DNA from: Armillaria gallica
Taxonomy: Eukaryota > Basidiomycota > Agaricomycetes > Agaricales > Physalacriaceae
Direction: 5' to 3'
Length of the DNA: 64,000 nucleotides
NCBI GenBank assembly: GCA_037576215.1
Contig: JBANDB010000002.1
Location: 1,984,001-2,048,000 of the forward strand
Position numbers and translations under genes: made by a program. The notes beneath the pieces are model-generated. The model was not told the origin of the DNA. It did no database searches and saw only the letters and a program-made list of their open reading frames with translations. This document shows positions 1 through 64,000 of the stretch, piece after piece (positions within the stretch are counted from its first letter, which is position 1; the number at the start of each line of letters is the position of its first letter).

Positions 1-1401
1 TAAGTTTGTTTCATACTAAAGATGGGCGATGTGGTACTTTGTTATGCTTGTGAGAAAATTAGATAGGCTGAACCTCGGCACCACATCAACAGTCATCTTA
101 TAATATCCACTTGTCAGATATGCGCAATTCTGGAACAGTTCGATATGAAACGTACGCCAAGAAATAAGGCCCAGTACATCTTTTGAATACAGTCAGGTTG
201 GACAGATAATTCATCAGAAGAACTTGGAGCCCTCACGTTTGCAATCAAGCCGTAAACATGGAAAAAGGGCAATACTTGGAAAATAGTGAGCGCCGGTGAA
301 ACTTGAAGGTTGATGTCCTTACATCCGGTGATCACGTCCTCAGCTAAAAGAGCCCATTTCTCGGGACCTCGGGGTTTCCCATTCTCTCTCTGATGCGCTG
401 TCATCTGAAGGATGTTGGCGATAACAGCATAATGAGAAAGCGCCACAGCCTGGTAAGGAACACCAAAAGTCTACATAAGCGGTATCAGACGATTCGTTCA
501 TACACACCTTAGATTTTCCGGTGGTTCCCGACGAGAAAAACAGAAGAGCGACCTTTGTCTTGCCTTCACCTGGAGCCAACCGTTTCTCTGGAATCTGAGC
601 AGACGAATTTTCCCCATATGACACTAGCTCCGACACTGTAGTGTATCCCGATCCAGGATTAACAGTACCGACATCAAACAAAAGAATCGAACTCGTAGGA
701 ATACCAAATGTATTTGCTGCAGGGGTGACGACTTTGAGGAACCGCTCGTCGGTGAGTATTCTCGTTGCCTTTGTTAGGGACAACAAATCCTCCAGTTCCT
801 CGACAGTGTAAAGGGGATTCGCAGCCCTGAAAGGGATTAAGTACAAGCCGTGCAACCCATCGACAGGATACGTGCGCGATCGTCGCTCCTAGTCGGTGGA
901 TAGCCCATGTCGCGACGACATAGTCTGTAACACGCATGAGCGGGTCCTACTGGTGCGCAGGTTGGCGGACTCCACTTACCGATATGGTTGGGGCTGAAGA
1001 ACAATACTGTATGACACGTGAGTTTTTTGTGGAATGAAGTAATCGTGTACCCACCAACGTCGTCTTCCTCTAAAAACGAGGTGTTGAAGTGAATTTACAC
1101 TATGGCTTGAATCTTAGGGAAGCTTACTAAGTTTACATTTAGTATGCAAGCTTTTTGTTAAGTCGTTGCTGCGGGTGCGCAACTATATCAATGGGTCAGC
1201 CATTTCACGAGCCACTACCGTTAAATTACTAGCCTCCTTGAACGTGTATTCTCTTCCGGTGGCATCGTCTATAAGCCAGATTGCATCATCCCCCTTTCTC
1301 ATTTCACTCAATGGATGCTTGTAATCATCGAGGAGGAACTGAGGTACAGTAAGGTCGTCGGGAATGAACGGTAATGGAATAGAGGATTTGAATTCCGTCA
1401 T
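1..1401 (-). CDS. 4-coumarate-CoA ligase-like AMP-forming acyl-CoA synthetase, N-terminal part
   Basis: Members of this ANL superfamily activate carboxylic acids to acyl-CoA through an acyl-AMP. Reading leftward from ATG at 1401, the pieces fall in the family order: an N-terminal segment (1400-1180), a VLFFSPNHI segment (near 1000), DYVVATWAIHRLGATIA (near 900), ANPLYTVEELEDLL (near 810), the P-loop SSGTTGKSK (near 525), LPFFHVYGLIAN (near 265) and VVPRFSLSNFLTS (near 55). Introns of normal size join most of these in frame, for example after SGTTGKSK and after YGLIAN. The C-terminal half lies beyond the left edge. Two joins remain uncertain: the one after the first exon, and the one after GATIA near 860, where the obvious GT..AG pair leaves a one-base phase conflict. 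The gene is therefore either slightly mis-modelled or carries a frameshift. The exact substrate cannot be read from the sequence. It is divergent from the acyl-CoA oxidase gene. Confidence 0.75.
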
Positions 1402-2209
1402 GGCTGCAGGGGAGGATGATGAAGACCACTGCCCCCGCACGAAAACCTCCCCCATATAACGACCTTCGCCGCGGGAATAACAAGAGTTTGATGAGCCAAA
1501 GACCTACGCTGGCTCATCCGCTTTGAGCGCTGTTCCAGCTTAATTTGCGAACCGTAGGAAGACTATCATAATCATGATATGATGGGCCAATTGAATGGAA
1601 AGGGAGCATGGAAATGAGTGCAACTTTTTGTCGTGATCATCAACTGTCAAACAGAAGTTGCACAATCAGCGAATGGGGATTGTGATAAGGTTCGCAAGAA
1701 GATAGAAAGGACCTGGAAACGTTTTCTTTACTATGTAGGCCTCTTGACTAGAAAACGCAAACAAACTGAATGAAAACGCAGCTTGTGGTCCTATGCGGAG
1801 AGGGACATGGATAAAAAAGCGAGCGTGAGAATTCTTGAGCCTCATGATCAATTCAGGGTCAACTTCGCATCATCAACGGCACGGTACCACTGGGGCACGC
1901 CGGACGCAAGTACACAAGAAGGTAGGTTCGTAGCTTGTATGAGAAAACCCCTCTTGGCGTTGTTTAAAAGGCTGTACGTTATCAGTGGTCCATGTGCTCT
2001 AGCCTTCTATCTTCAACGCGATGATATCTAAGTCTGATTCATTCATTCATTTAGGACTGCTTTGGGGTGCCACAACGTTGGTGCAACGTAAAGTGCCTCA
2101 TCAAACGCCGGGAATGCATCTCCCAAATTTTTTTATCTGCATTCGATGCGAAGTTCTGCTCTGTTATAAAAGGCTTGCGAAATAGCGTCGCGCTGTAACT
2201 CATTCAACG
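1402..2209. promoter_or_regulatory. Divergent intergenic region between two lipid/acyl-CoA genes
   Basis: About 800 bases lie between two start codons pointing away from each other, so the region should hold both promoters. Short ORFs here look like chance. At about 1876-1918 there is a 40-odd-base stretch (GGCACGGTACC...CGCCGGACGCAAG) similar to one near 21815-21857 and, more weakly, near 15055-15110, so a short dispersed repeat is present. I see no convincing TATA box for either gene. Confidence 0.4.
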
Positions 2210-4214
2210 ATGAACAGCCAATCTACACTGGCGAAGCACCCCCTTTTTCGTATCCAGGTCGAGAAACTCGCTACAGATGAACGAGTTGCTCTTGCATACA
2301 AGAGAGCGAAGCTTATGCTCAGTACACACAGTATGCCCAACCTATTCTTCCTTTCTATCTAGGTCGTTGATTTCCTGACCAGCCATGAACGCCTCCGACG
2401 TTCAACACAGCTCTGAACGCTTCTGGGGCTTGTTCACAGATCCAGCCACATGTTTGGATACCGGAATGTTCACCATTCTTGCAGCCCATGTAGGCTTGAC
2501 TATTGGTACTCTGTCGCGTCACCTTGATACCCGTCCGGACTTGAGGCCCCTGGTCTCTGAACTGCTCCGTTTCGAAAAAGTAGGGATTTTCCTCTTGACG
2601 GAACGTGGCCACGGGCTCGATGCTTTCAATATTGAAACGACGGCTACACGAATGTCTGATGGAAGCTATATTCTCAACACTCCGCGCGAAGAAGCTACCA
2701 AGTAAGCTTAGCCTTTATCGAAATGGACCTTGCCTAATTTCGTTCATCAGGTTCATGCCTGCCTCTACACCCGCCTTTGGTATTCCAAAGGTTGCGTTGG
2801 TCATGGCAAGGCTGATGGATAAGGGAAAAGATCTTGGCTGTAGATACTTCATCGTACCTGTCTGGTAAGATACTCCCTTCTCTCAGCCGATCTAACAAAC
2901 TTATTCATTCATTTAAACAGCGATGAAAAAGAAATGTATCGCGGTGTCAAGTCTACGCGCCTTCCCCGTCGTAGCGGAACTGGTCCGCTTGATTTCTCCA
3001 TCACTTCGTTTGATCATGTTCGCCTTCTCCCCACGGCACTGGTGGCCGCTGATCTTCAGCACATTACTGCTCCCGAACGACCCCTCGAAGCATGGTGGGA
3101 CGAGAACTGGAGAATTCAATTAGGTTCACTCTTGATCATATCTCCCTTAATCTACGCTGTGAAGATGTCGGCCTATATCGTCGGCTCTTATTCTATGTAT
3201 CGGTGCATTACGGACCGCAAGGGCTCTTCCATGATCCCCATCATCTCTTTCAGGACCCAGCAATGGCCTATCGCTCATGCAGTCGCTGTCGGATATGTGT
3301 TAGATCACTGGTACGCGTCGGTGATACGAGAATCGCAGGACTCTGCATTGGATGGTCGCCTTCGACATGCTATGGCAGTCATTACGAAGGCTACGGTGGT
3401 CCGTCACTTCCAGCGCTGCATAGCCGAGATCTCGGAACGTTGTGGAGCACAAGGTATAGTCGCTAAAAATATTGCGGCGCCAACTTTCTTCTAACGTATG
3501 CGTAGGAACATTCGAACAGAATTACTTGGCAAGAATGGAGGTGAGATGAGCTGGCTTTGAGCACATTCTCTTGCTAACATGAGAATGCCTTCTAGAACGA
3601 CGGAAAAGGTCAGATATATGAACGGTGTCCATGTGCAATGACTGACTCCTCGAGTAGGCGCCGTAGTTGCTGAAGGCGAGATCCTTACGTTGTGCATCCG
3701 GTTGTTCTCCGAGCTTCTTCTGAAGCGCTACACCATCGCTTTACCAGACGCCGGTGAATCATTGCTGGCCCAGCATGCTCACGGTCTGATGGAAGAGAAT
3801 GGCCAGCTCCTTGCTGGTATAGGTGACCATCGCAGCAAAGAATTCAACTCCCTCATTCTTCCCCAGTCTCAGCCAGTCATCGAGGCGCTAGGTCATGCCT
3901 TTGCATATTCCGCAGCGAAGAAGGCCAACGTTCCCCAGCCTATCCTCGATGTGTACGAATGCGTTGTGATCCGTCAGGATCCGGCCTGGTACTCCGAAGC
4001 TGGAGTCTCACGAGTGCAACAGCGCATGCGCGAGGATCGTGCGGTTTCTTCGATGTTGCCGCATTTGAGGGCGTATATATCTGGGATGAACATGGCGGAG
4101 TTTGCGACTGCACCCATTGTGTCGAATGAGACTTGGCAAGCGTACGTGTATGAATTACCGGTGTACACCGGAAATGCACAGGCAAAGACGAACAGGGAGT
4201 ATGCAATGCTTTAG
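2210..4214 (+). CDS. Acyl-CoA oxidase
   Basis: Modelled as join(2210..2330,2383..2701,2751..2864,2921..3453,3506..3540,3596..3608,3658..4214), 563 residues, all joins in phase with GT..AG introns of 48-56 bases. Acyl-CoA oxidases are FAD enzymes that perform the first, H2O2-producing step of peroxisomal beta-oxidation. The sequence shows the family hallmarks LTERGHGLDAFNIETTAT, the FMPASTPAFGIPKVALVMARL region, and SITSFDHVRLLPTAL, followed by the helical C-terminal domains. The protein is somewhat shorter than the usual 600-700 residues. It ends in ...NREYAML, without a recognisable SKL-type peroxisomal signal, so either import uses another route or a last exon is missed. Exon 6 is only 13 bases. 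Its divergent neighbour is an acyl-CoA synthetase-like gene, which would be a natural metabolic partner, although co-regulation is only inferred. Confidence 0.85.
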
Positions 4215-4425
4215 ATGTATTCAAGATGAATTACTCCTTCAAATTTTACCATATTTTTTCTGTGCAATAGGGATGCCGAGTGGGCTGTTCCGTAGCTATA
4301 AGCTTGTAGATGATACTCAGATTTTACACCTTCATGGTTGCTCTAGATACTGGGTAGTAGAAATCAGATAAGAAGCCTTCCTTGAACCTCACGGAAATTG
4401 CCGGATCCGATCTTTCCTTACCACC

Positions 4426-5502
4426 ATGTTCTACATCATCGGTCTTGGGCTTTGCGATGAAAAGGATGTCACCATTCGCGGACTCGAGGTAGAATATCCA
4501 GTATATCCTGATTGGCTCATTTCTTATCATTTTCATAGGCCATCAAAGGATCTTCTCGTGTATACTTGGAAGCATATACTAGCATCTTGATGGTGCAAAA
4601 AGAAAAATTGGTATGATAGTCATCCATCGTGATGTTTCTTGGGCCGACGTATGCAAGGAAGCATTCTACGAAAAACCACTGATTCTCGCCGACCGGGACA
4701 TGGTGGAAACGGAGAGCGATGAAATATTGGCGAATGCAGACACGGAGGACGTATCTCTGTTGGTTGTCGGGGATCCATTCGGGTGGGTAGCCGTCTTTTT
4801 GTTCGGTAGTAGGCTCACATCGAATCTTGTAGGGCAACAACGCATACTGACATCATCCTTCGCGCTCGGGCCCTGGGTATCCCCACCCGTGTCATCCACA
4901 ATGCATCGATAATGAATGCAGTCGGCGCCTGTGGTCTCCAGCTCTACAATTTTGGCCAGACGGTCTCTCTAGTTTTCTTCACGGATACATGGAAACCCGA
5001 CAGTTTCTACGATAGAATCAAGGAGAACGCAGATCTCGGTCTGCACACGCTCGTGTTGCTGGATATCAAGGTCAAGGAACAGAATGAAGAGAATCTAGCT
5101 CGGTGAGGGACTTTCTTCCTCTTTCTGTCTCACATCTTTAATATCTGTGCCAGTGGCCGGAAGATATACGAACCGCCTCGATACATGTCAATACGACAAG
5201 CTGTCTCTCAATTGATAGAGATTGAATCTCTAAGGCAGACTGGAACATTATCTCCTGATACAACCCTCGCCGTCGCGCTTTCTCGCGTTGGCGGTGGAAG
5301 CGACAATCAGAGGATAGTTGCTGGTACCCTGACAGACCTGGTTAACCATCCAGAAGATGCCTTTGGAGATCCTCTTCATAGTCTCGTTCTCGTTGGCAAA
5401 CGACTTCACCATCTCGAGGTCGAGTACGCCCAAGACTTTGCTGTTGATCTCGAGAGATGGAGAAATACCGCTAAGCAGGTCTACGGATGTGCATTGGATT
5501 AG
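4426..5502 (+). CDS. dph5: Diphthine methyl ester synthase (diphthamide biosynthesis, Dph5)
   Basis: Modelled as join(4426..4488,4539..4610,4658..4782,4833..5102,5154..5502), 292 residues, all introns in phase. Dph5 is the cytosolic SAM-dependent methyltransferase that methylates the modified histidine of translation elongation factor 2. Visible family motifs are the N-terminal [39 protein letters not shown], the highly conserved [32 protein letters not shown], and a C-terminal SRVG...[13 protein letters not shown] segment. The length matches the family (about 285-300). The start ATG sits in a good ACCACCATG context. One oddity is Cys in place of the usual Gly in the first loop (GLGLCDE). It lies 211 bases downstream of the acyl-CoA oxidase gene on the same strand, with no sign of functional linkage. 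Confidence 0.93.
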
Positions 5503-6816
5503 GTTCTCAGTGTACCTAAGGGTCACGACGCCTCGTTCGTACACCGCTGGAGCAGTACGCTCACGTGTTTGCCCTTTGACGTGGTCTTGAATACAGATCT
5601 ACAAATGTATGAGCTAATGGATACAGGAAATTTTCCTTTGCCGTCTCAAATTCCAATGTCCACTCCAACTACATAGCCATGTTTCGAGCTAGTAGTAGCG
5701 CGAGAACTTCGAAGTCGTTGATGAAGGAAGACGGAACGCGACGCGTTGCCGGCCGAGGATAGCCGCTGCAGAGTCGGCAAACGCCGTGATGCCAAACTTC
5801 GCACAGTGAAGGCTCTCGGGCTCCTCGATGACAAATTGTCTCTGTCCAACTCTTTGACGGCAAATGCTACCTCAGCGGAATGGTTCAGCGTCTTTAAGGG
5901 AACCTTTTCTGTGCATTGGTGAACTCTTCTGACTCTGTATATCAGAGCGACTCGCGATTTCACTTGGCATGTTCCGCTTTTCTATTGTCGTCGTGACGTT
6001 GGGGCAAGCCGAGGATCGTTTATTTTCGTTGAGGAAGGTCGATGTTTCTCATTGAAACATGGGCTCAGCGTAATCGCCTACATCACTAGTTTCATTCACC
6101 GACCTCCTTGGCTGAACTGAAATGTCTTTCCCTATGAGCATCGAGTCAACCCTCTCGCTTCTGATGAGGCCAAGGCCGACCGCCTTCCATCTGACACCGA
6201 TTTCCCGCCTGCACCGTATTTGGTTATCGCCACTCCAAGGCTCAAGCAGCCTTGGCTTGGCTAAAACTCCTACAACGGGCGGATCAATTCTCGTCGGTGT
6301 TTTGTCTCTCAAGTCACACCGGAGGCTCAAGCGCTCAAGGCGCTCTGACAACGGACTTGCGGCCAGTTAACTCAGGGATATTCGGCAACTGGTGACAATG
6401 CATTGACGGCCGATACAACTCGCTGAACAGTTCGGGTCCTTTAAGTTATCGTTGGAGGACTCATAACTCTGCCCAATAAGCGCTATGGAATATTGAGCGG
6501 CCGGCAGGCTCGCTGGACATGTTTTAGAGTTCTGGAACCGCCGTAATTTGGGGAGTTACAGCTAGCGAGGAATTTCCTGGGATATCTTTCTCTATGATCA
6601 ACGCCCACCCGACGCTGGCTGCTACTGAGTTTCCGCGTTCTCTCTGAGACTGAGGTTCAGGTTAGGCTTGGTGACTACTACTCCAAGCAGATTCTTGTAC
6701 GGCTTGGCACGTCTTTGATGCACCCACGGCCGCCAAGCTCCGTCTATACGAGCACTGTTTCGACATGACGTTCTTCAAGTTCACCTTGCTCAGGTACTTT
6801 CTGGCCTTCGAAGCGA
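5503..6816. other. Intergenic stretch with no supported gene
   Basis: About 1.3 kb. Several ORFs of 60-105 codons exist on both strands (for example 5646-5963 and 6049-6351 on the minus strand), but they overlap one another, have no neighbouring exons that splice in phase and resemble no family I know. I treat them as chance. The last 100 bases form the promoter of the next gene. Confidence 0.5.
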
Positions 6817-6826
6817 TATAAAAAAG
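6817..6826 (+). promoter_or_regulatory. TATA box of the secreted-protein gene
   Basis: TATAAAAAAG lies about 90 bases before the ATG at 6908. It is followed by a pyrimidine/CA-rich leader (CAACCACCCCATCC, CTACCTACTTCC) typical of strongly expressed fungal genes. Confidence 0.6.
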
Positions 6827-6907
6827 GGCTCTCAAGTCTCCGAGATTCTTCAGACAACCACCCCATCCTCGTCTACCTACTTCCTACTATCAGCCTATTC
6901 CTTCGCG

Positions 6908-7585
6908 ATGCGTTTCTCAGTAGCCGCTCTCCTCCCTCTTGCCCTCGCGGTCCCCGCCCTCTCCGCTTCCGTTCAAGCGAGGGACGATTCCTACGGCGGT
7001 GTGGACTACAATAACAATGATGGCCACAAAGACGATGGTAAGAAGGACTACGACAACAAAGACTACGGCAAGGATTATGACAACAAGGACTACGACAAGG
7101 ACTACGACAACAAGGGCAATGGCCGTGGCGACTGCACTTGGACGCCGGTGTTCGAGCACAACAATGACTTCAAGGGGTGGAACAAGGGAAAGTACACTCC
7201 CTACGACCACAAGGAAGTCGACAAGATCACCTTCGAGATCGGTAAGCGCATCTCTTCACCGTTGTCCATGTCGCTGGTCGCTGACATGTTCTCCTCAGAG
7301 TGTAAGAGCTACTGTGAGAAGGATGACAAGTGTAACTCTTGCCAGGGTACGTCTGATTTTTATTCCTGCTCTCGAATCATCTAATGCCTTTTTCTTCCAG
7401 CTTACTCGCATGATGAAAAGGATGACAAGTTCATCTGCGAGCTGTTTGTCGAGATTATCGACATCAACACCTGGAAGGATGACTGTGATTATGGCAATGA
7501 TGACAAAGACCACAAGGATGACAAGAAGGATGATGAGAAGAAGTATTACGACACTTCTGCCTGGAACGCCCACTACGAATGGTAA
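6908..7585 (+). CDS. Small secreted Asp/Lys/Tyr-rich repeat protein
   Basis: Modelled as join(6908..7241,7299..7346,7401..7585), 188 residues. The N-terminus MRFSVAALLPLALAVPALSA is a clear signal peptide, probably cut near ALSA or SVQA. Residues about 35-70 are imperfect tandem repeats of D-N-K-D-Y / D-K-D-Y units. A middle globular part holds CTWTPVFEHNNDFKGW, then a cysteine-rich segment (CKSYCEKDDKCNSC) split over the two introns. The tail returns to Asp/Lys runs (DDKDHKDDKKDDEKKYY) and ends SAWNAHYEW. I do not recognise a named family. The high charge and Tyr content suggest an extracellular or wall-associated protein, possibly metal- or mineral-binding, but that is inference. A TATA box and pyrimidine-rich leader suggest strong expression. 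Confidence 0.8.
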
Positions 7586-7739
7586 ATCCGACGGATATTC
7601 TTATGCCTATGCGTTGTGACAATGGACATTTGTAACAGTTTGTATGTATAGTATTGTATACCTCCAATGCAAAATGCATGCCGATCTTTCACTCTGGATG
7701 TAAATATCGACAACCTAAAGAACCGGGTATATTGCCGTA

Positions 7740-8130
7740 AAAGATGAGGCGCCTAAACTTCCCACGCTTACATTTTCTTTTTGATCCATCGACGAACTCT
7801 GGTTTTGCTCTGGTTCAGTTCGATTTATCCTTGACGTATCTCGGTCGCAGTCTTTTTGTTGGGTCGCCTCGGAGGAAATATTCTTGCGGGAAGACATGGA
7901 TGCAGAGATTGGCGCCCGTGGTACATTAAGATACTGTTCCTATTGCCGCCATGGGACTGCTTCAGATAAAAAAAGAGCGGTGACTGTGAAATATCAGGAA
8001 GATTCCCCATTGCGACAAAGCACATAAGAAACCGTTTTGGATGCACCTGTTGTGCGCGGGAGAAGCTAGATGGATGTCGAACGCGACAACTGTACAGCAT
8101 AGTGAGTGATAAATCTTTGCACCTCACAGT
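7740..8130. repeat. Duplicated upstream block, type 1 (copy 1)
   Basis: This block (CACGCTTAC...TTTTTGATCCATCGACGAACTC onward to the GCGACAACTGTACAGCA segment near 8085-8100) recurs with clear similarity at about 32200-32590, each time a few hundred bases before a DUF6534 gene. Both strands are open in places (for example minus 7825-8127), but the frame is not better conserved than the DNA as a whole. I therefore call it non-coding flanking sequence that was duplicated with the gene. Confidence 0.6.
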
Positions 8131-8368
8131 TTATCTTAGGGACGGTTTCAGTAGTATTGATTTGATACCTACGTGCTAGTATCTTTCATTGGTTCGGAGA
8201 ATTCTTCTGAATCTGTGGAACGGAATCATGGTAATCAATTCGATGGGCCAATGCGCTGATTGATGCTGACCGGCCTTGGAGCACCCTTCAGATTTCTCAC
8301 ATCGACAGTCAGAAATATATGTACAGATTCTTTCCCTTCAGATTCGGTAACCAGCCCCACACCGCAAC

Positions 8369-9819
8369 ATGCAGCCCGTTCCTGCAGACTATCCCATAGA
8401 AAGGCTGTAGGTCATAATCTTGAACTTGGGTGGTGCTCATGTACTGAATCATCTCATTTCAGGTCTGGACCGTTGGTTTGTCAATTTGTGCGTTTCGTCT
8501 CCTTTATCCTTGACACGGTCATTTAGATCGTTGGTTATCTCTTGCACTGGGGACTCTTCGGCACTCTATCTGTGCAGTTGTGTGCGTCGTCCCGAACCAG
8601 TCTCCAGTAGATTGCTTCTAACGTATTCTCGTTAGATCTGTACTATTTAGCATTTCCAAAGGACAGAAAAATCACAAAATATCTCGTCTATGGCATCTAC
8701 CTTGTCGAATTTGTTCAGACGATCCTCTTCACCCACGACGCTTTCGCGAAGTTCGGGTACGGCTTCGGTGACCCCAAAGCCCTGACTAGAATGTATTTTA
8801 ATTGGCTAACTGTCCCGATCATGAGTGCCGCTGGTACGTGCACCGTCTTCTGGTCATTTTCCTGTTACTTATCCTGAGTCCAGCTGCTTGTGTCGGGCAG
8901 GGATTCTATGCGTACCGAATCTTCATATTGTCAAAATCACGAATCATCCCGATATTCGTCATCTGTGTTTGTTTCCGTCCCATTTCTTCGTGACAGTCTA
9001 ATCATCTATTTACAGGTGTCCCTGACGAGCTCTGTGGCAGCTATAATCACAGGTGTCTACTGTTTTCAGGCAGACGACGTCACTGAACTCAATAACCGGA
9101 AGATGTACATTGCCGTCGGAGTGAGTACCTGACTCAGGCGTCCTGTGTTCAACATGCTGATCTATACGCAGATTTGGTGCGGGGCCTCCGCTTTGTGTGA
9201 TATCATCATCGCTATCTGTATGACTTACTACGTGAGCTCTTTCTCTCTTTCAGCCATCTCCATTAGCGTTGATATGTCGTAGCTAATGCGCAGCAATACT
9301 GGTTTCCGTCGCACCCGAATTCTGGTCACAAATCTAATTCGTCTTACCATTGAAACGGGATCTGTGACAGGTATTTACTTCCTACCATCCACCGTTGTCA
9401 CAAGCTTAACACTGCTCAAATTCTAGCTGTTGTTGCTCTGGCGACCCTTATCGTCTTTTTTGTGTTCCCCCACCAGACTTTCTACGGGACACCGGCCTTC
9501 ATCATGCCCAAGCTGTATGCTAATACCGTTTACATGGTTCTGAATTCGCGAATCCGAATTATAGGCGGACGGGATAATTATACGTCTTCAACCGATATAA
9601 GCATTACGACAACTATGATAAGGGATTTCACCTCCCAATCAACAGAAGACACACGGCCTACGGACGGGATGCAAGGACGGGTGGTCGCAATAACTAAAGA
9701 GGTACTCAACAATGGTCATGAAATGGATCGAATGAATGTCAGTCATGGGTGGTTTATGTGCTTTATTGAAGCTAATTTTTTCCCAACTACAGGACGGCGA
9801 AATGAGCCTCCTCGCGTAA
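8369..9819 (+). CDS. DUF6534 seven-helix membrane protein, copy 1
   Basis: Modelled as join(8369..8406,8463..8475,8527..8581,8636..8833,8884..8966,9016..9120,9172..9231,9283..9370,9427..9737,9793..9819), 325 residues, every join in phase. The start is MQPVPADYPIERLSGPL. Hydrophobic segments then follow: GYLLHWGLFGTLSVQLYLYYL, LVYGIYLVEFVQTILF, a helix near MSAAAACVGQGFYAYRIF, IIPIFVICVSLTSSVAAIITGV, IWCGASALCDIIIAICMTYYL, and AVVALATLIVFFVF. The DUF6534 signature FRRTRILVTNLIRLTIETGSVT and LYANTVYMVLNSRIRIIGGR is clear. The family is greatly expanded in Agaricomycetes. Its function is unknown, although a receptor-like topology is plausible. The C-terminal tail is Ser/Thr-rich (TSSTDISITTTMI). 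Exon 2 is a 13-base microexon. The copy appears intact. Confidence 0.85.
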
Positions 9820-10084
9820 TTGTTAGAGTGCATCCTTTGGGTCCCTCTCTAATTTATTTGCCATCTTGTTAACGTTGTAATTTATAATGAACATCGAGGC
9901 CAATCCAAATCTGCCAAAATGTGTCCCGCCCGGCTTGCCTATATAGTCACCAAAAGAGTGATCTTTGAGCTTATCCCAACTTCATACACAAAGTTTGTAA
10001 CGATATTTATTCATGAACCGGCGCTCTGACTAAAACCATCGACTCTTTTCTTTGTTCACTTTTTCTATCGAATTCTCGGCGTAC

Positions 10085-10720
10085 TTTTGAAATTTCAAAA
10101 GATTGGCGATACCGTCTCGATACATTTGCCGATAGGAGCCGACGCAATGACGAAAATGTGCTTGTCATATTGTAGAGCTCGTCACATCGACCCTCTTGAC
10201 AATAGGGCACCGTGCCACTGCAGCAGCTCCCACCGTCCAAAGTCGAAGAATCCAAATCCTTCAAATACTTCTGTCACGTTTCGGGGTTCAAACGTACAAG
10301 CTCCAGATCACCAAGCAAGATACCCAATGAATGTGAAGTTTTCGCCTGCAGGAGCCGGTAAATGAGTATCATTTGAAGACTACAGGGTCACTCACCACTG
10401 TATCTTAGGCATGAACCTCAATTCCTCGGACCAGCCTAGGCCGTGCATGTTCTCTAGATTCGAACCAGTCCCTTTGAAACTCGATGATAGTCAACCGAAG
10501 TATGACCAACACACTTGAAGTCAAAAATTTCTTTAGAATGTCCCCAACATCCTCAAGACAGAAAGCGAACCAACTGCAGGGTCTTCGAAACACTGGTTTA
10601 CGAGCGTCATCGCGTCAGGGTTCAACGGTATCAACGAAATGTGAGGAGTGCGGCGACAAAGTAGCAGCGACTACATTAAGTTCACTACTACCGCGCTGTT
10701 GGTAGCAGACGTGCCGGGCA
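10085..10720 (-). pseudogene. Protein-kinase-like relic, unit 1
   Basis: Minus-strand fragments match the kinase-like protein seen more clearly at 26.2-26.9 kb: RRPCSWFAFCLEDVGD (near 10560), RPRLVRGIEVHAQD in a shifted frame (near 10430), and the C-terminal YCQEGRCDELYN (near 10190). An insert relative to the other copies lies around 10455-10530, frames are broken, and the catalytic HGD-x-x-PRN segment is not preserved. It is convergent with DUF6534 copy 1. Confidence 0.55.
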
Positions 10721-11089
10721 GTCTGACTCGACCACGGATTCCCGTACGGTATCAGATAGGGCGCATTGGCAGTCGACATTGATGAGTCTCTAGGGCTGGT
10801 GTACTGGTGGTCCGAGGAGAAAAAGTCAGGAATTCTCGTAGATCAGGATAAATAAAAAGTGGAGATAGTATGACGGCCATGTTTGAGATTCTATTTTGGT
10901 ATAGGTTTGTTCCAAGCCCGCGCGCGCCCTGACTTATGCTTGTGGGTCGGTCTGAGCTCTGATTGGCTGCTTTTGCTTGCGACGCTTTGTTGTTTGGTTT
11001 TATTGCGGTTGCGGCACTCATGTAAGAAGCCGGCTCGACGGCACGTGAGGGGCTGATCCGAGGCTAATTTTGTACAACTTCAAGGATTG
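10721..11089. other. Intergenic spacer in the DUF6534 array
   Basis: This spacer is shared with about 22900-23230 and, less well, with 35160-35450 (GGGCGCATTGGCAGTCGACA, GGCACGTGAGGGGCT). It has no supported gene and appears to have been duplicated with the array unit. Confidence 0.5.
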
Positions 11090-11475
11090 CGTATTGTTTT
11101 CCCACGCTTGCATTTCCATCAGTGAGCGCTCGAGCTCTAGCCTATTTCTACATTTCCTGGACCGCTCTCGGTGGAGTATGATTTTCAACGGGGAGAATCA
11201 GAAATCATGGCCCAGGAATTTTTCGGCGCCAAGAGACACAGAGACCACCACCGGCATAGCACAACCCTGTTGACGACGCATCTCACGGCTGTGGAACTTC
11301 TTCTTATCAACAAATCCTATGGATGCTGTAACAGACCAGGAAGATTTCCGATGAGTATCTGTGGTATTAGAAGTCGCTTTCTATTGGACGAAGAAGAAGA
11401 TGGACACAGATCGGACATGACAACTGTACAACATGTTGAGTGATAAATCTATTCTTCTTCTCACAGTTTGTTCTG
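11090..11475. repeat. Duplicated upstream block, type 2 (copy 1)
   Basis: The block contains TTTCCCACGCTTGCATTTCC, a segment reading GIRSRFLLDEEEDGHRSD in one plus frame, and TTGAGTGATAAATCTA. The same block occurs at about 23235-23600 and 35455-35830, each time upstream of a DUF6534 copy. The frame is open for up to 90 codons, but start positions and indels differ between copies. Coding status is therefore undecided. Confidence 0.55.
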
Positions 11476-11766
11476 GGGGTTCAGTATCAATGTGATACCA
11501 ACGCGCTAGTATCTTTCCTTCTGTACCTTGCTTCGGAGTTTTCTTTGGACCTGTGGAATGGAACCACGATAATCAAATTGATGAGTCAATGCGTGGACCA
11601 CTAATGAACATGGTTTAAATCAGGGTAGCTGGACTGCCTTTCACCTCGATTTCTGCGGTGTGATAGTGATTCGCTGTGGGTATTCGAGCGCTTCCCACGA
11701 TGACGGTCAAAAGTATATGTACAGGTTCTGTCCCTTCAGAATCGGTAAAACAACCCCGGACACAAC

Positions 11767-13209
11767 ATGCCGCCCGTCCCCGCAGGCTATCCCGTACAAA
11801 GGATGTAAGTTATAGTCTTGAACTTGAGTGGTAGTATGCACTAAGGCATCTCATCTCGGTACTGGACCCTCGGTTGGTCAGATTACACGTTTAGTTTATC
11901 CAGTCCCTGACACGGTCATTTAGATCGTTGCTTTTCTCTTGCACTGGGGACTCTTCGGGACACTCTCTGTGCAGTTGTGTGCGTCGCCTTGACTCGCTCT
12001 CCGGTAGGTTGTTTCTAATGCGTTCTCGTTAGATCTGTACTATTTGGCATTTCCGAAGGATAGAAAATTCACAAAATGTCTCGTCTATGGCATCTACATT
12101 GTCGAATTTGTTCAGACGATACTCTTCACCCATGACGCTTTCTCAATCTTCGGGTACGGCTTCGGTGACCTCGAAGCCCCGATTAGAATGCATTTTACTT
12201 GGCTAACTGTCCCGATCATGAGTGCTGCTGGTACGTGCAGCATCTTCTGCTCATTTTCCTGTTAATGATTATGAATACAGCTGCTTGTGTCGAGCAGGGA
12301 TTCTATGCGTACCGAATCTTCATATTGTCAAAGTCACGAATTGTCCCGACATTCGTCATCTGTGTTTGTTTCCGTGTCGTTTCTCCGTGGTAGTCTACTC
12401 GTCTATTTACAGGTGTCCCTGACGAGTTCTGTGGCAGCTATAATCACAGGTGTCTACTGTTTCCCAGAAGACTACGTCACTGCACTCAATAACCGGAAGA
12501 TGTACATTGCTGTCGGAGTGAGTAAATGATTGGACGTCCTAAGTGCATTGTACTGACCCACGCACGGTAGATTTGGTGCGGAGCCTCCGCCCTATGTGAT
12601 ATCATGATCGCTATCTGCATGACTTACTTCGTGAGCTTTCTCTTTCTCGGTTCTCTTGATTGACGTTGATATTATCTCGTAGCTTCAACGCAGCACTACT
12701 AGTTTCCGCCACACCAAAATTCTGATCACCAAGCTAATTTGTCTTACTATTGAAACCGGATCTGTGACAGGCATGTACTCCGCATCACCCATCGTTGTCG
12801 CAAGAATAACACCACCTACGTTCAGCTGTTGTCGCTTTGCTTGACCTTATCCTTTTCTTTGCGTTCCCTCATCAGACTTTCTACGGGACACCAGCCATCA
12901 TAACGCCAAAGCTGTATGCTAATACCGTTCTCGTGGTGCTGAATTCGCGTATTCGAATTGTGGGCGGGCGAGATACTGATACGTCATCTACCGATATGAG
13001 TATCACGACCACTATGATTAACGACATGATCACCCAATCAACAGAGGGCACACGCCCTACGGACGGGGTTCAAGGGCGGGCGTCAGTGGTCGCGATCACT
13101 TCAGAAGTCCTCAACGATGATCATGAAATGGGACAAGAGAAGGTTAGTCATGGTGATCCATGTAATTCGTTTTAAGTTGATTTTCCTCCAGGGAGACACC
13201 GCAGGGTAG
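11767..13209 (+). CDS. DUF6534 seven-helix membrane protein, copy 2 (possibly defective)
   Basis: It starts MPPVPAGYPVQRM at 11767 and ends ...GQEKGDTAG at 13209. The exon layout follows copy 1, and coding exons 3-10 are open: LYYLAFPKDRKFTKCLVYGIYIVEFVQTILF, ACVEQGFYAYRIFILSKSRIVPTF, IWCGASALCDIMIAICMTY, FPHQTFYGTPAIITPKLYANTVLVVLNSRIRIVGGR. Two splice sites depart from the other copies. The acceptor before the 13-base microexon (about 11858) reads TCTCGGTACTGG instead of TCTCAGGTCTGG, so its AG is lost. The donor of intron 8 (12771) is GC instead of GT. A GC donor is tolerated, but the lost acceptor would force another splice site or skip the microexon and shift the frame. The copy is therefore either defective or differently spliced. 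Confidence 0.7.
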
Positions 13210-13457
13210 CAGTATACGCCTCTCAGTGTAGTTTTTAGACTGTACCTTCATTGAGCTTACGCCGTGTACGGGAACTCCGCTCTTGTCTATCTATTGCCGT
13301 GTTATAATAAACCACAGTACTCTAAGCAACTCTACATGGCGCGTGTGGACTGCCATCCTATCCACAGTGGATCTGAAGTGGCGCTACCAAGTCATTGCTG
13401 GAGATCATTAGTTGATGTCGAGTTAGAATTCGTCCACAAGATGTTCCACGTTTAATC
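13210..13457. other. Intergenic spacer
   Basis: This is the 3' flank of DUF6534 copy 2, containing a polyadenylation-like AATAAA at about 13308. Unlike the other units, no kinase-like relic follows. Confidence 0.4.
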
Positions 13458-13907
13458 GTGCTCAATGCTACTACCGCTGCACACAAACTGGAATTGACCC
13501 CCGTACAAACACATCAGTCCATATTGATACTAAAATTCCTGAAGTATGCACTCGCACTTCAGGGAAACCACCTTGTCCGTGCTGCAATTATGAATAGTGT
13601 AGCGCGTCATATATCCGGTAGGAAAAATCCTGGTTTATCGATGACAAGGCAAGCTGCATGTAATCTACCCTTCAGCCTTCCATATGACCTTGACTTGTGG
13701 TCTCTAACGCCTGACTACATTGATGTATACTTAAAAAATGGTCCTCGACTAGTGGAAGGTTGGCTGCAGCAAACAGTCGACCGTAGCAACACGCTGTACC
13801 TGCTTCATGATCGTAAGAAACCGGCTAAGAATAAAAGCCCAAGAACGGTAACACCCACTCTACGCCATTACCTTAAAGTAAAAATCAAGGAGTATCGAAA
13901 GCCTTGA
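13458..13907 (+). CDS. Hypothetical protein, 149 residues, unrecognised
   Basis: A single open frame runs MLNATTAAHKLELTPVQTHQ... to ...RHYLKVKIKEYRKP. It is basic, with a Lys-rich tail, and contains the mixed alpha-helical stretches ILILKFLKYALALQGN and SLTPDYIDVYLKNGPRLVEGWL. It has no signal peptide, no membrane helix and no motif I recognise. It sits only in the unit that lacks the kinase relic, so it arrived or survived separately. It could be a fragment of a larger mobile-element or effector gene. Whether it is expressed is unknown. Confidence 0.35.
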   Translation: MLNATTAAHKLELTPVQTHQSILILKFLKYALALQGNHLVRAAIMNSVARHISGRKNPGLSMTRQAACNLPFSLPYDLDLWSLTPDYIDVYLKNGPRLVEGWLQQTVDRSNTLYLLHDRKKPAKNKSPRTVTPTLRHYLKVKIKEYRKP

Positions 13908-15281
13908 TATGGACTCTACGGTCGAGCCATGCTCGACAGAAACACAGCAGAGACCGGTGCATCTTAGCTGGTGACAAACGAAGACCTAAAAGGTTTTGAT
14001 TTAGCGAGGCGTTCCCCGGTCCTGAGAAGGCCGACAGTAGAACGGTACGGAAAACATTTCCCCTTACGGAACAACGGACTTAAGATATCTTCTCGATTTA
14101 CAATGGGTAAAACAAGGGTGTGAAAACTGACGCTGGAATCAAAACCTTTTAAGGTCCAGTTTTGGGCTATCGAAAATGCACCAGCCTCTGCAGTGAGACT
14201 TCGGCGGACTCCGATATCGGAGAGACTTGAATGACACTCCCGCAGATGCAGAATTGTGGTGGAATCACCAGAACACGCCATACTAGGATACAAGTGTTGG
14301 TCCATACTCGGGAAGAGATGATATTAACGAGAGTTGTCCGTGACGAACCCGATCTCGGCCTGGTGTATAGAGCTTAGCGACATCAATTTCTTTAGAAAGC
14401 TGATACAAAGTCCAAAGGTGATCTCCACAGGGCCAAGTGGGCGCATACCGTTCTGAAAATAATTTATACGGTTCCGGTTTACCGTGGTGGTTAGTAGTAT
14501 GCTCGGAAGAAAATGATAAACCTTCAAGCTTCCCGTCTATAGGCCTTCAAGCTTCAAGTTCTACCAACGGCCTAGGTAGCTCGATCTTGGGTTTCGTCGT
14601 GACCTCGGCTTGGGAGTCCAACTACTTTGATTTCAACCATTTTCATTAGTGGTCCACCCATCGACCCATCGAATTGATGGTCGTGACTCTGTTCCGAACT
14701 TCGAGCCAAGGTACAAAAGGAAAGAGCCCAGTGCGTTGAAACAATTGATACCGAAACTGCCGCCAGAAGAAAAGGTGAGAAGGAGAAATGATTTATGTTG
14801 TACAGTTGTCGCGTTTAAAATTGAGCTATCTCCGTCCACTAGCACGTGCGTCGAGAGCAGCGTCAGATTTTACTAATGCCTCCTAATCTTTCGAAATGTT
14901 CGTCGAGTTTGTCAAGGTCGAAGAAGTCTCACAGCCATAGAATGCGACATCGATGTATATGTGTGAGAGCGGAGGCTTCGGAAGAAGCCGTTCTAAAGAT
15001 TCTAGTAGGAAATTCGGCATTCCGCCCGGGCCGGCAGACCTCTCATGTCACCGTTACACAGCAAGGTACTTGCCCCGACCGCAAGAATACCGGTGATAGC
15101 ACACTATGAAACTTATTTTTCACCAGTTCCATCTGTTCAAATACCTCAGTGCAACTCCGAGCCGGTGTGTGATGCTGACCCGCCTTGGGCCGTCTTTCAG
15201 ATTTCTCACGATGACGGTCGGAGATATATATACCGACTCTTTCCAGGCTTCAGAATCTGTAAACGACCTCAGACACGCAAC
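13908..15281. other. Spacer with a small gene relic
   Basis: Plus-strand fragments at about 14335-14475 read VRDEPDLGLVYRA and later KWAHTVLKI. They match a minus-strand fragment at 22000-22260 (RDEPDLAPMYGQLDDVESLK...KWAHSVLKIF), so the same unknown gene left relics in opposite orientation. Around 14522-14560 CCTTCAAGCTTC repeats in tandem. The last 100 bases before 15282 are the DUF6534 promoter block (TATATATA near 15225). Confidence 0.45.
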
Positions 15282-16746
15282 ATGCAGCCCGTCCCTGTAG
15301 GTTATCCCATAGAAAAGCTGTAGGTTACAGTGTCGAAATTGAGTGGTACTGTACTGACTTATATCACCTTAGATCTGGACCTTTGGTTCGTCAAGTCCTT
15401 GCGCTTAGTCTAGCCAGTCCTTAACATGGTGTTTTAGATCGTTGCCTATCTCTTGCACTGGGGGCTCTTCGGTACTCTTTCTGTGCAGCTATGTGCGTCG
15501 CCTCGAACCAGTCTCAAGTAGATTGTTTCTCATGCATCTTCTTTAGATCTGTACTATCTAGCATTTCCGATGGACAGGAAATTCACAAAATGTCTCGTCT
15601 ATGGAATTTACATTGTCGAATTTGTTCAGACGATGGTCTTCACCGACGCCGCTTTCACAACGTTTGGGTACGGCTTCGGTGACCTCGAAGCTTTGACTGG
15701 AATGTATTTCAATTGGTTCGCTGTCCCCATCATGAGTTCTGTGTGTATGTGTAGCAGCTTCTGCTCCTTTTCTATCGCTTATCATGAGTCTAGCTGCTTG
15801 TGTCGGGCAGTGCTTCTATGCGTATCGAATATTCATATTGTCAAAGTCACCAATCGTCCCGATATTCGTCATCTGTGTTTGTTTTCGACCCTGTTCTCCG
15901 TTGCAGTCTATCTCATCTTTATACAGGTGTCCCTAACGAGTTTTGTGGCAGGTATAATCACAAGTGTCTGGTGTTTCTCAGCAGACAACGCCATTGAACT
16001 CAATAGCCCGAGGATGTCCGTTGCCGTCGGGGTGAGTAAATGATTAGATGTCCCAAGCTCATCATACTATTGTCCCATGCGCAGATTTTGTGTGGAGCCT
16101 CTGCCCTATGTGATATCATTATCGCAATCTGCATGACTTACTACGTGAGCTTTCAGCCTCACACAGTTGTCTCAGTTAATGCTGATACTGTTTCGTAGCT
16201 TATGCGCAGCAGCACTGGCTTCCGTCGCACCCAAATGCTTGTCACGAAGTTGATTCGTCTTATTGTTGAAACGGGATCTGTGACAGGTATGTACTCCGCA
16301 CCATCCATAGTCGTCGCAAGAATATCACCACCTACATTCAGCTGTTGTCGCTCTGCTCAGCTTTATCCTTTTCTTTGCGTTCCCTCATCAGACTTTCTAC
16401 GGGACACCAACCCTCATCGTTGCGAAGCTGTATGCTAATAATGTTTACATGGTGTTGAACTCGCGCATCCGAATTATCGGCGGACGGGATACGTATACGT
16501 CGTCTACCGATATGAGTATCACCACCACTATGATAAAGGATATGACCTCCCAATCGACAGAAGGCGCACGGCCTACGGACAGGTTTCAAGGACGGGTGTC
16601 AGTGGTCACGATCACTCCAGAAGTCTTCAACGATGATTATGAAATGGGTCAAGAGAAGGTTAGTCATGGTGATCCATGTAATTCGTTGAAGTTGATTTTC
16701 CTCCAAGGAGAAACCGCAGGGTAGCAGTATCAGCCTCTACGTGTAA
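15282..16746 (+). CDS. DUF6534 seven-helix membrane protein, copy 3
   Basis: It starts MQPVPVGYPIEKLSGPL and keeps the ten-exon layout of copy 1 with all expected GT..AG sites, including the 13-base microexon. Intron 4 uses a shifted donor (after SSV) but stays in phase. Family signatures are intact: LYYLAFPMDRKFTKCLVYG, ILCGASALCDIIIAICMTYY, FRRTQMLVTKLIRLIVETGSVT, LYANNVYMVLNSRIRIIGGR. The last exon begins at 16708 and gives the tail EKPQGSSISLYV ending at 16746. A short stretch resembling a TATA box (GATATATATACC) lies about 55 bases upstream of the start. I see no inactivating change. The function is unknown, as for the family. Confidence 0.82.
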
Positions 16747-16919
16747 CTGTGAGACAGTACCTTCTCTGAGCGTGTGCTGGTAATCCGCTCTGATTTACCT
16801 ATTGCCTTGTTGTAATAAACAGCGATGCAAATTTGACAGTTATAACTTGATATGTTCAAACGTGTCCCGCTCGGTTTACATATGTAGTCATCCCTTACGC
16901 GACGTTCATCTCTGACAAA

Positions 16920-17910
16920 AGACCAAAGTAGAAGAATTTTAATCTTTCAGAGCTTTCCGCCACGTTTCGGGGCTCAAGATCGCCATGCAATGGCAAAGAA
17001 TCTAATTGCCTCACCGACTCAGGGAACCTATTCCTGACGTGGCCAGTTAATGAGTGATATTTGAAGACCCAGAGTCACTCACCATTGCATCCTGGGCGTG
17101 GACCTCTGTACCTCGGGCCAGCCTAGGTCGTACATCTCCCGAGTCCTCCAGACCGTCCCCAACGTCCCCAAGGCAGGAGGCGAACCATCCGCCGACGGGT
17201 CCTTTGGAACATATCACGAAACCTGGGAAGGAGAGAACATTCCTTCAGGACCACCTCGTAGATGTAGAACTCCCGCTGAATCATTTCCGAGTGCGTTTAC
17301 GGCCACAAGCTTAATGACAAAGGGCTCCTCACGGCCTTCAGGACGGCACGTCCACACAGTGCTCTATCGGCTGGCCCGAATCTTGCTTAGAAGGGCTACA
17401 ATGTCATGGGTTGTCGTTGGATTATGAGGAGCGTGACGACAAAGCTGCAACAGTGAAGTGTTGCAGCAAGGATATCGGGAGGTCTTTCATCGCGAGGCCG
17501 CAGTTCTTCCTGCTGGCTGTAGGAATGTTCTGAGGGATGTTAGCTTAGAGAAATCCGGCGTATGTCGCTCGATCGCAGCCGTAGGTGGTGCAACATCATC
17601 TAATAACATAAGTGTATTTAGTCGCAGCCGAATCATATCGATTCACTGCATTAGTTGCGACTTGTAAGGGAACAATTGGTATATCACCTTGATCTCCTCC
17701 AGCTCAGCCTTCTTCATCGACTTCCGCTGCATCTCTCATTGCCTCCAACAGGATAGAAGGAGGGTGTGCGACGCGGCTTCCAGGAATCAATTTGGAGAAT
17801 TCATAGCAACGACGACGGGAAATGGTTCGGTTTGAACTTTAGCCTCAAACTACGTGAGCGCTTTGTTAGGGTCAGGATGCCATGGAAAGTTTGGAAGCAG
17901 CAGGTGATAG
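16920..17910 (-). pseudogene. Protein-kinase-like relic, unit 3
   Basis: Minus-strand fragments correspond to the kinase-like gene: a degraded catalytic-loop region near 16960-16990, ARGTEVHAQDAMV near 17090, and the N-terminal WSF-type region toward 17420-17650. Indels break the frame repeatedly. The distal end (17880-17912, GGATGCCATGGAAAGT...GGTGATAGAA) is collinear with the units at 27.0 and 38.7 kb and runs directly into the duplicated block beginning AGGATATGTCCC. Confidence 0.5.
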
Positions 17911-18869
17911 AATTAGGATATGTCCCAGGCAGAAAACATCCGTAGACTGAACTAGAAACGATCTGTAAAACGTCTGTCGAGCTTAGCGATGAAGGCCACG
18001 CCTAACTGGGCAACAATACCAATGAACCTATCGAAAAAAGCTACCCTCTACGTGTGAAGTAATCATCTGTAATGCAAGCTACACTGAGATGGCGACATGG
18101 TACAACACCCGATGAAGACTGACCTTGACGGCCATACAGCCGACACCTTTTTGCTTTGTAGTGGCGTCAAGACAAATGGATCGCCTGAGAGCCTCTTCTT
18201 TGGAAAGAAATTCAGAGAACGCGTTATCCTCGTCAGAGCAAGTCGGCGTTCAACGTCATCAACTTGTCGGGTAAGGGACATAGTAAAGTGGCCCTTCTGT
18301 GAAAACTCCAATGTCCCTGACATGCCAGCTTGAACATGCCACTTGGACTGGCAGCGCCAGCGATGACCCGAATGACAGATTCCATCGCCCTAGTAGCATA
18401 CTCGCCACAGAGGCTTATGCTGTTATCGTCCTACAATTCTGATACCCGACTATTGTCAAGGCTGTCCAACATCGACTGACAAGACACATCGCCAATACCG
18501 AATACACCGATTCTTGAATTGAGAAAGTCTGTAAATCTAGGGATGAGTAACATCTAGCCCGCCGAGGAATGGTCGGATATCCGTGGGAGGGGTCAGGATA
18601 TCTTTTGCATAATAGTCAGCCGTTGTCGTCCTTGTGGACGGGCGTGAGCCCTGTCGAGGTTCGATAGGAAGGAACGTCAAGAACTTTCAAATGTTGGCCG
18701 GAAGTTAAGGGAAGTTCCCCCTTCTGTTTTTCCCATGTTTCTGAGTCTTCCGGTCCCACTGCCAGGCTAAGGCCAACCGCCGATTCCTTGGTATATTTGA
18801 AACTAGTTTGATCATTTCCCTGTGGCCTTCTCCCATTTGTGAGATAGTCGAAGGACGATGTGTACGCTG

Positions 18870-20000
18870 CTGGTCAAAAGTTCATATCCGCGGTTTCGAG
18901 ATTGTTCCAAACTGCCGAGAATTGCATGAGCGGTAACCTGAGGCATGCGGGAGAGAAGCTCACAGTGACATAAGGCATACCGCCGCCATCCAAAAGGAAT
19001 TCAAGTGCTTTTACTCTCCGCAATGAATTCCGGATGCAAGAATCACCGACCGAAAACACCGTCAGGGCACTCAGCATGGGTAGAGCTTTCTCTTCGTAGA
19101 GATGTCTACCGAGTAACATAACGAGATGTCCTTGAAAATTGATCAGACGGGGAGTAGGCCAAAAAGTTAATCCCTCCGGCGCATGTACAACCTTCGGCGA
19201 TCTTGCAAACCGCTAAGTAGGTGAGAATAGGCATCCAACAATTTTGCGGCGTGACAGGATTCATGTAGTAGGCGATATTCGACAGCTGATTGACTGTACT
19301 GCCAGAAGTCATCCACGGAAACAAAATTTGAGCAGCGCACAGATGATGGACTTGACTTGACTGTATTCTTGGATATTATTCGCGATACATAAGTAGATTG
19401 AGTTGAATGATGTGTTTGAAACGGATACGAGTTTACGTACCGCATTCTCCAAAATACTCCCATCCGTTGCCCATCATATACTCCCCGCCATGTATCTACA
19501 AGCCGACAAGGCCATCAACATGTTCTCCATGCATCAAGGGGCTCCCTTTCGGCCATACATACCCGGGAACCCGCATCATTCCGACCTTCCCATCCTTAGC
19601 CACGCCGGTCGTCCGCTGGTTCAAAAGCCAAACGAAAGAAGTCGTTTTCAGCTCCGCTTCGCTCGCTTGGCATTCCTTGTCCGTCGGCGCTGGACTGGAA
19701 TACCACAGAAAGGGACAATGGGCATCATCCAGTGAATCATTCAAACATCGCGACCAGGATGATCTGGGACGTGATTTGGAGAGGCCGCCCAGTATGGTAG
19801 AAGAACGGTAAGAGATACAGCTCGAAAGGTGGTGAGGAGTCCCTTGTATGGCTGCCTAGAGGTTGATGGGTATTGTATAGGCATGGTAGATGGAGGTAGC
19901 TGCATCGCCGAAAGAATTTTCTTCTACCTCCAGGTACGTGTATTGTCGCCATCGGGTTGTACTGAAATTGCAAAGCAAGGAACTCTAAAGTCATATGCAC
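18870..20000 (-). pseudogene. Alpha/beta-hydrolase (fold 3) relic, copy A
   Basis: Reading leftward, the pieces are an N-terminal segment upstream of WYSSPAPTDKE, then ELKTTSFVWLL, VPGYVWPKGSPLMHGEHVDGL, an oxyanion-type LHGG segment (in copies B and C), AVEYRLLHESCHAAKLLDA, a degraded nucleophile elbow (CTCAGG in copy C) and EEKALPMLSALTVFS. This order is that of fungal membrane-anchored alpha/beta-hydrolase-3 esterases. Frames change several times without clean introns, so I call it a pseudogene. It is divergent from the MYND gene. Confidence 0.6.
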
Positions 20001-20207
20001 TCGTAAGTACCATGCATAGGGTCAGGAAAGAGGTACATCGAGGCAGAGCGGTGTGACAAATATCGCCGGCAGTCAAGAGAGCGGAAGTCTTGGTATGGAC
20101 ATGAACGCCAGGACCCCAAAACCGCGGCAACGAACGGGTGATGCCGGAGGTTTCCTATCCGGGACAGCCACCGGCTATATCCCTTTTCCTCTTTCTTTCA
20201 TTTTATC

Positions 20208-21081
20208 ATGGCCGATTTTTCTCAGCAGCCAGTCAGCGGAAAATATCTCACTGATGATGAGATTTCCGAGGTCGCGTCAAAACTATGCATTGCTGATCCC
20301 GACAAGGATAATGGCGAGTTCAACACTGTGAATCGCATGGAGGCCCTCGTCTGGCTAAAATGTATGGTGTTTCCGGTCTATCACCTCTAGAATTGCGGGC
20401 CCTGTCCAACGAGGAAGTTATCGAGAAATTGCGCTACGCATTGTGGGATTCTCAAAGGATCGACAATCTCTTTCATGGTAAAACCTACCAGACGTCTTCC
20501 AAGCTGGACGTTGTTGCGTTCCCCGCATGGCCAAACTGGGAGAAAGCAAAGCCTGAGCTCAAGTCTAACGCGATTGGTGCAATGAAGATGGATGGATACA
20601 AAGACGTGAAAAGAATGGATTCGTGAGTCCGTGTTACCATTCTACTGACAACTTTATAAAGCTATGTCTTTCGCCATTTCACTGCTTCTGCTTTTACGCA
20701 AATGGAAAATATTTCCGGAGCTGCCCAAAGAGCTGCTCCGGACATCACAGGCGCGTGGATGGGTACAAAGGCGACCATGAGCAAGGCCGCATTGGACATC
20801 ACGCGAGAAGGCGGAAAGGACACCCCTTTTGTTACATATTACACTGACAACGACCATTTACTCATCATGGAGATTCTGGACGTCAAGCAATGTTCTTGGC
20901 CTGAACCATCCGACAAGGGTGATCGTGGATCCCGACGTATCTTGTCGTTGTCTTTCTCAATCTTTTGCAGTTCATGAAGCAACTAAAGACCTCTCAAGAG
21001 ACCAAGTTTGGACATTCCCCGAATGGTCATTATCTTTTCCAGTATCACGATAGCGCGCACTGAGACAATCTTAGGTCCTCT
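20208..21081 (+). pseudogene. MYND-type gene relic, copy A (5' part only)
   Basis: It starts MADFSQQPVSGKYLTDDEISEVASKL and follows copy C, but a one-base deletion near 20365 (ATGTATGGTG against ATGTATGGGTG) shifts the frame. An in-frame TGA lies at 21061-21063. The gene is cut at 21081, before the zinc-finger part, where it joins DUF6534 sequence. Confidence 0.75.
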
Positions 21082-21559
21082 CAGATTCGTCTCACAATTG
21101 GAACGGGATCTGTGACAGGTATTCACTTCTTACCATCCACCGTTGTCACAGACTTAAACAGCGCCCAATTTTAGCTGTTGCTGCTCTAGTCACCCTCGCT
21201 GTCTTTTTTGTATTCCCTCATCAGACCTTCTACGGGACACCAGCCTTCAACATGCCAAAGCTGTATGCTAATGCCGTTTACATGGTTCTGAATTCGCGAA
21301 TCCGAATTATGGGCGGACGTATACGTCTTCAACCGATATGAGCATCACGACCACTATGATAAGGGACATGACCTCCCAATCAACAGAAGGCACACGGCCT
21401 ACAGTCGAATGCAAGGACGGGTGGTCGCAATAACTAAAGAGGTACTCAACAATGATCATGAAATGGATCGAATGGAGGTCAATCATGGGTGGTTTATGTG
21501 CTTTATTGCAGCTGATTTTTCCCCAACTACAGGACGGCGAAATGAGCCTCCTCGCATAA
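21082..21559 (+). pseudogene. DUF6534 copy 4, 3' stump
   Basis: Only the end of exon 8 (IRLTIGTGSVT), exon 9 and exon 10 remain. It reads AVAALVTLAVFFVFPHQTFYGTPAFNMPKLYANAVYMVLNSRIRIMGGR, closest to copy 6. A 7-base deletion at about 21319 (GGACGTATACG against GGACGGGATACCTATACG) shifts the frame, and a second single-base loss lies near 21404. The 5' eight exons are missing, replaced by the end of segmental copy A. It is non-functional. Confidence 0.85.
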
Positions 21560-22244
21560 CTGTTAGAGTGTATCCTTTGAGCCCCTCTCTAATTTATTTA
21601 CCATCTTGTTAACTTTGTAATTTATAATAAGCATCGATGCCAATCCAAATGTGTCCCGCTCGACTTACCTACATAGTCACCAAAAGAGTGATATTTGAGC
21701 TCATGCTAACTTCATACACAAAGTTTGTAACGATGTTTATTCATGGACCGTCGCTCTGACCAAAACCATCGATTCCTTTCTTTGTTCCGGTATCTCATCT
21801 CATCTCATCATTACACGGCACGGTACCTTCAGGCACGCCGGACGCAAGGACACAGGTAACAGCACTACGAAACCCATCGCCTCACTAACCCTCTACTTAT
21901 TCCCCAAGCCGAGCTCACGACCGAACCACCCAAACAGAATAACCCGCCGTTGTAGAACTTGAAGACCTATAGAAGGGAAACTCGAAATCATTGAATATAC
22001 CTCAAGGACGTACGCTAGCCTCCACGATAGACAGGAACAGCAAAAAGATTTTCAGAACGCTATGCGCCCACTTCGCGACTGTGGCAGTTGCCTTTCGACT
22101 TTGTACCAGCTTCTTCAGGGACTCGACGTCATCCAGCTGGCCATACATAGGCGCCAAATCAGGTTCGTCACGGATGACTCTTGCCAGCATCTGACTCCTA
22201 GTATGTACCAGTACCTGTGAAGACGTGCAACCCAGCATGGCATA
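21560..22244. other. Spacer with relic of an unknown gene
   Basis: The 3' flank resembles that of copy 1 (9820-10080). Near 21815-21870 lies the short dispersed repeat also seen near 1876. On the minus strand, 22002-22259 is open: RSQMLARVIRDEPDLAPMYG...KWAHSVLKIFLLFLSIVEASVRP. It is a fragment of the same unknown gene as the plus-strand relic at 14.34-14.48 kb. Confidence 0.45.
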
Positions 22245-22905
22245 CTTTTGAAAATTCAATTAATTGGCGACACGGTCTCAATACATTTGCCTATAGGAGC
22301 CGACGCAATGACGAAAATGTGCTTGGCATATTGTAGAGCTCATCACACCGACCCTCTCGACAATAGTGCACACTGCACTGCAGCAGCTCCCACCGTCCAA
22401 AGTCGAAGAATCCAAATCCCTCAGAGGTTTCCGTCACGTTTCGGGGTTCAAACGTACAAGCTCCAGATCACCAAGCAAGACACCCAATGAATGTAAAATT
22501 TTCGCCTGCAGGAGCCGGTAAATGAGTATCATTTGAAGACTATAGGGTCACTCACCATTGTATCTTGAGCATGAACCTCAATTCCTCGGACCAGCCTAGG
22601 CCGTACATTTTCTCTAGACTCGAACCAGTCCCTTTGAAACGAAGATAGTCGACCGAAGTATGACCAATACACTTGATCAACTGTCATAAAGTGTCGAGAG
22701 AAATTGGCTCGAGTCTACATTTTCTTTAGAATGTCCCCAACATCTTCAAGACAGAAAGCGAACCGACTGCAGGGTCTTCGAAACACTGGTTTACAAGCGA
22801 CATCGTGTCAGGGTTCAACGGTATCGACGAAATGTGAGGAGTGTGGCGACAAAGCAGCAGCAGCGATTACAATAGATTCACTACCACCGCGCTGTTGGTA
22901 GCAGA
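22245..22905 (-). pseudogene. Protein-kinase-like relic, unit 4
   Basis: This relic is close to unit 1 in sequence and equally broken. An insertion of about 112 bases sits between two near-identical 15-base direct repeats, TACATTTTCTCTAGA (22604-22618) and TACATTTTCTTTAGA (22716-22730). It is convergent with the DUF6534 stump. Confidence 0.5.
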
Positions 22906-23234
22906 CGGGCGGAGCACTCTGACTCGACCAGGGATTCCCGTACGGTATCAGATAGGGCGCATTGGCAGTCGACACTCGAGGGCTGGTGTACTGGTGGTCT
23001 AAGGAGAAAAAGTCAGGAATTCTCGTAGATCAGGATAGATAGAAACCGGAGATAGCATGATGGCCATGTTTGAGATTCTATTTTGGTATAGGTTTCCAAG
23101 CCCTTCTCTGATTGGCTGCTTTTGCTTGCGATGCTTTGTTGTTTGGTTTTATTGTGGTCGCGGCACTCATGTAAGAAGCCGGTTCGACGGCACGTGAGGG
23201 GCTTGATCCGAGCCTAATTTTGTACAAGGATTGC

Positions 23235-23600
23235 GTATTGTTTTCCCACACTTGTATTTCCATCAGTGAGCTCTAGCCTATTTCTACATCCCCTGGACCG
23301 CTCTCAGTGGAGTATGATTTTCAAAGGGGAGAATCAGAAATCACGGCCCAGGAATTTTTCGGTGCCGAGAGACACAGAGACCACCACCGGTATAGTACAA
23401 TCATGTTGACGTCGCATCTCATGGCTGTGGTTCTTCCTATCAACAAATTCAATGGATGCTGTAACAGACCAAGAAGATTTCCAATGAGGAGTATCTCGGG
23501 TATTAGAAGTCGCTTTCTATTGGACGAGGAAGAAGATGGACACAGATCAGACACGACAACTGTACAGCATGCTGAGTGATAAATCTATTCTTCTTCTCAC
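23235..23600. repeat. Duplicated upstream block, type 2 (copy 2)
   Basis: Same block as 11090-11475 (ISGIRSRFLLDEEEDGHRSD in one frame). It lies upstream of DUF6534 copy 5. The stretch 22906-23234 is spacer shared with unit 1. Confidence 0.55.
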
Positions 23601-23917
23601 AGTTTATTCTAGGGACAGCTTCAGTATCAATGTGATACCAACGCGCTAGTATCTTTCCTTCTGTACCTTGCTTCGGAGTTTTTTTGGACCTGTAGAATGG
23701 AACCACGATAATCAAATTGATGAGTCAATGCGTGGACCACTAATGAACACGGTTGAAACCAGAGTAGCTAGACTGCCTGTCACCTCGGTTTCTGTCGTGT
23801 GATAGTGATCCGCCATGGGTATTCGAGCGCCTTCTTTCTGATTTCTCACGGTGACAGTCAAAAGTATATGTACAGATTCTGTCCTTTCAGAATCGGTAAA
23901 ACAACCCCAGACACAAC

Positions 23918-25856
23918 ATGCCGCCCGTCCCCGCAGGTTATCCCATAGAAAGGCTGTAAGTTATAATCTCGAAGTTGAATGGTAGTATGTACTGAGACAT
24001 CTTATCTCAGGTCTGGACCTATGGTTGGTCAGATTGCGCGTTTGGTCTATTAAGTCCCTAACACGGCAGTTTAGGTCGTTGCCTATCTCTTGCACTGGGG
24101 GCTCTTCGGGACTCTTTCCGTGCAGCTGTGTGCGTTGCCCCGAATTGCTCTCCTGTAGATTGTTTCTAATGCGTTCTCGTTAGATCTGTACTACCTAGCA
24201 TTTCCGAAGGACAGAAAAATCACAAAATGTCTCGTTTATGGCATCTACATTGTCGAATTTGTTCAGACGATGCTCTCCACCCACGACGCTTTCGCAATAT
24301 TCGGGTACGGCTTCGGTGACATCGAAGCCCTGACTAGAATGCGTTTTCATTGGCTAACTATCCCCATCGTGAGCGCCGTTGGTACGTGCAGTATCTTCTG
24401 CTCATTTTCCTGTTAATTATCATGAGTGCAGTTGCCTGTGTCGGGCAGGTTTTCTATGCGTACCGAATCTTCATATTATCAAAGTCCCGAGTCGTCCCGA
24501 TATTCGTCATCTGTGTTTGTTTCCGTTCGTTTCTCTGTGGCGGGTCTACTCATCTATTTACAGGTGTCCCTGACGAGTTCTGTGGCAGCTATAATCACAG
24601 GAGTCTACTGTTTCCCAGCAGACGATGTCACGGAACTCAATAACCAGAAGATGTACATTGCCGTCGGAGTGAGTAAATGATTAGGCGTCCCAAGTTCATT
24701 GTACTGACCCACACGCAGATTTGGTGCGGAGCATCCGCCCTATGTGATATCGTTATCGCTGTCTGCATGACTTACTACGTGAACGCTCTCTCTCTCTCTC
24801 TCAGTTGTCTTGATTAACGTTGATATTATTTCGTAGCTTCAACGCAGCATTACTGGTTTCCGCCGCACCAAAATTCTGATCAAGAAGTTAATTCGTCTTA
24901 TTATTGAAACAGGAACGGTGACAGGTATGTAATCTCTACTGCCTATCTGCCGTTGTCACAAGATTGACACCAGCTACTTTTAGCTGTTGTTGTTCTACAG
25001 TGTTACACCGGCCAGTGAGACACCCAAATAGAAATCGGCCTCGGAACAATATTAAATGGGGTCTGATTGGAGATCGGACCGCACCATTTGCACCATAGGT
25101 ATTTGCTGTATAAAATATAGTATAACTATGGATGCGATGTGTGCGAAATTGTGTTGCGATAAGCTTATCAGTACGAAAAGTCAAGATCAGTCACAAAACC
25201 ACTCAGTGAGACATCACAAAATTTCTATATCAGGCAGGACTTTGGCGGAGAGTCACAAGTGTCACACGTCTCGCTGGCTTGATCAAATTTTAACAGTGGC
25301 TTACTCGCTGGATGCGAGCTCCTTTGGGTGTAAAAAGCATCGGAATATATCTCTATTAGTCTTATAACTATTATTTTGTAAACTCCGGGACCAAATGTGG
25401 TTCGGAGCAGCTACCCGAAGCCATCGTCTCACTGACCGGTGCTGTCTCACTGGCCGGTGTAACACTGTACTCAACGTCATCCTCTTTTTTGTGTTTCCTC
25501 ATCAGACATACTATGGGATACTATCTACCATCATTCCCTTGCTGTATGCTAATGCCGTTCTCATGGTGCTGAATTCGCGAATCCGAATTGTGGGCGGGCG
25601 AGATACTGATACGTCGTCTACCGATACAAGTATCACGACTACTATGATTAGGGACATCACCTCCCAATCAACAGAGGGCATATGCCCTACGGACGGGATG
25701 CAAGGACAGGTGGTTGCAATAACTAAAGAGGTACTCGACAATGATCATGAAATGAGTCGAGTGAATGTCAGTCATGGGCGGTTTATGTGCCTTATTGGAG
25801 CTGATTGTCACCCCAAGGAGAAACCACAGGACGCCGGTAGGAACCTTGCCGCGTGA
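23918..25856 (+). pseudogene. DUF6534 copy 5, split by a transposon in exon 9
   Basis: It starts MPPVPAGYPIERLSGPM. Exons 1-8 follow the copy 1 layout and are open (LYYLAFPKDRKITKCLVYG, VACVGQVFYAYRIFILSKSR, IWCGASALCDIVIAVCMTYY, FRRTKILIKKLIRLIIETGTVT). Exon 9 begins AVVVL at about 24983 and is interrupted by a 470-base MITE at 24998-25467. It resumes in the same frame with LNVILFFVFPHQTYYGIL and continues LYANAVLMVLNSRIRIVGGR to the tail EKPQDAGRNLAA ending at 25856. Removing the insert and one TA restores a perfect frame, so the insertion appears recent and nothing else inactivates the gene. As it stands, the element brings in-frame stops. Confidence 0.85.
24998..25467. mobile_element. TA-flanked MITE (Tc1/mariner/pogo type) with perfect 25-bp inverted repeats
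   Basis: The left end (24998-25022) begins CAGTGTTACACCGGCC and the right end (25443-25467) is its exact 25-base inverse. Both ends abut TA (24996-24997 and 25468-25469), the target duplication of Tc1/mariner-class transposons. A second, imperfect copy of the terminal sequence lies just inside the right end (about 25424-25440). At 470 bases it holds no transposase, only an incidental plus-strand ORF, so it is non-autonomous. Confidence 0.92.
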
Positions 25857-26160
25857 ATGTTAGAGAGCAGCACACCGTGCATTACCGGAACCCGCTCTAA
25901 TTTATTGCTTGGTAATAAACACCGAAACCAATTCAAGCGTTACAACTTTATGTACCACAACATGTCCCGCTCGCTTACATGTAAGAGTTATCCATCGGTT
26001 TGGTTTTGATTACACAAAAATTGTAACTGTATTTATTTAAATAACAAGCGACGGTCATCTCTGACAAAACCCATCACCGGAATAAGTGCTTTCTTTGTTC
26101 ACTTTCTCTATCATTATTGCTATCGAAATATCCGCAAAAACAAAATAAAAAAGCAACGGG
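25857..26160. other. 3' flank of DUF6534 copy 5
   Basis: AT-rich spacer similar to 37592-37950 downstream of copy 7. It contains AATAAA near 25915. No gene. Confidence 0.45.
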
Positions 26161-26164
26161 TCCC

Positions 26165-27050
26165 GATGCATCTGGCTATCAGTTCTAAAGTAGGAGCCGA
26201 TGGAATAACGGAAAGGCTGCACAGTAAATCTATACCCTCAGCAAATTTTGTAGTTCGTCACACTGACCCTGTTGACAACAGTGCAGCTCGACCGTCCAAA
26301 GTCAAAAAATTTGAATCCTTCAGAGGTTTCCGTCATGTTTCGAGGTTCAATATCACCATGCAAGACATCCCGTGAATGTAATTGCTTCACCGACTGTACT
26401 AATAGTCGCATGAAGGAGCCCATCAATGAATGATATTCGCAGGCCCGGGACACTCACCATTGTATCCTGGGTATGGATACCTTTACCTCTGACCAGTCCA
26501 GGCCGTACGTTTTCGCTTGATTGCCTCCAACATCTTCAAGGCAGAATGAGAACCAGCCTCCAGCAGGTCTTTGGAACATCCCATGAAACCTGGGAACGAT
26601 GGAACATTCCTTTAGGACCACCTCGTACATGTAGAACTCCCGCCAAATCATGACCCAGTGGGTTTCTGGCAGAAGCTTGATGACAAATGGCTCCTCACGG
26701 CCTTCAGCGCGGCACGTCCACACAGTGCTCCATCGGCTGGCCCGAATCTAGCTTAGAAGTGTTACAACGTCAGGGGTTTTCGTTGGAGGAGCGCGACGAC
26801 AAAGCTACAATAGCAACCGGTGTTGCAGCAAGAATAGCCGAAAGTCTTTCGTCGCGAGGCCGTAGTTCTTGCTGCTAGGTGTCGGAGCGCCCAGAGTGTC
26901 CATAAATGGTTGGGACGTGTGTCGCTTGAAATCTCGCTTACGGGTGCATGGCGAAGAATGGTTCGGTTTGAATGTTAACCTGAAACTGCGTGAGTGAATA
27001 ATGATACTTCTTCGCGCAGGGATGCACAAGGGATGCCGCGGAAAGTCTGA
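26165..27050 (-). pseudogene. Protein-kinase-like relic, unit 5 (best preserved)
   Basis: Reading leftward: MDTLGAPTPSSKNYGL (near 26900), then CRAEGREEPFVIKLLPETHWVMIWREFYMYE and the hydrophobic core IVPRFHGMFQRPAGGWFSFCLEDVGG. An in-phase intron at about 26395-26455 leads to SVKQLHSRDVLHGDIEPRN and FKFFDFGRSS, the catalytic HGD..PRN loop and a DFG equivalent. The tail CQQGQCDELQNLL is in another frame, and no clean join leads from the first exon to the IKL segment. Catalytic motifs survive, but the gene is frameshifted. It is convergent with DUF6534 copy 5. Its end (27040-27066, GGTGATAGAAGGAGGATATG) is the uninterrupted form of the site where the 15.8-kb element sits elsewhere. Confidence 0.65.
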
Positions 27051-28029
27051 ACGCGGGTGATAGAAGGAGGATATGTCCCGGGCGGGACATATTCGTAGAC
27101 TGGACTAGAAATGATCTGAAATGTCTGTCAAGCTTAGCGATGAAGGGCTCACCTAGCTAGGCAACAATGGTAATGAACCTGTAGAAAAAAAAACCCGCAC
27201 CCTACATGTGAAGTAGTCATCTGTAATGTAAGCTACACTGTGTGAGATGGCGAGATGGTACAATACCCGACGAAGACTGACCTTGACGGCCATACAGCCG
27301 ACACCTTTTGCTTTGTAGTGGCATCAAGACAAAGTGGACGGCCTGAGAGCCTCTTCTCTGGAAAGAAATTCAGAGAACGCGTTATCCTCGTCAGAGCAAG
27401 TCGGCGTTCAACGTCATCAACTTGTCGGGTAAGGGACATAGTAAAGTGGCCCTTCTGTGAAAACTCCAATGTCCCTGACATGCCAGCTTGAACATGCCAC
27501 TTGGACTGGCAGCGCCAGCGATGACCCGAATGACAGATTCCATCGCCCTAGTAGCATACTCGCCACAGAGGCTTATGCTGTTATCGTCCTACAATTCTGA
27601 TACCCGACTATTGTCAAGGCTGTCCAACATCGACTGACAAGACACATCGCCAATACCGAATACACCGATTCTTGAATTGAGAAAGTCTGTAAATCTAGGG
27701 ATGAGTAACATCTAGCCCGCCGAGGAATGGTCGGATATCCGTGGGAGGGGTCAGGATATCTTTTGCATAATAGTCAGCCGTTGTCGTCCTTGTGGACGGG
27801 CGTGAGCCCTGTCGAGGTTCGATAGGAAGGAACGTCAAGAACTTTCAAATGTTGGCCGGAAGTTAAGGGAGGTCCCCCTTGCTGTCTTTCCCATGTTTCT
27901 GAGTCTTCCGGTCCCACTGCCAGGCTAAGGCTAACCGCCGATTCCTTGGTATATATGAAACTAGTTTGATCATTTCCCTGTGGCCTTCTCCCATTTGCGA
28001 GATAGTCGAAGGACGATGTGTACGCTGCT

Positions 28030-29105
28030 GGTCAAAAGTTCATATCCACGGTGTCGAGGTTGTGCCAAACTGCCGAGAATTGCATGAGCGGTAACCTGAG
28101 GCATGCGGGAGAGAAGCTCACAGTGAAATAAAGCATACCGCCGCCATCCAAAAGGAATTCAAGTGCTTTTACTCTCCGCAATGAATTCCGGATGCAAGAA
28201 TCACCGACCGAAAACACCATCGGGGCACTCAGCATGGGTAGAGCTTTCTCTTCGTAGAGTAGGTCAGAAAATTAATCGTACCTCCGACGCATGTAAAATC
28301 TTCGGCGATCTTGCAAACCACTGAGTAGGTAAGAATAGGCGTCCAACAATCTTGCGGCGTGACAACATTCATGTAGCAGGCGATATTCGACAGCTGATTG
28401 ACTGTACTGTCAGAAGTCAACTACGGAAACAAAAATTGAGCAACGCAGACGATGTACTTGACTTGACTGTATTTGGATATTATTCGCGATACCTAAGTAG
28501 ATTGCTGAGTTGAATGACGTATTTGAAACGGATACGAGTTTACGTACCGCATTCTCCAAAATACTCTGATCCATTGCCCATCATAAGTATACTCCCCGCC
28601 ATGTAGCCACAAGCCGATAAGGCCATCAACATGTTCTCCATGCATCAAAGGGCTCCCTTTCGGCCATACATACCCGGGAGCCCGCATCGTTCCGACCTTC
28701 CCATCCTTAGCCACGCCGGTCGTCCGCTGGTTCAAAAGCCAAACGAAAGAAGTCGTTTTCAGCTCCGCTTCGCTCGCTTGGCATTCCTTGTCCGTCGGCG
28801 CTGGACTGGAATACCACACAAAGGGACGATGGGCATCAGCCAGTGAATCATTCAAACATCCTTTTAACATCGGGACCAGAAAGCTCCGGGACGCGATTAG
28901 GAGAAGATGTAGCAGGCCGCCCAGTATGGTAGGAGAACGGTGAGAGATACGACTCGAAAGGTGATGAGGAGTCCCTTGTATGGCTGCCTAGAGGTTGATG
29001 GGTATCAAATAGGCATGGTAGATGGAGGTAGCTGCATCGCCGAAAGAATTTTCTTCTACCTCCAGGTACGTGTATCTTCGCCGTGGGGTTGTACTGACAT
29101 TGCAA
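28030..29105 (-). pseudogene. Alpha/beta-hydrolase (fold 3) relic, copy B
   Basis: Same order as copy A: LKTTSFVWLLNQRT, APGYVWPKGSPLMHGEHVDGL, IGLWLHGGEY (the usual HGGGY has become HGGEY), then a frame change, a YRLLHE-type region and ALEFLLDGGGMLYFTVSFS in shifted frames. The serine elbow is not intact. Confidence 0.6.
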
Positions 29106-29335
29106 AGCAAGGAATTCTGGAATAATCTGTACTCGTAAGTACGCATGGGGTCAGGAAAGATGTACATCGAGGCAGAGCGGTGTGACGAATGTCGCCGGCA
29201 GTCAAGAGAACGGAGGTCTTGGTATGGACATGAACGCCAGGACCCCGAAACCGCAGCAACGAACGGATGATGCCGGAGATTTCCTATCCGGGACGGCCGG
29301 CGGCTACACCCCTTTTCCTTTTCTTTCATATTACC

Positions 29336-30592
29336 ATGGCCGATTTTTCTCAGCATCCAACTAGCAGAAAATATCTCACCGACGATGAGATTGCGGAGGT
29401 TGCGTCAAAATTACGAATTGCTGATCCCGACAAGGACAATGGCGCGTTCAACACCGTGAATCGCATGGAGGCCCTCGTCTGGCTAAAATGTATGGGTGTT
29501 TCCGGTCTCTCACCTCTAGAATCACGGGCCTTGTCCAACGAGGAAGTCATCGAGAAATTGCGCTACGCATTGTGGGATTCTCAAAGGATCGACAATCTTT
29601 TTCATGGTAAAACCTACCAGACGTCTTCCAAGCTGGACGTTACTGCGTTCCCCGCATGGCCAAACTGGGAGAAAGCAAAGCCTGAGCTCAAGTCTAACAC
29701 GATTGGCGCAATGAAGATGGATGGGTTCAAAGACGCGAAAAGAATGGACTCGTGAGTCCGTGTTACCATTCTACTGACAATAAAGAACTAACAATTTTAT
29801 AAAGCTACGTCTTTCGCCATTTCACCACTTCTGCTTTTACGCAGATAGAAAACATGTCCGGAGCTGCCCAAAGAGCTGCCCCGGACATCACGGGCGCGTG
29901 GATAGGTACAAAGGCGACCATGAGCAATGCCTCGTTGGACATCACGCGAGAAGGCGGAAAGGACACTCCTTTCGTGACATATTACACTGACAACGACCAT
30001 TTGCTCATCATGGAGATTCTGAACGTCAAGCAATGTTCCTGGCCTGAACCGTCTGACAAGGTAATTGTGGATCCCCACGCGTCTTGTCACTGTCTTTCTC
30101 AATCTTTCGCAGTTCATGAAGCAACTAAAAACCTCTCAAGAGACCAAGTTTGGACATTCTCCGAATGGTCATTATCTTTTCCGGTATCACGATAGCGCGC
30201 ACGGAGACAATCTTAGGTCCTCTGGTACCAATGATGCAAACTCCTAAATTCCCGCTGGTACTGGTGCGATATTCCTACATGGAAGGGCGCCCAAAGGTGA
30301 GAGGTCCTCACGAGTCACATTTCCATCGGCTAACAAAGAATCAGGGCGGCTCTCAGTTCACTCTTTTCCTGGAAGCCAAGATCAAGAAGAACATGCCCAG
30401 GGCATCAGCCAAGCAAGTACGCGAAAAGCTACAGTTCCATATGCAATGCGGGGAGCAGGTATCAGAGTCCATCCCGAGGGGCATAAGCGCTATACGCAGG
30501 TAATCAAGGCTAAGGGTATACAGGGTCAGCTCATCTATCTATGGGCCAAACACGTGGGAGACGCGGTGGAGGTTGAGTACGTGCCATTTTGA
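29336..30592 (+). pseudogene. MYND-type gene, copy B, zinc finger deleted
   Basis: It starts MADFSQHPTSRKYLTDDEIAEVASKLRIADP. Exon 1 splices in phase after RMDS to YVFRHFTTSAFTQIENMSGAAQRAAPDITGAW, then after PSDK to FMKQLKTSQETKFGHSPNGHYLF. Where copies A and C have TGA, this copy has GGA (30203-30205), but it stops shortly after at NDANS. Further on, GSQFTLFLEAKIKKNMPRASAKQVREKL is present. At 30467/30468 the sequence jumps to the last 40 codons of the gene, losing the whole finger. It ends at 30592 with VEVEYVPF. Confidence 0.7.
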
Positions 30593-32199
30593 TCACGGCT
30601 AGTTGCGTACCGTGTACTAATCAGTTTGGACAGTCTCGTGGATGTACCCGACCAGAGAAAGAGAAGTGGTGGGCCATCGCGAGGCGTGGCAGGTCCAAGT
30701 CCTGTGTGAAGGGGGAAGGTCTAGATCACAAAGCAAATGCAGTGATACTCAACACATGAACAGTTGAGAAGCCTTTCTTCTGACTCACAGCCACACCCCT
30801 TCTTTCGTATAACACTCTCAAAATCAACAATGCAGACTCGATGTCAGTAGAGGACAGGTACTGTGGCAAATGTCGAACATCCCTATAAAGGATTCTGATT
30901 GTAGCATGGTAGCGCCGAATAGGAAATTGACAACTGGGTCGCAGTATCGGTAGGTGATTCTCTAGGGTTCCATATAGCAACGACGCGATGTAAGGTCTGT
31001 TCGCACATCTATCCCGAGCAGGCAATTGCCGCATCCCATGGTACATTAAGTAAGAGAACCAACAATGTCAGCATGATAAGGGCTGCAGGAAGTCCTGGAG
31101 AAGCGAGTCAGTATAAACGTAACAAGAAGTACATAAGGGTATACCTAGCGCAATACCAACTGGATTCTAGAATTACTAAAAACATGCTATTGGTATTTAT
31201 ATATCATTAGAAGGAACGTTCGTTTCATCGGTAAGAGATGAACTCTAAACGTAGCTTGTGCATCAAGGAAAACCATCACCGTCAACACCTTGGGGTAGCG
31301 GCGTCAGGGACAGCAGTCAAACCCGACGCAGGGACCCAAATATACTTTCCGTGATTTGTTGAACCGTCGCAGGGCGGGAGTGGCACTGATATATGAAGTA
31401 GATTCGCGTGTGCCGTCGGTATTGCAATGATCCTTAAGATCCCGTTCATTGCGAAATTCGTACATTGTAAACGATGGACAGTATTAAATACCTGAGAAGG
31501 TGTCAGTGTGGTGAGTGAACAAAAGCCTATAAAATGTACGTGCATGGTGGGCTACCTACAAGGCCACTGTATTGAAAAGGCTGGCGCTGAGAGCGGCAGT
31601 GGCCATAGATGAGCTAGAAACGAGATATGTGTGTATTGTCAAGGAAGTTTATAAGGTACGTACCTGAACCTGAACGTAACACGGAAGACCGCCGAAAAGA
31701 CTCGAGGGAGCTCCCCTGCCATTCCATGTTTGAAGTTATACGGGCATGTCTCTGCAACTCGTCCCTCGGGGGGTCTTCTATACAAGGACAAACGACGGTG
31801 GATACAACTTTGTCGAGTGAAATGGGACTGGCCAGCCTGTCTATCCATACAGCATTTCAGATGAGGCGCACCGTGCAGAATAAAGAAGATAGTGAAACCG
31901 GCTACGAGCGCCAGATGAGGGCTGTCGATGGCGTGAATTTGATGAAGCACCGCTGGAGGGAGCAGAGAGGTCAAATAAGGGAGAGCGAAACACAGGTTAA
32001 CAGACGTTGGAAGTACAAAGCAGGATAATTAATGTACACCAAAGCATGAGGTTCTGCAGAGGGAAGTACGCCTGCAAACAGATATCAACGGAAAAAGTAA
32101 GAAGAGCAACAATGCTCAGGAAACCGAACAGCGACTTAACCAAAATGCACCGCCACCGAGACCCAAAATAAGACTGAGCCAGTATACACAGGACTCGGA
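30593..32199. other. Region with possible unresolved minus-strand gene
   Basis: Two coding-like minus-strand pieces stand out. 31287-31494 reads VFNTVHRLQCTNFAMNGILRIIAIPTAHANLLHISVPLPPCDGSTNHG...AATPRC after a good acceptor. About 31021-31160 reads GIALG, intron, LPAALIMLTLLVLLLNVPWDAA, a likely membrane helix. A possible start is MATAALSASLFNTVAL near 31605. I could not connect them in one frame. Plus-strand 31627-32028 is open for 133 codons (Arg/Glu-rich) but resembles nothing. A single-pass membrane protein gene or its relic is possible. Confidence 0.3.
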
Positions 32200-32590
32200 A
32201 CTTCCCACGCTTACCGTATTTCCTTCCTGATCCATCGACGAACTCTGGTTTTGCTCTGGCTCAGTTCCATTTCTCCTTGACGGATCTCGGCAGAGTCTCT
32301 TTGTTGTGTCGCCTCGGAGGAAATATTTTTGCACGAAGACATGGATGCAAAGATTGGCGCCCGTGGTACACAAATATCCTGTTCCTATGGCCGCCGTGGG
32401 ACTGCTCCAGATAAAAAAAGTGCGGTGACTGTGAAATATCAGGAAGATTCCTCATTGCGACAAAGTACATAAGAAGCCGTTTCAGATGCACCTGTTGTGT
32501 GCGGAAGAAGGTAGATGGATGTTGAAGGCGACAACTGTACAGCACAGTGAGTGATACATCTTCAAGTTGCTTCTCACAGTTCATTTGGGG
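32200..32590. repeat. Duplicated upstream block, type 1 (copy 2)
   Basis: Counterpart of 7740-8130. It lies upstream of DUF6534 copy 6. Confidence 0.6.
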
Positions 32591-32855
32591 ACGGTTTCAG
32601 CACTGATAATTTGATATTAACCCGCTAGTATCTTTCGTCTTATACCTTGGTTCGGAGATTTCTTCTGAGCTTGTAGAACGGGATCATAGTAATCAATTTG
32701 ATGGGTCAACGCGTAGACCACTAGTGACAGTCAATGCTATTGAATGGTTGATGCTAACCGGCCATGAAGCAACTTCTTTCAGATTTCTCACGACGACGAT
32801 AATATATGTATAAGTTCTTTCACATCATAATCGGTAAAGCAACCCCAGACACAAC

Positions 32856-34333
32856 ATGCAGCCCGTCCCTGCAGGTTATCCCATAGTAAAGCTGTAGGTT
32901 ATGGTTTTGAACTTGAAAGCCAACTATATACTGAATTATCTCATGTCAGGTCTGGACCTTTGGTTTGTCAAAGTGTGCATCTAGTCTACTCAATCCCTAA
33001 CACGGTGATTCAGATCGTTGGTTATCTCTTGCACTGGGGACTCTTTGGGACTCTTTCTGTGCAGCTATGTGCGTCGCTCCGAGTCACTCTTCATTAAAAT
33101 GTTTCTAATACATCTCCTTAGATCTGTACTATCTGGCTTTCCCGAAAGACAGACAATTCACAAAATGCCTCGTCTATGGAATCTACATTATCGAGATTGT
33201 TCAGACAATGATAGTCACCCACGACGCCTTTGCGGCATTCGGATATGGCTTCGGTGATATGGAAGCTCTCACTGATATGCATTTTAATTGGCTCGTTGTC
33301 CCTGTCATGAGCGCTGCTGGTGCGTGCCGTACCTTCTGCTCGTTTTCTTGTTACTTACCACGAGTGCAGTCGCTTGTGTGGGGCAGGGCTTCTATGCGTA
33401 CCGAATATTCATATTGTCAAAGTCACGAACCGTCCCCGCATTCGTCATCTGTGTTTGTCGCCGTGCTCTTTCTCTGTGGCAGTTTAGCTTATCGAGTATT
33501 TACAGGTATCCTTGACCAGCTTTGTGGGAGGTATTATCACAGGTATCTTCTCTTTCCAAGCAGGCAACATCATTAAACTCAATAACCGGAGGACGTCCAT
33601 CGCCGTCGGGGTAAGTACCTAACTCAGGCATCCAGTGTTCACCGTGTTGTCACCGTGCTAATTTATGCACAGATCTGGTGCGGAGCCTCCGCCCTGTGTG
33701 ATATCATCATCGCTGTCTGTATGACTTACTATGTGAGCTCTTTCTCTCTTTCAGTTATCTTCAATGTTCATTGACGTTGATATGTCATAGCTTATGCGCA
33801 GCAACACTGGTTTCCGTCGCACCCGAATTCTGGTCACAAAGTTAATTCGTCTTACCATTGAAACGGGATCTGTGACAGGTATTCACTTCTTACCATCCAC
33901 CGTTGTCACAGGCTGAACACCGCCCAATCCTAGCTGTTGCTGCTCTAGTCACCCTCATTGTCTTTTTTGTATTCCCTCATCAAACCTTCTACGGGACACC
34001 AGCCTTCAACATGCCAAAGCTGTATGCTAATGCCGTTTACATGGTTCTGAATTCGCGAATCCGAATTATGGGTGGACGGGATACCTATACGTCTTCAACC
34101 GATATGAGCGTCACGACCACTATGATAAGGGATATGACCTCCCAATCAACAGAAGGCACACGGCCTACAGTCCGAATGCAAGGACAGGCGGTCGCAACAA
34201 CCAAAGAAGTATTCAATGATGATTATGAAGTGGGTCGAATGAAGGTCAGTCATGGATGGTCTATGTGCTTTAGTGGAGCTGATTTTCCTCCAAGGAGAAA
34301 CCACAGGACGGCGTTAAGAACCTCCTCGGGTAA
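32856..34333 (+). CDS. DUF6534 seven-helix membrane protein, copy 6
   Basis: It starts MQPVPAGYPIVKLSGPL and shows the ten-exon layout with all sites present. Readable segments are LYYLAFPKDRQFTKCLVYG, IIEIVQTMIVTHDAFAAFGYGFGD, VACVGQGFYAYRIFILSKSRTVPAFVIC, VSLTSFVGGIITGIFSFQAG, IWCGASALCDIIIAVCMTYYL, FRRTRILVTKLIRLTIETGSVT and LYANAVYMVLNSRIRIMGGR. The Ser/Thr-rich tail ends EKPQDGVKNLLG at 34333. The promoter block before the ATG resembles that of the other copies. No inactivating change is seen. The 3' stump at 21.1-21.6 kb is its nearest relative. Confidence 0.83.
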
Positions 34334-34589
34334 CTGTCAGAGTGTATCCTTCGAGTCCACCCCTCTCTAATTTATTTACCATCTTGTTCATGTTGTAATA
34401 GACGTCGATGCCAATTCAATTCTTCCAAAATGTGACCCACTCGGCTTTACCTATATAACCACCAAAAGACTGATATCTTTGAGCTCATCCCAACTTCGAA
34501 TTTATACACAAAGTTTGTCACAACATTTATTCATGGACCGGCGCTCTAACCAAAACCATCGACGAAGCCTTTTCTTTGTTCGCCTTTTC

Positions 34590-35330
34590 CGTCGAAATGT
34601 CTGCGTACGTGGGAAATTTCAAAAAATTAGCAACACAGTCTCGATGCATCTGCCTATCAAGTGTGTTTAAAGTAGGAGCCGACGCAATAACGGAAATGCA
34701 CGCACAGCAACTCTATACGCTTAACATATCTTATAGGTCCTGTATGGTACAGCTCCCACTGACCAAGTCGAAGAATTCAATTCCTTCAGAGGTTTCCGTC
34801 ACTTTCGGGGTTCAACCGTACAAGCTCCAGATCACCAGGCAAGACACCCGGAGCTTTCACCTGCAGGAGCCGGTCAATGTGTATCATTTGAAGACCAGAG
34901 GATTACTCGCCATTGTATCTTGGGCATGAACTTCATTTTTCCGGAGCAGCCTAGGTCGTACATTTTCTCTAGATTGTCCCCAACATCCCCAAGACAGAAA
35001 GCGATCCAACTGCAGACAAATCTTTGAACACCAGTGGTTTACGAGCGTTACAACGTCATGGTTTGACGGTATCGACGAAATGTTAGGCCCAATCGGGCGA
35101 CAAAGCAACGAGAACAGTAAGTTCACTACCACCGCGCTGTTGGTCGCAGACGTGCGAGCCACCCGGAATTGACCAGGAATTACCGCACGATAAGTACCAG
35201 ATAGGGTGCATTGGCAATCGACATTGATAAGTTTGTCTCTAAGGCTAGTATACTGATAGTTCAAGGGGGGAAAAATCAAGAATTCTCGTATATCAAATGA
35301 TTTTGGCGAGATAGGTGCCGTTACCGAAGC
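34590..35330 (-). pseudogene. Protein-kinase-like relic, unit 6
   Basis: This is the same gene as the other units, but strongly degraded: fragments of the CLEDVGD region near 35000, RPRLLRKNEVHAQDTMA near 34925, and little of the catalytic loop. It is convergent with DUF6534 copy 6. Confidence 0.45.
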
Positions 35331-35454
35331 CATGTGCTGTGACGATGAAGCTGAAGGCTCATACCGTTGTGATCACACTGTTGAGTGTGTCGCGCGGAGC
35401 AGAGAATTGATGGTCATGCGTTTTCATTTTGGGATTTCTATTTCGGTACTGCCT

Positions 35455-35830
35455 TTACTTTCCCACGCTTGCATTTCCTTCACGGTCCATCGGTGAGCCC
35501 TCGAGCTCTAGCCTATATTTACATCTCTTTACATCTCTTGGACTGCTCTCGGTGGAGTACGATTTTCGACGGTTAGAATCCGAAGATCAGACATGGCCCA
35601 TGGGTGTTTCGGTGCCAAGAGATACAGAGATTCCTCACACATGTCGCATTCCATGGCTGTGGAACTTCTTCCTATTAACAAATCCAATGGATGCTGTAAC
35701 AGTTCGGGAGCATCTTCAATGCGGGGGTATCTCGGGTATTAGAAGCCGCTTTCTATTGGACGAGGAAGAAGATGGACACAGATCGGACACGACATACCAT
35801 GTTGAGTGATAAATCTACTCGTCTTCTTAC
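35455..35830. repeat. Duplicated upstream block, type 2 (copy 3)
   Basis: Same block as 11090-11475 and 23235-23600, again with the GIRSRFLLDEEEDGHRSD frame. It lies upstream of DUF6534 copy 7. Confidence 0.55.
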
Positions 35831-36149
35831 AGTTTATTCCGAGGACAGCTTCAGTCTCAATGCGATACCAACGCGCTGGTATCATTCCTTCTATACCTCG
35901 GTTCGGAGATTTCTTCTGAACTTGTGGAACGGAACCACGATAATCAATTTGATGAGTCAACGCGTGGACCACTAATGAACATGGTTGAAATTAGAGTAGT
36001 TGGACTGCCTTTCACCTCGGTTTCTGTGGTGTGATGGTGATCTGCCTTGGGTGTTCGAGCGCCTTTTTTCATATTTCTCACGATGACAGCCAAAAGTATA
36101 TGTACAGGTTCTGTCCCTTCAAAATCGGTAAAATAACCGCAGACACAAC

Positions 36150-37591
36150 ATGCAGCCCGTCCCCGCAGGTTTTCTCATAGAAAGGCTGTAAGTTATAATC
36201 TTGGACTTGAGTGGTGGTATGCACTAAGGCATCTCATCTCAGGTCTGGACCTTCGGTTGGTCAGATTGCGGCTTTGGTCTATTCAGTCTCTAACACGATC
36301 ATTTAGATCATCGCTTGTCTCTTGCACTGGGGACTCTTCGGAACTCTCTCTGTGCAATTGTGTGCGTCGCCCCGAATCGCTCTCTGGTAGATTGTTTCTA
36401 ATGTGTTCTCGTTAGATCTGTACTATCTTGCATTTCCGAAGGACAGAAAATTCACAAAACGTCTCGTCTATGGCATCTACATTATCGAATTTGTTCAGAC
36501 GATGTTCTTCACCCACGACGCTTTCGCAATGTTCGGGTACGGCTTCGGTGACATCGAAGCCCTGACTAGAATGTATTTTGGTTGGCTAACCGTCCCTATC
36601 ATGAGCGGTATTGGTGCGTACCGCATCGTCTGTTCGTTTCCGCTGCTTATAACCACTACAGTTGCGTATGTCGGACAGGTCTTTTATGCTTGCCGAATCT
36701 TCGTGTTGTCAAAGTCACCAATCGTCCCGATATTTTTGACCTATGTTCGTCAATGTGCTCTCTCTTTGTGACGATCTGGCTCATCTATTTACAGGTATCC
36801 ATGGCAAGCTCTGTAGCAGCTATAATCACGGGCGTCTACTCTTTCCAAGCAGGCAACATCAACATGCTCAATGACAAGAAGACGTCCGTCGCCATCGGAG
36901 TAGGTAACTGACTACGCCACGCGTGTCCATCGTGTTTATCTATGCGTAGATTTGGTGTGGAGCCTCTGCATTGTGTGATATTGTCATCGCTATCTGCATG
37001 ACTTACTATGTGAGCCCTTTCTCTCTTTCAGCTATGTTCATTGATATTGATAACATGTCGTAGCTTACACGCCGTAGTACTAGTTTCCGTCAGACCCAAA
37101 TCCTGGTCACAGAGCTAATTCGTCTTACTATCGAAACGGGATCTGTAACAGGTATTTACTCCGCACCATCCACCGTTGTCACAAGAGTGACACTGCCTAT
37201 GTTCAGCCGTTGTCGCTCTGCTCAACCTTATCCTCTTCTTTGCGTTCCCTCATCAGAATTTCTACGGGACACCAGCCCTCATCATGCCCAAGCTGTATGC
37301 TAATAGCGTTTACATGGTGCTGAATTCGCGAATCCGAATTCTGGGTGGACGGTATACCTATACGTCTTCAACCGATATGATCAGCACGATCGCTAGTAGT
37401 ACGATACGGGATACTAGTTCTCAATCACCACAATATTCATTGGGAACAGATGGGAGGCAAGGACGGGCATCAGTGGTTGCTATAACTAAAGAAGTGCTCA
37501 ACGGCGATTGTGAAACGGGTCCAATGAATGTCAGTCTTTATGGTTCATGTGCTTCATTGGAGCTGATTCTTCCCCCAAGGACAAACTGTAG
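36150..37591 (+). CDS. DUF6534 seven-helix membrane protein, copy 7
   Basis: It starts MQPVPAGFLIERLSGPS and has the ten-exon layout. Segments are LYYLAFPKDRKFTKRLVYG, VAYVGQVFYACRIFVLSKSPIVPIFLTY, VSMASSVAAIITGVYSFQAG, IWCGASALCDIVIAICMTYYL, FRQTQILVTELIRLTIETGSVT and LYANSVYMVLNSRIRILGGR. The C-terminal tail is more divergent than in the other copies (SSTDMISTIASSTIRDTSSQS). The last exon is short, giving DKL and a stop at 37591. It appears intact and is the most diverged complete copy. Confidence 0.82.
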
Positions 37592-37955
37592 GACAAGAGC
37601 ATGGATATGCCGCGTAACTGCTCGAGTACATTTTTTGAGCTAACTCTATGTATGGGAACCCGCCGCTGGTAATAAACACCGATTCCAATTCAAACGTTAC
37701 GACTTTATGTACAATATATCCTGCTCGGATTACATGCATAGTTATCCCTTAGATTGTTTTTTGATTACACAAAAATTGCAACTGTTTTATGTAAATGACA
37801 AGCGACGGACATCTCAGACAAAAACCGTCGACGGAATCCTTCCTTGAAATCCTTCCTTTGTTCACTTTCTTTATTATAGTCGTTATCGAAATGTCTGCAA
37901 CTGCATATGTTTGTAAAATAGGCAACGGGAACCCGATGCATCTGGCCATCAGCTC
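37592..37955. other. 3' flank of DUF6534 copy 7
   Basis: AT-rich spacer similar to 25857-26160, with AATAAA near 37671. No gene. Confidence 0.45.
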
Positions 37956-38771
37956 TAAAGTAGGAGCTGATGGAATAATGGAAAGGCATGGACAGAAACT
38001 CTATACCTAACACCAAGACCAAATTCAGAGGTTTCCGCCACGTTTCGAGGTTCAAGATCACCATGCAAAACACCCAGTGAATGTAATTGCTTCACCGACT
38101 GTACTAGATGTCGCATGAAGGAGCCCGTCAATGAATGATATTCGCAGGCCCGGGACACTCACCATAGTATCCTGGGCATGAACATCTTTACCTCCGACCA
38201 GTCCAGGCCATACGTTTTCTCTAGATTGCCTCCAACATCTTCGAGGCAAAATGAGAACCTGCTTACGGCAGGTCTTTGGAACATCCCATGAAACCTGGGA
38301 ACGAGGGAGCATTCCTTTAGGACCATCTCGTACATGTAGAACTCCCGCCAAACCATGTCCGAGCGGGATTCCGGCACAAGCTTGACGACAAATGGCGCCT
38401 CACGGCCTTCAGCGCGGCACGTCCACATAGTGCTCCATCGGCCGGCCCGAGTCTAGCTTAGAAGTGTTACAACGTCAGGGGTTTTCGTTGGAGGAGCGCG
38501 ACGACAAAGTTACAATAGCAACCGGTGTTGCAGCAAGAATAGCCGAAAGTCTTTCGGCGCGAGGCCGTAGTTCTTGCTCGGAACGCCCAGAGTGTCCATA
38601 AATGGTTGGGAGGCGTGTCGCTTGAAATCTCGCTTACGGGTGTATGGTAAAGAATGGTTCGGTTTGAATGTTAAGCTGAAACTGCGTGAGTGAATAATGA
38701 TACTTTCTTCGCGCAGGGATGCACAAAGGATGCCGCGGAAAGTCTGAACGCAGGTGATAGAAGCAGCGATA
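37956..38771 (-). pseudogene. Protein-kinase-like relic, unit 7
   Basis: It has the same order as unit 5: MDTLGVPSKNYGLAPKDFRLFLLQHRLL, CRAEGREAPFVVKLVPESRSDMVWREFYMYE, VPRFHGMFQRPAVSRFSFCLEDVGG, then in phase SVKQLHSLGVLHGDLEPRN. A deletion follows (ETSEFGLG), so the DFG region is lost. The unit ends GGTGATAGAAGCAGCGATA, where the 15.8-kb element begins. Its natural continuation is found at 54577 onward. Confidence 0.6.
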
Positions 38772-38773
38772 CA

Positions 38774-38793
38774 TCGGGTATATAGACGTTCGG
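38774..38793 (+). repeat. Left terminal inverted repeat of the 15.8-kb element
   Basis: TCGGGTATATAGACGTTCGG. It pairs with 54556-54574 apart from one extra T. It contains AGACGTTC, which recurs as subterminal repeats near 39.4-39.6 kb. Confidence 0.75.
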
Positions 38794-40094
38794 AGTCACC
38801 GTGACAATTGTGACAGGGACAGCCATGGACAGCCACGGTCTCGGCTCGCGCGCGAGAGGATCTGGTCCCGCGGATGGGGAGAGACCAGCCGAGCCGTGAA
38901 TGAAAAAATGAAGATATCTAGTAGAGAGGAAGGAAAGAAAACGGGGACGGCGCAGCGGGGGATAGGAACTAACTAGTATAAGTAGTAGGTAGGCAGGAAA
39001 AGAGAGAATGTACACAGAGTAGTAATATAGTAAATTGCGACGCAAAAAAAATAAATTTGAAAAGAGCAGACAAGACAGACAGACTCACGAAGTCGTCGTT
39101 CCCCTCGCAGGAAGGGAGAACGACAAAGCAGGCGCCATTCTTGGTTATTGCTCTGCTCAGCGCAGCGCAAAATAGATATGTAAAACAGGAAGGAAAATTA
39201 AAAGGAGAGAGGGAGGGACACAGAACCAAAATGAAGGGAGGGGGACAGAATTTTATTTTCTTGGGCGAGTTGCCCGCTGTTTATGTGGCATCGTAGAGAC
39301 CGAGAAAGCACGTCGGAATAGAATACGGAATAGAATAGGAAAAACATGCACCGGAATTTGCCATGGCACACACCTTTGCAGGTTCATCCTTGGTAGGCAT
39401 GCGCGCCTCATGCCGTACCGTGTGCCCCTTGACTTGAACGTCTTTGATCTTTTGAACGTCTTTTCGGCCCGTATCCTGAACGTCTTTTTTCATACCTCAG
39501 CGTGCTTCTGATGCACTTCCTTCCCTGCCAAATTCCTAGGAAGTTGACTAGAGCCTGCAAAAAGACGTTCAGTTTATTCTCACGAGACGGTAAGTGCCCT
39601 ATTACGTGCTAATTATCCCTCTCAAGTCGTGTCGAGACGGCATGCTGTCATGTACCTGTCTCTAGGTCTCTCCTCTCCATTGTTCCTACCACAGGCGAGG
39701 TGACATCACAATCTAATCTACATGCATGCACGTCAAAGAACTATGTTGATAGTGTACATTGTAATTCCGATTTATTTATCCATGTCCCAACTCGAGAATG
39801 AGGAAGAAACCATCAAGATTGTATGCAACAAGGAAAGGTCAGTTCAGTTTGCACAACGTGAGAGTTCTCTTGGCCTATAGCGCCTGTCCGTCTCCGTCGT
39901 GACTATCCTTGCATTGTATGCCGTTAGCAGTGAGATTTGCCTAGCCCTCACTGATTATATCCATCACCGAGACTGCCATCATTGGATGAATCTGATGGAA
40001 GATGCGGTAGACCTTTCCGACACAGGAAACAAATGCAAGATGTGATGATATTTTGTACGAAAAATGCCAACAAGATGTCCCTATTCAAGCTCAA
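38794..40094. other. Left subterminal non-coding region of the element
   Basis: Low-complexity, purine-rich plus strand (38930-39260). Short ORFs look incidental. It holds the GAACGTCTTT repeats described separately. Confidence 0.5.
39436..39570. repeat. Subterminal GAACGTCTTT repeats
   Basis: GAACGTCTTT occurs at 39436-39445, 39454-39463 and 39478-39487, and inverted as AAAGACGTTC at 39561-39570. The core GAACGTCT is also the core of both terminal repeats. Such subterminal copies often bind transposases. Confidence 0.6.
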
Positions 40095-42265
40095 TCACAG
40101 TAATTCCTCCGCATCCAGATAGATACCCGATCTCGTTGTTGCCACTCGGTGTCGACGTTCAGGGACATATTCATCCGAGGTCTTGTGTGACAACTGGCGA
40201 GGAAGAACCGGTGCACGTCCAAAGTACAGGAAAAAAGTATCTGCATAAAATAAAGCAATCTGTTTCTCGAGATCCAGGAATTCCTCCTCTGTCCATCCAG
40301 CAGGCTTGACAGTCTCCAAGGATGCTGGATACCCCCGCCATGTTTTCATAACCTTCTTCATAGCAAAAATACAAGGCGCACGTTCCAGCCACAAGTGGTG
40401 AGCTACCCCATAGTTCGCAGATCCGACATCCAGTTGTCCGGGTAGATGTTGTCCATCTGCAAAGCACCGACTCAGGTCGAAAGCAGATATGCTTGGCCCT
40501 GAACTCGCAGCCGCTCGGTGATGCAGGGCCCTGAACTCGCAGCGAAAGTTGACTTCGCCAAGCTCCCAGCAGATTTCTTGACGTTCCTCTGTCGTGAGTG
40601 ATTGATAGGCCTTTCCTTTCCAAAAGGCCGTAGAGACTTCATTATTGCCACATAGAGGGAAGTCGTCGAGGTAACCGTCCATCATTTTTCTGACCTCCTG
40701 GCGTCGCTTCGTTGCTTTTCCGCCTGATTCGCCGGCCGAATGAAGAAACCCTAGCGCCAAGACTGCACGCCACTCTTGATGGTACAGGTTTGCTGGAACA
40801 CGCTCAGTCACAGTTAGACGAGCGTACAACGGTATTCGCAGGCGCAGCCATGACTCAAGGAATGAGTTCACCTTCTCGTCGGTATTCACGGTGGCAATTA
40901 TGTCTGGTCGAGGAAAGGCATACTGATTTTCACGGGGAATGGCCGTCGGATTAGAAGGAGATGGACGAGCACAAGCATGACAGCGCGCAGGATTTGCATC
41001 AACAGACAGCAGCGCAGTATGCCATGGTTCGAGCAGCGGAGGAAGGAGTGGATGTTGAGGGTCTATCAAGCGGTTAGAATGGCTGGACTTGGGCCGAGGA
41101 TTTTTATGATCTTTAAATACATTAAAACTCTGTGTTATCAAGATAAGGATGTGAATACTTACAAGGAGAATATCGTGAGGATGATGACGGAGCCACAGCC
41201 AGAGGAATGTCGCCGCGACTAAGTATGATTGGCGACGAGATCGCAAAGGGATCCACCCATCGGAGGGAATGCGTTACAAATTCCTGTATCTTGAGGTATT
41301 TCTTGGGATCGCTAGAAGACCCAACAAATACGGAAGGAAGCCTCAGATGACATGGCTCCCCCATGATTGGCGATGTCACAAACGGATAAAGTTCATCAAC
41401 CCGAGTACCAGCAAGATCCTTCATGGGAACCATGCGCCAAATGGGAATGCCAGCTTTGAAGAAACGTTGGACAACGGTAGCATCGTTGGAGAATGCACCC
41501 ACTAGATCCTTATCTACAGGGAGAGACGGGGCATCGCACCCTGGAGCATCCATACGTGGTTTAAAGATCGTCATGTATTCAACAAGTGCTCGTAACTCCC
41601 GGGCAACACGCTGGGTCTCTGCGAATGATAGGCAGACACGAGAAAACGAAGTAGGGAGAGCACGGAGTTGCCCAGTAAGGAGTTCAAGCATGCCCATGTG
41701 CCCACGCATACTGCGCACCATGCTCTCGGTTGCATCGACAGTGCTCGTAGACTCGACAATGATCTGACAAGCTTTCTCCAGCTTAAGAAATGTTGACTTG
41801 CGTAGGTGACCGACGCCCTTCACGATTGCTTGTGGATCACATTCAATGAAGTCGTATTCAGTGAGACGATGGTATAGTGGGTAGAAGGCATCACTAGGCT
41901 CTGGCTCGATGTAGCGAAGACAGGCAAGGTGCGGAAATTGCTCCACATAGGCCTGTGGCCAGTGCAAAGGGTCATCGTGTCCATACCGATAGTCGGCCCG
42001 CATGTAGACTTCACGGTTAACTCCCAAAGGAGGCATGCATATCATAGTGGCATTCGGGGTGATTATAAAGTAGTCGATATCATCGAAGACTGTACCCCAT
42101 TTACCGTCGAACGGTCTGACAGCTGGAGGATGAACTCTTGAGAATGTAGAAAGTGTGATACTGATTGTACGTACGAATGTTTACCGCACGACTGTGCAAC
42201 AGAATTGTTGGGTCTGAGCGAATTTTTGAGGGCGTCAAGTCGGGAGGAGGTAGCATCGGAAGTCC
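40095..42265 (-). CDS. Orphan protein of an expanded Agaricomycete family (5' end unresolved)
   Basis: The certain part is complement(join(40095..41110,41163..42122)). From the internal ATG at 42045 it gives 632 residues. The frame continues upstream (VRPFDGKWGTVFDDIDYFIITPNATM), and an in-phase exon at 42185..42265 (SDATSSRLDALKNSLRPNNSV) fits before it, so the true start lies further upstream, beyond 42300. Recognisable blocks are MRADYRYGHDDPLHWPQAYVEQFP, CLRYIEPEPSDAFYPLYH, DFIECDPQAIVKGVG, and VGAFSNDATVVQRFFKAGIPIWRM. A second half follows, containing CHACARPSP and WRAVLALGFL. I recall related multi-copy proteins of unknown function in mushroom genomes but no enzymatic domain. It is the leftmost gene of the 15.8-kb element and reads toward the left end. 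It has no obvious lesions. Confidence 0.7.
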
Positions 42266-42385
42266 CTGTGAAAGTTCAGTGAGAGTGTCATTGGGGGATA
42301 GGCCCTGAGGAAACGTACAGATAGTTTCCGAGGCCAAAAAAAGGGAATGTGTCAAGAGCAGAGTAATTAACGCGCTTTAGATGGC

Positions 42386-42499
42386 ACCGGCGACGAAAGA
42401 CGTCAAGCGGATACAGCGACGCACTTGCGTCAGCCACGGAAGGGTTTCTCGCCGACGAAAGACGTCAAGCAAGGACGGCGACACAATTGTGTCAACCGA
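42386..42499. repeat. Tandem ~62-bp units with palindromes
   Basis: Two units share GACGAAAGACGTCAAGC (about 42391 and 42453). Each is followed by a dyad: GACGCACTTGCGTC (42418-42431) and GACACAATTGTGTC (42480-42493). The two dyads differ in sequence but both keep the symmetry. Confidence 0.6.
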
Positions 42500-42534
42500 A
42501 AGGGATGAGTAACCGGGATCTTGAACTTGAGGAA

Positions 42535-42715
42535 GACGCGTATTGGTGAATCAATAGATGCCGTCGAGTGGCGAGAGCTTGAAGTTTGGCACAAGTTTTC
42601 GATTCGGAGGCTGACAAGGCGACAAGACGCGTAGCGGTGGATCAGTGGACGTGCGTCGTGGGGAGAGCTCACAGCTTCAAGGGACTTGGCACACGTTTTC
42701 GATGCTGACTAAGCT
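42535..42715. repeat. Tandem ~91-bp repeat, two diverged units
   Basis: Units begin GACGCGTATTGGTG (42535) and GACGCGTAGCGGTG (42626) and share GAGAGCT, TTGGCACA and GTTTTCGAT at matching spacing. Confidence 0.55.
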
Positions 42716-42730
42716 GCATCTCTTATCTGA

Positions 42731-42929
42731 CCGAATCAGTAACTGCCCTTTACCACCTACCGCTCTCCGCTGGCTTGACCCTACTGGGTCGGCCGTTCTG
42801 CTTGACGTCTTTCGTCGGCAGACTTATCTTCTCCTGTCTAACCGAATTACTGCCCTTTCCCTAACGCGCTCTCCGCTGGCTTGACCCTATCGGGTCGGTC
42901 GTTCTGTTTGACGTCTTTCGTCGGCAGAC
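42731..42929. repeat. Tandem ~111-bp repeat, two units
   Basis: CCGAAT...ACTGCCCTTT..CGCTCTCCGCTGGCTTGACCCTA..GGGTCGG..GTTCTG..TTGACGTCTTTCGTCGGCAGAC occurs at 42731-42824 and again at 42842-42929. The TTGACGTCTTTCGTC core is the inverse of the GACGAAAGACGTCAA core at 42.39-42.47 kb. Confidence 0.75.
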
Positions 42930-43249
42930 AACTGGACTTCCACGAGTTATGTCGCCCATGGGCTTTGCGGTATCTCCGGAATTCCCCTTACTAGCGCGAC
43001 CTTGATGGACGCGGTATACGTTGATGTCGGTTGGTGATCGCGCCAAGGGTGACGCAGAGCGAGGACTGGACTGTTTCTGCATTGGTGAAGTCAAGGTATG
43101 TATCGGTTCGTATACTTTTGTTTCCTTTCTCATGGTCCTATCTAGTGACGCTGTTGTGTATTTTGACACGCCATTCTCTCCTCTTCTCAGCAAACCTCCC
43201 ACCATGGTTACTAGCATCCTCCCGACCTCCTCGATCATTTAGTCTCTGT
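42930..43249. other. Spacer before the captured gene fragments
   Basis: ORFs on both strands overlap and resemble nothing known. Nothing else is supported. Confidence 0.35.
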
Positions 43250-44114
43250 TTTCCTAAACACAACAAACCTGCACATCTACCTTCTCCACGGTCCTACATT
43301 CCGTCGTCAGATAGCCGCTGGGACGCATCTCACGTCGCGTAACTTTGGAAACCTTGTCTTGGGAGTTTGCGCGCGTGCGGCCCACCATTCGGATGATCCT
43401 CGTGTCGGGCCTCTTGATCAAGCTGGATGGGAGTGGTATCTTCAGCTTCGGCCTATCCATTTATCCAGATTCTCAAATTCGACGACGCTCTGGGAGCTTC
43501 AGCTTGCGCCGTTGATGGTTTTGTTTTTGTACAGGACGACGTCACCTCAACCTTGTTTCGTACTCATTGGGTTGGGAATTCAGATGGCCCAAGATCTCGG
43601 AGCCCACCGAAAACGCCCTACGACCCTCAAAGAATGGACAGTCGAGGATGAGCTATGGAAGAGAGTATTCTGGGTGCTGGTGGTCATAGATGTGTTTGTC
43701 AGCGCTTTCGACGGAAGGCCGCGAGCAACAACTTCAGAAAAGTAAGGATCGATGCTTTCCATAATGCCGTCAGCTTATCATGCATTAACTTTGATTTAGA
43801 TTACCCTTTCGAAGTCGACGAAGAATTTTGGCCAGGAGAACCACTTTCTGATCCAGAAAATCCATGGGCTCAACCTTCGCAGAAACCCGCTAATGTCGTG
43901 ACATGGATATTATGCATCAAACTACTGGATATCCTCAGTTTTGCTCAAGTAACAATTGTTCGTCGGTTCTCACCTCTCAAGTTATCACGGCTTATATGAA
44001 GTATAGTATTCAATTAAACGGTCTGAATATTGGGACGCTATATCAACATCTAAATGGCACGAGAACGTCGCCGTCGAGCTAGATTCCGCTCTGAACAAAT
44101 GGATAGACTCAATA
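43250..44114 (+). pseudogene. Fragment of a fungal transcription factor (Fungal_trans middle-homology domain)
   Basis: In Zn(II)2Cys6 regulators this domain follows the DNA-binding cluster. The fragment begins LHIYLLHGPTFRRQIAAGTHL and continues GNLVLGVCARAAHHSDDPRV, LIGLGIQMAQDLGAHRKRP, VEDELWKRVFWVLVVIDVFVSAFDGRPRATTSE. A 47-base in-phase intron (43743-43772 region) follows, then NFDLDYPFEVDEEFW, ILCIKLLDILSFAQ, a second intron, and YSIKRSEYWDAISTSKW...ALNKWIDSI. Splice sites and frame are intact throughout. The zinc cluster and the C-terminal end are both missing: the reading frame passes directly into fatty acid synthase sequence at about 44115. Confidence 0.8.
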
Positions 44115-47107
44115 CAGACACCAACCATCGTGAAGGTTGGTTTTGTTAGTGCCGGATAGCACATCGAATTAGCTTGTGGAGGCTTCTATAACACTGCCGC
44201 TCTCCATGCAAAAGTTGCCGAGGTTCGAACTAAGATTCCTACACAGTTCACCTTCCAACTCCCTCTCTGGTAGGAGATGAGAAAGCAGCGTCTTCCCATA
44301 GAAGGATTCTGTGTTGCAGCCAGTATCTCACTGAGAAAGCCGTCGAGATCATTGGTGTCTCGAGCAATATCAAGCACGTCTCTTTTAAACCCGGTTCTAT
44401 CGATATCATTCGACAGGATATTAACAATGACAACATTGTCTCCGTCAATCCCGACTTTTCCATCCATCATCCTCCTGCAGGTGGTCATCATTCTTACGAG
44501 GACTTCCACCAGTCCATTCTCGTGACCTATCGCGCCATTCGTCAACACCGCAACGTCAGCCTTGTCGCCGGCTCTGGCTTTGGAGCGGCTGATGATGTTT
44601 ATCCCTACTTAACTGGCCCATGGTCTGTAGAGCGCTTTGGTGTGCAGCCGATACCCTTCGATGGATGTATGTTTGCCAGGCATGTCGTGGTGGCCAAGGA
44701 GGCTCATACGAGTCCTTCGGTCAAGGATCTCATCGTCGCTGCGCCTGGCCTGGTGTCGACGATGTATGACAAGCCCACTGGTGGCATTCTCATATTCCGT
44801 TCAGAGTTGAGTGAGCCTATTCACAAGGTGGCCACGAGGGCCGTCAAGTTGTGGAGGGACCTCAACGATACAGTATTCGGTTTGGCAAAGGAGAAGCGTG
44901 CAGCTTGGCTGGTTGAACGCCATGACGAGGTTGAACAAGGACTTCAGAAAGCCTTGGTTTGCATGGGAGAAGGATAGATCAGTTGCTCGTGCGCTCAGCG
45001 ATATGACCTACGAGGAAGTGTCGCTGCGTATGGTTCATCTTATGTTCGTCTCTCATCAATCCCGTTGGGGCGATCCCTCGAAGAACCTCACCGGTGACTG
45101 GTTGCGACGCATCAAGGAGCGTTTTACTGGAGATAACGGGCAAATCTAGCAAGCCATCGGTGTTGCAACTGTACACTTCTCTCCTTTGCCTTTCATCCAA
45201 TCGTTTGTTGGTGGTACGATGCAATTGTTAGCGGCAGAGGATTCGGCATTCTTCCACGCCATCTCCAAGAGGCGTGGAGAAGCCCGTTCACTTCATTCCT
45301 GTTCTTGATGTTTCGTTTGAAGTCTGGTTCAAGAAGGTATGCCCATAACTCGCAGTTTCTTTCACGTTTCTAACAAGGTTTGTTGTAGGATTCATTGTGG
45401 GCCGCTGAAGATATCGAGGTCGTCTTCGATCAAGATCCTCAGCGAGTGTGTAATTTGCAGGGTCCGATGGCTGTCAAGCACTCCAAGGTCAAAGATGAAC
45501 CCATCAAGGGCTTACTCGGCAACATTAACTCGTCTCTCATTCAACGTGTTCTTGAATCCCGATACGGCGGCGACCTTGCCAAAGTCCCTGTCGTCGATTA
45601 CTTTGCACCCAATCCCTCAACAACCGTTGTATGCCCGAAGGTCAAGATCTCGGAAGCATCTGGACGTCGTGTTTATGAATTCGGATCCAGTTTGCCTTCT
45701 CCCTCGGTGTGGTTTGAGACGCTCGCCGGTCCTCGTTCAAGGGTCTGAATACATCGACAACCCTATGCGTCGTCTTCTCATTCCTCCAGCTAACCAGAAG
45801 GTTGTTGTATCTTCATCATCTGTTTCCATCTACGGGGCTGCTTTCAACGCCGTAGAGATCAAGTTCGACAAAGCTTCCAAACTCAACAACGTCACCTTGT
45901 TTGAGGATCGCCAGGATTCCTCAGTGTCTCTCTCTTTGCAGTTCAAGTACGTTCCGTCCGTCGATGGGCTTTGCGCCCATTCACGAAATTGTGACGGGAA
46001 GGAACACTCGCATACCGGAAGCTATCTATGGTTTGGTGACGACGGCTCATTACCGGAGCTCAACGTCGGCGATGTTTTCCTGGTCCGGAGGTAGTCATCG
46101 AGGCTGCAGCTGTCAAGCAGTTCTGTACCGTTATCGGTAACCAAGTCGAGTCTTTCAAGACTGCTCGCAAGGACACTTCGGCGCCCATGGGCTTCGCCAT
46201 TGTCAGGGGTGGCAGGTCAGTCTTTCCTTCATTCCATGTAGCGTTTCCCTTATTAATCACCTTGTTTATAGGCTATCATGAAGTCGATTTTCCCCGCTTC
46301 GATCGACGGTGATCTTTTGAAGCTCGTCCATCTGTTCAATGGTTTCCGTATGACTCATGGAGCCCGGCCTCTCACAGTGGGCGACGTTTGCCAGGCAATT
46401 GCTCAGATTGTTTCCGTCACCAACCAATTCGAGTGAGGGCAAGATTGTCAAGGTCAAGGGTACTGTTCAACGAGACGGATCCCCTGTAGTGGAAGTTGTC
46501 TCGGCTTTCCTCTACCGTGGCCGCTTCTCTGACTATGAGAACACCTTTGATACCTCTAAAGAGCCGGATCATGTCGTCGAGATTACTTCCGATGCGGAAG
46601 TTGGAGTTCTCTAGTCGAAAGAATGGTTCGAGCGGGAACTCGACCCTCCAGCCCGGAACGTCCCTCATTTTCCGCCTTCAGTCTCACGTCTTGTTCAAAG
46701 ACAGGACGCAGTTCCGTGAACTCACTGTTTTTGGAGACATCTTTATTCGCAACAACCTCAAGCAGATGATCAAAGTCGGGTCTATTGATTTCCAACAAGA
46801 AAATTGCCATGGAGACCCTCTCCTCGCCTATGTGCAACGACATGGCAAGGCCGACGAGCTCCTCTATACCCTCCCGAACGGCGACTACACTATGACAGAG
46901 GTCGACACAACTTTCAACGCGCCTCTGACGAACGAACCTTACTCAAAGATTTCCGGAGATTTCAACCCAATCCACGTTAATCCTTATTTCTCTTGTTATG
47001 CGTCGTTGCCTGCCACAATCACCCATGGTTTGTGGAGTAGTGCGGCGACCCGCCGTTATGCTGAAAGTGTCGCGGCTCAAGGTCATCCTGAGCGTATCCG
47101 TCATTGA
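44115..47107 (+). pseudogene. Fatty acid synthase fragment (enoyl reductase to MaoC-type dehydratase region)
   Basis: It matches the beta part of fungal type I FAS in order. First come TPTIVKVGFVSAG and HIELACGGFYN, then IKHVSFKPGS, GGHHSYEDFHQ, SLVAGSGFGAADDVYPYLTG, FGVQPIPFDG and VAKEAHTSPSVKDLIVAAPG. Next are MTYEEVSLRMV, DSLWAAEDIEVVFDQDPQRV and KFDKASKLNNVTLFEDR. Last are LSSTVAASLTMRTP-frame material, then ISGDFNPIHVNPYFSCYASLPATITHGLWSSAATRRYAE and HPERIRH. Stops at 44157-44159 and 44271-44273 and several frame changes (near 44960, 45300, 45725, 46080, 46430, 46610) make it non-functional. It lacks the acyltransferase and everything after the dehydratase. Similarity ends at 47107, next to a hairpin. 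Confidence 0.85.
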
Positions 47108-47166
47108 ATTATGACGTATTTGCACCTGTCGAATCCTGATTTTTGGATGTGCAAGTACGTCATAAT
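47108..47166. repeat. 18-bp inverted repeat (hairpin) at the end of the FAS fragment
   Basis: ATTATGACGTATTTGCAC (47108-47125) pairs with GTGCAAGTACGTCATAAT (47149-47166) with one mismatch and a 23-base loop. It starts where FAS similarity ends. Confidence 0.7.
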
Positions 47167-48033
47167 AGCTCATCTACACACTTACCACCTTCATGTCGGC
47201 TCTCATTTAGTTTTGAATACGGTAACTGTACCATATACTTCCTGAAGACTCTTATAGTGGTGGCAAGCAGGCGATCATGCATCCCTTCAGCGAGCTCGGC
47301 TCATATGCTTGCGTTGTTTGGTATGGTGAGTTGCATTGCACGCTGTTCGTTTAATTAGCTTCTTACTGTTGTAAGCCATTCTGCAGCACCACATCCAGAA
47401 TAATACTGTCCCCACCGGGATCCATGCCGTGTCTCGAAATAGCTCTCACAGAAACATTCTAAACGGTCCGTTGATCTTCGAGCTCTGCCTTTTTATCTAC
47501 TTACACATTTCTATCAAGTACGTTAGCCGTGGTGAAGAGCGAAAAGCACAGAACCATGTCATTCGCTCGAAGCAAGCAAGATTTTCTTTGACGTCGCAGG
47601 TTGGTTTTTCTCTGATACCTATGCAGCGTCCTAGCTTAGGCTGTCGATTTCAGATGTCCTCCAACACGCGATCGTCGCACGATGCACAAGGGAGATTCAG
47701 AAGCGAGAATAGCAGTACAGGCCGATGCTGCCTTGCTATCCCACTGTTAGAGCCGATATATCTATCCCACTGTTAGAGGTAATATAGTTGAGGGCAGGAA
47801 ATACAGATATGCTGTGGTTAGGGTGTCTTGAACTCGGCGGCTTCACCATGGGAGAAACGCCTTGACATCGTGAGGATGCTTTCAGCATGAACATGGATGC
47901 AGCCACTTGCGATGATTACTGTTCGGACTCGCCAATCGCCGCGGTCTCAAAATCATCGCCACTGATCCACCTGCCCTTTAAAATCTTAATGCAACTTGAG
48001 ACAACTCCTATAGTATCGTCCTCTCTTACCGCC
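47167..48033. other. Spacer upstream of the nuclease gene
   Basis: No supported gene. CTATCCCACTGTTAGAG occurs twice 26 bases apart (about 47736-47752 and 47762-47778). The nuclease promoter must lie in the last part. Confidence 0.45.
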
Positions 48034-50331
48034 ATGGGTGTCAAAGGTGGCTGGGGTGTATGTTTTTTTGGTAGTGATCTAGACGCTTAACATCGCTCAC
48101 ATTTTCCGCAGCTGCTAAACCCCACCGACTCGATATCTCTGGTTGACTGGTCTGCTCAGATAATTTCAACGGGTACAATTCACAGCTTAGGCCCACGCAT
48201 AGGCGTCGATGCTAGGTATTCAATTAATACATGATCCATGTTGAGACTGACTAATCTTTCTAGTGGATGGATGTTCGCTGCAAAATTCCATCATGGTCAA
48301 ACAAAGAGTACAGCGCAAGCGTCGTTGTTCAAGCGATTGGGTCGTCTCTTTCACCTTCCGGTCCTGCCTCTATTTGTTTTTGACGGTCCAAAGCGTCCTG
48401 TCAACAAGCGTAAAAAGAAAGTAACCAAGACGACCGACTGGTTAACTGCAGAATTCAAGGACTTGCTCGAAGGATTTGGGTTCCCGTATTGGGATGTATG
48501 TTGACCTTACTTCCTCCTATTTTCTCCTCCTTATACAAGGACTTAGGCTCCAGGCGAAGCCGAGGCTGAGCTGGCACTGCTTTCGAACAAAGGCCGGATC
48601 GATGTTGTGATGTCGGAAGACTTCGATGCAATGTTATTCGGTGCTCAACGAGTGATGCGGATGTAGGTGGTATCTCTCATTTACTTTACATTACTAAATC
48701 AAATATTTCAGCACCGACGAAAGCGACTCTAACTATATGGTCAAAGTCTATGAAAAGGGATCTCAATTCTCCCCGAACGAGCTGGTAATGATCGCGTTAC
48801 TTGCCGGTGGCGATTACGACGTAAGTCATTTAAGAATCATCATTGAATTTATTATCACTCACATCATATAATAGGAAGGAATTAAAGGGTGTGGAATCCA
48901 GACTGCTGCCGACATCACTCTGACAGGCATCGGTGAACGCCTGTTTGAGGCCCTCGAAGCTTCTCCGGTCAAAGATTACCCCGTTATTGCTTCCAAATGG
49001 CGCAATGACCTTTGCGTTATGCTGAAGTCCCAAAGGGTTGGCCGTCATCGTGCACTGGCATCGAACATTCCTCTTGACTTTCCGAAGGTTTCAGTTTTAG
49101 TCCAATATGTTCAACCACTAATATCGGCAAATGGCTTGCTCGCCCTGCCTGCCGCTCCATCACCATGCCCACCAGATATTCCCAGACTCGCACAGCTGTG
49201 CGAGAATTTATTCGTCTGGGGACATTCAATGGGCATCGTCAACCATTTTTGTGAACACATTTTTCCAGGACTAGCGATTCGGGAGCTGCTTCAGGACTTG
49301 TGCAAGCGACGGGGAGTTATGCTGGAGAGTGACACATCCTTGTCCCCTTATACCGTCATCTCTAATGTGTGTTCTATCCGCGCGAATCAGCGTGACCGAT
49401 CAGACTCTGAGATTTTCGTCTCCCTCACCATCCCTCATGCTATTATCACTCAAATCAGTTCTTCCATTGATGGGAAATACGACACTGACATCACCCGGAA
49501 CTCGCTTGATCAATGGCTACAGAAACGCAATGTTCGCACATGGCTTTCCCGTGTATTGGCACTCCATGCACGGCCAACCATTCTAGACAAGGAGGAACAT
49601 CTGATATCCAAGGCTGCTAAGAAACGCGGTCCTCTACCAGCACGCATCAAAGACAAGGGGCTGCCATCGCCGCCACAGCAGTCTAGAAGAGCGGTCGCTG
49701 AACCAGTCAGGGAAGAGAGCGAACACCTGCATGGTGAGAGTTACTGTCTGTGTCAAACGTGCATGACTCATGTGCAGTAGAAACTTTTACAGGAAAACGA
49801 GCTCGCTCTACTTCAATTATTGATATTTCTAGTGGTGAGGATGAGAGCGAAACCGGTAAGAATCACCAAAGTCGATGTGTCGGAAGCACCCATAGATATT
49901 TTCTAGAAATTCCAGTGAAAAAACGCCGCCGTCATGCAGCATCCCCGACGTACCCTCGCTCCGCCTCAGTTATTGATATTTCTAGTGGTGAGGATGAGAG
50001 CAAGACAGGTAAGAATCACCAAAGTCGATGTGTCGGACGCACCCATAGATATTTTCTAGAAATTTCAGTGAAAAAACACCGCCGTCATGCAGCATCCCCG
50101 ACATACCCTCGCTCCGCCTCAGTTATTGATATTTCTAGTGGTGAGGATGAGAGTGAAACCGGTAAGAATCACCAAACTCAATGTTTTCGAAGCATCTATA
50201 GCTATTTTCTAGAAAAATCAGCGAAAAATCACCCCCATCGTGCCAAGTCCCCGACGTATCATATCCAGGTTCACTGTTTGGACACTGGCGAGATCTTAGA
50301 GCTTTGTACGGACGACGAAGATGGAACTTGA
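48034..50331 (+). CDS. XPG/Rad2-family structure-specific nuclease (GEN1/Yen1-like)
   Basis: Modelled as join(48034..48057,48112..48215,48264..48495,48547..48662,48712..48820,48875..49733,49778..50331), 665 residues, all joins in phase. The family cuts flaps and branched DNA, including Holliday junctions for GEN1. The N-terminus MGVKGGWGLLNP is the family start. Metal-binding acidic residues are all present: GVDAS, FVFDGPKRP, GEAEAELALL, SEDFDAMLFGA and GGDYDEGIKGCG (helix-hairpin-helix region). The middle part is unassigned. From about residue 480 the tail holds three tandem 51-residue repeats (153-bp period at 49818, 49971, 50124). Each contains S-V/I-I-D-I-SSGEDES, which looks like a SUMO-interaction motif, and a basic KKRRRH patch. 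It lies inside the 15.8-kb element, 110 bases before the recombinase gene on the same strand. It appears functional. Confidence 0.88.
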
Positions 50332-50441
50332 ACAGGGGTACTCCTCCTATTATATGTATATATATTCGTGTACTTTCTCAAAGTTTTCCTTACCTTGCAT
50401 ACTGTTCCCCGTCTCTCTCTCTGGTCTCTCTCTCTATCACG

Positions 50442-52150
50442 ATGGCTGTCGCAAGCAAGATGAAAGTTGGAGACAACGATATTGCGAATGCTAAAGGGAT
50501 TTGCAGAGTCCTGGACAAGTCTCGCCCCGACTATCCAGAGGAAAACGAAATCGAGGATGATGTTGAGGGGGAGCGAGAAACCTGGGGTGATACGTACAAT
50601 CATGACGACGACGGTGACATGCAAATGGACCCAAGCATATCTGCTGAAGACAGAGATTATCTTGATGTCATCCGGGATGCTTCAAAAGGCGTCAAAGAGG
50701 GCACGAATGATGCTTATCAAGGGTATAGCCAGCCATTCTCACTTCACTACTATTGTGCTAATCAAGCTGTCTCTTACTAGTGTCATGAGACTGTTCAATG
50801 AATTCCTTGTTGAAGAGGGGTTCATCCAACCTGGCACCAACATCTTCAAGCAAAAGGTGCTCGATCCAAAGACTGATTACTATATCATCGGCTTTATTAT
50901 GAGCAAGTATGTCTTTCCTCTTGCAATTCCCAATGATTGTCTAATGTTCCTTCGAGATGCGATGATTGTGATATGCATGGGGTTGACAAAGCGCCCCATG
51001 TCATTCAGAATAGCTACTCATATGCACAGAAACTTCGGGCAGGCGCTACTTTCGGCTTTCGAACAGCTGGTGGTAGGGAGCGTGCTTGGAACAGGGAAAA
51101 CGCCTCCGGAAATCCCTCGATCTCACAGTTGGTCTCGTGCTACATGCTCGGGTTACGAAAGCGTAAGGTGACGGAGTTGAAGATGTGTATTCATCACCTG
51201 TCTGACAAGGTTTCCAGGTAGCTAAGGGAGAAACTTCCACGAGCGCTCGTGCTATTAGTCCTGTAGGTCTTCCATTTGATCTACGATCTTAACCTCAATG
51301 ATTTTCAGGATGATCTTCTCAAGCTGTACGAGTTCAATCGCCGTGCGGAGAACTGGGATAATGCACAAGTATCTGCTAATAATTGGTGTGGAGCAAATAT
51401 GCGCCGTCTCCTTGAAGCCGTCTATCTTGTTGCATTTACATGCTTACTTCGTATCGATGAGGCACTGAAGATCCAGCTTCATGATCTACACTTCTACGAT
51501 GATCCAGTAGACGGTACAGCTTGTGTGTCAGTGACTCTGCCATTCCGCAAGAACAGCCCATATGGGAGTAAGTCTATTGAGTGCTAGATCTCTGCTGCGA
51601 CACTAATAGTAATGCAGAGATACCACCGTTCATACTCAGAGAGCTTCCGGATGATATGGCACATCTTTGCCCTGTTAGAGCACTTGCAGAATGGGTTGGC
51701 ACCTCGGAGATTCTACATGGCTATCTGTTCCGCAGGATGGATAAAAGAGATAGGCCGATTGTTGCGAAAAACACCCACATGGTAAGGGCACCTCGTTTTC
51801 TAATCACACGCGTAATTCACTTCTGGATTCTTGATCCCCGTTAGACTGCAGAAGCGTTTCTGGAACTGTTTTGTAACAATTTGTGCGACCTAGAAATCGC
51901 GCCTTATGCTTATGGCACCCACTCTTTTCGCCGTGGAGGCTGCCAATGGCTCTCTGTTGATCTTCGTTGGTCGCTTCGGCAAATATGCGAGTGGGGAGGA
52001 TGGAGCTCCGATTTTTCTCACTTGACCATTGTTAAATACCTCATCTCCTGGAACGATAACCCAATGTTACGACGGGATGATTTCTTCAAGCTCGACCGCC
52101 AATTGTTAGTCCAGTGCCGGACTTGTGGTCGCACATGTCCATGTGCTTAG
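50442..52150 (+). CDS. Tyrosine recombinase-like DNA breaking-rejoining protein (Crypton-type)
   Basis: Modelled as join(50442..50722,50781..50906,50957..51167,51218..51262,51309..51567,51618..51781,51845..52150), 463 residues, all in phase. Residues 1-95 are acidic and disordered (ENEIEDDVEGERE). An N-terminal SAM-like core follows (SYSYAQKLRAGATF, SISQLVSCYMLGLRKRK). The catalytic domain shows LLRIDEALKIQLHDL (first Arg), GTHSFRRGG (H-x-x-R), GGWSSD (Trp/Gly in place of the second His) and TIVKYLISW with the likely nucleophilic Tyr. The C-terminus CRTCGRTCPC could bind zinc. Such enzymes act as recombinases of Crypton elements or as domesticated relatives. The gene is intact. It follows the nuclease and is convergent with the next gene (80 bases between stops). 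Confidence 0.82.
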
Positions 52151-52229
52151 ACATATTGATTAACTATACTATTTGATATCAACAGCAAAATTCATTGTCC
52201 AAACATATACTACTAGTGAGAATTGTAAA

Positions 52230-54212
52230 TTAATCATCATCCTGGCTCTCCATCCCATTCTTCTTTCTGTAGAGGTTGGCTATTTTGGAGGCATCTATCA
52301 TAGTCACCCACGCACACCCATTCCTCCCTACGTACCCAAACTCACTCGCAAATCTATCTCCGTATTCATTGATGGCCCTTTGGGTCAATTCTGCATCGGC
52401 CTCCTTCCGTTCTTCTCGAAGGATGTCTGATATTCGTGAGAAAGAGAACCGTTGACCTGACGCATGCGAGAAACGAGCCCAGAACCCATCTGGCGTGAGA
52501 GCCCGATAGGACTTCATAAAATGCTAATGGTAATGGTTGAGTGAGAGAAAATGCAGCTGGGAAAACCACATACGTGCCAAAGACCCCAGACGTGTTTTAG
52601 TCGTTTCCACTCACCAGGCAGTGCATTGTTTGAACAATAAAGATCACGCCAAAGTCTGATAGGAATTGGACGCTCATAGATTTTGATTGGGTAATCGCTG
52701 GTGGGATTCCACTCAGGACTGCCATCGTCCCAGCTAGCGATAAGGCTTGTCATATCCGAGGCATATCGGAACGGCTTTGTTGGAGGGACTGCGCCTTGAT
52801 CGACACTCAAGCTGGTGCCATCTGCAAACTGCAAGGTGCATTGCTTGGAGCCACCGGACACAGCATCGGAAGCTTTTGTGTTGTGGCCGTTTGTCAGGGG
52901 TGAAAATGCTGGCATCACCTGGGGAGGTGGAAAGGAGGGCAGAGTGGCTTGGTCCAGTGTGAGCCGTTCAAAGGATGGCATGGTGGGTGAATCAGGCCGA
53001 TCCACAGCATCAAAGATGTCGACAGAATGCGCCGTAAGTCCCATGCTGGCAGTGTCAATGCTAATTGAGGGACGGGGAGACAATGTAGTCGGTGCGACAC
53101 CAGTTGATGATGCGACCGCAGCTAGCCAAGCCTCAACAATGGAGGCAACACGGTCTGCAAACAGCGGGTTTTCAAAGAGATCTGAGGGCTGTACAAGAAT
53201 GGAATCAATTAATCATTGTCAGAGTAGGATGACGGTGAGAGACATACATTGAACGATTGTCCGACAGAGATACTATTTGCCCTTCGCTCCTGGAGATGGG
53301 TATGGCGTGGGACTTTTGGCTTGGCATTGGCAATCCTGGCTCGCACGCGGTGACACTGAAAAACTCGTTAGGAACTGCAATGTTGAAAGAGCTAGAACAG
53401 GAAGCGAACCCATGGCAGTATCTCATCGATCTCAGCCTGACTCCGGGTGTCCTTTGACCGTTGAACAGACAATCCCACTGCAGAGGTATTCGCCAGCCGA
53501 CTTGCGTTTGCAGTGAGGAGACGAGCGCGTAAATGAGTTGGCTTCCTTGGCTTCTTTGCCTTTGTGACCCCGCCGCTTGCGACCCCATGGCTCCTGATGC
53601 CTTTGTGAGCGATCCGTGCTGGAAGTAACAGGCTAGTAGGAGAAGGGAAATTAGCTGCTGTAAGGATTTTGTGAACACTCACGCACCTTGATCTCCATTT
53701 CTCCATCCCACCGTGGCTGAATGAGATCAGTCGCTCCCGTCGCACGGGCTTGGTGCCTGAGTAGGCGAGATTGAACTGCTTGCACAGTTCCATGAAGTCA
53801 ACACTTGAATTTGATGCCATAGACCTATAAAATGTAAAGCATCAACAGGATTAGCAGGGAAGGGCGAACATACAAGTCAATTATCTCCACCCCAAAGTTC
53901 CCATCCTTGTCTGGGCCTACAGGGAAAGGATATTTAGACTCTTCATCTTCTGGAGTTGTCGTCACTGAAGGAGGTAGACCCTGTTCCTCTGCTGTGGGCA
54001 CCGGCGCTGTCAGAGATGTAGAAGGCGGCTCCCGTGCCACATCCATGGTGAGTCCAACAACAACAAGTCCAACGGTGTGAGCGGCGTCTTCCTTAGCGCG
54101 GTCGCGGTCGAGCTTCCTTAGCTTGAGCTTGATGATGAGAACGGCTGTCAAAATGAGAGCAACGAAGGCGCCAAGTGCTCCAAGGCCAGCAGCAAGACTT
54201 GGTATTCCACCA
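52230..54212 (-). CDS. Unknown element-borne protein with possible membrane anchor (first exon unresolved)
   Basis: Modelled as complement(join(52230..52523,52574..53188,53248..53355,53410..53632,53687..53824,53874..54212)) with all internal joins in phase, giving at least 571 residues. The initiating exon upstream of 54212 was not found. If translation began at the internal ATG at 53820, it would give 457 residues. The N-terminal exon has a hydrophobic run (GLGALGAFVALILTAVLIIKL) followed by basic/acidic residues, then Pro/Thr-rich sequence. Next is FMELCKQFNLAYSGTKPVRRERLISF, a basic KAKKPRKPTHLRARLL segment, a Ser/Pro-rich linker, and a conserved C-terminal module: RPIPIRLWRDLYCSNNALPGEWKRLKHVWGLWH, then DGFWARFSHASGQRFSFSRISDIL. 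I recall this module from mushroom genomes near recombinase genes but know no function. It is the rightmost gene of the element, read inward. Confidence 0.65.
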
Positions 54213-54555
54213 CTGTAAAAACAGGGAAAACAGGGAAGAGTCTCAGCATAGCATATTAATAATAGGGGTGGGCAGGGAGAAAATGGCACGGCTGCTCCAT
54301 GTTCGGATACGGATACGAACACGATGGGCAGGAGGAGAGAGGAACAGAGGAACAAATGCAAAAAAAAAAAATGCAGGGGCAGGCAAAAAGGGACAGAACG
54401 CGATCGGCCGCGCCCAACGAACGCGACGAACGCGATGATCATCTCATCGGAGGAGGGCACGGAGGCAATCAAGGGCAGAGCCAAACAGAAAGACGATCCC
54501 TGGGAGCGTCTTGTCTCGCGTGACGAGACATTGATTTCGGCAATCGCCGCGTGAT
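54213..54555. other. Right subterminal region of the element
   Basis: Non-coding. It contains an A12 run at 54360-54371 and GAACGCGACGAACGCGA-like short repeats near 54417-54435. It probably holds the promoter and first exon of the minus-strand gene. An ATG at about 54301 (MEQPCHFLPAHPYY) opens only a short frame. Confidence 0.4.
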
Positions 54556-54574
54556 CCGAACGTCTATATCCCGA
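54556..54574 (-). repeat. Right terminal inverted repeat of the 15.8-kb element
   Basis: CCGAACGTCTATATCCCGA, the inverse of 38774-38793 less one base. It is followed by GG and then GAAGTAGGATATG, the resumed flank. Confidence 0.75.
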
Positions 54575-55499
54575 GGGAAGTAGGATATGTCCCGGGCGGG
54601 ACATATTCGTAGACTGGACCAGAAATGATCTGAAATGTCTGTCAAGCTTAGCGATGAAGAGATCACCTAGCTGGGCAACAATGGCAATGAACCTGTAGAA
54701 AAAAAACCCGCACCCTACATGTGAAGTAATCATCTGTAATGTGAGCTACACTGTGAGATGGTGAGATGGTACAGCACCCGATAAAGACTGACTTTGACGG
54801 CCATAGAGCCGACACCTTTTGCTCTGTAGTGGTATCAAGACAGATTGGACGGCCTGCCAAGAGCCTCTGCTTTGGAAAGTAATGCAGAGAACACGTTATC
54901 CTCGTCAGAGCAGGTCGGCGTTCAACGTCATCAACTTGTCGGGTAAGGGACATAGTAAAGTGGCCCTTCTGTGAAAACTCCGATGTCCCTGACATGCCAG
55001 CTTGAACGTGCCACTTGGACTGGCAGTGCCAGCGATGGCCCGAATGACAGATTCTATCGCCCTAGTAGCATATTCGCCACAGAGGCTCATGCTGTTATCG
55101 TCCTAGAGTTCTGATAACCGCCTATGGTCAAGGCTGTCCAACATCGACTGACAAAACACATCGCCAATACTGAATTCACCGATCCTTTAATTGAGAAAGT
55201 CTGTAAACACAGGGATGAGCAACATTTGGCCAGCTGAGGAATGGTCGATCCGTGGGAGGGGTCAGGATATCTTTTGCATGATAGTCAGCCGTTGTCGTCC
55301 CTGTGGACGGGCGTGGGCTGCTGAGGTGCGATAGGAAGGAACGTTAGGAACTCCCGGTTGTTGGGCGGAAGTCAAGAGAAGTCCCCCCTTCTCTGTCTTT
55401 CCCATGTTTCTGAGTCTTCCGAGTCCTAGCCGCCGATTCTCTGGTATACTTGAAACTAGTTTGATCATTTCCCTATGGCCTTCTCCCATTTGCGAGATA

Positions 55500-56645
55500 G
55501 TCGAAGCACGTTATGTATGCCGCTGGTCAAAAGTTCATATCCGCGGTTTCGAGGTTGTTTCAACTGCCGAGAATTGCATGAGCGGTAACCTGGGGCATAC
55601 CGGAGAGAAGCTCACGTGAAATAAAGCATACCGCCGCCATCCAAGCGGAAATCAAGCGTGCTGCTCTCCGCAGTGAATTCCGGATGCAAGAGTCATCGAC
55701 CGAAAACACTATCAGGGCACTCAGCACGGGTAGGACTTTCTCTTCGTACTTCGTAGAGATGTCTACCGAGTTACATAACGAGACGTCCTTGAAATTAAAT
55801 CAGACAGGGGAGTAGGTCAGAAAGTTAATCGTACCTCCGGCGCATGTACAATCTTCGGCGATCTTGAAAACAACTGAGTAGGTGAGCATAGGCGTCCAAC
55901 AAATTTGCGGCGTGACAGGATTCATATAGTAGGCGATATTCGACAGCTGATTGACCGTACTGTCAGAAGTCATCCACGGAAACAAAATTTGAGCAGCGCA
56001 CAGACGATGTACTTGACTTGACTGTATTCTTGGATATTATTCGCGATACCTAAATCGATTGAGTTGAATGACGTATTTGAAACGGATACAAGTTTACGTA
56101 CCGCATTCTCCAAAATACTCTGACCCGTTGCCCGTCATATACTCCCCGCCATGTAGCCACAAGCCGATAAGGCCATCAACATGTTCTCCATGCATCAAAG
56201 GGCTCCCTTTCGGCCATACATACCCGGGAGCCCGCATCATTCCGACCTTCCCATCCTTAGCCACGCCGGTCGTCCGCTGGTTCAAAAGCCAAACGAAAGA
56301 AGTCGTTTTCAGCTCCGCTTCGCTCGCTTGGCGTTCCTTGTCCATCGGCGCTGGAATGGAATACCACACAAAGGGACGATGGGCATCATCCGGTGAATCA
56401 TTCAGACATCGGGACCAGGATGCTCTGGAACGTGATTTGGAGAGGATGTAGCAGGCTGCCCAGTATGGTAGGAGGACGGTGAGAGATACGACTCGAAAGG
56501 TGATAAGAATTCCCTTTGTATGGCTGGCTAGAGGTTGATGGGTATTGTATAGGCATGGTAGATGGAGGTAGCTGCATCGCCGAAAGAATTTTCTTCTACC
56601 TCCAGGTACGTGTATCTTCGCCGTGGGGTTGTACTGACATTGCAA
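55500..56645 (-). pseudogene. Alpha/beta-hydrolase (fold 3) relic, copy C
   Basis: This is the fullest copy. A membrane-like N-terminus (FRVVSLTVLLPYWAACYIL) is followed in one open frame (56094-56645) by LKTTSFVWLLNQRT, APGYVWPKGSPLMHGEHVDGL and IGLWLHGGEYMTGNGSEYFGECG. In shifted frames come the YRLLHESC-type strand and ED-CTCAGGTINFL, corresponding to the usual GD-S/C-AGG nucleophile elbow with an insertion. Several frame changes remain, so I call it a relic. Such enzymes are membrane-anchored esterases/lipases. It is divergent from the MYND gene, sharing about 230 bases of promoter region. Confidence 0.65.
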
Positions 56646-56875
56646 AGCAAGGAATTCTGGAATAATCTGTACTCGTAAGTACGCATGGGGTCAGGAAAGA
56701 TGTACATCGAGGCAGAGCGGTGTGACGAATGTCGCCGGCAGTCAAGAGAACGGAGGTCTTGGTATGGACATGAACGCCAGGACCCCGAAACCGCAGCAAC
56801 GAACGGATGATGCCGGAGATTTCCTATCCGGGACGGCCGGCGGCTACACCCCTTTTCCTTTTCTTTCATATTACC

Positions 56876-58972
56876 ATGGCCGATTTTTCTCAGCATCCAA
56901 CTAGCAGAAAATATCTCACCGACGATGAGATTGTGGAGGTTGCGTCAAAATTACGAATTGCTGATCCCGACAAGGACAATGGCGCGTTCAACACCGTGAA
57001 TCGCATGGAGGCCCTCGTCTGGCTAAAATGTATAGGTGTTTCCGGTCTATCACCTCTAGAATCGCGGGCCTTGTCCAACGAGGAAGTCATCGAGAAATTG
57101 CGCTACGCATTGTGGGATTCTCAAAGGATCGATAATCTCTTTCATGATAAAACCTACCAGACCTCTTCCAAGCTCGACGTTACTGCGTTCCCCACATGGC
57201 CAAACTGGGAGAAAGCAAAGCCTGAGCTCAAGTCTAACACGATTGGCGCAATGAAGATGGACGGATACAAAGACGCGAAAAGATTGGACTCGTGAGTCCG
57301 TGTTGCCATTCTACTGACAATAAAGAACTGACAACTTTATAAAGCTACGTCTTTCGTCATTTCACCACTTCTGCTTTTACGCAAATCGAAAACATGTCCG
57401 GAGCTGCCCAAAGAGCTGCCCCGGACATCACGGGCGCGTGGATGGGTACAAAGGCGACCATGAGCAATGCCTCATTGGACATCACGCGAGAAGGCGGAAA
57501 TGACACCCCCTTTGTTACATATTACACTGACAACGACCATTTACTCATCATGGAGATTCTGGACGTCAAGCAATGTTCTTGGCCTGAACCATCTGACAAG
57601 GTAATTGTGGATCCCGACGTGTCTTGTCGCTGTCTTTCTCAATCCTTCGCAGTTCATGAAGCAACTAAAAACCTCTCAAGAGACCAAGTTTGGACATTCC
57701 CCGAATGGTCATTATCTTTTCCAGTATCACGATAGCGCGCACTGAGACAATCTTAGGTCCTCTGGTACCAATGATGCAAACTCCTAAATTCCCGCTGGTG
57801 CTGGTGCGATATTCCTACATGGAAGGGCGCCCAAAGGTGAGAGGCCCATCGCGAATCACATCCCCATCGGCTAATAAAGAGGCAGGGCGGCTCTCAGTTC
57901 ACTCTTTTCCTGGAAGCCAAGATCAAGAAGAACATGCCTAGAGCGTCCGCCAAGCAAGTACGCGAAAAGCTCCAGTTCCATATGCAATGCGGGGAGCAGG
58001 TATCAGAGGCTCATTTGCGAATGTTTGCCCGTCTTCTGTCATTCAATTCCGAACTCCTCGACCCGGCTTATTCAGAAGAACATCAGTCGCACTGGAGCGG
58101 CATATCACAAGCTGCGGTCAAAGAGACTAAGATAAGCTTCTTCGTTCCCTGTCTTAGATTGCGATGGAGGTGGGTTTGTCTTGCCGACGCGATATCAGTC
58201 TGAACCTGAGTCAATATTGTATTCTCAAGGGTCCTGGAAGAGATCGAAACTGGAGTTTCTATCCAGCAACTGGGAACGACTTGTAAAGCTTGCGGAAAGA
58301 CAGCAAAGAAGCTTATGTGCAACTCGTTGGTACTCACGTTCTTCACATTACCTCTTTGTTGACCGCTCTTTATTTTAGGTGCAAATCAGTGGTGAGCGTC
58401 TCCACCTCATTGACAATTAAAAATATTCTCACGCCTAATTGTAGTATTATTGCAACGCCGAGTGCAACAAGGCCGACTGGCCACTACACAAAGAGGTCTG
58501 TAAGACGTCAAAGCGCCTCTTGAATGACCCATCAAGTTTCCACTCGGATAAACTCTACATCCCCGCACGTACCTACGTCGACATGACACCCGAAAGTGGA
58601 TTCGCCATAGAACAAGAAGCCATCAAGTATTCTGGCACCACGAACGTAGGCGACTCCATCCGTAACGAATACGGGGACGAGAGGTTCCTCCTGCGGACGC
58701 AAATGCCTGCTGATTACAGCCACGAAGGCGGAAGGTACAAGGGTCAGACCGTCTTTTGTTTTGACCGACGGAGGAGTATGATGGTGAGGACCTCTCCGGG
58801 CGACCCGCCCATGGCACGCGAGCGAGGATGGCCACTGCAAATCCCGTTCCATCCTGAGGGACATAAGCGCTATATGCAGGTCATCAAGGCTAAGGGTATA
58901 CAGGGTCAGCTCATCTATCTATGGGCCAAACGCGTGGGAGACGCGGTGGAGATTGAGTACGTGCCATTTTGA
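56876..58972 (+). pseudogene. MYND zinc-finger protein gene, copy C (nearly complete, possibly inactive)
   Basis: It starts MADFSQHPTSRKYLTDDEIVEVASKL. Exon 1 (56876..57291) joins in phase to 57345..57600 (YVFRHFTT...TYYTDNDHLLIMEIL...PSDK), and then to an exon from 57653 (FMKQLKTSQETKFG). That exon meets TGA at 57743 and a frame change before RYSYMEGRPK. Downstream GSQFTLFLEAKIKKNMPRASAKQ, then RVLEEIETGVSIQQL. A complete MYND finger follows over three small exons: CKAC-x8-CNSC-x5-C-NAE-C-x7-H-KEV-C (58276-58495). The last part continues as a long frame (58520-58972), KLYIPARTYVDMTPESGFAIEQ to VEIEYVPF. MYND fingers bind proline-rich partners. The early stop is shared with copy A, so this family member may already have been inactive when duplicated, unless an intron removes it. 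Confidence 0.65.
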
Positions 58973-60019
58973 TCGCGGCTAGTTGCGTACCGTGTACTAA
59001 TCAGTTTGGACAGTCTCGTGGATGTACCCGACCAGAGAAAGATATCGTGGGATTGAGCCGAGCACGCTTCAGGCGTGCGACACCCTCATGATTTGAACGG
59101 TGCTGATAAGTCCGTCATGAGATATTGATGTACACTAAAGACAAGTCGCGAATCATCTTGTTATATTGTACACCAGATATTAATCCTAACCTGTCTTCGG
59201 ACATTCTCAAGTGTGTCTCGATGTCACTCGGCAAGGATGTTATTGACAAGCAACAGAGGCTGACATTCAACTGATGTCGGTCCGCATTACTTATTTCCAA
59301 GTCGTAAGCGGGGCTAACTGTTTGCCAATTCGGTAAATACGTTGAAGCTTAGCGCCGACTTGAGTGGACCGAAGCACTAGTCGTAGTCGCCGGGTGCTTT
59401 TCTCTCCTTGATCAAAGGAAAGATTCAAGCTGATTCATGCACATTTAAATGGGTCCCGGAGTTTATGATGGCACTGGTGCGCCTAATATAAGCTTCTGCG
59501 CTTATTGCAACGCGTAATATTCGTGGACACCTTGATAATTAATTAGCCGTGGGTCGTTCGCGTTTCATGTTCACTTCGCCGCCAATCAGCAATATGAGTC
59601 ACGTCGGCCCGGACGCGATTCAATTACTTCTGTCAACATCGATACCGGTCGTATCCTGTCGTATCCTCCTTCCATTCCTATTGTTTCCCGGGCAAAATAC
59701 GGTCCGTCTCTTGATGTTGCGCGCATGTGATAACCGGTCTCAATGCAATGCAGCGCGTTACTCGGGATAACAGCATGATAACCGATGTATTCGGAGAAAT
59801 AAGAAAGCCTTGTTGAAAGCATGTGGTATGGTACGGTAGAGCACAGAGAGGGGGATATGATACTATGGGAGCCATGATACAGTGAAACAAGAACCAATGA
59901 GAACGAACAAATATAATGTACAGATACCTGTCGAAAAGCGAGCAATTAAATAATGTTATGATGCGAAGCCCGACGGCGTCTTCCTGTCGTCGCCCTGCGT
60001 AAAGGCACACGAGACTCCT
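58973..60019. other. Intergenic stretch
   Basis: No supported gene. Minus-strand ORFs at 59586-60010 overlap in two frames and look incidental. Confidence 0.45.
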
Positions 60020-60277
60020 TCAAAGACTCCACGGTGAGCTGGAGGGGGGCTCGTCAGATCCACAAGCGACCCAGAAAAACAAAACGCACCTCTGCTGTAG
60101 AATGCTCCGTAGGCCAGTATACCGATACACAACATATGTAGAGGCCGCAGCCGCCACCGATAGTACTGCAATGACTTTGTACAGCGCTTCCCTCTTAGCT
60201 GAGGGGCTCGTCTTGGACCAAACGTCCGATGAAGTGAGATCTGGGTGCTCGTAGATGTCGAAAGCTGCGCGCATCAT
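60020..60277 (-). CDS. Possible small single-pass membrane protein, 68 residues
   Basis: Modelled as complement(join(60020..60038,60090..60277)), with the donor GTGCGT and acceptor CTCCAG in phase. It begins MMRAAFDIYEHPDLTSSDVWSKTSPSAKREALYKVIAVLSVAAAASTYVVYRYTGLRSILQQ and ends SSPWSL. The stretch VIAVLSVAAAASTYVVY is a likely membrane helix with a basic residue on each side. A TATA-like box lies upstream. No family is recognised. The short length and single weak intron leave doubt. An unspliced version would give 85 residues. Confidence 0.4.
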   Translation of the reverse strand: MMRAAFDIYEHPDLTSSDVWSKTSPSAKREALYKVIAVLSVAAAASTYVVYRYTGLRSILQQRCVLFFWVACGSDEPPSSSPWSL

Positions 60278-60516
60278 GGTAGCGACAAGGAATATGAGTG
60301 AGGGTGAGAGTGTGATTAAAATTTGAGGCCGCGATAATGTCTAGGCCTTGATATACTAGCAGTGCGAGACGACTGTCGCAGTGGCAGTGGGGGATGGGCG
60401 GTGTTGGTGATTGGTCTGTATGTAGAGACGGAGTATTATATGGACGGTCGACAGTGATTGTCGGACACGTTATTGTTCGTCGCGGGTCATTGACAGTGAG
60501 ACAGTCTCTGATCAAG

Positions 60517-60526
60517 CCCTTTTATA
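60517..60526 (-). promoter_or_regulatory. TATA-like box upstream of the small membrane protein
   Basis: TATAAAAGGG on the minus strand, about 240 bases before the ATG at 60277. The long leader makes assignment to that gene tentative. Confidence 0.4.
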
Positions 60527-60999
60527 CCCTTCGCCTCTCTTTATAGTAACCAATTGCAACACGACCCTGGCCTCGCCAAGTTGCCCATAAATGTGCCTTA
60601 CAGACACATATGATCCGGCTGCATCTCAGGACTTACTTCGGAAAGATGCGTAAAGTGCGTATACAAGGAGAAATGAAGACTGAGGTAGATAAATCCGACT
60701 CCCGGTGCTACGCGCAAATCTTCCGGACACAGCGCTAATTCAACCTTTCAACGGACGTCACAGTGGTGTATAGCTCACGGCTAAATACCAAGGCCGGCTT
60801 TAGTTGACCTTGATCTTGTACCATCGGATCTGGCCACCCCAAACGATCAATGCATGTTTTGGAAATGTACAATACGTGTAGAAGAAACGAATAGGTCTCG
60901 AATGACAAAGATGGAGCGTCCAGACGGTATACGACAGTAAAACAAACAAACAAGAAAGAAAAGAGATACCAGAAGATACACAGAATCTCCCACTCAGCA
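60527..60999. other. Intergenic region and 3' flank of the F-BAR gene
   Basis: No supported gene. The minus-strand ORFs at 60735-61061 lie mostly beyond the F-BAR stop and look incidental. Confidence 0.4.
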
Positions 61000-63900
61000 T
61001 TAGAACAAACACACAAAATTACTTGGGAAGATATGTCTGCCCGGTTGCGATCTAGCATCATCTAGCAGATGCCCACTCCACCAACCATCCTCCGGCGTAG
61101 CTGTCACAGCAATGACATCCCCAGCTTGGAAATCAAATTCCTCGTCGATCGTAGCGGTATAATCATACAAAGCTTTCACTAAAAAAGGACGAGCATCACA
61201 TCATTAATCACCTCCTTATAATGAAGGCAAATCCTCACCATAAAATAAAATAGGAGTCTCCTCTTGTGGAGGCGCAGGAGGTGGCGGAGGCTGAGGAGAA
61301 GGCGACCGCCCATACACAGAAGCTGGTTGCTGATATCCAGATCCAGCTTCCACATGCATCTGCCGTCCAGGGGCCGGCGTCCCATTAGTATAATATGGAC
61401 CACTAGCAGCCGATGTAGCGCGTTGCATGCCGTTCTGCCCTGCGTTACCATACATTTGGGGCTGAGGCTGGAATACTTGCTGTTGCATGGGGGCCTGGTA
61501 CTGTGCAGGGGGCGGCGCGGAGTACTGCATTTGGTAAGCTGCCACCGGGACCGGGGCCGGAGGAGGTGCAGTATATCCAGCAGGAGGTCCAGGGGTATAC
61601 GTTGGCTGCACCGGAGGGGGCGGTGGGGGTATGGCTGGTCCCATGCTCATGTAACTGCCTCGTCTCTGAACAGGTTGGGTATAAGAAGGCGCCTGCTGCT
61701 GAATCGGCGGGGGTGGCGGTTGCTGAGGGACCGGCGGCCGTTGCTGCTGTTGTTGTTGCTGTTGCTGGTGTTGTTGCTGGTGCTGGTGCTGGTATCGTTG
61801 AGCCATATCATCATGAAGCACGCGTCCAGAAGGATCTAGGGCGATACCGACGTTGTTGGGACTCGCCGAACGTTGGATCGAGGGTCCTGGTGGCGCAGGG
61901 ATATATCCAGGAGCGGGACTGGGCCCGCGGGACAGAGGTTGGGGACTGTTACTTCGGGATCCATGTGCTCCAACGCCAGCATGGCCCATTTGGCTAGGCG
62001 GTCTCCCGAGATTCTGGACCTGCTGCTGATGCTCGGTCGAAGGTGAAGGTGAAGGCGCGTTGAAGCTCCCACGCCGACTGATAGATTTTCGCTCGCCGGG
62101 AAGAGACTGGTGATAATCCGTGAGCACGCTCTTGATGGCTTCCGTCTCTGCAGGGTCGAGGGAATTTCTGGGCTTCATGAACGCGGCTGTTGGCGGGTTC
62201 GAAGGACCGGGATTGGGAGACACGGGCCGCGACGCGGTGGGATGAGCGCCCACAACCATGTCCGCAGAATTGCGATAATCACGAGGGGCCGAGGAGGCGG
62301 AACTTCCAGGCCGGGACGGCGAAGCAAGAGTTGCTTGTCGTGAAGGCCCACCGAATGCCGGTGAAGTACCAGATGTCCTGAGGGGAGCACCGGCTGTGCG
62401 GGGTTGGGGTTGCTGAACATTTTGTGGTGTTCGCCACATGCTGTTTCTCCTCGCGCTTCCTTGTGTCGACACAGCGTTGTTAAGCTCGGCAAGAGTTTTA
62501 GCCAATGGATCCTCGGTATCGACACTCTTTGTTGGGCTTTGATTATTAACGATGGATGTAGACGGTCCACTTTGCTCCTGAGGGTCCCGAGAGACATCTA
62601 CAGGATAGGCATTATTACCCACCTTCATGAATGTCTGCGCGGTGGGGACAATTGATTCTGCCTTAGGATCTTGAGGTGGCTTCCGTGACACGGCCGTAGG
62701 TTTCCGTTCCACTTCAGCTTTGATTGGCGGCGAAGTGCCATTGACGGACGGCACATCTTCGATTGCCTGCCTGCTGCCTCCGGCACCCAACCCAGCCATA
62801 TTGACCTTTGGCTCTTCTTCAACAACTGGTGGAGGAGTAACTGAAGACGCCACACTGCGCCTACTGGGCTGCCTCTGTAAATCATCACGCTTCGACTTCG
62901 GGGGATCGTCTTCGGAAAGTTTATCGCTGACTTTGCGTTTCTTGTGCGGTCGGGCCACGCGAACAAAGTCAGCAAGGTGGAAGGTCGTATCAGACGAAGA
63001 AGAGGGCATGGTGTCGGGACGATTGTAATCGATGAGCGCTGGGGGGTCTGGTATTTGACTACCAGTGCCGTAATCACGAACGAAGTTCTCCATATCCCGC
63101 TCCACCTCGGCCTCCTCGAGTGCTACTCGTAATTTCTCACATGACTATATACGGAATGAGAAATGATAAAACAAAGCAGGAGAAGACGCACATTATCGTC
63201 AAATACGCAGACAGCGGAAACGACATTGGCAAATCCCCAGAGACTATCTTTGATAAACTCGAGTCGCTCCTCTTCCGTATCCTGACAAGAATCGCAGAAG
63301 GTTTTCCAATCCTGTTCCCACTTGGCAGCGGTATCGGCGTAAGCCTTTGAGAAGTTGACGTAGTCGCGATTATTGGCTTGCACCGTCTGCTTGGCCCGTT
63401 CGAGCTTAAGTGTGATCTTCTCGAGCTCCTTGCCCTGAACGAGAGTGCTCTGGGCGGTGAAGGAGTTGATTCGGACGCAGTCCTGTTCGTATTTTTCGCG
63501 AGCCTTGTTGACATAGCCCTCCTGCGCCTGCTTGGCCTTGAATGCCTTCTCTATAGGGTTCTGCCAGTTTTTCTTATGTGTGCCCTGGTCAGTATGGAAC
63601 TGTGCAGCCTTGGCCTCTAGTTCTTTTGAAATGGTATAGGCAAGCCTACTATGGAATTTTGACTGGTTTTGGGTTTCGAGTACAACGATTTCCAGGCAGT
63701 TCCGGATATCGCTGCAGGCACTGTTAGGTAGATTGATCGTATCGATAGTCAATGGACGCACCCTATCTCATCTCTTCCTAGTGGGTACTTGGCCAGCTTG
63801 GCCAGTCGCCTCGCGTAGTCATCCTCGATAGCAGCGCTAGTTACCAATGAGCAGACGACCAGCGATATTCTGCTTGCACATACCGCTCCTTCCAGAAATT

Positions 63901-64000
63901 TCTCAGTTCCTCCATCGTTCTCATGGCGCCTCGCATCCTCGTGAACAGCACGCCGACACCGACATCGTCGACACCCCAGAAAGTGTTACAAAAGTCGGAG
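61000..64000 (-). CDS. F-BAR and SH3 domain cytokinesis protein (Cdc15/Imp2-like), 5' end outside window
   Basis: Modelled as complement(join(61000..61178,61239..63144,63192..63720,63762..63836,63884..>64000)), all in phase. The proteins bind curved membrane and scaffold the contractile ring or endocytic sites. The N-terminal part is an F-BAR domain: FCNTFWGVDD, GVLFTRMRGAMRTMEELRNFWKER, AAIEDDYARRLAKLAKYPLG, SDIRNCLEIVVLETQNQSKFH, then long helices (EGYVNKAREKYEQDCVRINS, ELEKIT). A long disordered Ser/Pro/Gln-rich middle follows, with a poly-Gln/His run (about 61740-61800) and poly-Pro segments. The C-terminal exon is a complete SH3 domain: VKALYDYTATIDEEFDFQAGD, EDGWWSGHL, GIFPSN-type GRHIFPSNFVCLF. 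Only the first few codons of the gene are missing beyond the right edge. Confidence 0.93.
61738..61798. repeat. CAG/CAA trinucleotide repeat encoding poly-Gln/His
   Basis: An imperfect run of TTG/CTG/GTG triplets on the plus strand, read as Gln with interspersed His on the minus strand within the F-BAR gene's linker. Confidence 0.8.

Follow-up and report, generated by a model that had tools for sequence, protein, structure and literature searches.

Organization of the element

Within the window, the whole stretch of 64,000 nucleotides of Armillaria gallica DNA analysed here, an inserted element of 15.8 kb is bounded by two GAAG tetranucleotides; its presence is confirmed. It encodes four core genes, namely a left-end gene (gene b), an XPG/Rad2-type nuclease, a Cre-like tyrosine recombinase and a right-end gene convergent with the latter. 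Amid these lies its cargo, a decayed fatty-acid-synthase (FAS) gene piece which was later split by a piece of a transcription-factor gene. The borders are as follows.

38764..54576, unstranded: element body of 15,813 bp (also present full-length on C16; site counterparts without a break)
38760..38763, unstranded: GAAG direct repeat, left (GAAG on both sides in three of four elements with both ends read)
38777..38794, plus strand: inverted-repeat arm, left, 13 nt inside GAAG (counterparts in C16; diverged in C1a/C1b, by eye)
54555..54572, minus strand: inverted-repeat arm, right, 4 nt inside GAAG (terminus conserved in four of four elements)
54577..54580, unstranded: GAAG direct repeat, right (found in four of four elements)

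Insertion site and termini

The flanks of the window copy (C2), joined without the insert, read ...GATAGAAGTAGGATATG... and align unbroken across the junction with all six distinct paralogous places retrieved, at 79-96% identity. These lie at 27.06 kb (L003/L010) and 17.9 kb (L015), with four more outside the window (L011-L014), and the motif GATAGAA..AGGATATG is found at 17906 and 27059. The insertion into a once-contiguous site proposed in the initial annotation is thereby confirmed. Two of the six counterparts (L012, L013) have all 17 bases unchanged; GAAG is kept in three, the others having AAAG, GTAG and GAAT.

The same annotation had described inverted repeats at the ends and a mutated target duplication. 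The repeats are real, the arms pairing at 17 of 18 positions, but are near-terminal; of 300 intervals of 15.8 kb drawn at random from the window and compared over their outer 40 bases, none reached 17/18 and the best gave 16. The two arms are not equidistant from the ends (13 versus 4 nt). As to the duplication, GAAG is indeed repeated on both sides, but the CAGCGATA that follows it is found in the C16 copy as well and must therefore be assigned to the end of the element itself.

Other copies and relatives

The presence of another copy with these ends had been set beforehand as the test of transposition, and one was found at C16:344350-363504 (19.2 kb, including two nested inserts). It is collinear with the C2 copy over the whole length and has unrelated flanks; once columns with a CpG in one or both copies are set aside, 116 of 13,937 (0.83%) differ between them. 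The joined C16 flanks have one counterpart elsewhere that matches at 95% across all 500 bases, and a further one in part (bases 161-481 at 74%, a search match only). The unbroken C16 counterpart has GAAAG instead of GAAG. Two unrelated sites are thus present both with the element and, in paralogous DNA, without it.

Two diverged relatives, C1a and C1b, one of about 21 kb and the other of about 27 kb, share with these copies the two termini, the gene at the left end and the trio of genes at the right, but not the cargo of the C2 element. The longer was read in part; we infer that C1a is one element, its positions 6107001-6116000 lying outside the sequence read. Their right end is the shared ...CCGAGGGAAG, followed by GAAG as in all four elements; the left GAAG is present in three, C1b having TCAG in its place. 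Outside the right ends C1a and C1b share a 1.4-kb match at 84%, and outside the left ends pieces matching at 71-80%. Because the flanks have these other repeats in common, the left borders are placed by the sharp rise to 93% and the terminal motif. The cargo of C1b gave a weak acyl-CoA-oxidase match (E 8e-4, below cut-off), so that we claim only that it is not the cargo of the C2 element; the source search with the latter gave no match on C1.

A segmental duplication or rearrangement might be suspected, the C2 site lying within a field of repeated kinase relics. This is hardly credible, since at two unrelated sites, each with unbroken counterparts, the edges of the copies fall at the termini, and the two diverged relatives end in the same right terminus. 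The preference of the initial annotation for a transposed cargo element over a rearrangement is supported by two full copies at unrelated sites with unbroken counterparts, by termini conserved in four elements and by the lack of any Pfam DDE domain in six frames.

Core genes

The four core genes and associated features are listed below.

40095..42180, minus strand: gene b, the core gene at the left end, with two long open frames and about 650-690 aa (65 genome matches; comparison with C1b)
48034..50331, plus strand: XPG/Rad2-type nuclease gene, about seven exons (exons from open frames; Pfam XPG_I)
49802..50260, plus strand: three 153-bp in-frame repeats in the nuclease tail (VIDISSGEDE; repeat comparison)
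50442..52150, plus strand: tyrosine recombinase, 463 aa, seven exons (hand-made gene model: 50442-50722, 50781-50906, 50957-51167, 51218-51262, 51309-51567, 51618-51781, 51845-52150)
52230..53822, minus strand: core gene at the right end, transcribed towards the recombinase (N-terminus SAP-like by eye)

The recombinase is encoded with a full catalytic set, and the nuclease passes the Pfam cut-off for XPG_I (E=3e-11). Six-frame Pfam scans of the element (E up to 0.01) returned no DDE, reverse-transcriptase or helicase family. An intact nuclease and tyrosine recombinase with no DDE gene, as originally reported, all hold.

Amino-acid-changing differences from C1b are few in all four core genes, synonymous sites being saturated in this comparison. 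For gene b, pN is 0.21 and pS 0.77 over 659 codons; for the recombinase pN is likewise 0.21, with pS saturated; dN/dS is about 0.18 for the nuclease (468 codons) and about 0.13 for the right-end gene. One recombinase exon and two pieces of the right-end gene gave no match, and the 45-base recombinase exon, the first exon of the nuclease and its tail were left out. In C1b the tested part of every core gene contains a single stop.

The 65 genome matches of gene b are mostly far from any recombinase found. It has no Pfam match, and an AlphaFold run with the window frame and 18 of 25 homologues gave a mean pLDDT of 44.7, too poor for searching. Nor has the right-end gene a significant Pfam match, hence none for the SAP reading; a homologue search with one open frame as query gave a single protein, from A. 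novae-zelandiae. Around the ten recombinase loci found, the nuclease is upstream in seven, the right-end gene downstream in seven and both are present in six, if the match at C4:2558197 is taken as the remainder of the split C4 gene.

Cargo

The captured pieces and the repeats beside them are listed below.

42387..42929, unstranded: repeat clusters with GACGAAAGACGTCAAGC (position common to C1a and C1b)
42969..43217, plus strand: captured FAS fragment, 5' part, intron retained (source-gene match)
43217..44115, plus strand: captured transcription-factor fragment (Fungal_trans), 899 bp, inside the FAS fragment (96% to C9:1861629-1862527)
44117..47099, plus strand: captured FAS-beta fragment, frames broken (86% to C3:4557221-4560395)
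47108..47166, unstranded: inverted repeat, 18-nt arms, 23-nt gap, separating the cargo from the right-hand module (present in C1a/C1b too)

Since a host intron is retained, the cargo was captured at the DNA level. Pack-MULEs and gene-capturing Helitrons also carry host-gene fragments with introns. The element differs from these in being recombinase-based, in its GAAG ends and in lacking any transposase or helicase family by Pfam.

The retained intron also bears on whether the element might be the remnant of an Ngaro/DIRS-type retrotransposon with a surviving recombinase. Such elements have a tyrosine recombinase as well, and three Ngaro are listed for Armillaria borealis (PMC7487993). Reverse transcriptase and RNase H domains are, however, absent from all six frames, the intron speaks for DNA-level capture and one of the accompanying genes encodes a DNA-repair-type nuclease, so that we regard this origin as scarcely conceivable.

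Relationship to known mobile elements

GEN1/Yen1 and other XPG/Rad2 nucleases have XPG_N and XPG_I regions. The element nuclease has both, with tail motifs resembling SUMO-interaction motifs by eye, but unlike GEN1/Yen1 its gene belongs to a mobile element.

Cryptons are described as DNA transposons with a tyrosine recombinase, direct repeats of 4 or 6 bp at the ends and a proposed circular intermediate (PMC3212892). The element resembles them in its recombinase and in its short direct repeats, GAAG standing on both sides in all but C1b, which departs on the left. It differs in its near-terminal inverted repeat, Cryptons being defined by the lack of terminal ones, in having four core genes with host-gene cargo, and in the GCR1_C domain of CryptonF, for which no Pfam match was found in the recombinase (E up to 1) or its 37 homologues (E up to 0.01). 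One of these homologues matched NDC10_II weakly (E 0.0066). The separation from Cryptons is one of domains and element features.

Starships, described as a superfamily of the Pezizomycotina, are moved by a recombinase, carry cargo and have direct and sometimes inverted repeats (PMC12134995). The element shares direct and inverted repeats, cargo and sites without it, its size is close to the published minimum (range 15-700 kb; PMC12134995), and one report of a basidiomycete Starship was found, in Tremella fuciformis (PMC13066641). That it is a divergent Starship, a giant cargo element of the Pezizomycotina kind, is nevertheless very improbable. There is no DUF3435 captain: the model matches three other places in the same genome, but neither the recombinase (E up to 1) nor any of the 37 homologues (E up to 0.01). 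Among the four core genes the recombinase comes third and lies 2.4 kb short of the right end, whereas the Starship captain is the leading 5' gene; the core includes an XPG-type nuclease; the cargo is small and pseudogene; and the host is an Agaricomycete.

The near-end inverted repeats and the 4-bp duplication have the look of a TIR transposon. The element could accordingly be non-autonomous or composite, mobilized in trans by a DDE transposase that duplicates GAAG as its target, with the recombinase as cargo; MarCry-1_FO, a Crypton fused to mariner in which the mariner DDE enzyme does the moving (PMC3212892), is a precedent. We consider this unlikely. No DDE domain was found in the six-frame scans of the element, the arms are non-terminal and unequally placed, and recombinase, nuclease and right-end gene stay together at six of the ten loci. 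Moreover, GAAG is met repeatedly at independent sites and the ends of C1b are unlike each other, a pattern that fits a recombination core better than a staggered-cut duplication. As MarCry-1_FO illustrates, a recombinase gene within an element is in itself no proof of what moves it.

We therefore read the element as an autonomous DNA transposon moving by tyrosine recombination, with a probability of about 0.84. The best description is a tyrosine-recombinase DNA transposon of Agaricomycetes which resembles Cryptons and Starships in its working and fails tested defining features of both. The initial statement that no named superfamily fits stands for the families tested. The element is not described in the literature searched, whose scope excluded preprints and most subscription papers.

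Proposed mode of movement

Movement is probably driven by the element's own recombinase, which would bind the inverted arms near both ends and excise the element in circular form, with GAAG at the joint. Entry of the circle into another GAAG site would leave GAAG on each side. Counter to this GAAG model are the TCAG of C1b, the GAAAG of the C16 counterpart and the presence of GAAG in just three of six C2 counterparts. A probable task of the XPG-type nuclease is to trim or resolve branched DNA in excision, insertion or copying, and the right-end gene and gene b probably have a DNA-binding or regulatory role. The middle of the element may gain host gene pieces by templated insertion during DNA repair, one captured piece being set within an older one.

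More tentatively, and on balance doubtfully, the Agaricomycetes may have their own, Starship-independent lineage of cargo-mobilising recombinase elements. In these the Cre-like recombinase, the XPG/Rad2 nuclease and two further core genes would form a unit, the nuclease opening or resolving DNA so that host pieces are copied, nested, into a cargo bay of fixed position, flanked by the left-end and nuclease genes; the element would then have a built-in means of collecting genes. If true, an independent kind in mushrooms would suggest repeated evolution of the cargo-moving recombinase lifestyle, and cargo sources still matchable in the same genome would allow a stepwise reading of gene capture.

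Motif searches

A pattern search for the arm with at most three mismatches gave ten places, three being arms of the two known copies; the other seven are at chance level (six places in the reversed control). AGACGT was rejected as an unusual repeat motif (13 observed, 6.8 expected, sample maximum 15). Only two motifs exceeded all 100 Markov samples: AAGACGTC, with four occurrences against a sample maximum of two, and AAGACGT, with nine against 1.96 expected and a maximum of seven. Four subterminal ACGTCTT/AAGACGT copies, similar to the arm core, lie at 39436..39572 (unstranded).

Structure and sites of the element

The 15.8-kb insert is a real, gene-carrying mushroom transposon with a tyrosine recombinase, which has multiplied recently. 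The genome comprises 86.0 Mb in 28 contigs (C1, C2 and so on), the window being C2:1984001-2048000, in which the element is placed as follows.

38764-54576, element, flanked by the tetranucleotide GAAG on each side

The initial annotation proposed a search for further copies sharing both ends, and one exists: separate searches with either end led to the same place, C16:344350-363504. The C2 and C16 copies are collinear from end to end; the latter contains two additional nested inserts (1,673 and 1,785 bp), and five stretches of 9-32 bp are found in the C2 copy alone (smaller gaps being left out of this list). The element has moved as a unit. The inserts confined to C16 (L005) lie at C16:350535-352207 and 355056-356840, with border overlaps of ~5-6 bp. 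A 302-aa open frame without Pfam match (window 53828-54733, minus strand) spans the right border of the element and may be due to chance.

When the C2 flanks are joined, they align without a break through all six distinct paralogous places, two of which contain GATAGAAGTAGGATATG exactly; the junction is GAAG in three and a variant of GAAG in three. The joined C16 flanks are matched by C16:392032-392532 across 500 of 500 bases at 95%, with GAAAG at the junction versus GAAG, and by one further partial match (74%). The flanks had been read earlier as a mutated target duplication; this holds for GAAG, and the longer part consists of the element's own first bases, which are common to both copies. 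The junction between the kinase relic and the segmental repeat also recurs, inverted, on C2:2077101-2192532 (L011-L014), up to ~170 kb from the insert.

Divergence of the two copies

The C2 and C16 copies differ at 622 of 15,722 aligned columns, 592 of the differences being transitions. Among the 591 transitions classed by context, 501 are at CpG, with T in C16 for 478 and T in C2 for 23. Outside CpG columns (CpG in either copy left out) 116 of 13,937 differ (0.83%), and the copies are therefore fairly young. The CpG observed/expected ratio is 0.53 for the C16 copy and 0.93 for the C2 copy, which we interpret as decay of the former in the manner of methylated repeats, the latter being undecayed. 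Along C16:330001-370000 (L004-L007), the ratios are 0.46 for the left-hand 14 kb, 0.53 for the element itself and 0.99 for the 6.5 kb on its right-hand side.

Cargo

Two parts of a fatty-acid synthase (FAS) piece are present.

43077-43217, first part, 90% to C3:4557080-4557220
44117-47099, second part, 86% to C3:4557221-4560395

In 1.1 kb read at the two ends of the C3 place, FAS code can be recognised by eye beyond either border, with the motif GQGSQ past the matched part. The C3 place is therefore a host FAS gene and the likely source of the piece, which in the element still has an intron, is truncated on either side and has a broken frame. Between the two parts lies a captured transcription-factor fragment (window 43217-44115) with a Fungal_trans domain, 96% identical to C9:1861629-1862527. 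Since the two C3 matches adjoin each other, the FAS piece was captured earlier and the transcription-factor piece afterwards. Both predate the parting of the C2 and C16 copies, because the C16 copy holds both.

Recombinase and classification

For the recombinase (463 aa; seven exons with GT-AG introns in a hand-made model), a search at E up to 0.001 gave 270 homologues, the 16 best of which are from Armillaria and Desarmillaria. Among the 120 listed, 117 are named and three unnamed; the named ones come from the mushroom genera Armillaria, Mycena, Lentinula, Agaricus, Lactarius, Suillus, Schizophyllum, Exidia and others, which we take to belong to the Agaricomycetes. In an alignment of 37 homologues R260, E263, K293, H379, R382, W406 and Y418 are each either invariant or conserved at 90% or more, and presumably correspond to Cre R173, E176, K201, H289, R292, W315 and Y324. 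The structure model of a relative, P0002 (mean pLDDT 78), has Cre as its best match, both domains being spanned with a large whole-chain rmsd. Pfam detects the recombinase poorly: Phage_integrase has an E of 0.24 in the window protein and matches six of the 37 homologues. The C16 gene is broken by a 31-bp gap.

Six-frame Pfam scans of the element (E up to 0.01) gave no DDE, reverse-transcriptase or helicase families. The element works like a Crypton or a Starship but lacks a tested feature of each: Pfam found neither DUF3435, the captain domain of Starships (defined in PMC12134995), nor GCR1_C, a feature of CryptonF (Cryptons being defined in PMC3212892), in the recombinase or the 37 homologues. 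DUF3435 scores over the cut-off at three other places in the genome (C13:1097571, C1:5242060 and C1:1879639). Starships of 42-606 kb, called with Starfish recombinase models, are reported in the basidiomycete Tremella fuciformis (PMC13066641).

Related elements

Relatives of the recombinase occur elsewhere in the genome, and ten recombinase loci were counted. The nuclease is upstream in seven, the right-end gene downstream in seven and both are found in six, one being the C4 locus, which is interrupted by ~29 kb and whose parts we infer to belong together. At C4:2528585-2558680 the related recombinase gene is apparently split by this ~29 kb, possibly as one element within another, with a copy of the left-end gene (gene b) 4 kb farther. 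Gene b is to the left in C2, C16 and two longer elements with the same termini on C1 (C1a and C1b), and near the C6 locus as a weak 23% match.

Judged from border coordinates, C1a measures ~27.2 kb (9 kb within it unread) and C1b ~21.3 kb, each holding a recombinase relative. Their matches to the window element fall within its left 4.2 kb and right 6.6 kb, and nothing on C1 matches its cargo DNA. The 95% match between C1a and C1b stops one base beyond the window element's right end, at CCGAGGGAAG; farther out they have another repeat in common (1.4 kb, 84%) at differing distances. Outside their left ends are pieces of 71-80%, after which a 93% block starts.

Other core genes

The nuclease contains XPG_I over the Pfam cut-off (E 3e-11) and XPG_N slightly under it. 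Its tail has three 153-bp in-frame repeats (window 49802-50260) encoding VIDISSGEDE, which by eye resembles a SUMO-interaction motif. C1a and C1b match just part of the tail with its repeats, and the nuclease gene of C1a is itself interrupted by 4.4 kb. In the comparable parts of all four core genes, silent differences from C1b far outnumber amino-acid-changing ones.

Gene b has 25 homologues, and all 20 that are named are from Armillaria or Desarmillaria; it belongs to a large protein family. Together with the best recombinase homologues, these nearest named proteins make Armillaria the most likely host genus. A query with window 41125-42045 matched 65 places across the genome, and near most of these no recombinase was detected.

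Probable mechanism

The borders, two sites, element-free counterparts, conserved core and captured host DNA are established. The recombinase would excise the element as a circle at GAAG and the circle would re-insert at GAAG, a movement which the nuclease may assist. The left GAAG is found in C2, C16 and C1a, with TCAG instead in C1b; the TCAG/GAAG ends of C1b are what a mismatched recombination core would leave, and later mutation would explain them equally well.
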